A stretch of 64,000 nt of DNA. Source: Frankineae bacterium MT45 (GTDB taxonomy: Bacteria; Actinomycetota; Actinomycetes; Mycobacteriales; Jatrophihabitantaceae). The notes below the pieces were generated by a model, which saw only the letters and a program-made list of their open reading frames with translations, was not told where the DNA came from and ran no database searches. The stretch lies in the NCBI GenBank assembly GCA_900100325.1, contig LT629697.1, forward strand, positions 434,001 to 498,000, in the 5' to 3' direction. Below are positions 1-64,000 of this stretch, in pieces (the first letter of the stretch is position 1; every line of letters starts with the position of its first letter). A program made the translations under genes and the position numbers.

Positions 1-685
1 CCTGATCCGCTGGAATCACCCGACCCGGGGCCTGGTCGCGCCGGACGAGTTCATCCCGGCCGCCGAGAAGAGCGGCGCGATTCACGCCCTCGGCCAGTGG
101 ATCCTCTACGAAGCCTGTGCCGGAACCGCCGAATACATCAAGACATCCGGCCTCCCGCGCCGCGTGTCGGTGAATGCCTCGGGTCACGAGCTGAAGAGCA
201 CCGACTACGCCGGCAACGTCGCCGAGGTCCTCGCCTCCACCGGTCTTCCGGCGTCGGCCCTGGTTATCGAGGTCACCGAGTCGACCTTCGACGCCGACCA
301 CCCGCACGTCATTTCGGTGCTGCACGATCTCCGCCAGCTGGGCGTCGGCATCGCCATCGACGACTTCGGCACCGGCTACTCCTCGCTGAACCGGTTGGAC
401 CACCTGCCGGCGAACGTGCTGAAGATCGACCGTTCCTTCGTCGCCGCCATTCCGGTGACCGGGGCAGAAGTGCCGATTCTCAAGGCGATTGTGGCTCTGG
501 CTGATGCGCTCGGACTGCGCATCATCGCGGAGGGCGTCGAGACGCTGCACCAGGCCGAGGTGCTGGCCGGTCTCGGTTGCTCACACGCCCAGGGCTACTA
601 CTTCGGACGTCCGCACCCGGACCAGCAGGCGACCAAGGTTCCCGAGACGCTCTCGATCGTCGAGAACATCGAGTCGGCGGCCTGA
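1..685 (+). CDS. EAL-domain cyclic-di-GMP phosphodiesterase, 5' end outside the window
   Basis: The open frame is already running at base 2 and ends with TGA at 683-685. It encodes the C-terminal ~227 residues of an EAL domain, which hydrolyses cyclic di-GMP to pGpG. Visible motifs in order are IRWNHP near the start, FIPAAE, SVNASG, VIEVTES, the metal and substrate loop DDFGTGYSSL, LKIDRSF, AEGVET and QGYYFGRP. The EAL tripeptide itself would lie upstream of base 1, so sensor or GGDEF domains at the N-terminus cannot be judged. A short tail follows the domain. A diguanylate cyclase lies at 44608-46338, far away and not in the same operon. Confidence 0.93.
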   Translation, partial: LIRWNHPTRGLVAPDEFIPAAEKSGAIHALGQWILYEACAGTAEYIKTSGLPRRVSVNASGHELKSTDYAGNVAEVLASTGLPASALVIEVTESTFDADHPHVISVLHDLRQLGVGIAIDDFGTGYSSLNRLDHLPANVLKIDRSFVAAIPVTGAEVPILKAIVALADALGLRIIAEGVETLHQAEVLAGLGCSHAQGYYFGRPHPDQQATKVPETLSIVENIESAA

Positions 686-713
686 GCCGGTCCGCTACCT
701 GATCACCCGTGAA

Positions 714-1925
714 TTACTGGCGATAGTCGGCCAGGAAGTCCCCGAGCCGGCTGATCGCCTCGGTGAGCATCTCGACCGGTGGCAGCGTGACGATGCGTAG
801 GTGGTCGGTGTCGTACCAGTTGAAGCCCGTGCCCTGAACCAGCAGAACATGCTTCTCGCGGAGCAGATCCAGCACCAATTGCTGGTCATCCTTGATCGGG
901 TACATGTCCGGGTCGAGTTTGGGGAAGACGTAGAGCGCGCCCTTGGGCACGACGCAGGTGACCCCGGGAATCTTGGTGAGCGCGGCGACGGCGGCGTCGC
1001 GCTGATCCCGCAGCCGCCCGCCCGGGAGGACGAGGTCGTTGATGCTCTGCCGTCCGCCGAGGGCCGTCTGAATCGCATGCTGCCCCGGGACATTCGAGCA
1101 GAGCCGCATGTTGGCCAGGATCGTGATGCCCTCGAGGTAGCTGGCCGCCCGCTGCGTGCGTCCACGAACCATCATCCAGCCGGAGCGGAAGCCGGCCAGC
1201 CGGTAGGCCTTGGATAGTCCGTTGAAGGTGAGCGAGAGGACGTCGGGGGCAACCGCGGCGAAGGGCGTGTGGGTGGCGCCGTCGTAGAGGATCTTGTCGT
1301 AGATCTCGTCGGCCATGACGACGAGGTCGTGCTTGCGGGCGAGCTCCGCGATCTGCTCGAGAATCGAGACCGGATAGACGGCACCGGTTGGGTTGTTCGG
1401 GTTGATGACGACAATCGCCTTAGTTTTACTGGTGATCTTCGACGCGATGTCGTCGACGTCGGGGTACCAGTCGGCCGATTCGTCGCAGCGGTAATGCACC
1501 GGAGTGCCACCGGCAAGGCTCGTCGATGCGGTCCAGAGCGGGTAGTCGGGAGCCGGGACGAGCACCTCGTCCCCGTCGTCCAGCATCGCCTGCAGGGCAA
1601 TCGTGATGAGTTCACTGACGCCGTTGCCGAGCCAGATGTCGTCGACGTCGCGGATGTCTATGCCGCGGGACTGGTAGTGCTGGGCGATCGCGGTGCGAGC
1701 CGAGAAGAGACCCTGTGAGTCGGAATACCCCTGTGAATTGGCCAGATTCGCCACCACGTCGATGAGGATCTCCTCCGGGGCGTCAAAACCGAAGGGGGCC
1801 GGGTTGCCAATGTTGAGCTTGATGATGCGCCGCCCGAGTGCCTCCAGCCGCTTTGCCTCGTCGAGGACTGGGCCTCGGATGTCGTAACAGACGTTGGAGA
1901 GCTTGCGCGACTGGGTGAGTTCCAC
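714..1925 (-). CDS. PLP-dependent alanine/aspartate-type aminotransferase
   Basis: Fold-type I aminotransferase, about 404 residues, closely resembling the actinobacterial AlaA/AspC group that transfers the amino group of alanine or aspartate to 2-oxoglutarate. Visible motifs are IRGPVLDEAKRLEA, KLNIGNPAPFGF, YSDSQG, VINPNNPTGAVY, MADEIYDKILYD, the PLP-lysine segment FNGLSKAYRLAG (Schiff-base lysine in SKAYR) and RIVTLPP at the end. The frame is open to 1982, but homology begins near SRKLSNVCYD, so a GTG at 1925 (or 1931) is the likely start. It diverges from the nitroreductase gene at 2030. Family is sure; the exact amino donor is not visible. Confidence 0.9.
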   Translation of the reverse strand: MELTQSRKLSNVCYDIRGPVLDEAKRLEALGRRIIKLNIGNPAPFGFDAPEEILIDVVANLANSQGYSDSQGLFSARTAIAQHYQSRGIDIRDVDDIWLGNGVSELITIALQAMLDDGDEVLVPAPDYPLWTASTSLAGGTPVHYRCDESADWYPDVDDIASKITSKTKAIVVINPNNPTGAVYPVSILEQIAELARKHDLVVMADEIYDKILYDGATHTPFAAVAPDVLSLTFNGLSKAYRLAGFRSGWMMVRGRTQRAASYLEGITILANMRLCSNVPGQHAIQTALGGRQSINDLVLPGGRLRDQRDAAVAALTKIPGVTCVVPKGALYVFPKLDPDMYPIKDDQQLVLDLLREKHVLLVQGTGFNWYDTDHLRIVTLPPVEMLTEAISRLGDFLADYRQ

Positions 1926-2029
1926 CCCCACACGATCCCACAGTGGGCGAGCCCTTCGAAACCGAATTCCTAGCGACGGCACTCAGGTTGTCGCGGGAGG
2001 TTAGCCGGCTGGGATGGCAGGCTGCAGGC

Positions 2030-2629
2030 ATGGAATTCCAAGAGGTGGTGCGGGCCCGGAGAATGGTGCGCAGTTACGACGCGCAGCGGCCGGTCGCCCC
2101 GGAGCTGATCGAGCGACTCCTCGGACTGGCGGTGCGGGCCCCGTCAGCTGGCTTCAGCCAGGGGTGGGAGTTTCTGGTGCTCGATACGCCCGAGCGGGTT
2201 GGTCGCTACTGGGAAGTGACCACCGATGCCGATACTCCGCCCGATCGCTGGCTGCGCGGCATGCAGTCCGCGCCCGTACTTATCCTGCCATTCTCCGATA
2301 AATCGGCATATATCGAGCGGTACGCCGAGCCGGACAAGGGGTGGAGCGATCGGGACGAGTCCCGCTGGCCGGTCCCGTATTGGCACATCGACACCGGAAT
2401 GGCGTCCCTGCTGGTGCTCCTCGGTGCGGTCGACGCCGGTCTCTCTGGCTGTTTCTTCGGGGTGCCGGTCGCCGCTCAGGATGCGGTGCGGCAGACGTTT
2501 GCGGTGCCGTCCCAGCTGACCCCGATCGGGGTGATCAGCCTCGGATACCCGGCGCCGGATCGACGCTCACCCTCGCTGCGCCGTGGTCGGCGCCCGGTGA
2601 GCGAGGTCGCGCACTACGGGAGCTTCTGA
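2030..2629 (+). CDS. Nitroreductase-family FMN oxidoreductase
   Basis: A 199-residue protein of the nitroreductase fold, which binds FMN and reduces nitro compounds, quinones or related substrates with NAD(P)H. The N-terminus FQEVVRARRMVRSYD carries the phosphate-binding RRxxRxY pattern. APSAGFSQGWEFLVL is the usual second flavin-binding segment, and GVISLGYPAPD with the basic tail RRGRRPVSEV is typical of the C-terminus. The ATG at 2030 starts right at the family's N-terminus, although the frame is open from 1943. It stands alone, divergent from the aminotransferase, and is followed by the 17-bp repeat array. The physiological substrate cannot be inferred. Confidence 0.85.
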   Translation: MEFQEVVRARRMVRSYDAQRPVAPELIERLLGLAVRAPSAGFSQGWEFLVLDTPERVGRYWEVTTDADTPPDRWLRGMQSAPVLILPFSDKSAYIERYAEPDKGWSDRDESRWPVPYWHIDTGMASLLVLLGAVDAGLSGCFFGVPVAAQDAVRQTFAVPSQLTPIGVISLGYPAPDRRSPSLRRGRRPVSEVAHYGSF

Positions 2630-2639
2630 AGCTGGGCTA

Positions 2640-2775
2640 GGCCGGAATCCACGCTCGGCCGGAATCCACGCTCGGCCGGAATCCACGCTCGGCCGGAATC
2701 CACGCTCGGCTGGACTCTGGGCGCGAACGCACTTCACGCGCGGACGCACTTCAGGCTCGGACGGAACCTGGCCTC
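2640..2775. repeat. 17-bp tandem repeat array next to parB
   Basis: Four perfect copies of GGCCGGAATCCACGCTC (2640-2707) are followed in the same 17-bp register by four diverged copies (2708-2775) that keep GG at the start and usually CTC at the end. The array fills the gap between the nitroreductase stop and the parB stop (2793), both genes reading toward it. The period is not a multiple of three, so it is not coding. There are no spacers, so it is not CRISPR. Each unit junction creates a short CGGCCG palindrome. Confidence 0.9.
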
Positions 2776-2792
2776 GATCGGTGCGGCGGCGC

Positions 2793-3866
2793 TCAGCCGC
2801 TGGTCGGACGAGTCGCGAGTTGCGGCGCAATCGCCGCGACAATGCGCTCCAGGTCGTCGATCGAGCCGAATTCGACGGTGATCTTCCCCTTGCGCTTGCC
2901 GAGATCGACCCGGACGCGGGTGTCCAGGGTGTCGGAGAGCTTCTCGGCCAGCTCCGCGATGGCCGGGGCGGTGATTCGCTTGGTCGGTCCGCGGCGAACG
3001 GCCGGCTTCTTCTCGTGCGCGGCCAGGGTGACGAGCTCTTCGGTGGCACGTACCGACAGCCCCTCAGCCACGATCCGTCCGGCGAGTTCGTCCTGCTGCT
3101 CGTGATCCTCCAGTCCGAGGAGCGCCCGCGCGTGACCAGCCGAGAGAACCCCGGCCGCGACGCGACGCTGCACCGGGACCGAGAGATTCATCAGCCGGAT
3201 GGTGTTGCTCACCTGCGAGCGGCTGCGTCCGATTCGACGGGCGAGTTCGTCGTGGGTTACGCCGAACTCTTCGAGCAACTGCTGATACGCGGCCGCCTCT
3301 TCCAGAGGATTCAGGGCCGAGCGGTGGATGTTCTCCAGGAGGGCGTCGCGCAGCATGGCGTCGTCGGCAGTGCTGCGAATGATCGCCGGGATCTCAGTAA
3401 GTCCGGCCGCGGTGCTCGCGCGCAGGCGCCGCTCACCCATGACCAGTTCGTAGCCGCCGGCTGGATCGACCCGTACCACCACCGGCTGCAGGACGCCGAA
3501 CTCGCGAATCGAGTGGGTCAGCTCCTCCAGCGCCTGCTCGTCGAAGACCTGGCGGGGCTGGTGAGCATTCGGATGGATCTCAGCGACAGGCAACTCAGCG
3601 AACGCCGCACCTGGGACTTCGGCTAACTCCTGAGCATGCTGGGCATCGGTCGCGATCGGGGCCGCTTCGGCACCGGGCTGAGACCCGGACGGCTGGGCGG
3701 TCGGCGAGCCAGCCGCCGCAGGCAGGGTGGAGGCACCGACCGGAGGTGCCGGAACCGGGGGAGCGTCAGCCGCTGGGGCTGAAACGGGAGGCGTTGGAAC
3801 TGGTGGTGCGGTGGGGATGAGGGCACCGATTCCACGTCCAAGTCCGCCGCGACGCTTCTCACTCAT
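2793..3866 (-). CDS. parB: Chromosome-partitioning protein ParB
   Basis: Centromere-binding CTPase of the ParABS system, 357 residues; it loads at parS, spreads as a sliding clamp and recruits condensin and ParA. The N-terminus [15 protein letters not shown] is the typical ParA-contacting segment. A Pro/Ala-rich stretch follows (about 20-70), then the ParB/Srx CTP-binding domain with [10 protein letters not shown] and GERRLRAS, the [16 protein letters not shown] motif, a helix-turn-helix ([15 protein letters not shown]), and a C-terminal dimerisation domain. The frame opens with TTG at 3869, but the ATG at 3866 (MSEKRRG) is the natural start. It lies 55 bp downstream of parA, on the same strand. 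Two parS sites sit inside parA. Confidence 0.96.
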
Positions 3867-3921
3867 CAACTGCTCCTATCGCGGAGGCTTCTCGCCCCGG
3901 TTGCTGCATCGTGGTGCTGGC

Positions 3922-4950
3922 TCACGCCTCGCCAACTCTCTCTTTTGCTTCGTGGATCTCGGCCGTCTCGGCCCGGAAGGCCACTTCTCGGGCTGCCTGC
4001 AGGTAGGCGACCGCACCCCGGGACCCCGCGTCGTAGGTCATCACAGTCTGGCCGTACCCCGGCGCCTCGGAGACGCGGACGTTCCGGGGGATCACCGCTT
4101 CGATCGCCAGCGGTCCGAAGTGTCGGCGCACTTCCTCTGCGACCTGGTCAGCGAGCTTGGTACGGCTGTCGTACATGGTCAGCAGGACGGTGGTGACGGC
4201 GATGATCTTGTTCAGGTAGGACTGCACCATCTCCACCGTGCCCAGCAGTTGCGCCAGCCCCTCCAACGCGTAGTACTCACACTGGATCGGGATCAGCACC
4301 TCGCGGGCGGCAACCAACGCATTGAGAGTGAGGAGTCCGAGCGACGGGGGGCAGTCGATGAAGATGTAATCGATCTCGGCACCGCCCTCCAGGTACGTAC
4401 CGAGGGCTCGCTGCAGCCGGTACTCGCGGGCGACCTGGGAGGAGAGTTCCAGCTCGGCACCGGCCAGGTCGATCGTCGACGGAACAACGCTTAACGTCGG
4501 AGCGAACTCCGTGACCGTGGCCGCTTCAGCCAGGGTGAGATCACCAAGGAGAACGTCGTAGATCGAAGGGGTACCCACGCCGTGCGCTACTCCGAGCGCC
4601 GTGCTGGCGTTCCCCTGCGGGTCGAGGTCGATCACCAGGACGCGCAGTCCGTGCATAGCGAGGGAGGCCGCGATATTGACGGTGCTGGTCGTCTTCCCGA
4701 CGCCACCCTTCTGGTTAGCCACCGTGAAGACCCGAACCGCGTACGGCTTGGGCCAGATCTCCTGATGGATGTTCTGGACGTGCATCGCAGTAGCCGCTTC
4801 ACGGGCGATCGGGGTATCGAACTCAAGGTCAGACTCCGTCGATGTTTCACGTGAAACATCGACCGCGGGACGATGATCCTCGGAGAGGTCGAGCGATGTT
4901 TCACGTGAAACACCTGGATTGGAGACCCTGTCCGTGACTGATTCGTTCAC
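3922..4950 (-). CDS. parA: Chromosome-partitioning ATPase ParA (Soj)
   Basis: Deviant Walker-type ATPase, 342 residues, which binds nucleoid DNA and drives segregation of ParB-parS complexes. The deviant Walker A is KGGVGKTT, followed by DLDPQGNAS and the IDCPPSLGLLTLNA segment. About 75 residues precede the ATPase domain and contain two copies of VSRET, encoded by the two parS palindromes read in the same phase. The GTG start at 4950 overlaps the rsmG stop by four bases (GTGA), so the two are translationally coupled. An alternative start after the parS sites would remove both repeats; the overlap argues for the long form. Confidence 0.95.
   Translation of the reverse strand: MNESVTDRVSNPGVSRETSLDLSEDHRPAVDVSRETSTESDLEFDTPIAREAATAMHVQNIHQEIWPKPYAVRVFTVANQKGGVGKTTSTVNIAASLAMHGLRVLVIDLDPQGNASTALGVAHGVGTPSIYDVLLGDLTLAEAATVTEFAPTLSVVPSTIDLAGAELELSSQVAREYRLQRALGTYLEGGAEIDYIFIDCPPSLGLLTLNALVAAREVLIPIQCEYYALEGLAQLLGTVEMVQSYLNKIIAVTTVLLTMYDSRTKLADQVAEEVRRHFGPLAIEAVIPRNVRVSEAPGYGQTVMTYDAGSRGAVAYLQAAREVAFRAETAEIHEAKERVGEA
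4843..4858. promoter_or_regulatory. parS: parS site 1
   Basis: Perfect 16-bp palindrome TGTTTCACGTGAAACA, the canonical bacterial ParB-binding site. It lies inside the 5' coding part of parA and encodes one VSRET pentapeptide. Confidence 0.97.
4897..4912. promoter_or_regulatory. parS: parS site 2
   Basis: Second perfect TGTTTCACGTGAAACA palindrome, 54 bp from the first (18 codons), in the same reading phase of parA, again encoding VSRET. Two closely spaced sites about 4 kb from dnaA make this the likely ParB nucleation centre. Confidence 0.97.
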
Positions 4951-5606
4951 CGGCTCACACGTCCCTTCTTCGGCTTCACGAGCCTCTCGCGCTCAATAAC
5001 GACAACTCGCAACGGGGGAGTGATGACTCCAGACCCGCACTCGACCAACCGGCCGGTCGAACCACCCAAGCTCTTGATGCTCGTTCGATGCTCAGCCAGT
5101 TCCTGTTCGGCGGACTCGCCCTTCATGGCCAGCAGCGACCCACCGACATCCAGCAGTGGTAGACACCATCGCACTAAACGGTCGAGTGGCGCCACTGCCC
5201 GGGCCGTCACCCACTGGGCGGAACCGACTGCCGCGACCACCGGTGGGTCCTCGGCCCGACCATGCACCACTCGCACCGTAGCGGCCAGATCCAGCAGCTC
5301 AACAGCTTCAGCCAAGAAATCCACCCGACGCTGCAGGGACTCGACCAGATCAACCCGCAAATCCGGACGCCGACATGCCAGCACCAGACCCGGGAGGCCC
5401 GCCCCGCTACCGATATCGACAACCCGAGCCTGCTCTGGCAGCAATTCAGTCAGCACGGCACAGTTGAGAAGGTGCCGCTCCCAGATCCGGGGGAGTTCCC
5501 GTGGACCGAGGAGGCCACGTTCGAGACCGGGGCCGGCCAGGAACTCGGCATAGCGCTGGGCGATCGGCAATCGATCCCCGAAGAGCAACTCCGCCTCTTC
5601 AAGCAC
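4947..5606 (-). CDS. rsmG: 16S rRNA (guanine527-N7)-methyltransferase RsmG
   Basis: SAM-dependent methyltransferase, 219 residues, which places the m7G527 mark in the 530 loop of 16S rRNA. Motifs are RELPRIWERHLLNC at the N-terminus, the SAM-binding VVDIGSGAGLPGLVLA, DLVESLQRRVDFL, and VTARAVAPLDRLV. The GTG at 5606 fits the family length. It sits between jag (16 bp upstream) and parA (4-bp overlap), the usual actinobacterial order. Loss of RsmG commonly gives low-level streptomycin resistance in other bacteria. Confidence 0.95.
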   Translation of the reverse strand: MLEEAELLFGDRLPIAQRYAEFLAGPGLERGLLGPRELPRIWERHLLNCAVLTELLPEQARVVDIGSGAGLPGLVLACRRPDLRVDLVESLQRRVDFLAEAVELLDLAATVRVVHGRAEDPPVVAAVGSAQWVTARAVAPLDRLVRWCLPLLDVGGSLLAMKGESAEQELAEHRTSIKSLGGSTGRLVECGSGVITPPLRVVVIERERLVKPKKGRVSR

Positions 5607-5622
5607 GCGGAATCAGCTCAGG

Positions 5623-6258
5623 TCACTGATCGAGGAGAACGACCACGCAACGGTTCGGCTCTTCACCGTCAGAGTCGCTGCGCACGCCGTCGATCGATCC
5701 GATCACGTCGTGGACGACCTTCCGCTCAAACGGGTTCATCGGCGTGAGGCGAATCGATTCGCCACTGGCCAGAACTTCGCGGGCGGTCTCGGCTGCCAGC
5801 GCACCCAGTTCGTTGCGGCGGGCCTGGCGGTGACCACTCACATCCAGCATGAGGCGGCTACGAACACCGGTCTTCTGGTGCACCGCGAGACGCGTCAGCT
5901 CCTGCAGCGCGTCCAAGGTCTTACCCTGCGGGCCGACCAGCGACTGCAGTCCGGTCCCGACGATCGCCACGACGGCCCGGTCGTTCTCGACGTCCAGGTC
6001 GATGTCGCCGTCGTAGTCGACGATGTCGAGGAGGCGCTCCAGGTAGTCGGCGGCGATGTCGCCCTCCTGAACCAGGAGCGAAGCGCCATCGCGCTCGTCG
6101 ACGTCAGTCGAGTCGTCGTCCGAACTCTGCGCCGGTTCGCCAGCGGCATCATCCACTGAGTCAGCTGCGACGGACGTATCCGCTGCTTCCACTGCACCGT
6201 CGACGTCAAATTGCGTCTCGGGATCGCCGTCGATAGGCGGGTTCTGAATCTCGGTCAC
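5623..6258 (-). CDS. jag: Jag/KhpB-type RNA-binding protein (KH + R3H)
   Basis: A 211-residue protein of the Jag (SpoIIIJ-associated, KhpB) family, single-stranded nucleic-acid binding. The first ~65 residues are acidic and low-complexity. A KH-type domain follows (VAIVGTGLQSLVGPQGKTLDALQELT), then an R3H domain ending with PMNPFERKVVHDVI, whose RxxxH pattern is visible. It lies between yidC and rsmG, as in other actinobacteria. The exact role, probably RNA regulation linked to cell-wall growth, is known only from distant relatives. Confidence 0.93.
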   Translation of the reverse strand: MTEIQNPPIDGDPETQFDVDGAVEAADTSVAADSVDDAAGEPAQSSDDDSTDVDERDGASLLVQEGDIAADYLERLLDIVDYDGDIDLDVENDRAVVAIVGTGLQSLVGPQGKTLDALQELTRLAVHQKTGVRSRLMLDVSGHRQARRNELGALAAETAREVLASGESIRLTPMNPFERKVVHDVIGSIDGVRSDSDGEEPNRCVVVLLDQ

Positions 6259-6353
6259 GGGATCGATCGTCCTTTCAGGGGTATTACTGGAGGTCGGTCG
6301 TCGGATCGCTAGCTTCTCTAGCTGACGCCGTCCGGAGGGCTGTGGCGTCGTCG

Positions 6354-7448
6354 CTAACGACGCTTCTTCGACTGGCTGGGGCGATTGTTCGGGCGGTTGC
6401 CCGGCTTGGGGGAGCCGGGACGGTTGGGGCGAGCACCTGGCTTAGGCGCACTGTTGCTCGCCGGCTCGGAGCCGTTCACGGAGTCAGCTCCGCTATCGCT
6501 CGCGCTGGGGCCGGATGCATCCTTGCTCAGGTCAATCGCGCTCCGTCGCTGGGGTTTGGCCCCAGGCTTCGGAGCCAGCGTCTTCCCTACAGCCCCGACC
6601 TCCGCGACCTCGTCGGACTTCGCGTGCGGATGGAACTTGTTGATGTAGAGCTGCTGCGCCATGGTCCACGTGTTCGAGGTGAACCAGTAGAGGCAGACAC
6701 CGAGCGGGAAGAAGAAGCCCGAGAAGAGCACCGAGATCGGGATACCGACGAACATCAACCGCTGGACGGTGGCGGCGGTTCCCTCGGGGGTGACGGTCGC
6801 GGCCCGGCGTACGAGCACCTGAGTGAAGAAGGTGGCGGACGCACTGATCAGCACGAGGATCAGCGTCACCGTGCGGGTCGATGCGACGTCTCCGCCGAGT
6901 AGCCGGATGTGGACGGCGCTGTCGTGCAGCGAACCGGCCAGCGGGGCCCCGAAGAGCTTGGCCAGAGCGGCGCTGGAGGTCTCGGCCGGGGTGAAGCTGT
7001 AGAGGCTCAGCTGGTGCAACTGCTCGGGCGTCACCGCGGCGGGGTTCTTCTGGTACAGCTGCGCGGCGACCACGGAGTTGGAGAGGTGGCGCAGGACGTG
7101 GAAGAGAGCAATGAAGATCGGGAACTGCAGGAACATCGGCAGGCAGCCGGTGATGGGGTTGAACCCCTCCTCCTGCTGGAACTTCATCATCTGCCGCTGC
7201 TGCTCGGCCTTGTCGTTCTTGTACTTGTTGCGGATCTCGGTGAGCTTCGGCTGCATCTCCTGCATCCGCCGCTGGTAGTGCACCTGCCGGATGAAGACCC
7301 GGAAGAGCAGCAGACGGGCGGTGATAACGAGGAAGACGATGGAGAGAGACCAGTTCAGGCCACTGTCTGGGTTGATGCCGATCGCGGTGAAGAGGCTGTG
7401 CCACCGAAGCAGCACCCAAGAGACAGCGGTGTAGAGGAAATCAAGCAC
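6354..7448 (-). CDS. yidC: Membrane protein insertase YidC
   Basis: Oxa1/YidC/Alb3-family insertase, 364 residues, which helps SecYEG insert proteins into the cytoplasmic membrane or acts alone. The first membrane segment is at the N-terminus (LYTAVSWVLLRWHSLF). The YidC core has RVFIRQVHYQRRMQEMQPKL, where the second arginine region lies in the hydrophilic groove, followed by NPITGCLPMFLQFPIFIAL and a long hairpin. The C-terminal ~80 residues are basic and Pro-rich (KPGARPNRPG), as in actinobacterial forms that reach the ribosome. GTG start at 7448, 14 bp after yidD. Confidence 0.95.
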   Translation of the reverse strand: MLDFLYTAVSWVLLRWHSLFTAIGINPDSGLNWSLSIVFLVITARLLLFRVFIRQVHYQRRMQEMQPKLTEIRNKYKNDKAEQQRQMMKFQQEEGFNPITGCLPMFLQFPIFIALFHVLRHLSNSVVAAQLYQKNPAAVTPEQLHQLSLYSFTPAETSSAALAKLFGAPLAGSLHDSAVHIRLLGGDVASTRTVTLILVLISASATFFTQVLVRRAATVTPEGTAATVQRLMFVGIPISVLFSGFFFPLGVCLYWFTSNTWTMAQQLYINKFHPHAKSDEVAEVGAVGKTLAPKPGAKPQRRSAIDLSKDASGPSASDSGADSVNGSEPASNSAPKPGARPNRPGSPKPGNRPNNRPSQSKKRR

Positions 7449-7462
7449 GTCGAGTTTCTCTC

Positions 7463-7768
7463 CTAGACAGCCCTGCGGCCAGGTAAGACGGCAGCCGAGT
7501 GGCTGACAACAGCTCCAGCCGGCTGGCTGGAGCGGGCACGACTATTCACACCAACGGCCTCGGGCACCGGGTCGTGCCCACCACGATGCCACGGATGGCA
7601 TCGAAGCAGCCGACGTAGCCCCAGATAACTGCCTTTGGCCAGACCGAACCGGCTGATCGCCTGCGCTGTGTAGTCACTGCAGGTCGGGGTGAAGCGGCAG
7701 CGATCGGGCAGCGCCGGGCTGATCGCGCTCCGGTAGAACGCGAGGAGCCGCAGCACCAGCTTCGTCAT
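7463..7768 (-). CDS. yidD: Membrane protein insertion efficiency factor YidD
   Basis: Small amphipathic membrane-associated protein, 101 residues, which assists YidC-dependent insertion. The conserved core is [29 protein letters not shown] and [16 protein letters not shown], with the three family cysteines present. The tail after VPEA is variable. It sits 13 bp after rnpA and just before yidC, the standard context. Confidence 0.94.
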
Positions 7769-7781
7769 CGCTGCCCCTGCG

Positions 7782-8135
7782 TCATCTCAGTACCTTCGCG
7801 ATCGCCGAATCGAGGTCGGAGCCCAGTTCCTGCGAGGTGACGTCGGCCGCCGCGGGCAACGCCCGCACAACGGCCAGGCTTCCCAGCGGCAGCTGCTGCA
7901 CTCGGGCGGCGAGCTGGGCCCGCAGCCGTCGACTCACCTGATGCCGGACCACTGAGTTACCCACCGCCTTACCCACGATCAATCCGACCTTGGGGGCAGC
8001 GACCGGGTCCAGCTCGACGGCATCGACCGTACGGTGAAGGTGCACGACGACCGAACCTCGGCGCGCTCGCGCACCGCTGCGTACGACGGTGCTGAAGTCA
8101 GCAGACCGCCGCAGACGATTCTTGGCCGGGAGCAC
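7782..8135 (-). CDS. rnpA: Ribonuclease P protein component
   Basis: Protein subunit of RNase P, 117 residues from the GTG at 8135 ([14 protein letters not shown]), which is the family's normal N-terminus; the frame itself is open to 8231. The protein helps the catalytic RNA bind pre-tRNA leaders. The RNR-like motif appears as [18 protein letters not shown], and [15 protein letters not shown] is the usual N-terminal motif. It follows rpmH by 43 bp and is probably co-transcribed with it. Confidence 0.93.
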
Positions 8136-8178
8136 CTGGCTCAGCTGATTCGCGGGCAACCGCGGTCGGCAGGGCGAA

Positions 8179-8316
8179 TCAGGCCGACAGTTCGTTGCGA
8201 CCCTTGCGGCGGCGCGACGACAAAATCGCACGGCCAGCGCGGGTGCGCATACGCAACCGGAAGCCGTGCGTCTTGGCGCGTCGGCGGTTGTTCGGCTGGT
8301 AGGTCCGCTTACTCAC
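8179..8316 (-). CDS. rpmH: 50S ribosomal protein L34
   Basis: Forty-five-residue, strongly basic ribosomal protein. The GTG at 8316 gives [19 protein letters not shown], then [20 protein letters not shown], ending NELSA and TGA at 8179-8181. This is the full consensus of L34. An ATG 11 bp upstream is out of frame and closes quickly, so GTG is the start. First gene of the minus-strand rpmH-rnpA-yidD-yidC-jag-rsmG-parA-parB series, transcribed away from dnaA. Confidence 0.97.
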
Positions 8317-8881
8317 GGTCGAGCTCCATCACTGTTGAAATTCTGCATAGGACTTGAGGAAACTAGGCGTCGCAAACGCTGCGACACCCGGCATGACTAC
8401 TGCGCTGAGAGAACCGAAAATCCGGCGGCGACACCGCTGGCGGGTATTCGTAGGCACAGCACAATAGATCTCACGGCGTGTGAGACACACCTACGGTACG
8501 GATCACCTGCCCCGCAGGTCAAACCCAAGCCCGGCGAACCAGCCACCGTAGGACCAAGCACACCAGTTGTCCCTGCGACACGCCGGGGGCCATTGTTGTT
8601 TGACCACGGGCACTGTTACGGTCTGCCACCGAGACCAAGTCTGCTCCCGACCCCCCGACCGCAGCTCCGACATTGGCATCCACAGGACGCCGGCTAATAC
8701 ACAGCCGGTGGACAACTCTGTGGATGAATCTTCGCTACCCGCTACTTGGGTGCACCAGATAGACCGAGCAACACCGACGAGGTAAGAGCAGGCCTGGCCG
8801 TACAACTACCGTGTGACTGGCACCTTTCAGAACGCACAGGCACAACCGACGGCATCGCCAGGCATGGAGTAGAAGCGCCAC
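8317..8881. promoter_or_regulatory. rpmH-dnaA divergent intergenic region
   Basis: Non-coding stretch of 565 bp holding the promoters of rpmH (minus) and dnaA (plus). Near dnaA are two DnaA-box-like sites: GGTGGACAA at 8707-8715 (reverse TTGTCCACC) and TGTGGATGA at 8719-8727 (reverse TCATCCACA), each one mismatch from common boxes, consistent with dnaA autoregulation or an origin sub-region. No other gene is supported. Confidence 0.6.
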
Positions 8882-10435
8882 GTGGAGGACGAAAGCACCA
8901 ACGACCTCGGGGAAGTCTGGGCGCGGGCCATCACTCGTTTCGACGAGGGGTCGGTGCGTCCACACCACCGGGCCTGGCTCGGACTGACTTATCCGATCGG
9001 CCTGGTGGAAGACACCGCCCTGCTGGCTGCTCCCAACGAATTCGCCAAGGACTACCTGGAGAACCGGCTCCGACCGCTCATCGTCACTGCTCTGAGCGAC
9101 GAGCTCGGCCGGGAGATCCGGGTCGCGGTCACCGTCCAGTCCCGCGAGGAGATCGCCGAGTACACCGGCAGCCCGCTGGCCGATGTGGACCGCACCTTCC
9201 GTGGTGAGGTGAGTGACACGTTCGGTGACGCCTTCACCGACTCGCCGTACGTCCTCGGTGATCCAGGCAACGACGGCACCGACCCCGACTCGCTCAACGA
9301 TCTCCTGGAGCCCGAGCCCCGCTTCGATGAATGGACCCCACGGCTGGCCACGCCGTCGGCGGTCGATCGTCTCGACCTGCCGAGCCTCGACCGGGACGCG
9401 CATCTGAATCCGAAGTACACCTTCGGCACATTCGTCATCGGCTCCAGCAACCGCTTCACCCACGCGGCGGCCGTCGCGGTGGCCGAGGCGCCGGCCAAGG
9501 CCTACAACCCGCTCTTCATCTACGGCGAATCCGGACTGGGCAAGACCCACCTCCTGCACGCCATCGGCCACTACGCGCAGCGACTTTTCCCCGGCATGAA
9601 GGTGCGGTACGTCAGCAGCGAAGAGTTCACCAACGACTTCATCAACTCGCTGCGAGACGACAAGATGCAGGCCTTCCAGGCCCGCTACCGCAAGGTCGAC
9701 GTGCTCCTGATCGACGACATCCAGTTCTTGGAGCGGGCCGAGCGGACGCAGGAGGAGTTCTTCCACACCTTCAATACGCTGCATAACGCCAACAAGCAGA
9801 TCGTGATCAGCTCCGACCGCCCGCCGCGTCAGCTCTCCACGCTGGAAGACCGGCTGCGGACCCGCTTCGAATGGGGCCTCATCACCGACGTCCAGGCCCC
9901 CGACCTGGAGACCCGCATCGCGATTCTCCGCAAGAAGGCGGCCCAGGACGGGCAGAACCCACCGCCGGACGTGCTCGAGTACATCGCCACCCGGATCCAG
10001 TCCAACATCCGTGAGCTCGAGGGTGCACTGATCCGCGTCACTGCGTTCGCCAGCCTCAACAAGCAGGACGTCGAACTGCAGTTGGCCGAGATCGTCCTCA
10101 AGGACCTGGTCAGTGAGTCGGATACCCCTGAGGTGACGGCCGCGGTGATCATGGCCGTTATCGCCGAGTACTTCTCGGTCTCGCTCGATGACCTCACCGG
10201 TAGTTCCCGTAGCCGGATGCTGGTGCAGGCCCGTCAGATCGCCATGTACCTCTGCCGCGAACTCACCGCGCTCTCGCTGCCGAAGATCGGCCAGACGTTC
10301 GGTGGACGCGACCACACGACGGTCATGCACGCCGATCGCAAGATTCGCAAGCTGATGGCCGAGCGGATGAGCGTCTACAACCAGATCACCGAACTCACCA
10401 GCCGCATCAAGGCTCGAGCCCGGTCGCGCACATGA
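8882..10435 (+). CDS. dnaA: Chromosomal replication initiator DnaA
   Basis: Initiator ATPase, 517 residues. Domain I (about 1-85) includes [10 protein letters not shown] and [20 protein letters not shown]. Domain II is an acidic linker. Domain III is the AAA+ core with Walker [10 protein letters not shown], Walker [12 protein letters not shown] and sensor [10 protein letters not shown]. Domain IV is the DnaA-box-binding HTH with the signature [11 protein letters not shown]. The GTG at 8882 agrees with the family start. It is followed by an origin-like spacer and then dnaN. Confidence 0.98.
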
Positions 10436-10793
10436 CCGCGATCAGCTCATCGATTAGTGACTGCTCGACGTCGCCGAAGGGTTCGCACGCGGGTCTTAAT
10501 TTGGTTGTCCCCAATGTGGAACATCTTGTGGACAGTTGGGGACTCCATGTTGACGACATCGTGCGTTCATCGCTTGTCCACCGCAAGGTTGTCGTTAGCC
10601 AACCACTTCTCCCCGCCGCCTCCACAGGGTCGGAGGCGAGAAACCCCTTGGTTCTACAGCGAATCTGCGTGTTATCCCCACCGTCCACAGATGCGATGTA
10701 GTACGACGATAGATTTCTTTAAGAAGAGATGAACTACAACATCAACAAGCAGGCCCCAACTGGGGACGACACCACGAATGTTCTGGAGGACAT
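10436..10793. other. oriC: Chromosomal origin oriC (dnaA-dnaN spacer)
   Basis: A 358-bp non-coding spacer at the usual actinobacterial oriC position. DnaA-box-like sites are TTGTCCCCA 10505-10513, TGTGGACAG 10527-10535 (reverse CTGTCCACA), TTGTCCACC 10574-10582, TTATCCCCA 10672-10680 and CCGTCCACA 10681-10689. An A+T-richer stretch at about 10703-10740 could be the unwinding element. A good ribosome-binding site (GGAGG) precedes dnaN. Confidence 0.85.
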
Positions 10794-11927
10794 ATGAAGT
10801 TCCGGGTCGAACGCGATGCGCTCGCCGAGGCCGTTGCCTGGGCTGCCCGGAGCTTGGCGACACGGCCGACGATTCCCGTGCTCGCCGGACTGCTCCTGCA
10901 CGTCGACGGCACGACGCTCTCGGTCTCCGGATTCGATCTCGAGGCATCCACCCAGGTCGATGTCGAGATCTCCGGCGGCGTCGATGGCACCGCACTGGTC
11001 TCCGGCCGGCTCCTGGCCGAGATCAGCAAGGCGCTTCCACCGCACCCCGTTGACGTAACTGTCGACGGAGCGCGGCTGAACATTAGCTGCGGGGCCGCCA
11101 AATTCAGCCTGCCGACGATGCCGGTCGAGGACTACCCGAAACTCCCGTCGATGCCGACCACTGCCGGCACGGTCTCCAGTGCCGCCTTCGCCACCGCCGT
11201 CGCCCAGGTCGCGATCGCCGCCGGCCGCGACGACACCCTGCCGATGCTCACCGGGGTACGCCTGGAGATCGACGGCACGCGCCTGACGCTGGCCGCCACC
11301 GACCGCTACCGCTTGGCCGTCCGTGAACTCGACTGGACGCCGAGCGACCCGAACGCTGAGCCGATTCAGGTGCTCGTCCCGGCCCGGGCGCTGGCCGATG
11401 CGGCCCGCAGCCTCAGCCACGGAGACGAGATGACAGTCGCCCTCTCCTCGACCGGCGTCGGTGAGGGAATCATCGGCTTCGCCGGCCCCGGGCGCCGGGC
11501 CACCACCCGACTGCTGGACGCGCAGTTCCCGCCGTACCGGACCCTGCTCCCGTCAGACTGGTCGTCGACGGCCGAGGTGGTCGTCTCCCCCCTCGTCGAG
11601 GCGGTGAAGCGGGTCGCCCTGGTCGCGGACCGTGGCACCCCGGTTCGGTTGGAGTTCGGCGACGGCGCCGTCGGCCTCAGCGCCAGCGGCGAGAACGAGA
11701 GCCAGGCCGAGGAGCAGCTCGAGGTCGGCTACGACGGCGAGTCCATCACCACCGCGTTCAACCCGCAGTTCCTCCTTGACGGGCTGGGCGCGCTCGACAC
11801 CTCGTCGGCACGGCTGCTCTTCACCTCGGCCAACAAGCCGGTGGTGTTGCGCCCGACGCTGGAGTCCTCCGATGGCGCGGCTCAGGAGTACACGTACCTG
11901 ATCATGCCGGTGCGGCTACCCGGATGA
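10794..11927 (+). CDS. dnaN: DNA polymerase III sliding clamp (beta subunit)
   Basis: Ring-shaped processivity clamp, 377 residues, made of three similar domains. It tethers the polymerase and repair proteins to DNA. The N-terminus MKFRVERDALAEAVAWAAR and segments such as FATAVAQVAIAAGRDDTLPMLTGV, ATDRYRLAVREL and the C-terminal TYLIMPVRLPG (end of the hydrophobic partner-binding cleft) are family hallmarks. ATG at 10794 follows GGAGGACAT. Next is recF, 40 bp on, with no gnd gene between them. Confidence 0.97.
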   Translation: MKFRVERDALAEAVAWAARSLATRPTIPVLAGLLLHVDGTTLSVSGFDLEASTQVDVEISGGVDGTALVSGRLLAEISKALPPHPVDVTVDGARLNISCGAAKFSLPTMPVEDYPKLPSMPTTAGTVSSAAFATAVAQVAIAAGRDDTLPMLTGVRLEIDGTRLTLAATDRYRLAVRELDWTPSDPNAEPIQVLVPARALADAARSLSHGDEMTVALSSTGVGEGIIGFAGPGRRATTRLLDAQFPPYRTLLPSDWSSTAEVVVSPLVEAVKRVALVADRGTPVRLEFGDGAVGLSASGENESQAEEQLEVGYDGESITTAFNPQFLLDGLGALDTSSARLLFTSANKPVVLRPTLESSDGAAQEYTYLIMPVRLPG

Positions 11928-11967
11928 GCGCTTGCGCGAAGAACAGTGACCGGATGAGTGCAGCCCC

Positions 11968-13098
11968 GTGTACGTCCGGCATCTGACGGTCGCTGATTTT
12001 CGTAGCTGGACCAGCGCCGACCTGGCGCTGGAGCCGGGAACCAGCGTGCTCGTCGGCTCGAACGGTCAGGGCAAGACGAACCTCGTCGAGGCCATCGGCT
12101 ACCTCTCCACGCTGAGCAGCCACCGGGTCTCCGCCGACTCGGCGCTGATCCGCTTCGGCGCCGAGCGGGCGGTGGCCCGCGCCGCTGTCGTCTCAGAGGG
12201 ACGGGAGCTGCGACTGGAGGTCGAGCTCACCGCCGGCCGGGCCAACAAGGCGCGGCTGAACGGCTCACCGATCCCACGGCCGCGAGAACTCCTCGGGTTG
12301 CTGCGTACCGTGCTCTTCGCGCCCGAGGATCTCTCGGTGGTCCGGGGCGATCCGGGCGAGCGCCGCCGCTTCATCGACGACCTGCTGGTGCAGCGCAGTC
12401 CGCGCTTCGCCGCGGTGCGGGCCGACTACGAGCGGGTCCTGAAGCAGCGGGCGGCACTGCTGAAGTCAGCCGGAGCGGCCCGCCGCAGTGGGCGCACCGG
12501 TGATCTCTCGACCCTCGACGTCTGGGACGCGCATCTGGCCACCCACGGGTCACAGCTCATCGCCGCCCGGCTCAGCCTCCTCGATGCGCTGGCCCCGGAG
12601 GTGCTGACCAGCTACGCCTCGGTGGCCCGGGCCAGCGAGCCGCTGACGATGACCTATGTCCACTCGGTGGGGACGCTTGACCCGGCCGAACGCGACTCCG
12701 GGGTGATCGAGGCGGCGCTTCAGGGTGAACTGGTTCGGGTGCGCGCCCAGGAGTTGGAGCGCGGGGTGAACCTCATCGGACCACATCGTGACGATCTCGA
12801 GCTGCGGCTGGGTGCACTGCCGGTGCGGGGCTACGCCAGTCACGGCGAGGGGTGGTCGGCCGCGCTCGCGCTGCGCCTGGGTTCATATGAGTTGCTGCGC
12901 AGCGACGGTGCTGAACCGGTGCTGATCCTGGACGACGTGTTTGCGGAGTTGGATGCGAGTCGCCGGGCGCAACTGGCCTTGGTGGCCGGCAAGGCGGAGC
13001 AGGCGCTCATCACGGCCGCGATGGCCTCGGATGTGCCGGCCGAGCTGCAGGGCGCCCGCTATGACGTCCACGCCGGCGAGGTGCGCCGTGTTATCTAG
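11968..13098 (+). CDS. recF: DNA replication and repair protein RecF
   Basis: SMC-like ATPase, 376 residues, acting with RecO/RecR to load RecA at gaps. Walker A is GSNGQGKTN, the RecF signature lies around [13 protein letters not shown] with [14 protein letters not shown], and Walker B is [20 protein letters not shown] start at 11968 ([14 protein letters not shown]). The dnaN-recF-dciA-gyrB order is standard. Confidence 0.96.
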
Positions 13099-13147
13099 CC
13101 GTGTGTCATCTAAGTGTGAAGTACTACTTGAGAGTGTGGCGCCGGTC

Positions 13148-13183
13148 ACCGGGTTTCCCACAATGGGTAGTGGAAAACCGGGT
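13148..13183. promoter_or_regulatory. Stem-loop between recF and dciA
   Basis: Inverted repeat of 14 bp arms, ACCGGGTTTCCCAC and GTGGAAAACCGGGT, with 12 of 14 positions complementary and an 8-nt loop. No T-tract follows, so it is not a standard terminator; it lies 77 bp before the dciA start. A DnaA-box-like TGTGGATGA follows at about 13190. Confidence 0.55.
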
Positions 13184-13259
13184 TGGGCTGTGGATGAAGA
13201 TCGCCATATATCGCAATCAAGTCGTACTAAAGCCCGCGATAACGCTAAAAGGTACATAC

Positions 13260-13904
13260 ATGACTGAATCCGACTTGAATGGTCTGCCTGGCGAACCTCT
13301 AGACGGTGGCTCCTCGGCTCCCCAGAGCGTCCCAGATCCGGAGAATTCAGCCGGAATCGACGCCCAGATCGACGAGCTCCAGGCCAGCGGGCTCACCGGC
13401 GGCGATCTCGCCCGGGCCGCCCTGGAGAGTGCCCGCCGTAGCGCGTCGGCGCTACCTCCTCCGATGAGTCGAGACGCCCGTCGGCGAAGCGCCAACCGCC
13501 AGGCCAACCGCCGCCGCGGCGGCTACTCGGGCAGCGGGCCGGACGAGCGTGATCCCCAGGCCGTCGGTGGAATCCTCTCCAGCCTTTTTGCCACTCGGGG
13601 CTGGGAGCAGCCGCTGGCCGAAGCGCGGGTCTTCGCGGATTGGGAGGGGCTGGTCGGCGCCGAGATCGCGGCCCGCTGCCAGCCGGTCCTGCTACGCGAC
13701 GGAGAACTCAAGATCTCGGCAGAATCCACCGCCTGGGCCACCCAACTGCGCATGATGAGCTCCTCGATTCTGAAGCGGTTGGTGGGTGAGCTCGGTCCGA
13801 CCGTAGTTACCAAGCTGATGATCACCGGGCCGGTGGCGCCGTCCTGGAAGCATGGAGCGTGGTCGGTCCGTGGCCATCGCGGACCGCGTGACACCTACGG
13901 GTGA
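13260..13904 (+). CDS. dciA: DciA-type DUF721 protein, putative replicative helicase loader
   Basis: A 214-residue protein. The C-terminal ~110 residues form the DUF721 domain (GGILSSLFATRGWEQPLAEARVF, WEGLVGAEIAARCQPV, LKISAESTAWATQLRMM), related to DciA, which recruits or loads DnaB helicase in bacteria lacking DnaC. The N-terminal ~100 residues are charged and disordered, with a basic RRSANRQANRRRG stretch, as in actinobacterial members. ATG at 13260 is chosen because the frame upstream has no family similarity. It sits between recF and gyrB, the usual place. Confidence 0.85.
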   Translation: MTESDLNGLPGEPLDGGSSAPQSVPDPENSAGIDAQIDELQASGLTGGDLARAALESARRSASALPPPMSRDARRRSANRQANRRRGGYSGSGPDERDPQAVGGILSSLFATRGWEQPLAEARVFADWEGLVGAEIAARCQPVLLRDGELKISAESTAWATQLRMMSSSILKRLVGELGPTVVTKLMITGPVAPSWKHGAWSVRGHRGPRDTYG

Positions 13905-14238
13905 GCGCGTCACGGTCGGTGGCACGCGTCATCGGGTCGCTACGGACTCGGCGAGTCGTTCGCGTATCTGCCCGTGGCCCCCGCCCCGCAAAACGCTCAG
14001 AGGGCGGTTTGAGAGCTCACAATCACCAAAAATGTCGTGGCGATGCAGTAAGATGGAGCCCAGAAACGGGTCGATGCCTTTCGCTGGGGCAGCTTGCAAC
14101 TCCTTCTACGTCTACTCAGCGGCTGGCTCGGCCCAGCTTCATGTCAGCAGAGCCTCGTCAGGCGTCCGTGCCCGTCTTCGGCGCGGGCGGTGCTGGTGAG
14201 GCGTGCCCGCAGGCCGTCACGCAGAGAGTGGGAAATAC
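13905..14238. promoter_or_regulatory. Intergenic region upstream of gyrB
   Basis: Non-coding stretch of 334 bp between dciA and gyrB. A TAAGAT hexamer at about 14050 could be a -10 element for gyrBA, but no convincing -35 lies at the right distance. Short open frames crossing it have no recognisable products. Supercoiling-sensitive gyrase promoters are typical here; the sequence alone does not prove one. Confidence 0.4.
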
Positions 14239-16218
14239 GTGAGCAATGCCAAGGACGACAAGCCGAGCTACTCCGGTAGCTCCATCCAGGTCCTCGAGGG
14301 TCTGGAGGCCGTTCGTAAGCGTCCCGGTATGTACATCGGCTCGACCTCGGAGCGGGGTCTGCACCACCTGGTGTGGGAGGTTGTCGACAACTCGGTCGAT
14401 GAGGCCCTGGCCGGCTACGCCGATCACATCGAAGTCACGCTGCTGGCCGACGGCGGCGTCAAGGTCGTCGACAACGGCCGCGGTATGCCGGTCGACATGC
14501 ACCCCACGCAGAAGAAGCCGACCGTAGAGGTCATCCTCACCATCCTGCACGCCGGCGGAAAGTTCGACGGCGAGTCCTACGCTGTCTCCGGTGGTCTGCA
14601 CGGCGTCGGCATCTCGGTCGTCAACGCGCTCTCCTCCCGACTCGAGGTTGAGATCGAGCGCGACGGCTACCAGTGGTCCCAGCCCTATGTAAACCAGAAG
14701 CCGGCTGAGCCGCTGAAGCGCGGCGAGAAGTCGAACAAGACCGGCACCACCGTCACCTTCTGGGCCGACGGCGACATCTTCGAGACGCTGACCTACTCCT
14801 TCGAGACGATCAGCCGCCGCCTGCAGGAGATGGCCTTCCTGAACAAGGGGCTCACCATCGTGCTGCGTGACGAGCGGGCGAACAAGGTCAGCCTCGACGA
14901 CGCCGACACCACCGAAGAGAAGGCGGTCGAGGTCGTCTACTCCTATCCCGGTGGCATCGCCGACTTCGTCAAGCACCTCAACGGCAGCAAGACCCCGATC
15001 CACAAGACGGTGATCAGCTTCAGCGACGAGGACAAGGAGCAGCACCTCTCGGTCGACATCGCCATGCAGTGGAACGAGTCCTACTCCGAGAGCGTCTACA
15101 CCTTCGCCAACACCATCAACACACATGAGGGCGGCACCCACGAAGAGGGGTTCCGGGCCGCGCTCACCACCGTCGTCAACAAGTGGGCCACCGAGAAGAA
15201 GATCTTCAAGCCGAACGAAGACAAGCTCACCGGTGACGACATCCGTGAGGGCCTGGCCGCGATCGTCTCGATCAAGTTGGGCGACCCGCAGTTTGAGGGG
15301 CAGACCAAGACCAAGCTCGGAAACTCGAACGCGAAGTCCTTCGTGCAGAAGGTCTGCAACGAGTGGATCGCCGACTGGTTCGAGCGCAACCCGTCCGAGG
15401 GACGCCAGATCATCCTGAAGGCATCGCAGGCCGCGCGGGCTCGCAAGGCCGCCCAGCAGGCCCGCAAGCTGGCCCGCAAGAACGCCCTCGACACGATGGG
15501 TATGCCGGGGAAGCTCAGCGACTGCCGCTCCACCGACCCTCGCGAGAGCGAGCTCTACATCGTTGAGGGTGACTCGGCCGGCGGCTCAGCCAAGTCCTGC
15601 CGCGACTCGATGTTCCAGGCGATCCTGCCGATCCGCGGCAAGATCATCAACGTCGAGAAGGCTCGCATCGACCGAGTCTTGAAGAACACCGAAGTGCAGG
15701 CGCTGATCACCGCGCTCGGCACGGGTATTCACGACGACTTCGACGTCACCAAGCTGCGCTATCACAAGCTGGTGCTGATGGCCGATGCCGACGTCGACGG
15801 CCAGCACATCACCACGCTGCTGCTCACCCTGCTCTTCCGCTTCATGCGCCCACTCATCGAAGCCGGCCACGTCTACCTGGCCCAGCCGCCGCTGTACAAG
15901 ATCAAGTGGAGCAAGGGCGAACCCGGCTACGCGTACTCCGACCGTGAACGAGACGGTCTGGTCAAGGTCGGTCAGGAGGCTGGACGCCGCCTGCCGAAGG
16001 AGGACGCCATCGCTCGGTACAAGGGTCTGGGCGAGATGAACTCCAAGGAATTGTGGGAGACCACGATGGATCCGGCCCACCGAATCCTGCGTCTGGTCAC
16101 CCTCGACGACGCGGCCACCGCGGACGAACTCTTCAGCGTGCTGATGGGTGAGGACGTCGAGGCGCGCCGGTCGTTCATCGTCCGTAACGCCCGCGACGTG
16201 CGTTTCCTCGATATTTAA
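14239..16218 (+). CDS. gyrB: DNA gyrase subunit B
   Basis: ATPase subunit of gyrase, 659 residues from GTG 14239 ([11 protein letters not shown]). GHKL ATP-binding motifs are [19 protein letters not shown] and [14 protein letters not shown]. The transducer domain follows. The TOPRIM metal-binding acids are in [10 protein letters not shown] and [10 protein letters not shown]. The C-terminal [20 protein letters not shown] contacts GyrA. The frame is open from 14203, but the GTG at 14239 fits relatives. It precedes gyrA by 70 bp. Confidence 0.97.
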
Positions 16219-16288
16219 AGGGCATTCTGTAAGCACGCCCCGCGCCCCCGCCGCAGCACAGCATTGACCAAGAAAGGCATGACCTCAG

Positions 16289-18841
16289 GTGACTGACACC
16301 ATCGACGGCCCCCCGACAGGCGCTTCAGGCGACGGACCGGACGGGCCGGATCTGCCGGGCTCGGGAACCATCGCCGCGGACGACGGCGGCCACGACCGCA
16401 TCGAGCCGGTCGACATCCAGACCGAGATGCAGCGCAGCTACATCGACTACGCGATGTCAGTCATCGTCGGACGCGCACTGCCGGACGTCCGTGACGGCCT
16501 CAAGCCGGTGCACCGCAAGATCCTGTACGGCATGTACGACTCGGGCTTCCGTCCGGATCGTAACTACGTGAAGTGCGGCCGGGTCGTCGGCGACGTGATG
16601 GGCAACTACCACCCGCACGGTGACACCGCCCTCTACGACGCCCTGGTCCGGATGGCGCAGACCTGGTCGCTGCGCTACACGATGATCGACCCGCAGGGAA
16701 ACTTCGGATCACCGGGTAATGACCCGGCCGCCGCGTATCGCTACACGGAGTGCCGGCTCAAGCCGCTGGCCATGGAGATGCTGCGCGACATCGACAAGGA
16801 CACCGTCGATTTCATCCCCAACTACGCGGGAAACACGACTGAACCGGTCATCCTCCCAGCCCGCATCCCCAACCTGCTGGTCAACGGCAGTGAGGGCATC
16901 GCCGTCGGTATGGCCACCCGCATCCCGCCTCACAACCTGCGCGAGGTCGCCGCCGGTGTCACCTGGGCGCTCGACAACCCGGACGCGACCAGCGAAGAAC
17001 TGCTGGACGCTCTCATCGCCCGCATCCAGGGACCGGACTTCCCGACCAAGGGCCTCATCGTCGGGCGCACCGGAATCGAGGACGCGTACCGCACCGGGCG
17101 CGGCTCGATCCGGATGCGCGCCGTCGTCGAGATCGAGGAGGACGTCAAGGGACGCACCATCCTGGTCGTCACCGAACTCCCGTACCAGGTGAACCCGGAC
17201 AACCTCGTCGAGTCGATCGCAATGCTCGCAAAAGACGGGAAGATCGCCGGCATCGCCGACATCAACGACGAGTCCAGCGACCGCATCGGCATGCGCATCG
17301 TGGTCACGGTCAAGCGTGACGCGGTGGCCCGCGTGGTGCTGAACAACCTCTTCAAGCACACCCAGCTGCAGACCACCTTCGGCGCGAACATGCTGGCAAT
17401 TGTTGATGGTGTGCCCCGCACGCTGCGCCTCGATCAGTTCGTCAGCCACTACGTCGAGCACCAGATCGAGGTCATCGTCCGGCGTACGCAGTACCTGCTG
17501 CGCAAGGCCGAAGAGCGCATTCATATCCTGCGCGGCTACCTCAAGGCCCTCGACCAGCTCGACGCGGTCATCGCATTGATCCGCGCCTCGGCATCGGCCG
17601 AGGAGGCCCGCGGTGGCCTGATGCAGCTGCTGGACATCGACGAGATCCAGGCCGTCGCCATCCTCGACATGCAGCTGCGCCGGCTGGCCGCGCTGGAGCG
17701 TCAGCGCATCATCGACGAGCACGACGAGATCGCGGCTGAGATCGACGACTACAACGACATCTTGGCCAAGCCGCTGCGGCAGCGGCAGATCGTCCGCGAC
17801 GAGATGAACGAGATCGTCGAGAAGTACGGCGACGAGCGGCGCACCGTGCTGGTGCCCTTCGAAGGCGACGTCTCGATGGAGGACCTCATCGCCGACGAGC
17901 AGGTGGTCATCACGATCACCCGCACCGGCTACGCCAAGCGCACCAAGACCGACCTCTACCGGGCGCAGAAGCGTGGTGGCAAGGGTGTGCAGGGTGCCGC
18001 GCTGAAGACCGACGATCTGGTCGCGCACTTCTTCGTCGCCTCGACCCATGACTGGATCCTCTTCTTCACCAACAAGGGGCGGGTCTATCGGGCGAAGGCG
18101 TACGAGCTGCCGGAGGCCAACCGCAACGCGCGCGGCCAGCACGTCGCCAACCTGCTGGCCTTCCAGCCGGACGAGACGATCGCCGACGTCATCACGATCC
18201 GCAACTACGAAGTGGCGCCGTACCTGGTGCTGGCCACGAAGGCCGGACTGGTCAAGAAGACGAAGCTCACCGACTTCAACTCCAACCGCTCCGGCGGCAT
18301 TGTTGCCGTCAACCTGCGGGAGGACGACGAGCTCATCGACGCCGCGCTCATCTCGGCCGACGACGATCTGCTGCTGGTGAGTCGCAGTGCCATGTCCATC
18401 CGCTTCAAGGCCGACGACGACACGCTGCGCCCGATGGGACGGGCCACCTCCGGCGTCATCGGCATGCGTTTCTCGGGCGAGGACGTGCTGCTAGCGATGG
18501 AAGTTGTGAACAACGACGACGTCGAAATCCTCGTCGCGACCGAGGGTGGATTCGCCAAGCGCACCCCGGTTGCCGAGTACCCGGTTCAAGGTCGTGGCGG
18601 AAAGGGCGTTCTCACAGCGCGTATCGTCTCTACTAGAGGCGGCCTGGTTGGTGCGGCGGCGGTTCGCCCGGACGATGAGATCTATGCGATCACTTCGGAC
18701 GGCGTTGTCATTCGCACCAAGGCAGCTGAGGTACGGCGCGCACAGCGTCAGACGATGGGAGTTCGCCTGATGAATCTCCCGGATGGCGTCAACCTCTTGG
18801 CTGTTGCCCGAAACGCTGATGAGCCGGACGAGCAGGAGTAA
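16289..18841 (+). CDS. gyrA: DNA gyrase subunit A
   Basis: DNA-cleaving subunit of gyrase, 850 residues. The quinolone-resistance region reads [17 protein letters not shown], and the catalytic tyrosine is in [10 protein letters not shown]. The coiled-coil tower (about 400-490) includes [13 protein letters not shown]. The C-terminal beta-pinwheel repeats carry the GyrA box-like QRGGKG (near 570) with [20 protein letters not shown] ~45-residue acidic N-terminal extension precedes the WHD. GTG 16289 is the start; the nearby ATG at 16279 is out of frame. A fragment-like relative of its tower is encoded at 27316. Confidence 0.97.
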
Positions 18842-18844
18842 CGG

Positions 18845-19636
18845 ATGACGCAACCGCCAAGCGGAGCGGCAGGCTACCCGCCTGTCCCAGGCGCGACGGC
18901 TGACGATCTGCACGGGTTGAACATGACGAACGAGGATTTCGGCGAGCCGCGCCTGAGTGGCAAGCCAGTTCGTCCGAACGCGGCGCCGGCGTCAGGGGCA
19001 GCCGCGAAGGCGGCCCCGGCCAAGGCAGCACCGACGCCCAAGGCGGCTCCGGCTCGCCCTGCCGCCACCCCGGCCCGGACGGCCGCGACACCGCTCGCGC
19101 CGTCCCGTCCGGCTACGCCCCCGCCCACCGCGGGCGCAGCAGCGGCCGCGGCGACGACGGTGAACCCGGCGGCTCGTCCGGCTGGCGCCACCGCGGCCCC
19201 GGGCACGCCCGGAGCCCCCGGAACGCCGGGCCCTGCGACCGCCACCCGTCCGGGTGTCCGTGGCTCGGCCCGCAATCGGGGCCCGCGTCGCGCGCGCCTG
19301 CAGTTGCGCCACATCGATCCGTGGACGGTGCTGAAGTTCTCCTGCGTCTGGGCGATCATGTCGTTCTTCGTGTGGCTGATCGCGGTCGCTGTCATCTACG
19401 GCGTGCTGCAGGGGGCCGGGGTCGTCAGCAGCATCAACGACACCGTCACCAAGATCAACGGAACCGGCTCGTCGGCACCGATCACCGCCTGGCGGGTGCT
19501 CGGTGGCGCGGCCGTTATCGGGGTGCTGAACATCATCCTGATGATCGCGCTGGCCACCATCGGATCGGTCGTCTACAACCTCTGCGCCGACCTCGTCGGA
19601 GGCGTCGAAGTGACCCTTTCCGAGCTCGAATCCTGA
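18845..19636 (+). CDS. DUF3566-domain membrane protein
   Basis: A 263-residue protein, three bases after gyrA and surely co-transcribed with it. Residues ~40-145 are an Ala/Pro/Thr-rich disordered region. The conserved C-terminal DUF3566 domain begins at LRHIDPWTVLKFSCVWAIM and has two membrane segments (about 163-187 and 217-240), ending YNLCADLVGGVEVTLSE. The gyrA-DUF3566-tRNA-Ile order is a known actinobacterial arrangement. Its function is not established; topology suggests both ends are cytoplasmic. Confidence 0.9.
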   Translation: MTQPPSGAAGYPPVPGATADDLHGLNMTNEDFGEPRLSGKPVRPNAAPASGAAAKAAPAKAAPTPKAAPARPAATPARTAATPLAPSRPATPPPTAGAAAAAATTVNPAARPAGATAAPGTPGAPGTPGPATATRPGVRGSARNRGPRRARLQLRHIDPWTVLKFSCVWAIMSFFVWLIAVAVIYGVLQGAGVVSSINDTVTKINGTGSSAPITAWRVLGGAAVIGVLNIILMIALATIGSVVYNLCADLVGGVEVTLSELES

Positions 19637-19733
19637 GGTCAGCGTTGAGATCCACGTCTCGTCCGGCGCTGTCGGGTGGGTACCGGTTTGAAGTCAGAGG
19701 CACCTGCCCGGTAGGGTGACTCTTCGCGTCTAC

Positions 19734-19807
19734 GGGCCTGTAGCTCAGTTGGTTAGAGCGCATCCCTGATAAGGATGAGGCCGGAGGTTCAAGTCCTCCC
19801 AGGCCCA
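19734..19807 (+). tRNA. tRNA-Ile (GAT anticodon)
   Basis: Seventy-four-nt cloverleaf: acceptor GGGCCTG/CAGGCCC with discriminator A, D-stem GCTC/GAGC, anticodon arm CATCC-CTGATAA-GGATG with anticodon GAT, variable loop, and T-arm GGAGG-TTCAAGT-CCTCC. CCA is not encoded in full. Confidence 0.97.
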
Positions 19808-19956
19808 CCGTAGAGGTCCCGCTGCTGGCGACGGGACCCCTGGCGCCCCAGCATTGTTGAACCTGAGACGACGGCTAGTTGCAGGCGTCGGGCCGGTCGG
19901 CCTTATGTAAGAGTGTTGAACAGCAATGCTGGCCGCAGAATCGCGAAGGACTGCCT

Positions 19957-20688
19957 ATGAGTGACACCCCGCCGAAGGTTGTTGTCGTCGTTCCGACGTA
20001 CAACGAGCGGGAGAACCTGCCAGTCCTCGTCGCCCAGCTCGAGTCGCTGGGGGTGCCGAATCTGCACGTCCTGGTCGTCGACGACAACTCCCCGGACGGC
20101 ACCGGTGACATCGCCGACAAGATGGTCGTCGAGTCGGACAACATTCACAGCGTTCTACACCGCACCGAGAAGAACGGCCTGGGACGGGCCTACGTCGCCG
20201 GCATCACCCAGGCGCTGGCCGATGGGGCCGATGTCGTCATTCAGATGGACGCCGACCTCTCCCACCCCACCGACGTCATCCCGCTGATGCTCAAGACGCT
20301 CGACGACCCGCAGACGGCCGTTGTGATCGGGTCGCGCTACGTCGACGGCGGTTCGGTGGCCACCGAGTGGTCAGGCCGGCGCAAGGCGCTCTCGGCCTTC
20401 GCCAACAGCTACGTCGACGCGATCCTGGGTCTGAAGGTCAAGGACGTCACCGCCGGTTTCAAGGCGTGGAAGGCCCAGACGCTCCGCGACATCCAGGTCT
20501 CCACCATTCGCAGCGACGGTTACGCGTTCCAGGTCGAGATGAACTACCGCACGATCCAGCGTGGGCTGAAGGTCGTCGAGGTCCCGATCAATTTCGAGGA
20601 ACGGGCCAAGGGCTCGTCCAAGATGAACTTCTCGGTCCAGGTCGAGTCGGCGCTGATGCCGTGGAAGTTGCGCTTCGGCAAGCACTGA
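19957..20688 (+). CDS. Polyprenol-phosphate mannosyltransferase (Ppm/DPM1-like)
   Basis: GT2 glycosyltransferase, 243 residues, that transfers mannose from GDP-mannose to polyprenyl phosphate. Motifs are VVVPTYNERENLPVL, LVVDDNSPDGTGDIAD, the DAD-type metal site in QMDADLSHP, GSRYVDGGSV and the acceptor-binding W-S-G-R-R segment. It lacks the C-terminal membrane anchor seen in some Dpm1 proteins. ATG 19957 has GAAGGA just upstream. The product is the donor for lipoglycan enzymes such as the MptB-like protein at 36415. Confidence 0.9.
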   Translation: MSDTPPKVVVVVPTYNERENLPVLVAQLESLGVPNLHVLVVDDNSPDGTGDIADKMVVESDNIHSVLHRTEKNGLGRAYVAGITQALADGADVVIQMDADLSHPTDVIPLMLKTLDDPQTAVVIGSRYVDGGSVATEWSGRRKALSAFANSYVDAILGLKVKDVTAGFKAWKAQTLRDIQVSTIRSDGYAFQVEMNYRTIQRGLKVVEVPINFEERAKGSSKMNFSVQVESALMPWKLRFGKH

Positions 20689-20738
20689 CGGCTGCCGATG
20701 GGCGGCTGGTGTTCGACGGCAAGGGTGGGCGGTGCTGG

Positions 20739-21932
20739 CTAGAGGTCGGTGCCGCGACAGAACTCGGCGAAGCGGCGCCAGGCCGCCGGAAGCGCCCAGA
20801 TGGCTATATGCACTAGCCACGGGCTGCGGAGATACAGCTTCAGCTTGCGGGCGCCCGAGGTCATCTCGGCGCCGAGGACGGCGCTCACCTGGCTGCGATA
20901 CCCGGCCGTAGCCGCGTCCACCGCCTGCTGATCGGCGGCGCGAGCGATCTGGGCTGCGGCCGCCCCGGCCCAGGTGCCGGAGCGCAGCGCGTAGGAGATC
21001 CCCTCGCGGGTCAGTGGCTCCAGTAACCCGGCGGCGTCGCCGGCCACCAACACCCGTCCGCGGGCGAGCGGTGAGTCGTCCGTGCGGCAGCGGGTCAGGT
21101 GCCCGGAATCATGCACCGGCTCGAAGTGGGCCAGCCCGTGACGGGCGATGAGGTCGCGGTAGTACTGCCGCAGGGCCTCCCCGGAGCCGCGGGCTCCGAT
21201 GACGCCAACCGTGAGCGTCTCACCTTTGGGGAAGACCCAGCCGTAGGAGCCGGGCAGCGGACCCCAGTCGACCAGCACGGTGCCGCTCCACCGCTGGGCG
21301 ACGCCCGGTGGAACGGGGATCTCCGCCTCCAGGCCGAGATCAACCTGGCCGAACTCGACCCCCACGTGACGGGCCACCCGGCTCGCTGAGCCGTCAGCCC
21401 CGACGACGGCCCGGGCCCGCAGGGTCGTCCCGTCGGCCAGGGTCAGCGTGACGCCATCGGTGTCCTCGGAGAGCGATTGCATCGCGGTGCCCTCGCGGAA
21501 GTGCGCACCGGAGGCGATGGCGACCCGAGCAAGTGCGTCGTCGAATTCCGAACGATTGACGAGGGAGAGCACCTCACGTCCGTCGTCTCGGTGAGTTCGC
21601 CGCCAGCGCCCATTGAGGGTGAAGGCGAGCGTGTTGATGCTCTGCCGGACGGGGATCTCGAAGCCGGGTGGGAGGGCGCCCCGGGAGTAGCCGATGAGGC
21701 CGCCGCCGCAGGTCTTGTAGCGGGGCATGGTGGCGCGATCGAGGAGGATGACGCTGGCTCCGGCCTCGGCCGCTGCCCGGGCCGCGCTTGATCCGGCGGG
21801 GCCGGCGCCGATGACGGCCACGTCCCAGACCAGCTCTGACGCTTCTGCGGAGTCACTTTCGCGGGCGGACTCGTGCGCCTCTTGGGCGGTTGGGGCGTCG
21901 TCCATTGCGGTGACGACGATACCGGCTGCCAT
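20739..21932 (-). CDS. Geranylgeranyl-reductase-family FAD oxidoreductase
   Basis: FAD-dependent enzyme, up to 397 residues, of the geranylgeranyl reductase/GilR-like group that saturates isoprenoid chains (for example menaquinone side chains or lipid precursors). Rossmann motif VAVIGAGPAGSSAARAAAE with LLDRATMPRYKTCGG follows a ~35-residue acidic leader. The second FAD motif is GRVLVAGDAAGLLEPLTREGI. ATG 21932 opens the frame; the ATG at 21905 (MDDAPT) is also possible. Convergent with the Ppm synthase gene. The substrate is unknown; a role in polyprenol or quinone saturation is only inferred. Confidence 0.85.
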   Translation of the reverse strand: MAAGIVVTAMDDAPTAQEAHESARESDSAEASELVWDVAVIGAGPAGSSAARAAAEAGASVILLDRATMPRYKTCGGGLIGYSRGALPPGFEIPVRQSINTLAFTLNGRWRRTHRDDGREVLSLVNRSEFDDALARVAIASGAHFREGTAMQSLSEDTDGVTLTLADGTTLRARAVVGADGSASRVARHVGVEFGQVDLGLEAEIPVPPGVAQRWSGTVLVDWGPLPGSYGWVFPKGETLTVGVIGARGSGEALRQYYRDLIARHGLAHFEPVHDSGHLTRCRTDDSPLARGRVLVAGDAAGLLEPLTREGISYALRSGTWAGAAAAQIARAADQQAVDAATAGYRSQVSAVLGAEMTSGARKLKLYLRSPWLVHIAIWALPAAWRRFAEFCRGTDL

Positions 21933-22039
21933 CGGGGCGGGAGGGGAGCGACGGAGGCGGCTACCCGCAGGGCCCGCGAGGCAGGCCGATAGGCTCGACG
22001 ACTATCCCCCAGTGCTGACGGAGTGGAAGAGGTATCACC

Positions 22040-22621
22040 ATGAAGAAGTCCCTCACCCTGGTTGTCGCGGCGGTCGCGGCCGGTGTGATCCTGCGTAAGC
22101 GTCGCTCGGGGGCGGCCGATGCCGCGATGTGGCGTGAGGCGACGTCTGGTCCGGCTCCGTCCCGCTCGGCTACGTCGCCGGCGCCAAAGCCCGTGAACTC
22201 GACGACCCCGAAGCCGGCTGCCGCGCCGCCTGCTGCCCCGCCGGTGGCCGCGAGCCCTGTTTCGCCGGAGCCCGCGAAGGAGGCAACCCCGGCCGCCGCC
22301 GAGCAGGCCACGGTCGAGTCGGTGGCCGCGCAGGAGCCAACGGCCTCCGAAGCTGCGTCTGAGCCTCGGGTCGGTGCCCACGCTGCGGCTGAGCCCGAAG
22401 AGACGCCTGCGCCCGCTCCGGTGGTCGCGTCAGCGCCCCAGCCGGTCCCGGCTCCCTCCGACGAGCCGGTTCCCGCGCCCGCTCCGGAGGCCCAGATCAA
22501 CGGATCGGCACCCCAGCCGCTCCCGACCGAGAGTGCACCGCCGGCTGCCGCTCCGGCACCGAAGCCCGGCCCACCGAAGGGCAACGGCGGCAATGGCGGC
22601 AAGGGCGAGAAGAAGGCCTGA
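22040..22621 (+). CDS. DLW-39-like small protein with long Ala/Pro-rich tail
   Basis: A 193-residue protein. The first ~38 residues (hydrophobic helix MKKSLTLVVAAVAAGVI, basic RKRR, then MWREAT) match the pattern of the tiny DLW-39 family found near gyrA and these tRNAs in actinobacteria, where the whole protein is about 39 residues. The rest is Ala/Pro/Glu-rich low complexity ending in a Gly/Lys-rich GNGGNGGKGEKK. ATG 22040 follows GAAGAGG. Function unknown; the helix suggests membrane association. The long tail is unusual for the family. Confidence 0.75.
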   Translation: MKKSLTLVVAAVAAGVILRKRRSGAADAAMWREATSGPAPSRSATSPAPKPVNSTTPKPAAAPPAAPPVAASPVSPEPAKEATPAAAEQATVESVAAQEPTASEAASEPRVGAHAAAEPEETPAPAPVVASAPQPVPAPSDEPVPAPAPEAQINGSAPQPLPTESAPPAAAPAPKPGPPKGNGGNGGKGEKKA

Positions 22622-22631
22622 GTCTCAGCCG

Positions 22632-22662
22632 ACCCGCCGTCCGCAGCCTTGCGGCGGCGGGC
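22632..22662 (+). terminator. GC-rich hairpin after the DLW-39-like gene
   Basis: Imperfect GC-rich inverted repeat (ACCCGCCGTCCGC against GCGGCGGCGGGCC with a 6-nt loop) eleven bases after the stop codon. No T-tract is seen; it may act as a weak terminator before tRNA-Ala. Confidence 0.4.
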
Positions 22663-22737
22663 CAGCTGTGGTCGTGACCCGGCCGAATACCGGGTAGCCT
22701 GTTAGGGCCACCGTGGGTCACCGCGGCAGCGTCACCC

Positions 22738-22810
22738 GGGGACGTAGCTCAATTGGCAGAGCACTGCCTTTGCAAGGCAGGGGTTAGGGGTTCGATTCCC
22801 CTCGTCTCCA
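22738..22810 (+). tRNA. tRNA-Ala (TGC anticodon)
   Basis: Seventy-three-nt cloverleaf: acceptor GGGGACG/CGTCTCC with one G-T pair, discriminator A, D-stem GCTC/GAGC, anticodon arm CTGCC-TTTGCAA-GGCAG, T-arm AGGGG-TTCGATT-CCCCT. Its 3' part is duplicated downstream, marking it as an integration target. Confidence 0.97.
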
Positions 22811-22811
22811 C
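22767..22811 (+). repeat. Attachment-site-like repeat, left copy (inside tRNA-Ala)
   Basis: The 45 bp from the anticodon loop to the tRNA 3' end plus one base recur at 25420-25463 with one deletion and one substitution. The last 11-13 bp also recur at 24122-24134. This is the pattern left by site-specific integration into a tRNA gene, the left copy restoring the tRNA. Confidence 0.8.
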
Positions 22812-22819
22812 GCATGTGA

Positions 22820-24093
22820 TGTCTCTGGACATCGTTCACATTTGTCTTCAGACATCGTAGGCACCCTGAGTCGTTTCTTTGGCTTGGGGTGTTCTGCTTT
22901 TTCGGGCTCCGGTGGGTTGGTAGTCGCGGGTGGGGTCGAGGGTGAGTTCGCGGAGTAGTTCGCCGTCGGTGGTTATGACGCGGATGTGTAGGTCGTGGAC
23001 GAGGATGCGGACGGGTGTTCCGGCGTGGGTGATGCCGATGCCGATGTGGTGGAGTTTCCCGGCGTGGCGGAGGGTGAGTTTGCCGAGGTTGTCGACGTGG
23101 TCGGTGCGCAGGCGGTAGTGGTGTGCGAGGGGTGATCCGGTGGGGGTTGCTTTGGGGCGTGCGGTGTAGGCGGTGGTGGGGGTGGCTCGGTTGAGGGCGC
23201 GGTGTGGGCGTTGGTTGTTGTAGTAGTCGCGGAATTCGTCGAGTTGTTGTTGGAGGTCGGCGAGGGTGGTGGCTGGGGGGAGTTTGTTTAGTCTTTTCTT
23301 CAGTGTTTGGTGGAACCGTTCGATTTTTCCGCAGGTTTGTGGGTGGTAGGGGCGGGAGTTTTTCTGGGTGATGGAGAGGTCGCGGAGTTGGGTTTGGAAG
23401 GCGTTGCGGCCGTGGCGGTAGCGGCCGGTGAAGACGGCGCCGTTGTCGGATAGGACGCTGGCGGGTGGGCCGTATTCGGTGATGAGGTCGGTGAACATGG
23501 TGGTGACCGCGGGGCCGCCGGTGACGGTGTGGTGGGCTCGGGCACCGAGGAGGAGTCGGGAGTGATCGTCGAGGAAGTTGAGGATCTCGACGGGGGTGGC
23601 GTCGGCGAGCTGCCAGTGGGTGAAGTCGGTCTGCCAGGTTTCGTTGGGTTGGTCGGCTGCGAAGCGGGTGTAGGAGGATTTGGGGCGTTTACGGGGTTGT
23701 GGGGTGACGAACCCGCGGCGGGACAGGATCCGCCAGATCGCTGAGGTTGAGGGTGGTATCAGGCCGTTGCGGGCGAGGTGGGCGGCGATGGTGTGGGCGC
23801 CGGCGTCGAGGCCGGCGTCGAGCAGTTGTTTGCGTAGCTCGACTATGCGGGTTTCGGTGTGGTCATCGATGCGTGTCGGTGAGGTGTGGGGACGGCGGGA
23901 GCGCGGATTCAGCCCGGCCTCGCCTTCGTTGAGGTAGCGGGCGACGAGGGTTTGGACCCATCGCCGCGACACGTGGTAGTCGCGGGCGACTTCGGCTTTC
24001 GGACGTCCCTCGACCAGGACAGCAGTGACAACGACTCGGGCCAACGACATGGTCCACACCCCTGAACTTGAGTGTGAACGATGTCTGAGGACA
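22820..24093 (-). mobile_element. IS481-family insertion sequence
   Basis: Element of about 1.27 kb with one transposase gene. Terminal inverted repeats are TGTCTCTGGACATCGTTCACA at 22820-22840 in essence, matched by 24073-24093 in reverse with 17 of 21 positions identical. At the left end a related 15-mer (TGTCTTCAGACATCG) repeats 23 bp inward at 22843. No convincing target duplication is visible. It starts nine bases after the tRNA-Ala discriminator base. Confidence 0.8.
22848..24059 (-). CDS. IS481-family DDE transposase
   Basis: A 403-residue transposase. The N-terminus is a helix-turn-helix with KAEVARDYHVSRRWVQTLV followed by a second DNA-binding region. The integrase core has the acids D145 (WQTDFTHWQ), D205 (VLSDNGAVF) and E247 (CGKIERFHQ). 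A C-terminal segment of about 120 residues with HHYRLRTDHVDNLGKL is typical of the actinobacterial IS481 group. Start is GTG 24059 or ATG 24050. The frame is intact, so the element could still be active. Confidence 0.93.
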   Translation of the reverse strand: MWTMSLARVVVTAVLVEGRPKAEVARDYHVSRRWVQTLVARYLNEGEAGLNPRSRRPHTSPTRIDDHTETRIVELRKQLLDAGLDAGAHTIAAHLARNGLIPPSTSAIWRILSRRGFVTPQPRKRPKSSYTRFAADQPNETWQTDFTHWQLADATPVEILNFLDDHSRLLLGARAHHTVTGGPAVTTMFTDLITEYGPPASVLSDNGAVFTGRYRHGRNAFQTQLRDLSITQKNSRPYHPQTCGKIERFHQTLKKRLNKLPPATTLADLQQQLDEFRDYYNNQRPHRALNRATPTTAYTARPKATPTGSPLAHHYRLRTDHVDNLGKLTLRHAGKLHHIGIGITHAGTPVRILVHDLHIRVITTDGELLRELTLDPTRDYQPTGARKSRTPQAKETTQGAYDV

Positions 24094-24121
24094 CCCGTGC
24101 ACTATGTCCTGAACCCAGACA

Positions 24122-24143
24122 CCCTCGTCTCCACCCATGTGAT
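24122..24143 (+). repeat. Short middle copy of the tRNA-Ala 3' end
   Basis: CCCTCGTCTCCAC plus CATGTGATG repeats the sequence at the tRNA-Ala 3' end and its first flanking bases (22799-22821) with one mismatch. It lies 28 bp after the IS right end, so the IS is flanked by direct copies of this sequence. Confidence 0.75.
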
Positions 24144-24179
24144 GAGTCGCGACATGGGTCTCATCTGAGTCGCGACATG
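24144..24179. repeat. Paired 13-bp repeats, possible IS-end remnant
   Basis: GAGTCGCGACATG occurs at 24144-24156 and 24167-24179, period 23 bp, the same spacing as the paired repeats at the left end of the IS481 element. It directly follows the CATGTGATG that also precedes the IS. It may be the terminus of a lost second element. Confidence 0.5.
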
Positions 24180-24192
24180 TGTCAGTCAGAAT

Positions 24193-24220
24193 GCCTCGGG
24201 CCATCGGCACGGGGCTTTTT
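24193..24220 (+). terminator. Rho-independent terminator
   Basis: GCCTCG pairs with CGGGGC across an 11-nt loop and is followed by TTTTT (24216-24220). Its orientation matches tRNA-Ala, so it may be the tRNA's original terminator pushed away by the inserted DNA. Confidence 0.55.
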
Positions 24221-24358
24221 GTGTGTTGCGCCAGTAGCTCTTGGTCGGGTCGATGGTGTTTGTGGCTAGGACTTCGCCGGCGATGGAGCTGATTTCAAGG
24301 CGACCGCGCTAAGTGTCTGAACTCGAACACAGAGTATCCGGAAGTTACACTGACCGCC

Positions 24359-25282
24359 ATGCAGGTACAGGCTGTGGATCACTTCTCACTAGTGGAGACG
24401 GTTGTCTCGAAGACCAGTGAGCTTGTCGACTACTTCACACGGATCGAGGCGCTGGCGAGGCAGCAATCGTGCGACGTCTACTGGCGCGGCCAGGCCGATC
24501 AATCCTGGAGCGTGACTTCCTCCTTGGTTCGACGCATGAGCAGTGACGCTCTCACCGATGGTGAGCTTCGAGATGCCGAGGCCTCGATTCTCCAAGAAGC
24601 TCAGCGATGGATGTCCCAGACGGCGCCAGATTTGCGGAGCGACCTCGAGTGGCTGGCGTACCTGCAGCACAACTGGGTGCCCACCCGTCTGCTCGATTTC
24701 ACCCCGGATCCACTCGTCGCGACGTTCTTTGCGTGTGAGTCCCTCGACATGGTCGATGGCCGGGTCTTTGCTGTGCTGGTCAAGAACGACCAAAAACCCG
24801 TTCTCGATGGCAGCACCGCGTACGAGATCAACAAAACACCCAGCGGACAAGTCAGAGTCTTTCGACCACGGCCGCAGGTGTCGCCACGTCTGGCGGCGCA
24901 GTCCGGCGTTTTCATTCTCGGGAAGTTGCCGTCAACGCACGTAAATCGGTGGGTGAAGGACGAATTCGTCCGGGAACGTCAGATGCTCAAGGACGAGGTT
25001 GCAAGCATAATGTCGCTCCCGTTCTACTTCAGACGCGAGGATCAGGCGGCAAGGCCAACGTCGCTGGCTGTGGCGGCATATACCGCAAGAATTCACATCA
25101 ACAAAGCCTCAGTACGACGAGAACTTCGGCGGGAGGGGCCTGGCAACAGGAACCTGAAGCCAACGACTCGCATCGATCACGCATACTGCTACCCAGACGT
25201 AGACGGTATGCGCCGGTATTCACGAACCTGGGAGAAGGTTTTTGTCGGCGCATCACAGCCAACGGGCGCGTACACGGTCTAG
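24359..25282 (+). CDS. FRG-domain protein
   Basis: A 307-residue cytoplasmic protein. The FRG domain is shown by YWRGQADQSW (41-50), SSLVRR, LAYLQHNWVPTRLLDFTPDPLVATFFA (about 99-125; the QH.xPTRLLD core is diagnostic), and RLAAQSGVFIL later. FRG proteins are enriched in mobile islands and defence loci, but their activity is largely unknown. The gene lies alone between the middle and right tRNA-Ala repeats, so it is the only non-IS cargo of that segment. Its base composition is visibly less GC-rich than the core genes around it. ATG at 24359. Confidence 0.8.
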   Translation: MQVQAVDHFSLVETVVSKTSELVDYFTRIEALARQQSCDVYWRGQADQSWSVTSSLVRRMSSDALTDGELRDAEASILQEAQRWMSQTAPDLRSDLEWLAYLQHNWVPTRLLDFTPDPLVATFFACESLDMVDGRVFAVLVKNDQKPVLDGSTAYEINKTPSGQVRVFRPRPQVSPRLAAQSGVFILGKLPSTHVNRWVKDEFVRERQMLKDEVASIMSLPFYFRREDQAARPTSLAVAAYTARIHINKASVRRELRREGPGNRNLKPTTRIDHAYCYPDVDGMRRYSRTWEKVFVGASQPTGAYTV

Positions 25283-25582
25283 CGCATCAATCCGTGCCCC
25301 ACGCATGCCCAATTGGGCATGGGCTTACGGACAAAGAAGGGTCATTTGCGGACAGCTGACGACGGTTCCGCCAATTCACGAATCGTTGGCGATACGGCCA
25401 CTCCGATTGTGCCGCTCACCCTTTGCAAGGCAGGGGTTAGGGTTTGATTCCCCTCGTCTCCACCCACCCGCAGGACACGCAAGCACTCGCCGCAGTGCCC
25501 AATCTTCGCCGTTGCCGTCACGGCCAACCCGCTTCCTTTTCGTGACGCCGGGCCGAACAACCAGAGTGCATTCGCAATGTGA
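25283..25582. other. Gene-free stretch carrying the right att-like repeat
   Basis: Three hundred bases between the FRG gene and the vapC-like gene. The only clear content is the truncated tRNA-Ala copy at 25420-25463. No open frame is supported. Confidence 0.6.
25420..25463 (+). repeat. Attachment-site-like repeat, right copy (tRNA-Ala fragment)
   Basis: Forty-four bases matching tRNA-Ala from anticodon loop to 3' end, with a one-base deletion in the G-run and a C to T change in the T-loop. The 5' half of the tRNA is absent, so it is not a functional gene. It marks the right limit of DNA inserted at tRNA-Ala. Confidence 0.85.
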
Positions 25583-26053
25583 TCACTTGTTCGAACGAGG
25601 ACGACGTTTCTGCTGTGCGCGCGGCCAGTACGCAGGCGGGTCAGTCCGCGGGTTGGTGACCTCGTGCCGGGTCGATACAGCTATTTCCCTTACCAGGACC
25701 AACCGCTGTTCCGGCTCCAAGGCAAGTTCTTCGACGATTGGCCGGATCGCGGCTACAACCCCAGCAAGGGCGTACGCAAGGCCATCTAGCCCACGTTTCG
25801 TGCTCTGCCGATATCTGATGTGGTGCAGACCAGAATCTCGGATTGCGCGACATTCGTCGGGACTCGACAGTTGTGAACTGTCGTTCGTGAGGATCGCGTC
25901 GAACCCGCGCTGTCGAGCATCGCGAAGCAGATGAACGTCCTTCTTACTTTTCCACCCGAGGTCGACGACGTGCGACACGTCGTGTCCGGGCAGGAGTCGG
26001 CGGATTGGTTCGACGAACTGCATCGGGACGTCTTCATCTAAGAGCAGCCGCAT
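25583..26053 (-). CDS. VapC45-like PIN/DUF5615-type toxin
   Basis: A 156-residue protein with a PIN-like RNase fold: MRLLLDEDVPMQFVEPIRRLLP at the N-terminus (the LDEDV acids), HDVSHVVDLGWKSKKD, and FDAILTNDSSQL with the second acid. This arrangement matches the toxin of the two-gene DUF5615/DUF433 systems, for which the mycobacterial VapBC45 pair is the named example. The gene starts 8 bp after the antitoxin stop, antitoxin first, as expected. The last ~25 residues are basic and variable. RNA target unknown. Confidence 0.8.
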   Translation of the reverse strand: MRLLLDEDVPMQFVEPIRRLLPGHDVSHVVDLGWKSKKDVHLLRDARQRGFDAILTNDSSQLSSPDECRAIRDSGLHHIRYRQSTKRGLDGLAYALAGVVAAIRPIVEELALEPEQRLVLVREIAVSTRHEVTNPRTDPPAYWPRAQQKRRPRSNK

Positions 26054-26061
26054 CTGAGGAC

Positions 26062-26709
26062 TTAGGCAGCGTTGCTCGGATTGCGATAGGTACTCACGTA
26101 GATCGCGAATTCAACTGCACCTTCGGCGCTCCGCGGCGTGACGACGGGGTAAAAATCACCGATATCTTTGAGATCGACACCGTCCTCGATTAGTGATGCA
26201 ACTGCGTCGTACGGCACGCGGGTGCCCTCGATCACTGGGTATCCGCCACGCACGGCCCGATCGACTTCGATGCCATGGTTCGGCCTTCGGAGATCGACGA
26301 CGGTTCGGTCAGCGGATGTTACGAATGTGGAGAGCACGTCGATCATCGTGGCCAGCACGGGGTGGCTCTGGTCCATGCCAGTCAGATCGTGAGCCTGGTC
26401 CTCGGACTCCACCCAGATGACATCTCGGCCTGCCGGTACGAGGCGGTACGCCGACAGATGATCGACCGCACCGAGTCTTCGAAGGTTCCTGACCGCCTTT
26501 CGCACCCGCTGGAGTGGTATGTCCCGGCCGCGAAGGTAAACGAAGGTACGGAGGGCGATCACGTCCTCGAAGGAGTAGTGAACGGGTGAGTGAGGGCGAT
26601 AATTCTCCGGTACCAACAGAGGCTCCGCCGTACGCCCAGTTCGCCAATAGGCCAGTTGGCCCATCGAGGCGCCGCTCAGCGCGGCAGCTAGGTCTGGCGA
26701 ATAGGACAT
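26062..26709 (-). CDS. VapB45-like antitoxin (HTH + DUF433)
   Basis: A 215-residue protein. Residues ~10-80 look like a MerR-type DNA-binding domain (MGQLAYWRTGR, then YSFEDVIALRTFVYLRGRDIPLQRVRKAV). The C-terminal DUF433 domain (about 155-205) has GGYPVIEGTRVPYDAVASL and GVDLKDIGDFYP. This is the antitoxin layout of VapB45-type systems. The frame is open to 26874, but ATG 26709 has GGAGGAAT 6-7 bases upstream. It is the first gene of the pair and probably autoregulates its promoter. Confidence 0.85.
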   Translation of the reverse strand: MSYSPDLAAALSGASMGQLAYWRTGRTAEPLLVPENYRPHSPVHYSFEDVIALRTFVYLRGRDIPLQRVRKAVRNLRRLGAVDHLSAYRLVPAGRDVIWVESEDQAHDLTGMDQSHPVLATMIDVLSTFVTSADRTVVDLRRPNHGIEVDRAVRGGYPVIEGTRVPYDAVASLIEDGVDLKDIGDFYPVVTPRSAEGAVEFAIYVSTYRNPSNAA

Positions 26710-26881
26710 CGGATTCCTCCCTCTTCCGCGCGAGAGTAGCGCACGTTTGGGAACTACCCGCACCGGCGCTCCACCCTTCTCCGACCATAGTTCAGAGTCA
26801 CTCAAGCGGCGCCAGATTAGTGGCGCACAGCAACCAGAGCTCAGCTTGCGTGGAGCGTGTGTTAGCCGGAGCATCAGATTC

Positions 26882-27244
26882 GTGGAACAGCAATGCGAAC
26901 TGATCTTTGAGCGCGAGCAGCGCTACGTGGGGCGTGGTGCGATCTATCTCGTTGAGGTGGACGGAGTCGCCTTGAGCCCTCGGCTCACGGGAGGAGATTC
27001 AGTCAGAACTGCCGTATCCGCTGGAGAGCATGAGGTCAGAGTTAGCAGCGGCCATCGACGCTACCGCGCAATACAGTTGATGGTGCGCGACGGTGAAGAG
27101 CGCTACCTCTTGGTCGATCCCGGACGGATTAGCGCGGTGTGGCAGCCTCGGCTCGTTGACCGGCTCACTGGGATGGGTCTGGACGGTGAGGTTCGACGCA
27201 GGCATCAGCGCATCAGCGATCCGGTACCGAAGCACCTACGCTGA
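26882..27244 (+). CDS. Small hypothetical protein, PEGA-like beta domain
   Basis: About 120 residues from the GTG at 26882 (VEQQCELIFEREQRYVG). The middle, YLVEVDGVALSPRLTGGDSVRTAVSAGEHEVRVSSG, resembles the PEGA-like pattern in which a beta-sandwich presents a short solute-like turn and a GEHxVxV strand. No signal peptide or membrane helix. The start is uncertain because the frame is open from 26747. It diverges from the vapBC-like pair and precedes the GyrA-like gene by 71 bp. Function unknown. Confidence 0.55.
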   Translation: MEQQCELIFEREQRYVGRGAIYLVEVDGVALSPRLTGGDSVRTAVSAGEHEVRVSSGHRRYRAIQLMVRDGEERYLLVDPGRISAVWQPRLVDRLTGMGLDGEVRRRHQRISDPVPKHLR

Positions 27245-27315
27245 CCACCGGCAAGGGTGCGCCGCGTCCTGGGTGGAGTCGAGCGACTTCGGTAGCGCTC
27301 CACTATGGTCGCAAC

Positions 27316-27585
27316 GTGCGACCCGAAGAGCAGCGTCAAGCGAATCAAGCTCGAATGGAACTCCTCGACGCGTACCTCGCCGGCATATCCGAACGGGATG
27401 CAGTCTTCGCTGCTACCGCGAACTCCGTCGATCGAGCGGCGGCGACGGTAGCGGTGGCGGACCTCCTTGGAATCTCCAACGTGCTCGCGTCGTCCGTTCT
27501 CGACATGCAGCTATTCCGCTTCACCGAATCGTCTCGTGAACAGATCGCGGCGGAACGCGCCGAACTACAACGCCAGGTCGGATGA
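27316..27585 (+). CDS. Free-standing GyrA coiled-coil-like mini-protein
   Basis: An 89-residue protein from GTG 27316. Residues ~12-87 align without effort to the tower/coiled-coil region of GyrA: ARMELLDAYLAGISERDAV, then LLGISNVLASSVLDMQLFRF, matching the [20 protein letters not shown] of the GyrA at 16289. The catalytic tyrosine domain and pinwheel are absent. It is not a pseudogene of the local gyrA, because the sequence is diverged yet open and compact. It sits in a co-directional trio of unknown genes. Function unknown; gyrase modulation is only a guess. Confidence 0.7.
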   Translation: MRPEEQRQANQARMELLDAYLAGISERDAVFAATANSVDRAAATVAVADLLGISNVLASSVLDMQLFRFTESSREQIAAERAELQRQVG

Positions 27586-27614
27586 GTGCCTGAAGCCAAC
27601 TTCATACGCGGGGG

Positions 27615-28346
27615 ATGGCAGTGACCGTGTTGATGGCGGCATTCAAGGTCTGGGCCGCCGTGGTGTTGGTGCTGTGGGGCGTCCTTTTCGTGTTGTTCCT
27701 GTTCGCACCGAATCGGCTGGATCGGTTCTGGCTTCTTCGAGGTCGCAGCGCAGAAGACGGACGGCCCCAGACGGCGGTGCCCCTCTGGTTCTATCTCGGA
27801 AGCGCCCTCGGGGTCGGACTGCCCGCTGCCTTCTCCATCCCAATCGTCTGGCGGATAAATCCGACTGACCGCGACAACGTCCCGCTGCATCAGGATCCAT
27901 CGGAGCTTTTGATCTGGATCTTTGCCACCTTCTCCGGCATTGCCCTTCTGGTGACGCTGCCGATGGCTTGGCGGCATGACGTGCAGGCAAGCAATCGGCT
28001 AGCGATGACGACTGGCCCGACTAACGCGGGCCCGAACGTGAAATACGGTGCTGATCGGGCCGACAACGAAGGCGTCGAGTCTGACCTCCGTCGGCTCCTG
28101 ACGCTGCTTCTACTCGTCCTTGAGAACGGACGTGCCCTCAGCATCGACGAGATCTATTTCGTTGCCGCCCGTCGGGCCGCAGGTGCCGGCAACGACCGGG
28201 CGCACGCGGATCGAGCCGTGATCGCTAGCGACGTCGTCCTACTCGTCGAGCTGGGGATGCTCGCGAAATCCTCAGACGTCGGCTCAAAGGTTCAGCGGTG
28301 GCAGATCACCGCCGCCGGACGGGACTACCTGAACGCTGGCGTGTGA
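27615..28346 (+). CDS. Membrane protein with C-terminal winged-helix-like domain
   Basis: A 243-residue protein. Three probable membrane segments are at about 8-30, 57-80 and 99-118. The C-terminal half is cytoplasmic; residues ~165-240 (VLENGRALSIDEIYFVAARRA, then LVELGMLAKS and RWQITAAGRDYL) read like a winged-helix domain. I do not recognise the family. ATG 27615 lies 29 bp after the GyrA-like gene, so the two are probably co-transcribed. A membrane-anchored DNA- or protein-binding role is an inference. Confidence 0.65.
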   Translation: MAVTVLMAAFKVWAAVVLVLWGVLFVLFLFAPNRLDRFWLLRGRSAEDGRPQTAVPLWFYLGSALGVGLPAAFSIPIVWRINPTDRDNVPLHQDPSELLIWIFATFSGIALLVTLPMAWRHDVQASNRLAMTTGPTNAGPNVKYGADRADNEGVESDLRRLLTLLLLVLENGRALSIDEIYFVAARRAAGAGNDRAHADRAVIASDVVLLVELGMLAKSSDVGSKVQRWQITAAGRDYLNAGV

Positions 28347-28350
28347 CCGG

Positions 28351-28794
28351 CTACTCGACCTCTTCGCGGATGTCCTCGTAGTAGAGCGGTCGATCCGATT
28401 CGCTGTAGGCCGGAAGCACGATCAGCTCCGGCTCGGGAACCGGCCCGAGCGCACCGACGCAGCGCTCCAGCAGCATGGCCGCCGCCGAGAGCGCAGGCCA
28501 GAGCAGCAGCAACCGCCGGCGCCGAGACGTACCGAGCAGCAGCGCGGCCGGGAGGGCAGCCACCAGACTGGCGCCGCCGAAGGAGTCCATCAGGTCACCG
28601 GCCACTGAGTCGTCGGCCCACCGCCGCAGCCGCATCACGACTCCGCCAGGACCGTCTTCGGCCGAGGCCAACTGCGCCACCCGCCAAGTAGCGAGCGCAC
28701 CAACAACGAATCCGACCGACGTATCGCGCGAGGGCAAGAGACTCTCCAAATGACTTGTGGGGCGTGGCAGGCTGTTCTTGACCTCAGAGGCCAC
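28351..28794 (-). CDS. Putative DUF1360-like membrane protein
   Basis: About 147 residues from a GTG at 28794. Two to three hydrophobic segments are visible (VGFVVGALATWRVAQL, ASLVAALPAALLLG, LLLLWPALSAAAMLLERC), with EDGPGG and RLRRWAD between. The ATWRVxxLxxxEDGP pattern recalls DUF1360, although its usual cysteine motif is missing. The frame is open to 28905, which would overlap the start of the divergent decarboxylase gene, so the shorter form is preferred. Function unknown. Confidence 0.5.
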   Translation of the reverse strand: MASEVKNSLPRPTSHLESLLPSRDTSVGFVVGALATWRVAQLASAEDGPGGVVMRLRRWADDSVAGDLMDSFGGASLVAALPAALLLGTSRRRRLLLLWPALSAAAMLLERCVGALGPVPEPELIVLPAYSESDRPLYYEDIREEVE

Positions 28795-28851
28795 CGTGAC
28801 GGGTCGTGATACACGCCCGCATCCGCAGCAGTGCGACGAAAGGTGCAGCAA

Positions 28852-30246
28852 ATGACGGCTCGACCCAGTGACTACACCGCTGCCCTCGCGGCCGCGGCCG
28901 ACCATGCCCAGCGCTGGCTCGCCTCCGTCCCCGACCGTCCGGTGCCACCTCAGCGCAACGCCGACGAACTGCGCAGCAGCTTCGGTGAGTCGATCCCCGA
29001 GGGTGCCGGAGACCCGGCCGAGGTCGTCAAACTGTTGGCCGAAGCGGCCGACCCCGGACTGATGAGCATGGCCTCGGGCCGCTTCTACGGCTGGGTGATC
29101 GGCGGGACGCTCCCGGCCGCGCTCGGCGCCGACTGGCTGGTCAGCGCCTGGGATCAGAACGCCGGCATGCGCGGCGCCTCACCCGGAGTCGTCGCCGCCG
29201 AGGAGGCCGCCGCCCGCTGGCTGCTGGACATCCTGGGCCTCCCGGCGACGGCCGACGTCGGCTTCGTCACCGGCGCCACCATGGCCAACTTCAGCTGCCT
29301 GGCCGCCGCGCGCCAGCGGGTTCTCGACACCGCCGGCTGGGACGTGGCGCTGCACGGCCTCACCGGATCGCCGAAGGTACGGGTCATCGTCGGGGCCGAA
29401 CGGCACGCCTCGGTCGACATCGCGCTGCGGTACCTCGGTCTCGGCACCCCGATCGCCGTCCCCGCCGACGCGCAGGGACGAATCCAACCCGACGCCCTCA
29501 CCCAGCTCCTCGACGGCATGGAGCCAGGGCCGACGATCCTCTGCCTGCAGGCCGGGAATGTGCACTCCGGATCCTTCGACGACTTCACCGAGACGATCGC
29601 CGCGGCGCATGCCCACGGGGCGTGGGTGCACGTCGACGGCGCTTTCGGGCTCTGGGCCGGCGCCTCCGGTGCTCACCGCAGCCTCGTCACCGGCTACGAG
29701 GCGGCCGACTCGTGGGCCACGGATGCCCATAAAACATTGAACGTTCCTTACGACTGCGGCGTCTCCATCGTCGCCGATTCGGCCGCCCTCCGCTCGGCGC
29801 TGGGGGTCCAGGCCAGTTACCTGCTGCACGATTCGGCCGGCGATCCCCTGGAACTCGTCCCCGAGATGTCACGGCGGGCCCGTGGGGTTCCGGTCTGGGC
29901 GGCACTCCGATCGCTCGGACGTAGCGGCGTCGCCGACCTCGTCGACCGCCTGGTCGCAAACGCCCGTGCCCTGGCCGATGGGGTGGCGGCCCTCGACGGG
30001 ATCGAGGTGCTCAACGACGTCGTCTACACCCAGGTCTGCATCGCCATCGGCGACGACGAACGCACCCGCGCAGTCGAGCAGAGCCTGCTCGCCGACGGTG
30101 CTACCTGGATGTCCGGGTCACGCTGGGGTGGCCGGCAGATCATCCGGATCTCGGTGAGCAACTGGTCCACCGATGACGAGGACGTCGCCGAGTCGATCGC
30201 GGCCGTCCAGCGAGCGATTGAAGCCACCGAGACGGTATCGGCCTAG
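28852..30246 (+). CDS. PLP-dependent group II decarboxylase family protein
   Basis: A 464-residue fold-type I PLP enzyme of the aromatic-amino-acid/glutamate decarboxylase family. Motifs are GRFYGWVIGGTLPAA, TGATMANFSCLAAAR, ERHASVDIALRYLG, HVDGAFGLWA (PLP-ring aspartate) and the PLP-lysine in TDAHKTLNVPYDCG. The segment NWSTDDEDV with ISVSNWST near the end is typical. Start ATG 28852 rather than the open frame at 28831. The last four bases overlap the convergent ABC-transporter gene. The substrate cannot be named. Confidence 0.88.
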   Translation: MTARPSDYTAALAAAADHAQRWLASVPDRPVPPQRNADELRSSFGESIPEGAGDPAEVVKLLAEAADPGLMSMASGRFYGWVIGGTLPAALGADWLVSAWDQNAGMRGASPGVVAAEEAAARWLLDILGLPATADVGFVTGATMANFSCLAAARQRVLDTAGWDVALHGLTGSPKVRVIVGAERHASVDIALRYLGLGTPIAVPADAQGRIQPDALTQLLDGMEPGPTILCLQAGNVHSGSFDDFTETIAAAHAHGAWVHVDGAFGLWAGASGAHRSLVTGYEAADSWATDAHKTLNVPYDCGVSIVADSAALRSALGVQASYLLHDSAGDPLELVPEMSRRARGVPVWAALRSLGRSGVADLVDRLVANARALADGVAALDGIEVLNDVVYTQVCIAIGDDERTRAVEQSLLADGATWMSGSRWGGRQIIRISVSNWSTDDEDVAESIAAVQRAIEATETVSA

Positions 30247-33200
30247 CTGGCCACCGCTTCGCCACCGGCGATCGTCTCGAAGGCGCGCCACATCGCCGCG
30301 TACTGCCCGTCGGCCGCGAGTAGTTGCTCATGGCTGCCGACCTCGGCGACACCACCGTGCGAGAGCACCACGATCCGGTCGGCCTGGCGAGCCGTCTGCA
30401 TGCGGTGGGCAATAACAATGCTGGTCCGTCCGCGCGCGAGCTGACTCATCGCTGCCGACACGCGAGCCTCGGTGGCCAGGTCCAGGTTCGAGGTTGCCTC
30501 GTCCAGCAGCAGCACCAAGGGGTCGACGAGTTCTGCCCGGGCCAGCGCCAGGAGTTGCCGCTGACCGGCTGACATCGACCGTCCGCGCTCCGAGATCTCA
30601 TGCAGGTAGCCGCCGGTGAGACCAGCGATGAAATCGTGCGCACCGACGGCCCGGGCCGCCGCCTCCACCTCAGCTTCGGTGGCATCGGGGCGTCCATAGG
30701 CGATGTTGTCGCGGACGCTCCCGGTGAAGAGGAACGCCTCCTGCGGAACGTAGCCGAGTTGGCGGCGGAAGGCGCCGAGGTCGAGGGTGCGGAGATCGTG
30801 GCCGTCTATGCGCACCGCGCCGGCGTCGGGATCGTAGAAGCGCGCCAGCAGTTTCATCACCGTCGACTTGCCGGCGCCGGTCTCGCCGACCAGCGCCACC
30901 GTCTCGCCGGCGGCGATGGTGATGTCGATGCGGTGCAGGGCCTCCGGCGGCTTACCGCCGGCCGCGTCGGCGACCTCGAGTAGCCGCGGATCAGCCGGAC
31001 CGCTCACCGGACCGGCCGTCACCCGATGAGGCGCCAGCGGGTAGGAGAAGCGCACGTTTTCAAGGGAGATCTCGCCGCGGAGCCGCCCCGGGTCAACCGG
31101 CTCGGCCGGCTGCGGGGTGAGCGTCTCCAGTTGCATGAGCTCGGCGATGCGGTTGACCGAGACCCGCGTCTGCTGCCAGGAGTCGAAGACCTGGGAGAGC
31201 TGCTGGATCGGCGAGAAGAACATGTCGACGTAGAGGATGAATGCGATCAGCGCTCCGGTCGTCAGATGTCCTTGTGAAATAAGGCCAGCACCGACGCCGA
31301 GGACGATCGCGTCGGCCACTGCGGAGAGGAACTGGACGAACGGGAAGTAGGTGGCGACCAGGCGCTGGGCGGCGATTCGGGACGTCAGATAGTCGAGGCC
31401 CAGCCGGTGGAAGCGGTCTTTGGTGCGGGCCTCGTGCACGAATGCCTGTGATTCACGGACACCTGAGAGGCTCTCCTGGAAATCGGCGTTGACGATCGCC
31501 ACGCGTTCTCGGGAGATGTCGTAGAGGCGGGAGGACTTGCGGCGGAAGACGTAGGTGGCGATGGCCAGCGGGACGATCACACTCAGCGTGCAGAGCGCGA
31601 GCTCGACGTTCACCAGCAGCAGCACCACACCGACGCCGACGAAGGTCACCAGCGAGACCAGTGCCGAAAGTAGCCCGTTCTGGATCAGTGACTCGAACTG
31701 ATCGACGTCGGTCGTCATCCGCGTCATGATGCGGCCGGCCATCTCGCGCTCGTAGTAATCCAACGACAAACGCTGCAGATGGGCCCAGATCCGGATGCGG
31801 AGCGAGAGCATCACGCGCTGCGCGGTACGCCCGGTCACGAAGGTCTCGGCGATCTCAACTAGCAGGTCGGAGAGGGTGATCAGCAGGAACGCCGCCGCCG
31901 CTGCGAAGAGCACCCGAGAGGATCCAGCGGCGACTCCGCTGTCGATACCGATCTTCACCAGCACTGGGCCGGCCAGTGACGCCACCCCGTCGAGCACCAC
32001 CAACGCGAGGCCGACCATCAGCGGGCGGCGGAATTCTCGCAGCAGACGGCGCAGGCTGAAGCGACGCTCGTGACGAGCCTCCTGCTGCAACTCCACGACG
32101 GCCTCGTCGCGGATCGGCTGCAGCGCCGCCACCCGGGCCAGCAACTCCGGTGTCGGGGCGAGGTTCATCCGCCAACTCCCCGACGCCCCTCGGCCGCCGC
32201 CGCCCAAGCCGGCGCCGATGCTCGGAGCCCCGATACTGCGCCCGTTGTAGGAGGCTCCTGCCGCGGGGCGTCCGCCGGACCAGGCGGCCGCGGTGACCGA
32301 GCTCGGCTCATCCAACCCGCGGGTGAAGTCGACCAGCGCCTCGACCCGATCGCCGATCTGTGCCGCCACCTCTTCGTCCAGGCCAGTGAGCAGTCGGCGG
32401 TATCCGGGGCTGCTGGCGAAGAGTTCCTCGTGCGTCCCCTCCTCCACGACCGCGCCCGCCTCCAGCACGACGATCCGGTCGGCCAGGTGCAGGGTGGAGC
32501 GCCGATGCGCCACCAGCAGAGTGGTGCGATCGGCCATGACCTCACGCAGCGCATGGTGAATCGACTCCTCGGTGCGCGAGTCGACGGCACTTGTCGCATC
32601 GTCCAGGATCAGGATTCGCGGGTTGGCCAGCAGCGCACGGGCCAGGGCGATGCGCTGCCGCTGCCCGCCGGAGAGCGTCAGTCCACGCTCCCCGACGACC
32701 GTGTTGTAGCCCCGCGGCAGGCGCCGGATGAACTCGTCCGCCTCGGCGGCCCGGGCGGCGGCGAAGACCTCCTCGTCTGTGGCCTCGGGACGCCCGTAGG
32801 CGATGTTGGACCGTACCGAGTCGGAGAAGAGGAAGCTCTCTTCGAAGACGACGCCGACCTGGCGGCGCAGTGACTGCAGGGTGACGTCACGCAGGTCGTG
32901 CCCGTCGACCCGCACCACACCCGCGCTCGGGTCGTAGAAGCGGCTGACCAGCGCGGTGACGGTCGACTTCCCACTGCCGCTGGGGCCGACGATAGCAACG
33001 CGTTCTCCCGCGTTTATATGGAGGTTCAGCGACTTCAAGGTGGCCGGTGGGTGCGTCTCATCCGCAGCGGCCGCCCGGTAGTGGAAGTCGACGCCAGCGA
33101 AGTCGATCTCCCCGCGAATATCGGAGAGTTCCACCGCAGCCGGCTTGTCGGCGATGGCGGGCTTCAGGCCGAGGAGCTCGAAGATGCGCTCCACACCGGC

Positions 33201-34133
33201 GCGGGCCTGCTGCCCGACGGTGAGGATTCCGGCCAGTTGCCGGGCCGGCGCCATCAGCTGGCCGATGTAGGTCGAGAAGGCGAGGAACGTGCCGAGGGTG
33301 ATGTCACCCTGCAGGGTCAGCCAGCCGCCGAGGGCCAGGACCGCAACCTGTCCGAGGGCGGGAATCGCCTGCAATAGCGGCTGATAGCGGGACTGCAGCC
33401 GCACCGCCCGCATCTGCGATCCGTAGAGATCGCTGGCTACCCCAGCCATCCGCTCAAGTTCGCGCTGCTCCTGCCCGAACGCCTTGACCACCCGCACGCC
33501 GTTGACGTCCTCGTCGACGATCTGGGCCACGTCGCCTTCACGCTGCTGCCCGTCCCAGGTCGCCGGGAAGATCCGCCAGCGCATCCGGTAGGAGACGACA
33601 AGCAGCGCCGGTGCGACGAGCAGGCTCACCACCGCCAGCAGTGGCGAGAGGTAGAGCATCACCCCGATGGAGAGGAGCATCAGCAGCACGTTGCCGCTCA
33701 TGATCGGCAGGAAGGCGAGCAGCCCCTGCACCAGGGCGGTATCGGAGTTGGCCCGCGAGACGAGCTGCCCGGTCGGCATCCGATCCAGGTTGGCGAAGTC
33801 CATCGTCTGCAGGTGATCGTGCATGTCGTTGCGCAGATCGTTCTGCACCGAGAGGGCAACCCGACCACCCCGGTAACGCCGGATGTAGGCAAATCCGAAG
33901 CTGGCGACGGCGACGAGGATGAGCAGCGTCAACCAGGGCCAGAGCGCGGCGCCGGGAGTCAGGATGACGTTGTCGACGATCTGCCGCTCGATCAGCGGCA
34001 CCCCGGTCTGGCAGAGGCCGCCGAGTACGGCCGTGAGCATCGCCAGGTAGACGTCGCGGCGATGGCGCATGAGGTAACCCCAGAGGCGACGCAGCCAACC
34101 CGGTTCAGTGCTGGAATCTGACGAGCGGCTCAC
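30243..34133 (-). CDS. Fused ABC exporter (TMD-NBD-TMD-NBD)
   Basis: A 1296-residue full-length type IV ABC exporter, two half-transporters joined head to tail. Each has a six-helix membrane domain (about 20-310 and 700-985) and an ATPase domain. NBD1 has Walker A GPSGSGKST, signature LSGGQRQR and Walker B ILILDDATSAVD. NBD2 has Walker A GETGAGKST, signature MSAGQRQ and LLLDEATSNLD. NBD1 has Asp where the catalytic Glu is expected, and NBD2 has a changed signature, so one composite ATP site is degenerate. Gly/Ala-rich linker at about 630-660. Substrate unknown; lipids or drugs are common for the class. Confidence 0.93.
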   Translation of the reverse strand: MSRSSDSSTEPGWLRRLWGYLMRHRRDVYLAMLTAVLGGLCQTGVPLIERQIVDNVILTPGAALWPWLTLLILVAVASFGFAYIRRYRGGRVALSVQNDLRNDMHDHLQTMDFANLDRMPTGQLVSRANSDTALVQGLLAFLPIMSGNVLLMLLSIGVMLYLSPLLAVVSLLVAPALLVVSYRMRWRIFPATWDGQQREGDVAQIVDEDVNGVRVVKAFGQEQRELERMAGVASDLYGSQMRAVRLQSRYQPLLQAIPALGQVAVLALGGWLTLQGDITLGTFLAFSTYIGQLMAPARQLAGILTVGQQARAGVERIFELLGLKPAIADKPAAVELSDIRGEIDFAGVDFHYRAAAADETHPPATLKSLNLHINAGERVAIVGPSGSGKSTVTALVSRFYDPSAGVVRVDGHDLRDVTLQSLRRQVGVVFEESFLFSDSVRSNIAYGRPEATDEEVFAAARAAEADEFIRRLPRGYNTVVGERGLTLSGGQRQRIALARALLANPRILILDDATSAVDSRTEESIHHALREVMADRTTLLVAHRRSTLHLADRIVVLEAGAVVEEGTHEELFASSPGYRRLLTGLDEEVAAQIGDRVEALVDFTRGLDEPSSVTAAAWSGGRPAAGASYNGRSIGAPSIGAGLGGGGRGASGSWRMNLAPTPELLARVAALQPIRDEAVVELQQEARHERRFSLRRLLREFRRPLMVGLALVVLDGVASLAGPVLVKIGIDSGVAAGSSRVLFAAAAAFLLITLSDLLVEIAETFVTGRTAQRVMLSLRIRIWAHLQRLSLDYYEREMAGRIMTRMTTDVDQFESLIQNGLLSALVSLVTFVGVGVVLLLVNVELALCTLSVIVPLAIATYVFRRKSSRLYDISRERVAIVNADFQESLSGVRESQAFVHEARTKDRFHRLGLDYLTSRIAAQRLVATYFPFVQFLSAVADAIVLGVGAGLISQGHLTTGALIAFILYVDMFFSPIQQLSQVFDSWQQTRVSVNRIAELMQLETLTPQPAEPVDPGRLRGEISLENVRFSYPLAPHRVTAGPVSGPADPRLLEVADAAGGKPPEALHRIDITIAAGETVALVGETGAGKSTVMKLLARFYDPDAGAVRIDGHDLRTLDLGAFRRQLGYVPQEAFLFTGSVRDNIAYGRPDATEAEVEAAARAVGAHDFIAGLTGGYLHEISERGRSMSAGQRQLLALARAELVDPLVLLLDEATSNLDLATEARVSAAMSQLARGRTSIVIAHRMQTARQADRIVVLSHGGVAEVGSHEQLLAADGQYAAMWRAFETIAGGEAVAS

Positions 34134-34168
34134 TCGCCCCAGGGTAGCAAGGTAGTTCGCCCGGCGAA

Positions 34169-35092
34169 CTAAATATCGCTAGGAGCGGAGCTGCGCCGAT
34201 TCGGCGGGGCCGGCGGTGGATTGGACGGGCCACCCAAGCCGAGGCGCCGGCGCAGCCGCTGACCGATCGGCGGGCGCTGCCCGAGGGGTCGCAGCTTGGG
34301 GCGGAAGTACAACTCAGGGCCGGCGATGGTGCGGGCGATCAGTTCGGGACCGAGCCCGATCGGCGCATCCTCGGTGCCGGTGTCCTGCTCGTCCAGGCGG
34401 CGCGGGCCACCGATCTGGCTGGCGTACGCAGCCAGGGCTGCCCGCTTGTCGGTCTGCAGCCCGTCCAGGGAGATGCGCTCGACCCGCCCGGTCCCCAGCA
34501 GCATGAGGAACTGCAGCACGCCGCTGCCATTGATGAGCCGCCGCGAGATGGGCCAGTCACTCCAGAGCCAGATCGGATACTCGAGCAGGCGCGGCGGGTG
34601 GCTCAATGCCTCGACCGCACTCCGGGTGGCGACGGCGGCGGCCGCATGGTCGGCGTGCCACTCCTGCATGCAGGTGACGTAAATGTCGTCCGGGTTGACG
34701 TTCTCGATCAGCCGCCCCAGATCAGCCTGGATCTGCGGCAGGAAGTCGGCCAGGGAGGCGTCCGGGTACCCCAACTCGTGCACGTCCGCGGCACCGACTC
34801 CGAGGCGCTCTGCGGCCACAGCCAGTTCGGCGCTGCGGGTCTGGACCAGGGTGGCCCGGTCGGTGTCGTCAGCGATCTCCGAGGCGCCGCCGTCACTGAG
34901 CACGACGAGCGTGACCTGTGCCCCAGCCCGGCGGGCCAGCAGCACCCGGCCACCGCAGCCGAGCGTCTCGTCGTCCGGGTGCGGTGCGACGATCAGCGCG
35001 CTCCGTGGTCCGATGCTGCGGGTCACGTCGACCGCGCGCCGGGTCAGCAATAGACGAGCGGCCCGGCGGCCCCTCGGAGCGAGGGTGCTCAC
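34169..35092 (-). CDS. PIG-L/LmbE-family deacetylase
   Basis: Zinc-dependent de-N-acetylase, 307 residues. The metal-binding APHPDDETLGCGG motif is at about 36-48 and the second histidine pair is in WHADHAAAA. Such enzymes remove acetyl groups from N-acetylglucosaminyl compounds, as MshB does in mycothiol synthesis. The GTG start overlaps the upstream glycosyltransferase stop by four bases, so the two are one unit and a role in modifying the same glycan is likely. The C-terminal ~35 residues are Pro/Arg-rich. It is not clearly MshB itself. Confidence 0.87.
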   Translation of the reverse strand: MSTLAPRGRRAARLLLTRRAVDVTRSIGPRSALIVAPHPDDETLGCGGRVLLARRAGAQVTLVVLSDGGASEIADDTDRATLVQTRSAELAVAAERLGVGAADVHELGYPDASLADFLPQIQADLGRLIENVNPDDIYVTCMQEWHADHAAAAVATRSAVEALSHPPRLLEYPIWLWSDWPISRRLINGSGVLQFLMLLGTGRVERISLDGLQTDKRAALAAYASQIGGPRRLDEQDTGTEDAPIGLGPELIARTIAGPELYFRPKLRPLGQRPPIGQRLRRRLGLGGPSNPPPAPPNRRSSAPSDI

Positions 35093-36201
35093 GAGACGAG
35101 GTTCCGTTCCAGGAGGGCCTGCCGTACGACGGCCTCGAAGGCGTCGGCGGAACTCTCCCAGGTGAAGGTGGCGACGCGCTGACGGCCGTTCGCTGCGACC
35201 TGGTCGCGCAGTTGTGGGTCGTGAACCATCCGCAGCACCGAGCGGGCCAGTGCAGCAGTGTCGCCGACCGCGCAGAGCAGCGCCGATTCACCGTCGCGGG
35301 CGAACTCGTCCACCCCGCCGTTTCTGGTGCTGACCAGGGCAGCCCCGCAGGCCATCGCCTCCATCGAAGGAAACCCCCACCCCTCGCTCAGGCTTGTGCA
35401 GAGAAACACCGAGCAGCGGCGGTAGATCCCCTCCACGAGGCCGCGGTCGTGCAGGCGACGGTGGTAGCGGACGTAGTGCGGCAGGCGGTGCGGTCGGATG
35501 CTCGTGCCGAACGCCGTGATCGGCAGTTCGGGAAGCGCCTCATGCACCAGTCGCAGCGTCTCGACGGCGTCGTCGAAACCCTTCACCGAGGCGAGGCTGA
35601 CGTTCACCGCGAGGTGCGGCGGCCGCCCGCCAGTGGCTGAACCCTGGTTGAAGACGCTGGTGTCGATCCCGTTGGGCACCAGATGCAGTCGACGGTCGGG
35701 GAGGCCGAGGTGGGCGGCCCGATCCAGCAGGCCGTGCGAGACGACGGCGATGTGCATGGGCAGCCGCCAGGTGGCCTCGACCCGATCGACCGGCCCCATC
35801 CACGTCTCGTAGGCCTGGATGAGCTGCATCTTGGCCACCCCGTCGGCCCGCCGTCCCAGAATCTCGCTGGTTCGCCACAGGGTGCCGACGTAGAGGTCGG
35901 CCGCCGGCAGCGGCATCTGGTCGTGCAGGAGATCGACGAAGAGCATCTCCACCCGGGGGTCGATCTCCATCCAGGTGATCCGCCGCTGCGGGGTGCGGTC
36001 GCGTACGGCCTGGGCGTAGCTCCGGGCGATGTCGAGGAGGCGCCAGGGCGGCCGGCGGCGACCCAGCGGATGAACCACGCTCACCTGATAGCCGCGAGCA
36101 GCCAGGCGGTTCGCGTGTTCGTAGTAGGTCCGGGCGCCGCCGCTGGGCAGGCGGGGGAAGGAAGGGGCGAGTACGGACACGTGGGGAGGCTTAGGAACCA
36201 A
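35089..36201 (-). CDS. GT4-family glycosyltransferase
   Basis: GT-B fold glycosyltransferase, 370 residues from the TTG at 36201; a GTG at 36180 (VSVLAPSFPRLPSGG) is also a sensible start. The N-terminal domain has PSGGARTYYEHANRLAARG. The donor-binding C-terminal domain carries SLSEGWGFPSMEAMACG (the E-x7-E motif) followed by STRNGGVDEF. It retains sugar with configuration, using an NDP- or lipid-linked donor; the sugar is not known. Upstream partner of the PIG-L deacetylase in a two-gene unit. Confidence 0.88.
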   Translation of the reverse strand: MVPKPPHVSVLAPSFPRLPSGGARTYYEHANRLAARGYQVSVVHPLGRRRPPWRLLDIARSYAQAVRDRTPQRRITWMEIDPRVEMLFVDLLHDQMPLPAADLYVGTLWRTSEILGRRADGVAKMQLIQAYETWMGPVDRVEATWRLPMHIAVVSHGLLDRAAHLGLPDRRLHLVPNGIDTSVFNQGSATGGRPPHLAVNVSLASVKGFDDAVETLRLVHEALPELPITAFGTSIRPHRLPHYVRYHRRLHDRGLVEGIYRRCSVFLCTSLSEGWGFPSMEAMACGAALVSTRNGGVDEFARDGESALLCAVGDTAALARSVLRMVHDPQLRDQVAANGRQRVATFTWESSADAFEAVVRQALLERNLVS

Positions 36202-36414
36202 GACTGGACCCCCTCGGTCTGGACAGACGCGCTCCTCTAGTGCTCGGACTTGGTCTCAATGGTCCCGTGCCGCAAACGCGATCAAGGCGGTTTGCACAAC
36301 CACCACCGTACCGTTATCAATTCGTTACTCGTCAAGGCTCACTTCAAGTGGACGAATTGCGATCTCTGGGTTAAGGGAGTGTCAGCTGCGGCGGATGCGA
36401 CCGGCCGGAGATGC
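36202..36414. promoter_or_regulatory. Spacer between GT4 and MptB-like genes
   Basis: About 213 bp with no supported gene. It includes the 3' flank of the MptB-like gene and the probable promoter of the GT4-deacetylase pair. A short open frame across it (36250-36510) has no recognisable product and overlaps the MptB-like gene. Confidence 0.4.
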
Positions 36415-37902
36415 TCAGTCCGGGCCGAGGGCGGTCGCGCCGTGATTGCGACGGTCACCGGGCGTCAGCGCCGCCGAGAACGAAGTCCAGAACTCGGGTC
36501 GGCCGCGTAGCGCCCAGACGAGCCAGAGGGCGATGGCTAGATCGGTGACCCCGAAGATGACGGCGGCCATCCAGCCGGCCACACCGGGGACGTTCAACGT
36601 GGTGCCCCAGACCGAGAGTGCGATGAGCCAGTCACGCCGCCAGCGACGGGCATCCACGGCCAGGCAGACGATGCCCCAGGCCAGATACCACGGGTACAGC
36701 ACCGGATTGATCACCGAGAAGACGAGGAGGCACCACCCGGTGGTCGACGGGATCGGCCGGTGCTGCGAGGTGGCCAGGAACCAGATGATCGCCACGGCGC
36801 CGATCGAGAGCATGGTGATCCGGCCACCGGCCATCAGGTCGTCATAGGAGGCCACGTCGACGAGGGGTCTGAAGGCCGCCCCGAGCATCGCCGCCGGTGC
36901 GCCCGGCGTATTTCCCTGCCCGGGTGTGTTCCAGGAGCTGATCCAGCCCCAGCCGTGCGGCACGAGGAGCGTTAGCACGGCGCAGGAGCCCACCGTCACG
37001 GCGACGGCCCGGAGCAGGGTGGGGCCGCGATTCACCCGGACGTTGTGCCAGGCCGACAGCAGGATCACCCCGACGACCAGGAATCCCGGGACCTTGATCA
37101 TTCCGGCCGAGCATCCGAGGGCGAGCGCGGTGCTGAGATGGCCGCGGCGTTCGGCCAGCAGGGCGAGCACGACCAGGGCCATCATGGCGCCGTCGATATG
37201 GGCCCCGGAGACGAAGTGCAGCAGCACCAGCGGGTTGGCCGCGGTCAGCAGCAGCACCACCGGACCACGAGCCGGCGTGGTGAGGCGGGTGGCGCCCCAA
37301 CCGATGACCAGCACGCTCACAACCGCGAGTGCCCGCAGCAGCAGCACCCCGCCGAAGGCACTCCCGCCGCCGGCGAAGACGGCCAGCCGCTCCAGGGCGG
37401 TGGCCAGCGGCCCGTACGGGCTGTGCGCGCTGCGCCAGGACGGGTCGACGGCGGCGGCCAGGATGGGGCTGAGCTTGTTCGGCGTGGAGGTGTATGGGTC
37501 GCTGCCGCTCTGGGCCAGATACCCCTGCGCCGCATAGCTGTACACGTCTCCCGACAGCAGCGGCGGGCCGAGCGCCAAGGGGGTCATCCAGACGCCGATC
37601 GTCAGCCAGAGCTGGTTGAGGCTCCACTGTGCCCGGGTCGCGATTCGCAGCGTGACCAGCCAGACTGCAACGAGCATTGCGATGCCGCAGACCAGCAGTA
37701 ATCCGGGAAACGGTGTCAGGTTGGGTCTGACGTGATTGCGCGCCAGAACCCCGAGCCAGGATGAGGGAAACGTTGCTCCGGTCACCGGACCGACCCGTCC
37801 GCCGCCGACCACGACGACGGCGGACGCGAGGAAACCACTGAGGGTGAGCCACACCTGAGGCGACCGGAGGGTGTGCGTGGGGGAGCCACCTCGCACAGCC
37901 AC
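36415..37902 (-). CDS. MptB-like polyprenol-phosphomannose-dependent mannosyltransferase
   Basis: GT-C type integral membrane glycosyltransferase, about 495 residues with some 11-13 membrane helices. The GT-C acid motif is seen in the first large loop: LLSGDVYSYAAQGYLAQSGSDPY. NPLVLLHFVSGAHID and NPVLYPWYLAW are family-typical. MptA/MptB enzymes build the alpha-1,6-mannan of lipomannan-type lipoglycans from polyprenyl-P-mannose. Start GTG 37902 or TTG 37905. It diverges from the membrane protein at 37986. The Ppm synthase at 19957 would supply its donor. Confidence 0.83.
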   Translation of the reverse strand: MAVRGGSPTHTLRSPQVWLTLSGFLASAVVVVGGGRVGPVTGATFPSSWLGVLARNHVRPNLTPFPGLLLVCGIAMLVAVWLVTLRIATRAQWSLNQLWLTIGVWMTPLALGPPLLSGDVYSYAAQGYLAQSGSDPYTSTPNKLSPILAAAVDPSWRSAHSPYGPLATALERLAVFAGGGSAFGGVLLLRALAVVSVLVIGWGATRLTTPARGPVVLLLTAANPLVLLHFVSGAHIDGAMMALVVLALLAERRGHLSTALALGCSAGMIKVPGFLVVGVILLSAWHNVRVNRGPTLLRAVAVTVGSCAVLTLLVPHGWGWISSWNTPGQGNTPGAPAAMLGAAFRPLVDVASYDDLMAGGRITMLSIGAVAIIWFLATSQHRPIPSTTGWCLLVFSVINPVLYPWYLAWGIVCLAVDARRWRRDWLIALSVWGTTLNVPGVAGWMAAVIFGVTDLAIALWLVWALRGRPEFWTSFSAALTPGDRRNHGATALGPD

Positions 37903-37985
37903 CAACGGAGTTCCTCTCAGAATGATCGAGCGCGGAGACCCGCTCGATGCTCAATGGCAAGTATCGTCCACACGAGAAAGGACGG

Positions 37986-39653
37986 ATGATGACGTCCCAA
38001 TCCACCAGCCCGTCCACTCTCGACGCGGCGACTGAGACGAGCGAGACGACCGATACCGGCGAGATGTGCGGGACCGAGGCCCCGCAGCGTTCCGTGCGCT
38101 CCCTGCTCGCCGCGTACGGCCACATCCTGCTGGCCATCGTCGGCGCCAGCCTCTTCGTGTTCGCCCGCCCGCCGGTGGCCGACCTGCAGGCGGCCGACGC
38201 CCGTGCCGCCGCCGCGGCCCGCGGAGTCGGCCCGAGTTACTGGCTAAACTGGTTCGCCGGCTCCGCCCCCGGCGGCTACTCGGTACTCACGCCGACGATC
38301 AGCGCCTGGCTCGGGGTGGCCTTCGCCGCGGCGATCTCGGTGGTGGTCATCGCGATCCTGGCCCGCCCACTGCTCGAGGGGGCTCGTCGCCAGCGCACTG
38401 GCGCCTACCTGCTGGTGATCTGCGCGCTCTGCAATCTCTGGTCCGGACGGATCGCCTTCAGCCTCGGAGTGGCCGGCTCGATCGGCGCGCTCGTCGCCTT
38501 CCGCCGCGGACGTCCGTGGCTGGGCGGCGCGATCAACGCCCTCGCCGCACTCCTCTCGCCGCTGGCCCCGGCCTTCGTGCTGATCGGGCTCACCGGGCCC
38601 TTCCTGACCCGCCCGACCTGGCGCGGCGCTATCCTGCGCTTCAGCGGCGTCTCACTGATCGGGCTGGCGCTGCCCACCCTGCTGTTCGGTGCCCCCGGCA
38701 ACATGCCGTACGCCTTCACCACGCTCTGCTGGACGGTCGGGATCCTGCTCGCCGCTTCACTGCTGCGGCTGCCCCGCGATATCCGGATCAGCCTGCTGGT
38801 CGGGATCGTCGCCGCGATCCTCATCTTCCTCATCCCCAACGGCGTCGGGGCGAACATGGGGCGGTACGCGTTTCTGGTGATGCCGCCGGTCGTCTGGGCC
38901 CTCACCGAGGCGCCGAAGCGCATCATCGCCCTGGCCCTGGTCCCAGCCATGATCTACAGCGGATTCCAGGTGATTGGCGACCTGCACCGGGCGGCGGCGC
39001 CGGAGGCGAAGTCCGCCTTCTACACCGCGCTGCGCAACGAACTGGCCGGTCTCCCGGAGTTGCAGGATCACCGGGTCGAGGTGATCGACACCTCCACCCA
39101 CCGCGCCGACGTCGAGTTGGTGCCGACCGTCTACCTGGCCCGCGGGTGGGAGAACCAGAGCGACGCTGAGGCGAATCCGATCTTCTACACCGGTGCTCCC
39201 CTCACCGCCTCGCTCTACCGCAGCTGGATCGACAGCGCAGCGGTGGCCTGGATCGCCGTCCCCAGCCACCCGCTGGCCCGCAACGACGAGGAGGCCAAGC
39301 TGGTGACCGGCGGCCTCGACTACGTCAGGGAGATCTGGCACAACGCCAACTGGCGCCTCTACGCGGTCACCGACCCACAGCCGATCGTCTCGGCTCCGAG
39401 CCGGGTCGTGAGCGCCACTGAGACGACCATGCGCATCGAGGTGCCGAAGGCGGGGAACCTCACGATGCGCCTGCGCCAGTCCAAGTACCTCACCCTGACC
39501 CGGGTCGATGATCCGAGCGTCTCGGTCTGCCTGCTGCCAGCGGGCGACACCGCCGTTACGGCGAACATCACCACGCCGGGCCTCTACCTGCTGCAGGCCA
39601 AATTCGACGTCGCCCGTCTGCTGGAGAGCCAGGCCTGCCCGACGCACTCGTGA
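37986..39653 (+). CDS. Polytopic membrane protein of unknown function
   Basis: A 555-residue protein. After a Thr/Ser-rich ~55-residue leader there are about nine membrane helices (roughly 65-355), followed by an extracellular-looking C-terminal domain of about 200 residues (VEVIDTSTHRADVELVPTVY, WENQSDAEANPIFYTG). The overall plan resembles membrane glycosyltransferases or their relatives, but I see no GT-C acid motif that settles it. ATG 37986 (or 37989) follows AAAGGACGG. Divergent from the MptB-like gene, so shared regulation is plausible. Confidence 0.7.
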   Translation: MMTSQSTSPSTLDAATETSETTDTGEMCGTEAPQRSVRSLLAAYGHILLAIVGASLFVFARPPVADLQAADARAAAAARGVGPSYWLNWFAGSAPGGYSVLTPTISAWLGVAFAAAISVVVIAILARPLLEGARRQRTGAYLLVICALCNLWSGRIAFSLGVAGSIGALVAFRRGRPWLGGAINALAALLSPLAPAFVLIGLTGPFLTRPTWRGAILRFSGVSLIGLALPTLLFGAPGNMPYAFTTLCWTVGILLAASLLRLPRDIRISLLVGIVAAILIFLIPNGVGANMGRYAFLVMPPVVWALTEAPKRIIALALVPAMIYSGFQVIGDLHRAAAPEAKSAFYTALRNELAGLPELQDHRVEVIDTSTHRADVELVPTVYLARGWENQSDAEANPIFYTGAPLTASLYRSWIDSAAVAWIAVPSHPLARNDEEAKLVTGGLDYVREIWHNANWRLYAVTDPQPIVSAPSRVVSATETTMRIEVPKAGNLTMRLRQSKYLTLTRVDDPSVSVCLLPAGDTAVTANITTPGLYLLQAKFDVARLLESQACPTHS

Positions 39654-39818
39654 GAAATGGTGCAGACCTCTCCAGCCTCGCGTAAAAGTTACGTTTAGTT
39701 GCGGCGACCTTACAGAAAGCGGCTTTTGGGCCTAGCGGAAGCGCTCACATGCCCCCTATGGTCAGCGATAGACCCAAATTCTTAGGGCCTTCCTACCCAT
39801 TACGCGCGGAGGTAACGA

Positions 39819-41810
39819 ATGCAGAGAAAGTCTGTTTTACGAGGTGTGGTCACTTTGACCACAGTCTCGGCAGTCGCCGCATTGTCAGTAATAGGGGCCA
39901 ATCCGGCCAACGCTGCAGTCAGTAGGAAGGTCGTGCCCAACAGCGCGCCGACGTGGCTGGCCCACGCTCAGAAGACGGGCACCGCCAGTGCCAAGGCCGG
40001 CGTCTCGGCCCGCGTCTACCTCGCTCCCAACGGCGGTATGGACGCCCTGAAGGCGGCCGCGCTGGCCGTCTCCACCCCCGGCAATTCCAGCTATCACAAG
40101 TTCCTCACCACGGCCCAGTACAACGCCAAGTACGCACCCACCTCTGCCACCGTCAACGCGGTCGGCTCCTGGTTGCGCTCGACCGGTCTCAAGGTCACCG
40201 GCGTGGGCGAGGCCAACAGCTACCTGACCGTCACCGGAAACGTGGCCGCGGTGAAGAACGCCTTCGCCACCACGGTGAACACCTACAAGCACGACGGACA
40301 GAACGTGCAGGCTCCGGCTGGCGCCCTCTCGGTGCCGAACAGTGTCGCCTCGGCGGTGCTCGCGGTCAGCGGCCTGGACACCACCACCCGCACCATGACC
40401 CACAGCGACGCCGTCGCACCGCCGCCGCCCTCCTTCGTCAACGGACGTCCGTGCTCGCAGTTCTACGGCCAGGTCGACGCGAAGTACCGCGCGGACTACA
40501 AGACGCCCCTGCCGAAGTTCAACGGCAAGACGCTGCCCTACGCCGTCTGTGGCTACACCGGCGTGCAGTTCCGCACCGCCTATGAAGGCGCGACGGAACT
40601 CAGCGGCACGGGCGTGACGGTGGCCATCGTGGACGCCTACGCCTCCCCGACGATCGCCTCCGACGCCGCGACGTACACCAACAACCACGGTGACGGCAGC
40701 TACGCCCCGGGCCAGCTCACGCAGGTCCCGCCGGCTACGGTGGAGCACACCGCGGAGTGCGACGCCTCGGGTTGGTACGGCGAAGAGACGCTGGACGTTG
40801 AAGCCGTGCACGCCATGGCTCCGACGGCCAACATCCGGTACTACGGCGCGAAGAGCTGCTACGACGACGACCTGCTCGACGCCATCCACAAGGTCGTCAC
40901 GCAGAACAAGGTCCAGCTGGTGACCAACTCCTACGGCGACGCCGGCGAGGAAGGCCAGACGGCGGACGTCATCGCGGCGTGGGAGAGCGTCTTCCTGCAG
41001 GGAGCGATGCAGGGCATCAGCTTCATGTACTCCTCCGGTGACAACGGTGACGAGCTTCAGGACATCGGCCTCAAGTCGGCCGACTACCCGGCCTCTGACC
41101 CGTACGTCACGGCCGTCGGCGGCACCAGCACGGCCATCGACGGCTCGGGCATGCTGGCCTGGGAGTCGGGCTGGGGCACCCACAAGTACACCCTCTCCAC
41201 GGACGGCAAGTCCTGGAGCCCGGTCGGTTACCTCTACGGTGCCGGCGGCGGCTACTCGACGCTCTTCAACCGTCCGTCGTACCAGGACGGGGTCGTTCCG
41301 ACCAACGCTCCGCCCGGACGGGCCGTCCCCGACGTCGCTATGGACGCCGACCCGACGACCGGCATGCTGGTCGGACAGACGCAGACCTTCCCGAATGGGG
41401 GGGTGGCCTACGGCGAGTACCGCATCGGTGGAACCAGCCTCGCCTCGCCGCTCTTCGCCGGCATGACTGCCCTCACGCTGGAGGCGGGCGGTGGAACCGG
41501 GCTGGGACTGCTCAACCCGCTGCTCTACAGCCAGGCGACGTCGGGCAACTTCACTGACGTGAAGGGCACCCCGCCGGATGCCGGCAACGTCCGCGTCGAC
41601 TACAAGGACGGCAACACCCGGGCCAGCGGGCTGATCTACTCGGTCCGTACCTTCGGTCAGGACTCGAGCCTGACCACGGCCAAGGGCTGGGACGACGTGA
41701 CCGGAATCGGCTCGCCGAACCCGGGCTGGCTGGGAGCGGTCGCCGCGACGACGCCCGGCAAGTCGGGCGGCTCGTCCGGTCACCCGGTAGCGGGGCACCC
41801 GACCAACTAG
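39819..41810 (+). CDS. Secreted S53-family (sedolisin/kumamolisin) serine-carboxyl peptidase
   Basis: A 663-residue preproprotein. Signal peptide (about 1-32, MQRKSVLRG to NPANA), an activation prodomain (about 50-180 with SYHKFLTTAQYNAKYAP), then the catalytic domain. Catalytic residues by motif are Glu322 and Asp326 (GEETLDVEAVH), the oxyanion Asp408 (YSSGDNGD) and Ser540 (IGGTSLASP). A C-terminal Ca-binding region precedes a Gly/Ser-rich tail. S53 peptidases are usually active at acid pH outside the cell. Good RBS (GGAGGTAA) before ATG 39819. A strong terminator hairpin follows. Confidence 0.93.
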   Translation: MQRKSVLRGVVTLTTVSAVAALSVIGANPANAAVSRKVVPNSAPTWLAHAQKTGTASAKAGVSARVYLAPNGGMDALKAAALAVSTPGNSSYHKFLTTAQYNAKYAPTSATVNAVGSWLRSTGLKVTGVGEANSYLTVTGNVAAVKNAFATTVNTYKHDGQNVQAPAGALSVPNSVASAVLAVSGLDTTTRTMTHSDAVAPPPPSFVNGRPCSQFYGQVDAKYRADYKTPLPKFNGKTLPYAVCGYTGVQFRTAYEGATELSGTGVTVAIVDAYASPTIASDAATYTNNHGDGSYAPGQLTQVPPATVEHTAECDASGWYGEETLDVEAVHAMAPTANIRYYGAKSCYDDDLLDAIHKVVTQNKVQLVTNSYGDAGEEGQTADVIAAWESVFLQGAMQGISFMYSSGDNGDELQDIGLKSADYPASDPYVTAVGGTSTAIDGSGMLAWESGWGTHKYTLSTDGKSWSPVGYLYGAGGGYSTLFNRPSYQDGVVPTNAPPGRAVPDVAMDADPTTGMLVGQTQTFPNGGVAYGEYRIGGTSLASPLFAGMTALTLEAGGGTGLGLLNPLLYSQATSGNFTDVKGTPPDAGNVRVDYKDGNTRASGLIYSVRTFGQDSSLTTAKGWDDVTGIGSPNPGWLGAVAATTPGKSGGSSGHPVAGHPTN

Positions 41811-41837
41811 GTGCTGCTCGTCAGATAACCGGTAACG

Positions 41838-41872
41838 CTGGGGCCCACTCCGTTCGTCGGAGTGGGCCCCAG
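41838..41872 (+). terminator. Perfect hairpin terminator after the S53 peptidase gene
   Basis: CTGGGGCCCACTCCG pairs perfectly with CGGAGTGGGCCCCAG across a 5-nt loop, 28 bp after the stop codon. No long T-tract, as is common in high-GC actinobacteria. Confidence 0.75.
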
Positions 41873-41921
41873 TCCGTTCAAATCTGCTAACCACGCGAGA
41901 TTCGGTAGCCTCAGAGCCATC

Positions 41922-43187
41922 ATGACGGTGCTCGCGGTGTGGTTGGGAAAGCTGACGCTGCTGGCGCTACGGCTCATCGGGCGGCGCGGCAACGCGCTCC
42001 CCGGCCTGGTCGTCGAGCGGCTCTTCCCCGGCTACCTGCCGCGCGCCCTGGCCGCCCTGCCCCAGGGTGTGGTGATCGTCAGTGGCACCAACGGCAAGAC
42101 CACCACGACCAAGATGGTGACGACGCTGCTGAGCCAGCGGTACCGGGTGCTCACCAATGACACCGGCAGCAACTTCGTGCGCGGCACCATCACCGCCTGC
42201 GTCGAGCACGCCGGGTGGGGCGGCAAGTTGGAGTACGACGTCGCGGTCTTCGAACTGGACGAGGCCTGGGCGGTGAAGTTCGTCGACGTGGTGAAGCCGG
42301 ACCGGGCGCTGCTGCTGAACGTGATGCGTGACCAGCTCGACCGCTTCGGCGAGATCGACACCACCGCGCGGCTCCTCGGTCAGGTCGCAGCGGCGACGAC
42401 CGGACACCTGGTCCTCAACCGGGACGATCCGCGAATCGCCGCACTGGCCGAGCTGACCAAGGCCGACGTCAGCTTCTACGGCGTCGCCCCGGAGCTTCGT
42501 GGGGACTTCCCGAATGACGAAGAGCTCTACGGCGGCCCGCTCTACGTCTCGCCGGTCCCGGCCCGGGCCGAGCTGCTCACTCTCCCCGGCGGCGGCGAAG
42601 GCACCTGCACGATCCGCCTCGACGACCGCAGCGAGTCGGTGCAGCTGCGTGCGCAGGGGTCTCACAACGCCCAGAACGCAGCCGGTGCTGCGGCGGTGGC
42701 ACTGAGCTTCGGGCTGAGTCCGGAGGAGGTCTTCAGCGGACTGCGCCAGGTGGAGCCCGCCTTCGGGCGGGGTCAGACCTTCCTGGTCGACGGCCGGCGC
42801 GTGGTGCTGCACCTGGTGAAGAACCCGGCCGGATTCCGGCAGAGCCTGCGCGTCCTCGACGGCACCACTCCGGCCGCGGTGGTTATCGCGATCAACGACG
42901 ACTACGCCGACGGGCGCGACATGTCCTGGCTCTGGGACGTCGACTTCGTGGCCGCCTTCTCAGCCCGCCGCACCCGCCTCTCGACCTCGGGCACCCGGGC
43001 CGCCGACATGGCCGTGCGGCTGCACTACGACGACATCCCGGTGACGGAGGTGCAGCCGTCACTCGGTGAGGCGCTGCGCTGTGCCGTCGCCGCCGTGGCG
43101 CCGGGTGACGAGGTCGTCGTCTTCAGCACGTACACCGCCATGTGGGCGCTGCACGCGGTGCTCACCAAGACGGGTGAGCCGGTATGA
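41922..43187 (+). CDS. murT: Lipid II isoglutaminyl synthase, MurT subunit
   Basis: Mur-ligase-like ATPase, 421 residues, which with GatD amidates the alpha-carboxyl of D-glutamate in lipid II. Residues 55-60 are the ATP-binding GTNGKT, followed by TNDTGSNFVRGTIT, VFELDEAWAVKFV and LNVMRDQLDRFGEID. The C-terminal DUF1727-type domain has DGRRVVLHLVKNPAGF and AINDDYADGRDMSWLWDV. The Cys4 zinc-ribbon usual in MurT seems missing: the region after NRDDPRIAAL has only one cysteine. ATG 41922; the stop overlaps gatD by four bases. Confidence 0.93.
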   Translation: MTVLAVWLGKLTLLALRLIGRRGNALPGLVVERLFPGYLPRALAALPQGVVIVSGTNGKTTTTKMVTTLLSQRYRVLTNDTGSNFVRGTITACVEHAGWGGKLEYDVAVFELDEAWAVKFVDVVKPDRALLLNVMRDQLDRFGEIDTTARLLGQVAAATTGHLVLNRDDPRIAALAELTKADVSFYGVAPELRGDFPNDEELYGGPLYVSPVPARAELLTLPGGGEGTCTIRLDDRSESVQLRAQGSHNAQNAAGAAAVALSFGLSPEEVFSGLRQVEPAFGRGQTFLVDGRRVVLHLVKNPAGFRQSLRVLDGTTPAAVVIAINDDYADGRDMSWLWDVDFVAAFSARRTRLSTSGTRAADMAVRLHYDDIPVTEVQPSLGEALRCAVAAVAPGDEVVVFSTYTAMWALHAVLTKTGEPV

Positions 43188-43903
43188 AGGCGCTGAAACT
43201 GGTTCACCTGTATCCCCGCGAGATGAACATCTACGGCGACACCGGAAACGTCATGGTGCTGCGCCGGCGGCTGCAGTGGCGCGGCCGCCTGGTCGAGATC
43301 GTGCCGGTGAGTGTGGGTGATTCCCTGCCGAACGACGCCGACATCATCCTCGGCGGCGGGGGCCAGGATGCCGCACAGGGCGAGATCGGGGCCGATTTCG
43401 TCGGGCGCGGCGCGACCCTGCGGGCGATGGCCGACGACGGCGTGGTGATGCTGGCGATCTGCGGTACCTACCAGTTGCTGGGGCATGAGTTCGTGACCCA
43501 GGAGGGGCTGCGGATTCCGGGAGTCGGCGTGCTGGACGTCCGCACCGTCGGCTCGACGCAGCGTCTCATCGGGAACAACTCGGTGGAGACGCCCTTCGCC
43601 GGTCGGCTGGTCGGGTATGAGAACCACAGTGGTCTCACCACGCTGGGAAGTGGCGCCCAGCCGCTCGGGCAGACGAAGGCCGGACAGGGGAACAACGGTA
43701 GCGACGGCACTGAAGGCGCGGTCCGTGACAACGTCTTCGGCACCTACCTGCACGGTCCGGTGCTGGCCAAGAGCCCGCAATTTGCTGATGATCTGCTCGT
43801 CCGGGCCTACCAGCGCCGGGGTGATGCGGCGGCCGCGTTGGAACCGCTGGACGACTCGCTCTCGCTGCGGGCCGCCGAGGTGGCCGTCGGGCGTCCCCGA
43901 TGA
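43184..43903 (+). CDS. gatD: Lipid II isoglutaminyl synthase, GatD glutaminase subunit
   Basis: Class I glutamine amidotransferase of the cobyric-acid-synthase type, 239 residues, that releases ammonia from glutamine for MurT. The nucleophile is Cys93 in AICGTYQLLG and the histidine is His190 in GTYLHGPVLAKSP. MNIYGDTGNVMVL and GGGGQDAAQ are family motifs. ATG at 43184 overlaps the murT stop (ATGA), and its own stop overlaps the lipoprotein start, so three genes are coupled. Confidence 0.94.
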   Translation: MKALKLVHLYPREMNIYGDTGNVMVLRRRLQWRGRLVEIVPVSVGDSLPNDADIILGGGGQDAAQGEIGADFVGRGATLRAMADDGVVMLAICGTYQLLGHEFVTQEGLRIPGVGVLDVRTVGSTQRLIGNNSVETPFAGRLVGYENHSGLTTLGSGAQPLGQTKAGQGNNGSDGTEGAVRDNVFGTYLHGPVLAKSPQFADDLLVRAYQRRGDAAAALEPLDDSLSLRAAEVAVGRPR

Positions 43904-44559
43904 AGCCCATGCGGAGGGGCTTATTTTCGTTGGCTCTGCTCGCTCCGCTGCTGCTGGCCGGCTGCTCGCGCAGCGCACCCACAGCGGCCAGCGGGACGAC
44001 TATCTACCGCACCGTCACCGTCACCGTCACGTCCCCGGCCGCGCCGAAGCCCACGACGGCCCCGACCGCAGCCTTCGTGGCCAAGCCGCAGGTGCCGGTC
44101 GGTGACATCCCGCCCGGCGGCGCGATCCCGAGCGGTTGGTCCAAGGGCGACTGCCCGTACATCGACACCGCCACGGCCGCTGGGGCCAACGGCAACCACA
44201 TCTATCTGACCACCGTCAGCAACGCCAAGCCGGTGACCTGTCGCTTCTATTTCTGGGCCGACCCGTTCAATGCGGTGCTGGAGATAGCGCCGACGACGTT
44301 CGCCACCGCGACCGAGGCCCACAATGCGATGGTCCTCACCGCCAAGGCCTCGCCGATCCCGAGCAGCGTCTCCAGCTACCCGGGGTTCGCACCCGGCGTT
44401 GACCTGATCAGCTTCCAGACCCAGCTCTACGGGCCGGACAACGGCAAGGACTGGGCAGCCGTCTTCGCCAAGGGGAAGACGATGGTGCTGGTCCGAACGC
44501 AGCAGGACGTCTCCGAGGACGCCCGCCACATCGCGCAGTTCATAGTCGGAAAGTTCTGA
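43900..44559 (+). CDS. DUF2020-like lipoprotein
   Basis: A 219-residue predicted lipoprotein. The signal peptide ends in the lipobox LLAGC, placing Cys22 as the lipidated residue. A Thr/Ala/Pro linker follows (about 23-75), then a globular domain with DCPYIDT and CRFYFWADPFNAVLEI, containing two further cysteines, similar to the DUF2020 pattern. Translationally coupled to gatD, suggesting an envelope role, but no activity is known. A perfect terminator hairpin begins at the stop codon. Confidence 0.75.
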   Translation: MKPMRRGLFSLALLAPLLLAGCSRSAPTAASGTTIYRTVTVTVTSPAAPKPTTAPTAAFVAKPQVPVGDIPPGGAIPSGWSKGDCPYIDTATAAGANGNHIYLTTVSNAKPVTCRFYFWADPFNAVLEIAPTTFATATEAHNAMVLTAKASPIPSSVSSYPGFAPGVDLISFQTQLYGPDNGKDWAAVFAKGKTMVLVRTQQDVSEDARHIAQFIVGKF

Positions 44560-44591
44560 GGGGTTGCCGCCCCGTGGCGGCAACCCCTCAG
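44556..44591. terminator. Bidirectional terminator between convergent genes
   Basis: CTGAGGGGTTGCCGCC and GGCGGCAACCCCTCAG form a perfect 16-bp stem with a 4-nt loop. It starts within the lipoprotein stop codon and ends 17 bp before the stop of the convergent diguanylate cyclase gene. Confidence 0.85.
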
Positions 44592-44607
44592 AGGTGTCGG
44601 AGAACGC

Positions 44608-46338
44608 TTAGCTGGCGGCCGCTTCGATCGACATCCCGAGCATCATCGGGCGACCGACACCCTCACGCTTGGAGAGGTACATCGCGCCGTCGGCGTCGTG
44701 GATGAGGGTGTCGGCATCGATGCTGCCGTCGCTCCAGGCGACACCGATGCTGGCCACCGACCGGCTCGGCGGTTCGGGCGTGATGCTGGCCGCGAGGGCC
44801 CGGGCCAGCCGCTCACCCAGGGCCAGAGCCTCGTCGGCCGAGACGACGGTGCAGCCCAGCACCACGAACTCGTCGCCACCGAAGCGTCCGACCAGATCGT
44901 GCGGACGGAGCGCGCGGGCCAGGCACTGGGCCACCTTCTGCAGCAGCGCGTCGCCGGCGGCGTGGCCCCGGCGGTCATTCACCGCCTTGAAGCCGTCGAG
45001 GTCGATGAAGATGACCGCGATACCGGAGTCCGCCGTCTTGGCCTCCTCCAGGGCCCGGCCGATCGCGGTCAGCGTGGAGGCCCGGTTGTGGCAGCGGGTC
45101 AGCGCGTCAAAGGTCGCGCGGTCCCGCAGTTGCTCACGCAGTCGGGCCTCTTCGGTCACGTCATCGATGCAGATGAGGACACCGGTCGGGGTGCCGTCTT
45201 CACCGATGAGGGCGCGCAGGCTCACCTTGCAGCGACGCACGTCGTCCTCGGTGAGGACGCTGAGTTCGAGGTCGGCGTCGGTGGCGCTGGTGGTCGCGGC
45301 ACTGATCGCGGCCTGCAGCGACCCCTGGTCGCGAGGGTCGACCTTCGCGAAGGCATCGGTGACGTTCTCGGCCGAGATGCAGTGCAGGATCTGGGTGACG
45401 CCGGCGTTGCGGTGGATGACACCACCGTCGGTGTCGATCTGCAGCACGCCGACCGGGAGGCTCTCGGTGAGGCGGCGCAGCAACTGCTCGCTCGCCCGCA
45501 GGTACTCCTGGGCTGCCATCTCCTCGGAGATGTCGATCATCTCGGCCATCACGCAGGGGTCGTCCGGATCATCGAGCAGGTTGTTGTTCGTGATTTCGAA
45601 CCACATCCAGTGGCCGTCGCGGTGCAGTTGGCGCAGCCGTACCTGCCGGCTCCCACCCGGGGCGCCGAGCATGTCGACGTAGTTGGCGATGGCCCGCTGG
45701 TGGTCGTCCGGGTGAACGAACTCGAGATTGCGGCGCCCGATGAGCTCGTCGCGGGAGTAGCCGAGGATCTGCTCGAAGGCCGAGTCGACCTCGACGATCT
45801 CGGAGAGGTTGTTCTTCTTCATCATCGTGACGCGGGGGCGCAGCAGGTTCTGCGCGCCGCGGGAGGTCGTCACCGACCCTTCAGGGTGCACGATGACGCC
45901 GATCACGACGTCGTAGCGGTGGCGCACATCGACGAAGTAGATCCCCATCGTCAGGTCCGCGCCTTCGAGCGGGTGCACGTCGACCATGGCCGCGCCCTGG
46001 TCGAGGAGTCGCTTCCAGGCGTCGATGACCGGTTCGATGTCCGACGGGGTGACCAGCTCCAGCGCTGAGGCGTGGCCGCTGATGACGGTGTGCCGGGTCA
46101 GCGGCACCTCCGGTGGCATTGCGCGGAAGAGTCCATCCGGACCGATCGCCACAACGCTGGCGTCAGGGTGGGTCTTCAGCAGCCGGTTCAGGACGTGTTC
46201 GCACTCCTGCTCGCCCAGATGGGACGAGCCATGCTCGATCTGCGGGTCGAAGATGTCCCTTTCGGAAGCGTCTCCCGAAATGTTCTGTGGCTCCATGCCG
46301 TCCCCCTCAACGCCTGAGGCTTCCTGATGCGCAGTCAT
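44608..46338 (-). CDS. PAS-PAS-GGDEF diguanylate cyclase
   Basis: A 576-residue cytoplasmic signalling protein. An N-terminal unassigned region (about 40-170) is followed by a PAS/PAC unit (about 175-300: [28 protein letters not shown]), a second PAS (about 305-410) and a GGDEF domain (about 415-570). The active site is [12 protein letters not shown], so cyclase activity is expected. An inhibitory-site RPHD lies five residues before GGDEF, suggesting product feedback. No membrane helix is seen, so it should sense a cytosolic cue. Confidence 0.92.
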
Positions 46339-46499
46339 GGGGGTCTAATCGACCGGCGACGTCGAAATATGAGAACCAGAGGTCGAGGGATGCCTCCGGC
46401 GCCAGCAACGGGCGGCCGGGACGACACGTCGTACCGACGTGGCAGGATGGTGCAGGACGTAACTTTCTGTTAACCGGCCTTACCAAGGAGCTCATCACC

Positions 46500-47018
46500 G
46501 TGTCTCAGACCGCAACGCTGCACACCAGCGCCGGAGATATCGTCATCAACCTCTTCGCCGACCAGGCTCCGAAGACGGTCAAGAACTTCGTCGAGCTCGC
46601 CAAGGGAGAGCGCGAGTGGACGCACCCGGAGACGGGTAAGAAGAGCAGCGATCCCCTCTACGACGGCACCGTCTTCCACCGCGTCATCGACAACTTCATG
46701 ATCCAGGGCGGCGACCCGCTCGGACAGGGTTACGGAGGCCCGGGCTACAAGTTCGGCGACGAGTTCCACCCCGAGCTGCAGTTCGACCGTCCGTACCTGC
46801 TGGCGATGGCCAACTCCGGCCCGGCGACCAACGGCTCCCAGTTCTTCATCACGGTGGCCCGCACCCCGCACCTGAACCGAAAGCACACCATCTTCGGTGA
46901 GGTCGCCGACGCCGAGAGCCGCAAGGTCGTCGACGCGATCGCCACCACCGCCACCGATGGGCGCGACCGTCCCAAGACCGACATCGTGATCAATTCGATC
47001 GACGTCACCGACGCCTGA
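46500..47018 (+). CDS. ppiA: Cyclophilin-type peptidyl-prolyl isomerase
   Basis: Cyclophilin of 172 residues, which speeds cis-trans isomerisation of Xaa-Pro bonds. The catalytic arginine is in [18 protein letters not shown], with TNGSQFFIT and [11 protein letters not shown]. No signal peptide, so cytoplasmic. The frame is open from 46113; GTG 46500 ([15 protein letters not shown]), 10 bp after AAGGAG, is the start. It begins the ppiA-rhomboid-PH-crgA block known from mycobacteria. Confidence 0.94.
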
Positions 47019-47028
47019 GTCGCACCGC

Positions 47029-47931
47029 ATGTCTGGGCCGATGAACGACGGGGTCGGGGAGGCGGCGGCTGCGCCGATCGCGCACTGCTACCGCCACCCC
47101 ACCCGTGAGACCGGGGTTCGCTGCGTGCGCTGCGACCGCCCGATCTGCCCGGACTGCATGCGCCCGGCCTCAGTCGGGTTCCAATGCCCGGACGATGTCC
47201 GGCTGGGCCAGGTCGGTCGTACCCAACCCCGCACCGTCGTCGGGGCCCGCATCGGCTCGGGTGCCCCGGTCGTCACGTGGTCGATCGTCGGCATCAATGT
47301 TCTCGTCTACCTGGCCTCGGCCATCGGTTCGCCGGGTGGGCTGAACAACCCCACCCAGTCGCAGCTCTTCACGCATTGGCAGCTCTTCCCGTACGCCGTG
47401 CACCACAATCACGAGTACTGGCGGCTGCTCACCTCCGCGTTCCTTCATGTCTCGCTGCTGCACATCGCGGTGAACATGCTGGCGCTCTGGATCATCGGGC
47501 CGTACCTGGAGCGGCTGCTCGGGCCGGCCCGCTACACCGGGCTGTATCTGCTCAGCGCACTCGGCGGCTCGGTGGCCGTCTACCTCTTCGGTGCCCAGCT
47601 GCAGGGCGTCGCCGGGGCGTCCGGGGCCATCTTCGGGCTCTTCGCCGCTGCGCTGATCTTCGTCCGGGAACTCGGGCTGGATCCCCGCTCGCTCATCATG
47701 ACGCTGGTGCTGAACTTCATCTTCACCTTCGCCGTGGCCGACATCTCGCGACTCGGGCACGTCGGCGGATTCCTCACCGGTGCCGCGGCCGCCTTCGCGA
47801 TCGGCGGGCTGCCGAAGCACCGCGGCAAGCTGCCCAACAACGTGCAGGCTGCGCTGCTGCTACTCCTGCTGGGGGTACTGATCGTCGGCGTGGCCTGGCG
47901 GACTGCCACCTTCCCGGCCCTCATCAACTGA
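47029..47931 (+). CDS. Rhomboid-family intramembrane serine protease
   Basis: A 300-residue membrane protease. The N-terminus carries a B-box-like zinc-binding motif (CYRHPTRETGVRCVRC, then CPDCM and FQCPDD). Six membrane helices follow. The catalytic serine is in GASGAIFGLFAA and the histidine in RLGHVGGFLTGA; HISLLHIAVNM-like HVSLLHIAVNML marks helix 2. Ten bases after ppiA, so probably one operon. Substrate unknown. ATG 47029 or 47041. Confidence 0.92.
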   Translation: MSGPMNDGVGEAAAAPIAHCYRHPTRETGVRCVRCDRPICPDCMRPASVGFQCPDDVRLGQVGRTQPRTVVGARIGSGAPVVTWSIVGINVLVYLASAIGSPGGLNNPTQSQLFTHWQLFPYAVHHNHEYWRLLTSAFLHVSLLHIAVNMLALWIIGPYLERLLGPARYTGLYLLSALGGSVAVYLFGAQLQGVAGASGAIFGLFAAALIFVRELGLDPRSLIMTLVLNFIFTFAVADISRLGHVGGFLTGAAAAFAIGGLPKHRGKLPNNVQAALLLLLLGVLIVGVAWRTATFPALIN

Positions 47932-47938
47932 GCTCTCG

Positions 47939-48364
47939 TTAAACCGTCGGGGCGCCGAAACTGCGCAGGACCCCGTAGACCTCCTGCGGGTCGACCCCCA
48001 GCGAACGGCGACCGAGGACCACGAGCTGATCGTCAAAGTCCAACTCCAGCGCGCGGTTGGAGAGCCCCAGGTGGGTTGAATTGTCGACCCGGACCGCAGT
48101 GAGCTGATCCCACCGCAGCGTCGCCGTCACGGAGAGGGTGTGGATGTGCAGCCCGTCGCTGCTGGCGACCAGGCTGGGGGAGTAGGCGAGACCGAGGAAT
48201 GCGTAGGCGCCCAGCACCACCGTCAGCAGGCCGGAGACCAGCCGGCCGGCCGGATCGGTCATGGTCAGCGCGGCCACCAGGGCGACGATCGTCAGCCCGG
48301 CGGCCCCCCAGCCCAGCCGCCGGTCCGGACCGTAGCGGCAGGTGGGTCTGCGATCTATATCCAC
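47939..48364 (-). CDS. PH-domain membrane protein (Rv0010c-like position)
   Basis: A 141-residue protein. Two membrane helices (about 18-38 and 41-62) precede a bacterial PH-like domain (SSDGLHIHTLSVTATLRWDQLTAV, RALELDFDDQLVVLG). It is convergent with the rhomboid gene, with a 7-bp gap, and precedes crgA on the other side, as in mycobacteria. Function unknown. GTG start at 48364; a DnaA-box-like sequence overlaps this start. Confidence 0.8.
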   Translation of the reverse strand: MDIDRRPTCRYGPDRRLGWGAAGLTIVALVAALTMTDPAGRLVSGLLTVVLGAYAFLGLAYSPSLVASSDGLHIHTLSVTATLRWDQLTAVRVDNSTHLGLSNRALELDFDDQLVVLGRRSLGVDPQEVYGVLRSFGAPTV

Positions 48365-48468
48365 AGTGTTCTACACACCTGGGGACAAAATTACAGCCGT
48401 GTAATCACAGGGGTGGAAATAGCTGTGGATACCGGTGAACACTGGGCTGGACGCCGTCGATCGGCTGA

Positions 48469-48729
48469 TCAGCGCCAGCGAACGGTGAGACCCAACCCGA
48501 GCACGAGGAACGCGAAACCAATGGCCAGGTTCCAGTTGCCCAGGTCGTTCATGAACCCGATCTTGTCGCCGGCCAGGTAATAAAGCACGATGTACGCCAG
48601 CCCGAACACCAATACGATGCCGATGAGGATGGGGTACCAGCGGGGGCTCGGGGCGAGCACCGGTCCCTGGTGGGTGGCTGAGACGGCCCGGTCGTGCTCT
48701 ACCTTCTTGCGTACCTTTGACTTGGGCAC
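48469..48729 (-). CDS. crgA: Cell division protein CrgA
   Basis: Small divisome membrane protein of 86 residues that in actinobacteria helps recruit or modulate FtsZ/FtsQ and PBPs. The sequence starts PKSKVRKKVEHDRA and has two membrane helices (about 32-54 and 65-85) around an ALxGDKIGFMNDLGNWNL-type loop. GTG 48729 is preceded by AGGAGAGA. The frame upstream to 48996 has no family similarity. Confidence 0.93.
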   Translation of the reverse strand: MPKSKVRKKVEHDRAVSATHQGPVLAPSPRWYPILIGIVLVFGLAYIVLYYLAGDKIGFMNDLGNWNLAIGFAFLVLGLGLTVRWR

Positions 48730-48840
48730 GGTCTCTCCTACAAACGTGAAATGGTTAGGGCTAACTCGCTGACCATGATGCACTACTGACCCTGCGAACA
48801 CCCAAATTCTCTGACATCCGAACGCGAACGGGAGGCACCG

Positions 48841-49644
48841 ATGAGCAGCTCTGACGAGCGCCCGGCCGCCCATCCGGCGAGTGCTCGCCCGACCCCATCG
48901 GCCCGGCCGGTCCCACCGACGCGGCGCTCCTGGCGCTGGCAGGTCGGGGTGCCGATCATCTTCGCCGTCGCCGGGGTCATGTTCGCGACCAGTCACAGCG
49001 TCTCCCGCGGGACGGATCTTCGTAGCTCCTCGGACGTGAATCTGGCCAGTCTGGTGCGCACCGCCCAGGCCAACCTCGACGCCCAGGCGGCCACGCTGGC
49101 CAAGCTGCAGGCGCAGGTGAAGGCCGAGACCGACGCCGCGGCGGTCGGAAACCAGGCGGTCGCCCGGGCCCAGGCCGCGTCGACGCCACTACTCGCACCG
49201 GCCGGCCTCACCGCGGTCTCGGGGCCGGGACTGACCGTCACTCTCGACGACGCGAAGAGCGTCCCGGCCGACCCCAACGTCGACCTGAACGAACTGGTCG
49301 TGCACCAGTCGGACCTGCAGGCGGTCGTGAACGCGATGTGGCACGGCGGCGCTGAGGCGATGACGATCGCCGGACAGCGGGTGATCGCGACGAGTGCCGT
49401 CCGCTGCGTCGGAAACACCCTGCTGCTGAACGGCCGCGTCTACTCACCCCCCTTCCGGGTGGCGGCGATCGGCCCATCAAGGACAATGCAGAAGGCACTG
49501 GACGCGTCGGCGGGAGTGCAGCTCTTCCGGCAGGCGGCGACCTACTACGGGTTGGACTACTCGACCGCGACGTCGGATCAGCTGAACCTGCCGGCCTACG
49601 GCCAGGCGATCAGCCTCACCTATGCGAAAGCAGGATCTAAGTAG
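48841..49644 (+). CDS. DUF881-family membrane protein
   Basis: A 267-residue protein, single membrane helix at about 34-52 after a Pro-rich cytoplasmic leader, then a coiled coil (about 65-110) and the extracytoplasmic DUF881 domain (GLTVTLDDAK, VDLNELVVHQSDLQAVVNAMWHGGAEAM, RVIATSAVRCVGNTLLLNG). The crgA-DUF881-sortase-trpG neighbourhood is conserved in actinobacteria. Related to SpoIIQ-like envelope proteins only in general plan; function unknown. Confidence 0.88.
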   Translation: MSSSDERPAAHPASARPTPSARPVPPTRRSWRWQVGVPIIFAVAGVMFATSHSVSRGTDLRSSSDVNLASLVRTAQANLDAQAATLAKLQAQVKAETDAAAVGNQAVARAQAASTPLLAPAGLTAVSGPGLTVTLDDAKSVPADPNVDLNELVVHQSDLQAVVNAMWHGGAEAMTIAGQRVIATSAVRCVGNTLLLNGRVYSPPFRVAAIGPSRTMQKALDASAGVQLFRQAATYYGLDYSTATSDQLNLPAYGQAISLTYAKAGSK

Positions 49645-49646
49645 AC

Positions 49647-50495
49647 GTGGCGAACACTCCCGACGACGGCGCGACCGACGTCCTCGAACCGCCAGAGCCG
49701 CCGGCCCAACCGCCGCTCAAGCCGCACCGTGACCGCCTCGGCCTGCTGCTGAGCGGAGTCGGCCAGACGCTGATCACCGCCGGCGTCATCGTGCTCCTCT
49801 TCGTCGTCTACGAGGTGTGGATCACCAACATCTTCAGCGCGGCCAAGCAGGAGAAGGTGCACACCGAGCTCATCAAGCAGTGGGAGTCGCCCACCGGTGA
49901 CGACCCGGTGGTGCAGGCCGAGCTCGGTCTACCCAACGGCAAGCAGTACACGATCCCGGCCGGCACCGGCATCGCCGTCCTCTACATCCCGCGCTTCGGC
50001 AAGGACTACGCGAAGACGATCGTGGAGGGTACCGATGCCTCCGACCTGGAGAAGGGCCCCGGCCACTACACCGGCACCCAGCTTCCGGGGCAGAAGGGGA
50101 ACTTCGCGATCGCCGGGCACCGGGTCGGCAAGGGTGAGCCCTTCCTGAACCTGGACGAGCTGCTCCCCGGGGACGCCGTGGTGGTGCAGACCAAGGCCAC
50201 CTGGTACGTCTACACGGTCCTGGGTGACCCGGCCACCAAGAACCTCTCCACCACCAACGCGCTGGGTGTCCCCGGACGCGAGATCGTGCACCCGTCGAAC
50301 ACCACGGTGATCGACCCGGTGCCCGGCCACGCCGGCGTCCCCGCATCGAAGGCCACCGAGTCGCTGATCACGCTCACCACCTGCCACCCCAAGTTCAGCG
50401 CAACCGAGCGGATGATCATCCACGGGACGCTGACCCGCACGGTCCAGGCATCCGGATCGGCACTACCGAAGGAACTACCCGGAGGGACGCTCTAG
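49647..50495 (+). CDS. Class E sortase
   Basis: A 282-residue membrane-anchored transpeptidase. One helix at about 32-55, then the sortase barrel. The catalytic His is in AIAGHRVGKGEPF, Cys in TLTTCHPKFSATERM, and Arg follows in the same segment. Class E sortases recognise LAXTG-like motifs; none is seen in the secreted proteins of this window. GTG 49647, two bases after the DUF881 stop, indicates coupling. Confidence 0.92.
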   Translation: MANTPDDGATDVLEPPEPPAQPPLKPHRDRLGLLLSGVGQTLITAGVIVLLFVVYEVWITNIFSAAKQEKVHTELIKQWESPTGDDPVVQAELGLPNGKQYTIPAGTGIAVLYIPRFGKDYAKTIVEGTDASDLEKGPGHYTGTQLPGQKGNFAIAGHRVGKGEPFLNLDELLPGDAVVVQTKATWYVYTVLGDPATKNLSTTNALGVPGREIVHPSNTTVIDPVPGHAGVPASKATESLITLTTCHPKFSATERMIIHGTLTRTVQASGSALPKELPGGTL

Positions 50496-50497
50496 TC

Positions 50498-50659
50498 ATG
50501 TACGTCTGGATCTGGCGCCACCTGCCCGGCCCACTGGCCCTGCGTATCGCGCAGGTCGTCCTGCTGCTGGTCGTGGTCAGCCTGCTGCTGCTCTTCGTGA
50601 TCTTCCCGTTCGCCGAGCCCCGGCTGCCCTTTGACAACGTGACGGTGAATCAGAAATGA
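50498..50659 (+). CDS. 53-residue membrane mini-protein
   Basis: A small gene from ATG 50498 to TGA 50659. It encodes MYVWIWRHLPGP, then a long hydrophobic helix (LRIAQVVLLLVVVSLLLLFV), then FPFAEPRLPFDNVTVNQK. It starts three bases after the sortase stop and its stop overlaps the trpG start by four bases, so the reading frame is well supported by context. Such small conserved membrane proteins occur here in other actinobacteria. Function unknown. Confidence 0.82.
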   Translation: MYVWIWRHLPGPLALRIAQVVLLLVVVSLLLLFVIFPFAEPRLPFDNVTVNQK

Positions 50660-51324
50660 CCGCCGCGGCCAAGCCGATTCTGGTCGTGGATAACTACGAC
50701 AGCTTCGTCTACAACCTGGTGCAGTACCTCGGGCAGTTGGGAGCCGAGGTCGACGTACGCCGCAACGATGCGGTCGCAGCGTCCGATGTCGCCTCCGGTG
50801 ACTTCGCCGGCGTACTCATCTCACCCGGGCCGGGCACCCCGCAGGAGGCCGGCAACAGCATGGAGATCGTCCGTGCCTGCGCCGAACTGCAGCTGCCGCT
50901 CTTCGGCGTCTGCCTCGGCCACCAGGCGATCGGCGCCATCTTCGGGGCTTCGGTGGTCCGCGCGCCCGAGCTGCTGCACGGTAAGACCTCCGAGGTGCTG
51001 CACGATGGAACCGGCGTGCTGGCCGGTATCCGGTCACCCTTTATCGCCACTCGCTACCACTCGCTGACCGTCGTCGAATCCGAGCTGCCGGAGTCGGTGA
51101 TCGTCACCGGACGGACGGCCTCGGGTGTGGTGATGGCCCTGCGCCACCGTGACCTGCCGATCGACGGCGTCCAGTTCCACCCCGAGTCGGTGCTGACCCA
51201 GGGCGGCCACCGGATGGTGGCGAACTGGCTGCTGCGCTGCGGGTACAGCATCGACTGGGACCGGGTGCTCGAACTCGAGTCCGGCATGGAGTCGCTGCGG
51301 GAGACGGCGTTCGTCTCGGCCTGA
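50656..51324 (+). CDS. trpG: Anthranilate/aminodeoxychorismate synthase component II
   Basis: Class I glutamine amidotransferase, 222 residues, providing ammonia to anthranilate synthase (tryptophan) or aminodeoxychorismate synthase (folate). Motifs are VVDNYDSFVYNLVQYL, ISPGPGTPQEAG, the nucleophile Cys in FGVCLGHQAIG and the His-Glu pair in GVQFHPESVLT. TrpG and PabA cannot be told apart from sequence alone; this locus is called trpG in mycobacteria, far from other trp genes. ATG 50656. Confidence 0.92.
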   Translation: MTAAAKPILVVDNYDSFVYNLVQYLGQLGAEVDVRRNDAVAASDVASGDFAGVLISPGPGTPQEAGNSMEIVRACAELQLPLFGVCLGHQAIGAIFGASVVRAPELLHGKTSEVLHDGTGVLAGIRSPFIATRYHSLTVVESELPESVIVTGRTASGVVMALRHRDLPIDGVQFHPESVLTQGGHRMVANWLLRCGYSIDWDRVLELESGMESLRETAFVSA

Positions 51325-51346
51325 GGCTGAGTGAAGGAGGCATGAC

Positions 51347-52141
51347 GTGACGGAGGAGCCGTACTCGCCACCGCCGCCGTCGCTGCCGGTGCCCCCGAAT
51401 CACCCGAACGAGCACGGCTACCTCCCCGCGCCGCCTCCCGGCGCGCAGAACCCGTATCCGGCCCAGTTTCCGGCTCAGTTTCCGCCTCCCGATCAGCAGC
51501 CGTATCAGCCGACGCCGGCCTACTTCGCCGTCCAGCCCGAGCCCGCCCGCACGTGGAGCGCGCCGAGCCCGCGGCGGGTCGCCGCCATTGCGCTCTGGGT
51601 CGGGTTGGCCCTACTCAGCGCCGGGGTCCCGTACCTGCGATTCAACGGATGGACCACCAGCGACGGCCGGGGCACCAACTCCGTCGCCGCCGATGGGTGG
51701 GGTCGCTACAACTCGATCCCGGCAGCAGTAGCCGGGCACGACACCGTCTACGGGTACGTCTTCGCCGTGGCCGCGGTTCTGCTCGTCAGTGCGGCCGTCC
51801 TGCTGCTCTGGCGCCCGGCCTCGTCCTGGGGCGGGATCATCGCCCTGATGGGGAGCACCTTCCTCTTCTGCGCGGTCTGCGTGCTCGGCCTCGACGTCGC
51901 GTCGCGCCGCTCGTACGACTACGTGCGGGTCAGCGGGACGTACACCGCCACCATCGGCCCGGGCATCTGGCTGGCGCTGATCTGCGGGCTCGGTGCCGCG
52001 GCGGGAATCCTGCTGGCCATCGACGTGCTCCTCTACGCGCGGGGGGACCGGGCACCGGCTCCCTCTGGATACCCGTCGGGTACGCCTGGTTTCGCTGCGC
52101 CCACCGGCGAGACAGATCTCCGTCAGGATTGGACGACATAG
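51347..52141 (+). CDS. Proline-rich four-helix membrane protein
   Basis: A 264-residue protein. The N-terminal ~70 residues are Pro/Gln/Tyr-rich (PPPSLPVPPNHPNEHG) and probably cytoplasmic. Four hydrophobic segments follow at about 80-97, 135-157, 162-185 and 202-227. The C-terminus is again polar. I do not recognise the family. GTG 51347 has GAAGGAGG upstream. It lies where pknB is found in many actinobacteria, but no kinase follows. Confidence 0.7.
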   Translation: MTEEPYSPPPPSLPVPPNHPNEHGYLPAPPPGAQNPYPAQFPAQFPPPDQQPYQPTPAYFAVQPEPARTWSAPSPRRVAAIALWVGLALLSAGVPYLRFNGWTTSDGRGTNSVAADGWGRYNSIPAAVAGHDTVYGYVFAVAAVLLVSAAVLLLWRPASSWGGIIALMGSTFLFCAVCVLGLDVASRRSYDYVRVSGTYTATIGPGIWLALICGLGAAAGILLAIDVLLYARGDRAPAPSGYPSGTPGFAAPTGETDLRQDWTT

Positions 52142-52244
52142 CCGGTCGTACCGCAGAATTCCCCCAGATCGCTTGTGATCGTTCAACGCCGTCCGTAGCT
52201 TGTTACGGACGCGGCCACATCGTGTGCATCTCGGGGGAGGCGCA

Positions 52245-52931
52245 GTGCCAGCAGTAGTTGGTGACGCTCGGCGCCGCCCCCGCACCCTCCGATACCGCTC
52301 CGCCCGACTGCTCGCCGCCGGCCTGACCTCTCTTCTCGCCGTGCTCACGCTGACGAGCTCGCTGGCCGCTCCGGCCGGGGCCGCACCGACCCCGCTGCCG
52401 CAGATCGTGGCCCCGATCCACATCGTCTACGCGGTCGGCGGAACGCTGCAGCTGCCGGCGATCGAGGGCTACGGGACGCTGAAGCCGGGGACGCTCGCCG
52501 CCGATGTCAATCTGCGCAACGGGGAGTTGACCGGCAAGGCAACCCTGCCCGACATCCAGATCACCGGTGCCATCTTCGGCTTCGTCCCGTCCGTGGTCAC
52601 CGCCGCCTTCCGCCAGTCCGGCCCGCTGAACGGCACCCTGAACCCGGCCGGTGAGGTCACCGCCGAAGTGACGGTGGCCCTGGCCCTCAAGGCGGTCAAC
52701 GCCTTCGGCTCGATGCCGCTGTCGCTGCCGGGTTGCCGGGTGCAGGCACCGATCAACATCATGCTGAACACCGAGAAGAACGCGCCGTTTCGGGCCACCG
52801 GTGCCGCCAAACTCGTCGGCACCTTCGCCACCGGGCCGCTGGTCGGCTGCGGGACGCTGAACGCCTCGCTCAGCCGGCTGTTCCAGAGCGTCTCGAACAC
52901 TCTGTCGCTGAGCCTGACGCTCAAGCAGTAG
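52245..52931 (+). CDS. Secreted protein, stand-alone copy of the C-terminal domain of the 60-kb protein
   Basis: A 228-residue protein with a signal peptide (about 20-47, ending APAGAAP). The mature part aligns over its whole length with residues ~723-896 of the large secreted protein at 60097: GELTGKATLPDIQITGAIFGFVPSVV here matches a TTTVPNFTINAAIFGFIPATVV there. Two cysteines, C164 and C202, are 38 apart, as in the large protein (C830 and C868). The GTG at 52245 follows a perfect GGGGGAGG. Its 3' end overlaps the convergent DUF6986 gene by 11 bp. Function unknown; an envelope or matrix role is inferred. Confidence 0.75.
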   Translation: MPAVVGDARRRPRTLRYRSARLLAAGLTSLLAVLTLTSSLAAPAGAAPTPLPQIVAPIHIVYAVGGTLQLPAIEGYGTLKPGTLAADVNLRNGELTGKATLPDIQITGAIFGFVPSVVTAAFRQSGPLNGTLNPAGEVTAEVTVALALKAVNAFGSMPLSLPGCRVQAPINIMLNTEKNAPFRATGAAKLVGTFATGPLVGCGTLNASLSRLFQSVSNTLSLSLTLKQ

Positions 52932-54144
52932 CGCCCCGGCGCAGCAGAGTCTCCAACTCCTCGCGGCGCACCCCGGCGCTGCTCCACACCTCGTCCTCGG
53001 CCACCGCGCCCGCGTCCAGTCCGCGCAGCAGATAGCCGGCCAGCGCGGCCGCCGTCGCCGGCTCGTCGAGGAACCCACCGGCCGACTTGCCGAGGTAGGC
53101 CCGCAGCCGCTCCCCGGCCGGGGCCAGGCCCCGCCGGTAGAACGCATACGTCGCGGCGAAGCGGGTCGGCAGCTGCACCGGGTGCAGGTCCCAGCCCTGG
53201 TAGAAGGCGCGCTCCAGTGACCGGGTCACCAGCCGGGAGTGCAGCCGCCAGCCGGCCTGCACCGCGTTGCGGTCGCCGACGGGGAGGATGTTCGTCGAAC
53301 CATCGCTGACGGCAACCCCGGTGCCGGCCGCCGCTACCTGAATCACCGACTTGGCGTAGTCGGCCGCTGAATGCTCCATGCTCTGGAACTGCGCCGCCAC
53401 CCCCACCGACGCGCTGTAGTCGTAGGTGCCGTAATGCAGCCCGATGCACCGTCCCTGGGTCGCCTGGATCATCGGGGCGATGAGCGCCGTGCCATCGGAA
53501 CCCAGAATGGCCTGAGGCGTCTCAACCTGCAGCTCCACACGCAGCCGCTCAATCGAGTAGGCCGTCTCCAGCGCGTCGCAGAGCACCGCCATCGCCTCGA
53601 CCTGGGCCACCGAGGTGACTTTGGGGAGGGTGACCCGAAACCCCGGGGGCACCGTGCCGCCGTTGTCCAGTAGCGCCCCGATGAAGGCGTCCAGGGTGCG
53701 GACGCCCCGATGCCGCAGGGAGGTGCCTTCGAAGGACTTCATTCGCAGGCCGCTGAACGGCGGGGCGCCGCCGGTGCTCAGCAGCTGGGCCAGTGAGTCG
53801 GCGGCGGTGAGCACGTCGCGGTCCTCTTCGGCGTCCGAGCGGAGGCCGTAGCCGTCCTCGAAGTCGATCCGTAGATCTTCGATCGGCTCGGCGACCAGCT
53901 TGGCCCGGACCAGACGCTCCACGTCGGCCTCGGTCTCCGGCAGCGGCCCGTGCTCGTCCATCGCGGTGAGTGCGGCCGTCCCCCAGACAACCGGGGTCTG
54001 CGGGCTGAAGAGATCGGCCGGGACGTACGCGGTGTGCACCGGCTGACGACCCACGGGCGGCCCCGGGTAGCGCTGGGCCCGGGTCGCGTCGTCGTCGGCC
54101 AGGGCCTGGTCGAGTGTCTTCAATACGTCGTCGGTGAGCTTCAT
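52921..54144 (-). CDS. HpcH/HpaI-like aldolase/lyase family protein (DUF6986 type)
   Basis: A 407-residue protein of the citrate-lyase/malate-synthase-like TIM-barrel superfamily, the type I know as DUF6986. Motifs are RIDFEDGYGLRSDAEEDRD (acidic metal site), RMKSFEGTSLRHRG, RVTLPKVTSVAQVEAM and GLHYGTYDYSASVGV. Its ATG shares one base with the aceB stop (TGATG), so it is the last gene of the allB-alc-aceB operon. Its reaction is not established; context suggests glyoxylate or ureidoglycolate-related lyase chemistry, which is inference. Confidence 0.8.
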   Translation of the reverse strand: MKLTDDVLKTLDQALADDDATRAQRYPGPPVGRQPVHTAYVPADLFSPQTPVVWGTAALTAMDEHGPLPETEADVERLVRAKLVAEPIEDLRIDFEDGYGLRSDAEEDRDVLTAADSLAQLLSTGGAPPFSGLRMKSFEGTSLRHRGVRTLDAFIGALLDNGGTVPPGFRVTLPKVTSVAQVEAMAVLCDALETAYSIERLRVELQVETPQAILGSDGTALIAPMIQATQGRCIGLHYGTYDYSASVGVAAQFQSMEHSAADYAKSVIQVAAAGTGVAVSDGSTNILPVGDRNAVQAGWRLHSRLVTRSLERAFYQGWDLHPVQLPTRFAATYAFYRRGLAPAGERLRAYLGKSAGGFLDEPATAAALAGYLLRGLDAGAVAEDEVWSSAGVRREELETLLRRGATA

Positions 54145-55709
54145 CAGTCGATGAGTTCGTAGGCCGGAACGGTCAGGAAATCGGCGAAATCGTCGGCCAG
54201 CGCGACTTGGACGAAGAGCTCCCGGGCCTGCTCGTAGTGCGGGTCGTCGAATGCCTCCTCGGCCAGGATCTTCATGACCAACTCGGAGGTGACGGTCTCG
54301 CCGGTGTCGGCGAGAACGACTGAGGCGTGCACCCACTGCCAGATCTGCGAGCGGGAGATCTCGGCGGTGGCGGCGTCCTCCATCAGGTTGTGGATCGCCA
54401 CCGCGCCCAGGCCACCCAGCCAGGCCGCCAGGTAGCGCACCCCGACATCGATGTTCGCGCGTAGGCCGGCGCTGGTCACCGCGCCCGGGACGCCGGAGAG
54501 ATCGATCAGCCCGCCTGTCTCGGGCGACGCCTCGTCGTTGATCTTCAGCTGGTTGGGTGCTGAACCGAGTACGCCGTCGAAGACCTCCTGGGCCACCGGA
54601 ACCAGGTCGGGGTGAGCCACCCACGAACCGTCGAAGCCACCGGTCGCCTCGCGCAGCTTGTCCTCGCGCACTTTGGCGAAGGCGACGGCATTCACCTCGG
54701 CGTCGCGCCGGGACGGGATGAACGCGGCCATGCCGCCCATCGCGAAGGCGCCGTGGGAGTGGCAGGTGCGCACCAACTGCTCGGTGTAGGCCTTCATGAA
54801 CGGCGCCGTCATGGTGATCTCACCCCGATCCGGGAGGAGGAACTCGGGGCCGGCGTCCCGGAAATACTTGATGATGCTGAAGAGGTAGTCCCAGCGGCCG
54901 GCATTCAAGCCGGAGGCATGCTCACGTAGCTCATAGAGGATCTCGGCCATCTCGAAGGCGGCCGGGATGGTCTCGATGAGGACGGTGGCTCGGATCGTCC
55001 CGTGATCGATCCCCAGCGTCGACTGGGAGAGGCGGAAGACCTGATTCCAGAGCCGCGCATCCAGGTGGCTCTCCATCTTGGGCAAGTAGTAGTAAGGCCC
55101 GGATCCCTTATTTATCAGGGCATTCGCGTTGTGATAGAAGTGCAGCCCGAAGTCGACGAGGGCACCGATCGCCGGGAAGCCGTCGATCATGATGTGCCGC
55201 TCGTCCAGGTGCCAGCCCCGTGGACGTACGACGATGGTGGCCAACGGCGCGTCCGTTCGCAGCGAGTAGACGCGCCCGTCGGGGTTGGTGTACGAGGCGG
55301 TTCCGGCAGTGGCGTCGAGGAGATTCACCTGTCCGGATATGACGTTCTGCCAGTGCGGGGTGTTGGCGTCCTCCAGGTCGGCCAGCCAGACCTTCGCCCC
55401 GGAGTTGAGCGCGTTGATCATCATCTTCCGCTCGGTCGGTCCGGTGATCTCGACGCGGCGATCCAGTAGGTCGGCCGGCGCCGGTGCGACCCGCCAGAAT
55501 CCACTGCGAATATCAGCCGTCTCGGGTAGGTAGTCGAGCCGGCCGGTACGGGCCACCTCGGCTCGTCGCTCCTGCCGTAGTTCGAGCAGCTTATTGCGGC
55601 GATCGGCGAAGGCGTGGTGCAGCATCGCGACGAAGGCCAGCGCATCCTCGGTGAGGATCTCCTCGGAGCGTTCGACCGGCGGCCCAGTGACGGCGAGGTG
55701 CTCGACCAT
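54144..55709 (-). CDS. aceB: Malate synthase A
   Basis: A 521-residue enzyme condensing glyoxylate with acetyl-CoA to malate, the length expected for isoform A. Motifs are MINALNSGAKVWLADLEDANTP, RPRGWHLDERH, SGLNAGRWDYLFSIIKYF, GGMAAFIPSRRD and DGSWVAHPDLVPVA. It lies 26 bp after alc and overlaps the DUF6986 gene. Isocitrate lyase is not nearby; the location in an allantoin operon suggests the glyoxylate comes from ureidoglycolate. Confidence 0.95.
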   Translation of the reverse strand: MVEHLAVTGPPVERSEEILTEDALAFVAMLHHAFADRRNKLLELRQERRAEVARTGRLDYLPETADIRSGFWRVAPAPADLLDRRVEITGPTERKMMINALNSGAKVWLADLEDANTPHWQNVISGQVNLLDATAGTASYTNPDGRVYSLRTDAPLATIVVRPRGWHLDERHIMIDGFPAIGALVDFGLHFYHNANALINKGSGPYYYLPKMESHLDARLWNQVFRLSQSTLGIDHGTIRATVLIETIPAAFEMAEILYELREHASGLNAGRWDYLFSIIKYFRDAGPEFLLPDRGEITMTAPFMKAYTEQLVRTCHSHGAFAMGGMAAFIPSRRDAEVNAVAFAKVREDKLREATGGFDGSWVAHPDLVPVAQEVFDGVLGSAPNQLKINDEASPETGGLIDLSGVPGAVTSAGLRANIDVGVRYLAAWLGGLGAVAIHNLMEDAATAEISRSQIWQWVHASVVLADTGETVTSELVMKILAEEAFDDPHYEQARELFVQVALADDFADFLTVPAYELID

Positions 55710-55735
55710 GGAAAGTACCTATCTACTCAGGGGGT

Positions 55736-56800
55736 TCACTCGAAGAATTGGCTGCTGTCGATCAGCGCTGCCTGATCCGGCGGCAGCGACGACAGCCAGC
55801 GGGCGCCGTAGTCAGTGGCCGCGGATTCAGTGACCGAACCGTTGATCCGCAGCCGGGAGATGCCACCGTCGGGGTAGATATCCAGCCGAACCCGGGAGAC
55901 CGGGGAGGCCGCCGCGACGCGGAAGCGATGCTCGGAGTCGGGGAGGAGCGGTGAAGTGGCCAGCAGTTCGGCCCCGGTGTCGGCGTCGCTGAGGCGGGCC
56001 CATCCAGGCGCATTCCCAACAAAACGCAGGGTGTCTATGACCACGTTGTGCAGCACTCCCGGCTGACCGAGCTCCACCACCAACCAGTCGTTTCCATCAT
56101 CACGGCGACGTGCCGTCTCCCAGCCGTCGGACATGATGGCCGCTCGGCCGGGTGCGAGCACATTCGCCGGCGAGCTGTAGAACATGTTGGAGCAGTCGAG
56201 GATCCGCCCGCCGTTGACGGTGGCCGCCAGGTCGATCCGTCCGCCGAGGAAGCGCGGGTCGGGGCGCGCCTCACCGTAGATCCGGAAGCGGGCGACGCCG
56301 CCGTCCGGATAGATACTCAGACGGACGTGCGTGGCGAGCGGGCTGTTCGCCGCGGCCGGGAAGACGTTGGGCGAGTCACCCTGCAACCCAGTCCGCTCCA
56401 GCACGGTGAACCACTGAGCGTTCTGCAGCTCCGCCGGTGTCGGGTGCCCGAGCAGCATGGTTGCCTCGACGGAGGCGAAGGGCGGGAAGTTGCCGCGGAA
56501 GAAGGCGGTATCGATGTTCACGCCGCGCACCAGGGCCGGGGTGGCCAGTCGGATGATCGCCCAGTCGGAACAGTCGGCGCTGCCCAGGGACTGCGCAGCC
56601 TGGGGCTGATCACGCCGTCGCCGCGTCTCCCACCCGTCGTAGACCTTTCCCTTGGTGGTGAAGGTCGTCGGGTCGTGGGTCGCCGGGCCCGGGCTCACCA
56701 GGTTGTAGGCGTCGGCGAAGAACTCGTCGTTGCAGCAGACCACGGCACCGCCGAGGGCACCGCTGGCCAGGTCGGGGAGGGCTCGGAAGTCTTCGGTCAT
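55736..56800 (-). CDS. alc: Allantoicase
   Basis: A 354-residue enzyme hydrolysing allantoate to ureidoglycolate and urea. It is made of two similar jelly-roll domains; the repeated signature KVYDGWETRRRR (first half) and MSDGWETARRRDDGNDW (second half) is visible, together with VDTALRFVGN-like VIDTLRFVGN and VNIDTAFFRGN. ATG 56800 (MTEDFRALPDLASGALGG) overlaps the allB stop by four bases; the frame extends upstream only as an overlap. Confidence 0.93.
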   Translation of the reverse strand: MTEDFRALPDLASGALGGAVVCCNDEFFADAYNLVSPGPATHDPTTFTTKGKVYDGWETRRRRDQPQAAQSLGSADCSDWAIIRLATPALVRGVNIDTAFFRGNFPPFASVEATMLLGHPTPAELQNAQWFTVLERTGLQGDSPNVFPAAANSPLATHVRLSIYPDGGVARFRIYGEARPDPRFLGGRIDLAATVNGGRILDCSNMFYSSPANVLAPGRAAIMSDGWETARRRDDGNDWLVVELGQPGVLHNVVIDTLRFVGNAPGWARLSDADTGAELLATSPLLPDSEHRFRVAAASPVSRVRLDIYPDGGISRLRINGSVTESAATDYGARWLSSLPPDQAALIDSSQFFE

Positions 56801-58143
56801 GCGCTGCCCCCTCGCTCGATGAGTCGCCCGGGCGTGGTCGTGCCGTCGATCAACTCGCCCCGCAGATACGTCTGCTTCACCACTCCGCGAAGCGTAGCCG
56901 CCGCGTAGGGAGTGATCGGATTTCGATAGCGCAGCCCGGCCGGGTCGACGGTGAACGTCTCCTCCGGAGCGAAGATGCTGAAGTCGGCCGGCGCTCCGAC
57001 GTCCAGTGTGCCTCGCTTCCCGAGACCGGCCAGCGCGGCCGGACGCACCGCCATCCAGCGCACCAGGTCGCTCAGTTGCAGGCCCCGCTGGGACGCCGCC
57101 GTCCACATCAGCGGCAGCCCTGACTGCAGTGACGAGATCCCGCCCCAGGCCGCCCCGAAGTCACCCTGGTCCAGGAGCTTCAGCTCTGGAGTGCAGGGCG
57201 AGTGATCACTGACGACGCAGTCGATGAGCCCCTCCCGCAGCCCGTCCCAGAGCCGCTCCCGGTTCGCCTCGTCGCGAATCGGCGGGCAGCACTTGAACTG
57301 GGTAGCGCCGTCGGGGACCGTCTCGGCGGTGAGCACCAGGTAGTGCGGGCAGGTCTCGACGCTCAGCGGTAGACCCTCGGACTTCGCGGCGGTGATCGCC
57401 GGCAGCGCACCGGCCGCCGAGAGGTGGACGATGTGGGTCCGGCACCCGGTGGCCCGGACCGTATCCAGCAGCATCGCGATCGCGCTGGACTCGGCTTCAG
57501 GGGGCCGTGAGTTCATGAAATCCCGATAGCTGCGGCCATTCGGCGCCGGTGCGGTGTCGAGGACGCTCTGATCCTCGGCATGAGCGATGAGCAGGCCGTC
57601 GAAGGACTTGATCCGGGCCATCGCTTCGCGCAGTTCGGACGGGCTCAGCGGCGGGAACTCGTCTACTCCGGAGGGGAGCAGGAAGCATTTGAAGCCGACC
57701 ACACCGGCGCGCCAGAGCGGCTCCAGCTCCTCCAGGTTCCCCGGCACGGCCCCACCCCAGAGGGCGACGTCGATCTGCAGTTGCCCCTGCGCGGCCGAGC
57801 GTTTGGCCTCCAGGCCGGCCATCGTCGTGGTGGGCGGGATGCTGTTGAGAGGCATGTCGACCAGCGTGGTGACGCCCCCGGCGGCGGCCGCGGCGGTCGC
57901 GGTCGCGAACCCCTCCCACTCGGTGCGCCCGGGCTCGTTGACGTGCACGTGGGTGTCGACCAGGCCGGGGAGGAGCACGTGATCGTCGTCGAGCGTGAGG
58001 ATCTCCGTGGGCGGCAGGTCGCCGAGGTCGTCGAAGGGGTGCAGCGATTCGACGCGGCCGTCCCGTATCCGCAGCAGGCCCGATGTCTCATCGTCGGCGC
58101 TGACGATTCGGCGCGCTCGCACAGCCCTTACCGCGGACCCCAC
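56797..58143 (-). CDS. allB: Allantoinase
   Basis: Cyclic amidohydrolase opening allantoin to allantoate, about 448 residues. Metal-binding motifs are VDTHVHVNEPGRTEWEGF (HxH), GFKCFLLPSG (carbamylated Lys), LLIAHAED, THIVHLSAAGALP and VVSDHSPCTP. GTG 58143 or 58122 (VRARRIVSADDE) is the likely start; the frame runs further but without similarity. First gene of the minus-strand operon and divergent from uraD. Confidence 0.92.
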   Translation of the reverse strand: MGSAVRAVRARRIVSADDETSGLLRIRDGRVESLHPFDDLGDLPPTEILTLDDDHVLLPGLVDTHVHVNEPGRTEWEGFATATAAAAAGGVTTLVDMPLNSIPPTTTMAGLEAKRSAAQGQLQIDVALWGGAVPGNLEELEPLWRAGVVGFKCFLLPSGVDEFPPLSPSELREAMARIKSFDGLLIAHAEDQSVLDTAPAPNGRSYRDFMNSRPPEAESSAIAMLLDTVRATGCRTHIVHLSAAGALPAITAAKSEGLPLSVETCPHYLVLTAETVPDGATQFKCCPPIRDEANRERLWDGLREGLIDCVVSDHSPCTPELKLLDQGDFGAAWGGISSLQSGLPLMWTAASQRGLQLSDLVRWMAVRPAALAGLGKRGTLDVGAPADFSIFAPEETFTVDPAGLRYRNPITPYAAATLRGVVKQTYLRGELIDGTTTPGRLIERGGSA

Positions 58144-58318
58144 AGTGCGCCCCCTTGGTTGCCTCTCGGACTGCGTCTCGGTCCGCCCCGAACCAGCATC
58201 GATGGATCCACGGTACGTCGGCAATGTTTCCGCTAGCGTTCGGAGTAGGCGCAGCGACTGGCGAGGTGCGGAGAGCCGCCGATACGCACGCACCGGCAGA
58301 GGAAGAGCAGGTGATGGC
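58144..58318. promoter_or_regulatory. Divergent promoter region allB/uraD
   Basis: A 175-bp non-coding gap between the two purine-catabolism operons, reading away from each other. A shared regulator site is likely here, but no clear palindrome was recognised. Confidence 0.45.
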
Positions 58319-58882
58319 ATGAGTGAATCCAATGGAACCGCGTCTGCATCGACGCCACCGACACTGACGGTCGCCGAGTTCGACGCGGCCACCGCAATCG
58401 ACGCCGCAGCGGAGTTGCTGCCGTGCTGCGCGAGCCGGCGCTGGATCACCGAGGTCGTCAACGCCCGCCCCTTCGCGACCCTCGAGGTGCTCACCGCCGC
58501 CTCCGATCAGGTTCTGGCTGGCCTCGCTTGGGAGGACGTCCTGGAGGCCGTCGAGGCGCATCCGCGCATTGGAGAGCAGGCCGCCGGGGCCGAGCGGGAG
58601 TCCGACTGGTCGAGGAGCGAACAGGCCGGTGCCGCCGGGGCCGATGCCGAGACCCGCAGCGAACTGCTGGACGGCAACCAGTTGTACGAGGAGAAGTTCG
58701 GCTTCGTCTTCCTCGTCTGCGCCAGCGGCCTCAGCGGCGACGAGCTGCTGGCCAACCTCAACGCCCGCCTGGTCAACGACGAGGAGAGCGAACGAGAAGT
58801 GGTGGCCGGAGAGCTGCGCAAGATCGTCCGCCTGCGTTTGGCTAAGTCATTTAGCCCCGACGATGACACGATCGCGTTGTAG
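58319..58882 (+). CDS. uraD: 2-oxo-4-hydroxy-4-carboxy-5-ureidoimidazoline (OHCU) decarboxylase
   Basis: A 187-residue enzyme turning OHCU into S-allantoin, the third step from urate. The family motifs are LLPCCASRRWITEVVNARPF, EAHPRIGE (catalytic His) and LYEEKFGFVFLVCASGLSGDELLANL. ATG 58319 is preceded by GAGGAAGAGCAGG. It is followed after three bases by uraH. Urate oxidase itself is not in the window. Confidence 0.92.
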   Translation: MSESNGTASASTPPTLTVAEFDAATAIDAAAELLPCCASRRWITEVVNARPFATLEVLTAASDQVLAGLAWEDVLEAVEAHPRIGEQAAGAERESDWSRSEQAGAAGADAETRSELLDGNQLYEEKFGFVFLVCASGLSGDELLANLNARLVNDEESEREVVAGELRKIVRLRLAKSFSPDDDTIAL

Positions 58883-58885
58883 CGC

Positions 58886-59218
58886 ATGAGCCTCTCAACC
58901 CACGTCCTCAACTCGGTGATCGGACGACCCGTGGCCGGGATGCCGGTGCTGCTGGAACGCCGCGATGAGCAGGGCTGGCAGCGCCTCGCGCAGCACGTCA
59001 CCAGCGAGGACGGGCGGATTGGCGACTTCGCCGCCGACCTCTTGGAAGAGTTGGCGGCCGGGGTGTACCGGCTCACCTTCGACGTCGAATCGGTCTTCCC
59101 GGACGGCAGTTTCTACCCGGAGATCGCCATCGCCTTCCGGGTGCAGGACCCGGCGCAGCACTACCACGTGCCCATCTTGCTAAGCCCTTTCGCTTACTCC
59201 ACCTATCGAGGAAGTTGA
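58886..59218 (+). CDS. uraH: 5-Hydroxyisourate hydrolase (transthyretin-like)
   Basis: A 110-residue protein that hydrolyses 5-hydroxyisourate to OHCU, acting just before UraD. N-terminal STHVLNSVIGRPVAGMPVLL with the catalytic His, the middle RIGDF, and the C-terminal YHVPILLSPFAYSTYRGS are diagnostic. It lies between uraD and deoC with gaps of 3 and 6 bp. Confidence 0.95.
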   Translation: MSLSTHVLNSVIGRPVAGMPVLLERRDEQGWQRLAQHVTSEDGRIGDFAADLLEELAAGVYRLTFDVESVFPDGSFYPEIAIAFRVQDPAQHYHVPILLSPFAYSTYRGS

Positions 59219-59224
59219 CCGCAG

Positions 59225-59887
59225 ATGAGTCTCTCCCGTTCTGAACTGGCGCAGTACCTGGACGTCACCCTGCTGGCCCCGACCGCCACCGCCGCCGATG
59301 TCGAGACGCTCTGCGCGACCGCGGTCGACGTCGGTGGCTTTGCGGTCTGCGTGTCGCCGTCGATGGTCGCGGTCGCAGCGAAGGTTCTCCCGCCGACGGT
59401 GGCGCTGGCCACGGTCTGCGGGTTCCCGTCCGGCGCCCACGAAGCCGGCGTGAAGGCGTACGAGGCGTCGGCGTCGGTGCAGGCCGGCGCCGGTGAGATC
59501 GACATGGTGGTGAACCTCGGCCTGGTAAAGACCCAGCAATGGGACGCCGTGACGGCCGAGATCGCTGCCGTCCGCGCCTCCTCCACAGTGCTGCTGAAGG
59601 TCATCATCGAATCGGCCGCCCTCACCGACGACGAGATCGTGGCCTGCTGCCGAGCCGCGGAGGCTGCCGGCGCTGACTACGTCAAGACCTCCACCGGCTT
59701 CCACCCCTCCGGCGGAGCCTCGGTGGGGGCGGTCCGGCTGATGCGGGAGACGGTCGGCGACCGGCTCGGGGTGAAGGCATCCGGTGGCATCGCGACCACC
59801 GAGCAGGCCCTGGCGATGATCGACGCTGGGGCGTCCCGACTGGGTGTCTCTCGCCCGGGGGCGGTGCTGGCCGACGCCGGCGAGTAG
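59225..59887 (+). CDS. deoC: Deoxyribose-phosphate aldolase
   Basis: A 220-residue class I aldolase cleaving 2-deoxyribose 5-phosphate to glyceraldehyde 3-phosphate and acetaldehyde. [36 protein letters not shown], the Schiff-base Lys in [16 protein letters not shown] and VKASGGI are visible. Six bases after uraH, so nucleoside-sugar and purine-base breakdown share an operon. Confidence 0.95.
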
Positions 59888-60044
59888 CCGTCGGCCACTC
59901 CTGCCGTCCGTGCGCTTTGCGTCATTTAGACGTACGTACGCGTGATATTGGATGAATTTCCAATTGGCCGCGAAAAGGTCTTGTATTCAGGGCTACTGCT
60001 CCGTAACTTCATGCCTGCGACCGCCACCGACCATGGTCAGTTCA

Positions 60045-60064
60045 GGGGGAACGCGGGTTCCCCC
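60045..60064 (+). promoter_or_regulatory. Leader hairpin upstream of the large secreted protein
   Basis: GGGGGAAC pairs perfectly with GTTCCCCC across a 4-nt loop, 32 bases before the ATG at 60097 and just ahead of GGAGGGAG. It probably lies in the 5' leader. The gap from 59888 holds no gene. Confidence 0.5.
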
Positions 60065-60096
60065 CAGTGGTGCGTCGCGCTCGGAGGGAGCAGCCA

Positions 60097-62787
60097 ATGC
60101 CCAGCGGAGTCATGTCCAAGCGCAAGATCAGATCGATCGGTGGGGTCACCGTCGTAGGCCTCGTCACTGGTCTCACGGCTGTTCTGGCCGGCGGCGCAAG
60201 CGCCGCATCGGCCCAGTCGATCGACGTCATCATCCCCACCACCTGCACCGTTCCGGTCGCCGGTCCTGAGTCCTACGACGCGCGGGTCACCGCCACCCTG
60301 CCCAGCAACGCCGTCGTCGGGCAGAGCGTCGCGCTTCAGGACTTCAACATCAGCATCCTGCTCAACGTTGCCACCACGGACGCGCTGCAGATCCTCGGCG
60401 CGACGACCATCGCGGGATCGATCACCGCCGGGGCGAGCCTCACCAACGCCTCGCCATCCGACCTCTCGATCACCGCCGACGTGCCGAGCACCCCGGTTCC
60501 GCAGGAGCAGGACGAGAACGGTGATGGCCCGGCCTTCACGATCAGCGCCTCCGGAGTGTCGCCAACCGCGACGCTCACGGCGACCGGCACAGCGGTGCTC
60601 ACCGCCACCACCGTCAGCGCATTCTTCGACCCGAAGAACGCAGCCGGCACCAGCGTCCTGCCGGCGGCGAAGCGGAACATCCCCTGCACCTTCAACGCCG
60701 GGGACCACACGCTGGCCAGCATCTCGGTGACCGATGGGCCAACGCCTTCGGCCGGGTTCACGCCGACTCCATCTCCGACGCACCCGACTCCGACTCCGAC
60801 GCCCGTTGTCTCGCCCACTCCGTCCGTGACGCCCGGGCCGACACCCCTTCCCGGAAGCAACTGGACAATCAACAAGACCTTCGGCGTCACCTGCCAAATT
60901 CCGGTGGCCGGACCCGAACACTATGACGTGAGTGTGCAGGCGACCAACCCGCTCAACGCGGCCGCCGGGGATTCGGTGAGCCTGCAGAACGTCACCCTCA
61001 CCGTGCCGTTCAACAGCCAGTCCACTAACGCGCTGCAGATCCTGGGTAGCACCCACCTCGACGGGTCGATGAGCCTCGACACCTCGATCAGCGATGCCAG
61101 CCCAGCCGTGCTGACCTCGTCGCTTCCGATCTCGGTCGACGTTCCGCAGAGCGTGGACGAAAACGGGGACGCACCGACGTTTATCGCGCAGGGCACGCTC
61201 TCCTCCTCCACCTCCGCAACCCCGTTGGCGGCCGGGATCGCCTCGCTCGAGGCATCGGGATTCACGCTCTACCTCGACCCGAAGAACGACAGCGGTGCGA
61301 GCACACTGCCCGAATCCAAGCGGAACATCCCCTGCACCCTCGACGGAGGACAGCCGGTTCCGCTCAGCCAAATCACGATCGCTGACTCCGACCACGCCCC
61401 GACGCCGACGCCCGCTATCTCGCCGACGCCGCACCCGTACCCAACCGCGACGGATACGCCGCCCATCACGCCAACCCCGGTCGTGACTGCGACTCCCACG
61501 CCGGCCGGTCCGACTCCGACGCCGACCCCGCTACCGCCGCGGAACTTCAACTCCGACATCGGCGTCACCTGCACGCTTCCGGTGGTCGGGGCGCAGAGCT
61601 ACCAGCTCCATATCGGAGCGAACGTGCCGACTGCGGTCAGCGCCGGTGACACCGTCACCCTCAATGACTTCTACGTCAGCATCCCGGGCAACGTAGCCAC
61701 CACGGATGCGTGGCAGATCCTGGGTGCCACCACCATCGAGGGGACAGTTGCCCTCGGCTTGACGGCGTCCGATGCCACACCGAACGCGTTCAGCTTCAAC
61801 GGCAGCATTGCGCCGACCGACATCCCGCAGGCGATAAACGAGGATGGGGACGGCCCGCCGTTCCCCGTGATCGCCACCGGTGACGCTCTCACCTTGAAGG
61901 CCACCGCGTCGGGGTACATCAGCCTCGCCCCGACTACCTTCGCACTCACGCTCAACCCGAAGAACGCGGCCGGCGCGAGCGTGCTCCCGGTGGCCAAGCA
62001 AACGATTCCTTGCGTCTTCAACCCTGGCCAGGGCCTGGTCCTCGGGACGGTCCCACCGGGGGGCGCTCCGGTGGTAACTCCGACGCCACCGGGTGGCCCG
62101 ACGCCGTTCCCGACCCCTCCGGACGCCGGCGGCCTACCGACGCCGACGCCCGTCCCGACTCCGGTCGGGTCGCCGGTCCCGACGCCGCGCCCGACCCCGC
62201 TGCCGTCGGCGGTCCCGACGCCACTGCCGACGCTGCGGCCGACACCGGTCCCGACGCCGGTTCACATCAAGGCCAGCTACAGCGCAGCCGGATCGGCCGT
62301 CGTGCCCGGCCTCAATGGGACGGCGAAGATCGCCGGGGCGCAGATCTCCGTGGATGTCGATCTGTCGGCCAATAAGTTCACCGGCACGACGACCGTCCCG
62401 AACTTCACCATCAACGCAGCGATCTTCGGGTTCATACCGGCGACGGTGGTCGCCTCCTACCTGCAGGTCGGTGCCCTCTCCGGAAGCATTGCCGCGAACG
62501 GTCGGGACATCTCGGTCGACCTCACGGCGCGTCTGGGCATCGTGTCGATCAAGGCACTCGGTCTCTCGCTGAGCTCGAGTACGTGTGCGACCGCTTCCCC
62601 GGCCAAGATCCATCTGGCCAGTGATGGCACCGGGAAGTTCTCGGTGCTTCAGGGTGGCACGGTGACCTCCAAGTTCGCGGTCGGGAAGATGGCCAACTGC
62701 GGCCCGCTGACGGACATCCTGAACACCTACGTCTCCGGGGCCAGCAACACGCTGACCCTGCAGCTGTCGGCGGCCCACCTCAGCTAG
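60097..62787 (+). CDS. Large secreted protein with three Cys-framed repeat modules and a C-terminal domain
   Basis: An 896-residue exported protein. Signal peptide about 1-40 (basic SKRKIR, hydrophobic GVTVVGLVTGLTAVLAGG, ASA). Three similar modules begin and end with a cysteine exactly 147 residues apart: C50-C197, C266-C413, C492-C639. Each contains an ATTDALQILGATT-like core, a VP.....DENGDGP turn and a DPKNAAG..VLP..K.. IPC end. They are joined by Pro/Thr linkers (about 213-253, 434-482, 652-722). The last ~170 residues form another domain with C830 and C868, shared with the protein at 52245. The modules may belong to a DUF6801-type family; function unknown. Confidence 0.85.
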   Translation: MPSGVMSKRKIRSIGGVTVVGLVTGLTAVLAGGASAASAQSIDVIIPTTCTVPVAGPESYDARVTATLPSNAVVGQSVALQDFNISILLNVATTDALQILGATTIAGSITAGASLTNASPSDLSITADVPSTPVPQEQDENGDGPAFTISASGVSPTATLTATGTAVLTATTVSAFFDPKNAAGTSVLPAAKRNIPCTFNAGDHTLASISVTDGPTPSAGFTPTPSPTHPTPTPTPVVSPTPSVTPGPTPLPGSNWTINKTFGVTCQIPVAGPEHYDVSVQATNPLNAAAGDSVSLQNVTLTVPFNSQSTNALQILGSTHLDGSMSLDTSISDASPAVLTSSLPISVDVPQSVDENGDAPTFIAQGTLSSSTSATPLAAGIASLEASGFTLYLDPKNDSGASTLPESKRNIPCTLDGGQPVPLSQITIADSDHAPTPTPAISPTPHPYPTATDTPPITPTPVVTATPTPAGPTPTPTPLPPRNFNSDIGVTCTLPVVGAQSYQLHIGANVPTAVSAGDTVTLNDFYVSIPGNVATTDAWQILGATTIEGTVALGLTASDATPNAFSFNGSIAPTDIPQAINEDGDGPPFPVIATGDALTLKATASGYISLAPTTFALTLNPKNAAGASVLPVAKQTIPCVFNPGQGLVLGTVPPGGAPVVTPTPPGGPTPFPTPPDAGGLPTPTPVPTPVGSPVPTPRPTPLPSAVPTPLPTLRPTPVPTPVHIKASYSAAGSAVVPGLNGTAKIAGAQISVDVDLSANKFTGTTTVPNFTINAAIFGFIPATVVASYLQVGALSGSIAANGRDISVDLTARLGIVSIKALGLSLSSSTCATASPAKIHLASDGTGKFSVLQGGTVTSKFAVGKMANCGPLTDILNTYVSGASNTLTLQLSAAHLS

Positions 62788-62807
62788 CCCACGGCGCGGC
62801 CCGCTCG

Positions 62808-62863
62808 CCTTGTAGTCCGAACTTCCGAATCGCACCCCGAAACCGGAAGTTCGGACTACAAGG
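62808..62863. terminator. Long perfect hairpin after the large secreted protein
   Basis: CCTTGTAGTCCGAACTTCCG and its exact reverse complement at 62844-62863 form a 20-bp stem with a 16-nt loop, beginning 20 bases after the stop codon. No T-tract follows. Likely a terminator; the length is unusual and a small palindromic repeat element is an alternative. Confidence 0.7.
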
Positions 62864-63033
62864 AGCCCCCGGCTGCCCGTCAAACCCAACAAATGTTCGG
62901 AAACTATATAAATTCCGCAAACCGTTGTAATTCCGGAAGGTTGACCGTAGGTTACTTCCTGCGGCGATCAGACAGCTACTCACAGTAGCGGGCAACCGGC
63001 TCGCTGGCGATCGTCGCTAACCGAGGGAGACAT

Positions 63034-64000
63034 CATGGATTCACCCTTTGAGAAGCGAAAGCTGCTCAAATCCGTATCCGGCGTGACGGTCGTCGGCCTG
63101 GTGGCGGGCCTCGCCACCGCGGCGGTTGCGGTCGTCAGCGGTGCGGCGCCGGCGTCGGCGGTCACGACGACCACCATCACCAAGACGCTCAACACCACCT
63201 GCACCATCCCGGTCGCCGGCGCGGAGAAGTACGCCGCGGTCGTCAAGGCGACCATCCCGACCAGCGCCAAGGTGGGTGACAAGATCGCCCTGCAGAATTT
63301 CTCCATCACGGTGACGCTCAACTCGGCGACCACCGACGCGCTCCAGATCCTGGGCGCCACCACGCTGCAGGGCTCCATCACGTCGGCGGCGACCCTGAGC
63401 CACGCCTCGCCGTCGCCGCTGTCGATCACGGCGACCGTCCCCACCACCGCGGTCCCGCAGACCGTCGACGCCAATGGGGACGGCCCGCCGTTCAGCATCA
63501 CCGCGACCGGCACGTCGCCGACGGCCACCTTCACCTCAGCCGGTACGGCAACGCTCACCGCCACCACAGTGAATGCGGTCTTCAACCCCAAGAACGCAGC
63601 CGGCACCAGCGTGCTGCCGGTGGCCAAGCAGTCCATCCCCTGCTCCTTCGACAGCGGGCAGAGCCTGGTTCTGGCCACGGTGCCGGTCGCGGCCACGACG
63701 CAGGCAGTGAGCAAGACGCTCAACACCACCTGCACGATCCCGGTCGCCGGAAACGAGACCTACGCGGCGAAGATCACCGGCACGCTGCCGATCACGGCCA
63801 AGGTCAATGACTCGGCCACGCTCTCCAACCTGAAGATCAGCATCCTGCTGAACACGGCGACGACGGACGCGCTGCAGATCCTGGGCGCCACCACGATCGC
63901 CGGCACGATCACGACGGGGACGACGATTACGCACGCAACCCCAGCCACCCAGTCGACGACCGCCACGGTGCCGACCACCGCGGTCCCGCAGACGGTCGAC
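63034..64000 (+). CDS. Secreted repeat-module protein, 3' end outside the window
   Basis: Open frame from ATG 63034, after GAGGGAG, to the end of the window (322 residues, no stop). Signal peptide about 1-42 (EKRKLLKSVSG, VTVVGLVAGLATAAVAV, APASA). The first module has C56 and C203, again 147 apart, and a second starts at C233. The modules match those of the upstream gene (NSATTDALQILGATT, VDANGDGPPF, NPKNAAGTSVLPVAKQ). Here they are separated by a short linker rather than a Pro/Thr stretch. Tandem paralogue of the 60097 gene; its C-terminus cannot be seen. Confidence 0.85.

Follow-up and report, generated by a model that had tools for sequence, protein, structure and literature searches.

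To our knowledge, the route by which lipids and sterols travel from outside to the Mce importers of actinobacteria is an open question. The corresponding mce operons carry genes for Mkl, YrbE/MlaE, Mce, and Mas; a 2007 survey of actinobacterial mce operons describes the Mkl and Mas genes, and the part of its account available to us names no secreted DUF6801-type gene (PMC1810536). No report on DUF6801 (Pfam PF20611) was found in the open-licence PMC literature, and the same literature yielded none on DUF6801 at the head of mce operons. The closest solved structure in fold is 3LSO, a putative membrane-anchored protein of Corynebacterium diphtheriae, whose domains are named Ig-like in the portion of text available from PMC10034466.

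In this study, we analyzed P1 and P2, two tandem exported proteins encoded at about C1:494097-498759 in Frankineae bacterium MT45, at the end of a 64-kb stretch of DNA (the window, C1:434001-498000; Table 1) from a genome of 4.23 Mb on a single contig. An earlier note on this DNA had pointed to DUF6801-like domains, and the Pfam model bears this out, with 144.9 bits for P1 and 94 bits for the window part of P2 at a curated cut-off of 26, which the modules of this genome exceed. Compared with the described operons, one DUF6801 clade is encoded at the operon head, whereas P1 and P2 fall outside this clade and away from mce genes.

Modules of P1 and P2 and their cysteine pair

P1 is 896 aa long from the ATG at 60097, or 906 aa if the GTG at 60067 is the start, and P2 extends 759 bases beyond the window end. 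Both were called exported from signal peptides judged by eye. A C-terminal LAxTG motif, hydrophobic stretch, and basic tail were looked for in P1 and P2 and are absent. Upstream of P1, positions 55736-59887 hold genes that by eye resemble those of ureide/purine breakdown (allantoicase, allantoinase, OHCU decarboxylase, and hydroxyisourate hydrolase) and a deoxyribose-phosphate aldolase gene, with no visible tie to P1 or P2.

Table 1. Features in the window (positions count from the first base of the window)
Feature	Position	Strand	Remarks
Class E sortase	49647..50495	+	192.8 bits on core, cut-off 160
Stand-alone exported CTD barrel protein	52200..52931	+	start codon uncertain
P1, exported, with Pro/Thr linkers between three DUF6801 modules and a predicted barrel at the C-terminus	60097..62787	+	signal peptide judged by eye
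P1 module 1 (DUF6801)	60223..60735	+	Cys codons 60244, 60685
P1 module 2 (DUF6801)	60871..61386	+	Cys codons 60892, 61333
P1 module 3 (DUF6801)	61549..62064	+	Cys codons 61570, 62011
P1 CTD, predicted closed beta-barrel	62269..62781	+	Cys codons 62584, 62698 (38 apart)
P2, exported, three DUF6801 modules, without barrel or LAxTG	63035..64000, stop at window-equivalent 64759	+	574 aa
P2 module 1 (DUF6801), AlphaFold2 query	63179..63694	+	Cys codons 63200, 63641
P2 module 2, truncated by window end	63731..64000	+	full in genome, spacing 147

The earlier note had described modules framed by cysteines exactly 147 residues apart, and the residue positions agree with this in all four complete modules of the window, three in P1 and one in P2. 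Numbered from GTG 60067, the cysteines of P1 lie at residues 60/207, 276/423, 502/649, and 840/878; those of P2 within the window lie at 56/203 and then 233. Read beyond base 64000, P2 proves to have three modules, each with the same spacing. The sequences between the cysteines diverge widely, as had been noted, with an ungapped identity of 32-68% from module to module, and the proposed constant ends are present throughout: CTVPVAG, CQIPVAG, CTLPVVG, and CTIPVAG at the start, and KRNIPC (twice), KQTIPC, and KQSIPC at the end. P2 module 2 ends in KQKIAC, which widens the end motif to K-x-x-I-[PA]-C. The Pro/Thr-rich linkers between the P1 modules are likewise as described. The window modules are homologous repeats, and their match in spacing is not due to chance.

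As a constraint on the family, however, the exact value of 147 does not hold. The spacing is 147 in 17 of the 18 DUF6801 modules of the window genome and 146 in the remaining one; when the congeneric genome G001 is included, 28 of 29 modules have 147 and one has 146. In contrast, 62 of 70 modules from named loci have a spacing of 140 or 141, and relatives as a whole span 124-162, mostly 140-141, with the value differing between genera. The 147 spacing is thus a genus trait, and its uniformity mainly reflects recent duplication without insertions or deletions.

P1 and P2 are part of a genus-specific expansion that is not linked to mce genes. The window genome encodes 13 DUF6801 proteins, which together hold 18 modules, and one further, weak match falls short of the cut-off; the genes include two after P2 and six clustered at another site. 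The modules of this genus share with PF20611 the cysteine pair near the domain ends, a family feature derived in this analysis and not from the Pfam text. They differ from canonical DUF6801 modules, which mostly have the shorter spacing and no D-x-N-G-D-G-P loop, in carrying this loop, in the spacing of 147, and in having up to three modules per protein. In alignment A1, the loop lies within an insertion of several residues in the window modules, and presumably it resembles a calcium loop. It is present in 14/14 modules labeled as window genome, in 12/12 from G001, and in 4/92 others; these four come from window-genome loci, which leaves the loop in 0/88 remaining modules. A phage origin was rejected, since no relatives were found among viral contigs, and so was a plasmid origin, since the window module has no plasmid relative; a canonical module gave four Streptomyces records on plasmids.

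Both cysteines are kept in 112/112 unique complete DUF6801 modules, a count from which 18 of 130 rows that do not span both Cys columns were dropped. The 53 named loci had been retrieved with two patterns, one of which includes the first cysteine. A recount on loci retrieved chiefly through the Pfam model and without the cysteine pattern gave both cysteines in 56/56 modules, in partial overlap with the 112-module set and after 23 of 79 rows that do not span both cysteines were dropped (seven with a cysteine just outside the alignment, ten cut at locus edges, and six with broken or doubtful frames). Homologues that freely lose one cysteine, the case that would speak against a disulphide, were searched for among DUF6801 relatives, and none was found.

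In the 53 aligned modules, only C8, P93, and C155 are invariant. The invariance of the two cysteines would by itself be compatible with a metal-binding or redox-active pair in place of a structural disulphide. However, these modules contain no CxxC, and no His, Asp, or additional Cys is invariant among them as a possible ligand; we regard such a function as very improbable. With only two cysteines per module, invariance throughout, export, and a confident beta-sandwich model, one disulphide per module, as originally suggested, is likely.

The AlphaFold2 model of P2 module 1, built from a 53-row alignment, has a pLDDT of 97.4 and a pTM of 0.88. It shows an all-beta sandwich with one helix, in which C8 is placed in strand 1 and C155 in the penultimate strand. 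Its top solved match is 3LSO residues 45-211 (Z 12.0, rmsd 2.6, 147 residues), followed by a next row at Z 7.6; model and crystal agree in fold over the entire module, at 16% identity. By sequence, the module profile, which rests on an alignment of only 53 rows, matched neither 3LSO nor another solved structure up to E 10.

The predicted C-terminal barrel domain

P1 had been taken as a protein of a single module type, which it is not: it ends in a different domain of 171 residues, the CTD. The AlphaFold2 model of the CTD has a pLDDT of 93.4. Alignment A4, which holds 49 rows after two of 51 selected CTDs (L085 and L109) were left out, shows both C106 and C144 to be invariant. Among 90 rows that span both positions (4 of 94 do not and were dropped), the pair is retained in 88, and both cysteines are absent together in two. 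These two are the orthologous paralogues L039:3460-5058 and L057:1336-2934, outside A4, with Val and Ala instead; such a joint loss is as expected of a disulphide. The former paralogue also has a very long Pro-Thr repeat linker. The CTD is a domain without a Pfam-A or NCBIfam model. The 49 members gave no NCBIfam match. Four families in Pfam-A each hit a single member (E 0.008-0.03), and we take these hits as chance.

Structural comparison of the CTD returned many kinds of closed barrels, with no single family prevailing. OmpW, with the same closed-barrel arrangement (Z 12.8), and designed barrels form the highest rows; the polyisoprenoid-binding protein TT1927b (Z 8.9) and YceI (Z 8.2), both lipid binders, share the closed barrel. 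Foldseek found no solved structure under E 1e-3, and a sequence search of solved structures gave six chains, none better than E 0.06 and all taken as chance. The presence of the domain in a named Streptomyces (L124) makes a membrane barrel of the OmpW kind unlikely, as this genus has no outer membrane.

The CTD matches 6 of 396 genomes in the phylum sample, and DUF6801-barrel proteins were found in Pseudonocardiaceae, Streptomyces, and Actinomadura. In L185:4220-7933 (C1 near 2845710), the CTD lies at the C-terminus of a protein that by eye resembles a GH3 glycosidase, and this fusion points to the barrel as an exported domain that is mobile between proteins. The CTD might then be an envelope-attachment or carbohydrate-binding domain that holds exported proteins at the wall, with DUF6801 as a mere spacer. 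Its C-terminal position on several kinds of exported protein, including the GH3-like enzyme and, by eye, an Ig-like repeat protein, agrees with such a function. However, stand-alone CTD proteins exist, one of them in the window, and some lie beside mce genes (L109 and L136). We consider this reading unlikely.

A class E sortase gene is located 1.7 kb ahead of the stand-alone barrel gene, and the genome has five sortase matches. LAxTG is the signal of class E sortases, and no LAxTG protein that could be the partner is apparent within the 64-kb window. Elsewhere in the genome, the paralogue L040:2965-4464 (C1 near 400000) has such an anchor, LASTG, and its neighbors by eye resemble genes of fatty-acid metabolism (thiolase, reductase, dehydratase, and esterase).

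DUF6801 genes at mce operons

MlaE or Mce genes are present in 14 of the 53 named loci, 13 from Pseudonocardiaceae and 1 from Actinomadura; the loci were anchored on DUF6801, so that the informative point is nearness within 8 kb. Pfam confirmed MlaE or Mce genes in all three loci that were scanned. A second family gene occurs in 13 of the 14 mce loci; six of these genes are barrel-only, and seven are divergent DUF6801-barrel genes that adjoin MlaE/YrbE genes on the same strand. MlaE was not detected in Umezawaea or in three Saccharothrix loci, where only Mce genes follow. In Actinomadura craniellae, a secretory lipase gene (L123:9237-10532; Pfam LIP, E 1.3e-55) lies between the DUF6801-barrel gene and the mce operon.

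Moreover, 11 of 18 genomes carry DUF6801 no more than 7.5 kb from MlaE, where uniform placement would lead one to expect 0.2; the set comprises 17 genomes selected for DUF6801 or CTD before the MlaE search plus the window genome, with relatedness uncorrected, and G252 was excluded as it has no DUF6801 match. The remaining seven show no link within this distance, and one (G345) has DUF6801 without MlaE. The domain is patchy, with matches in 4 of 41 relatives, 8 of 396 genomes in the phylum sample, and 33 of 394 in the class sample. In the class sample, with the DUF6801 and MlaE scans taken to cover one and the same set of 394 genomes, MlaE is present in 27 of the 33 DUF6801 carriers, in contrast to 102 of 361 other genomes (Fisher p 1.8e-9, kinship uncorrected), and absent from six carriers. 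Based on the listed positions, the two genes are no more than 7.5 kb apart in at least 14 of the 27 MlaE-bearing carriers; among the other 13 are 8 whose MlaE positions are only partly listed.

We read eight loci, seven linked ones and that of the congener G001, with Mkl and mas named by homology or position. In six of them, the DUF6801 gene directly precedes that of an Mkl-type ATPase and shares its strand. In one of the remaining two, about 1.1 kb separates it from MlaE, which lies downstream; the mce operon of G001 has no DUF6801 or CTD nearby. Because three of the six Mkl-adjacent genes (L191, L194, and L196) match DUF6801 without a detectable barrel, the mce-linked genes do not always include the barrel. 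DUF6801-barrel proteins may be an unrecognized extracytoplasmic part of the Mce importer, often encoded by the first mce gene and carrying hydrophobic substrates across the wall, from which the window genus would have derived a multi-module surface set. We advance this suggestion tentatively.

In a tree of 104 modules, the mce-linked proteins form one branch (15 labeled rows and one unlabeled), and the modules of the window genome (18 rows) form a separate one, with branch supports of 99/89 and 100/99 under a midpoint root and with long-branch warnings. P1 and P2 are far from the mce genes of their genome, which occupy C1:3697835-3705249. One DUF6801 gene of this genome does lie downstream of the sole mce operon, on the same strand and about 335-370 bases from the gene at the mas position, according to which start codon is used; however, it groups with the other modules of the window genome, and G001 lacks a counterpart at this site. 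P1 and P2 are thus relatives of the Mce-linked group and not members of it. Since they lie outside the mce-linked branch, their own part in lipid handling can only be inferred.

Architectures and the proposed role

The 53 named loci contain 79 distinct family open frames, some of them truncated by contig ends. DUF6801-barrel proteins account for 47 and barrel-only proteins for 8; 15 combine one or two DUF6801 modules with LAxTG and no barrel, 5 have DUF6801 only, 2 are DUF6801-barrel proteins with LAxTG, and 2 are double DUF6801-barrel proteins. Several modules joined by Pro/Thr linkers, the Ig-like fold, the adhesin, pilin, and cohesin rows among the weak Foldseek matches of the module, and the LAxTG anchors that 16 of 24 open frames with DUF6801 alone possess would all suit structural or adhesive surface fibres, close to the picture drawn in the earlier note, in which disulphide-locked beads on flexible linkers bind cells or matrix without any role in lipids. 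However, a wall anchor is lacking in P1 and P2, most of the family proteins in the named loci consist of one module and a barrel, and fibres leave the link with mce operons unexplained. We consider fibres of this kind unlikely.

We favor a reading, with a probability of roughly 45%, in which P1 and P2 are DUF6801-family proteins exported to the cell envelope. The modules would act as rigid, disulphide-locked spacers on Pro/Thr linkers and would position the P1 barrel within or outside the wall, where it may bind a ligand or the envelope. From the clade of relatives in mce operons, we infer that the original job of the family might have been to capture hydrophobic molecules, lipids among them, on the outer side of the membrane and transfer them to Mce importers, and that the window genus might have multiplied and redeployed these proteins. 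Several observations count against this reading, namely, the distance of P1 and P2 from mce genes, their separate clade, and the state of the mce operon in G001. In addition, OmpW and designed barrels outrank the lipid binders in the structural rows of the modeled CTD, and the CTD on the GH3-like protein is equally compatible with an attachment domain.

The CTD barrel and the family's association with mce operons are more valuable results than the fixed spacing of 147. Collectively, they provide a first functional lead for DUF6801 and for the CTD barrel, and the secreted family at the heads of mce operons offers a concrete candidate, testable in harmless species, for the delivery of lipids or sterols to Mce importers.
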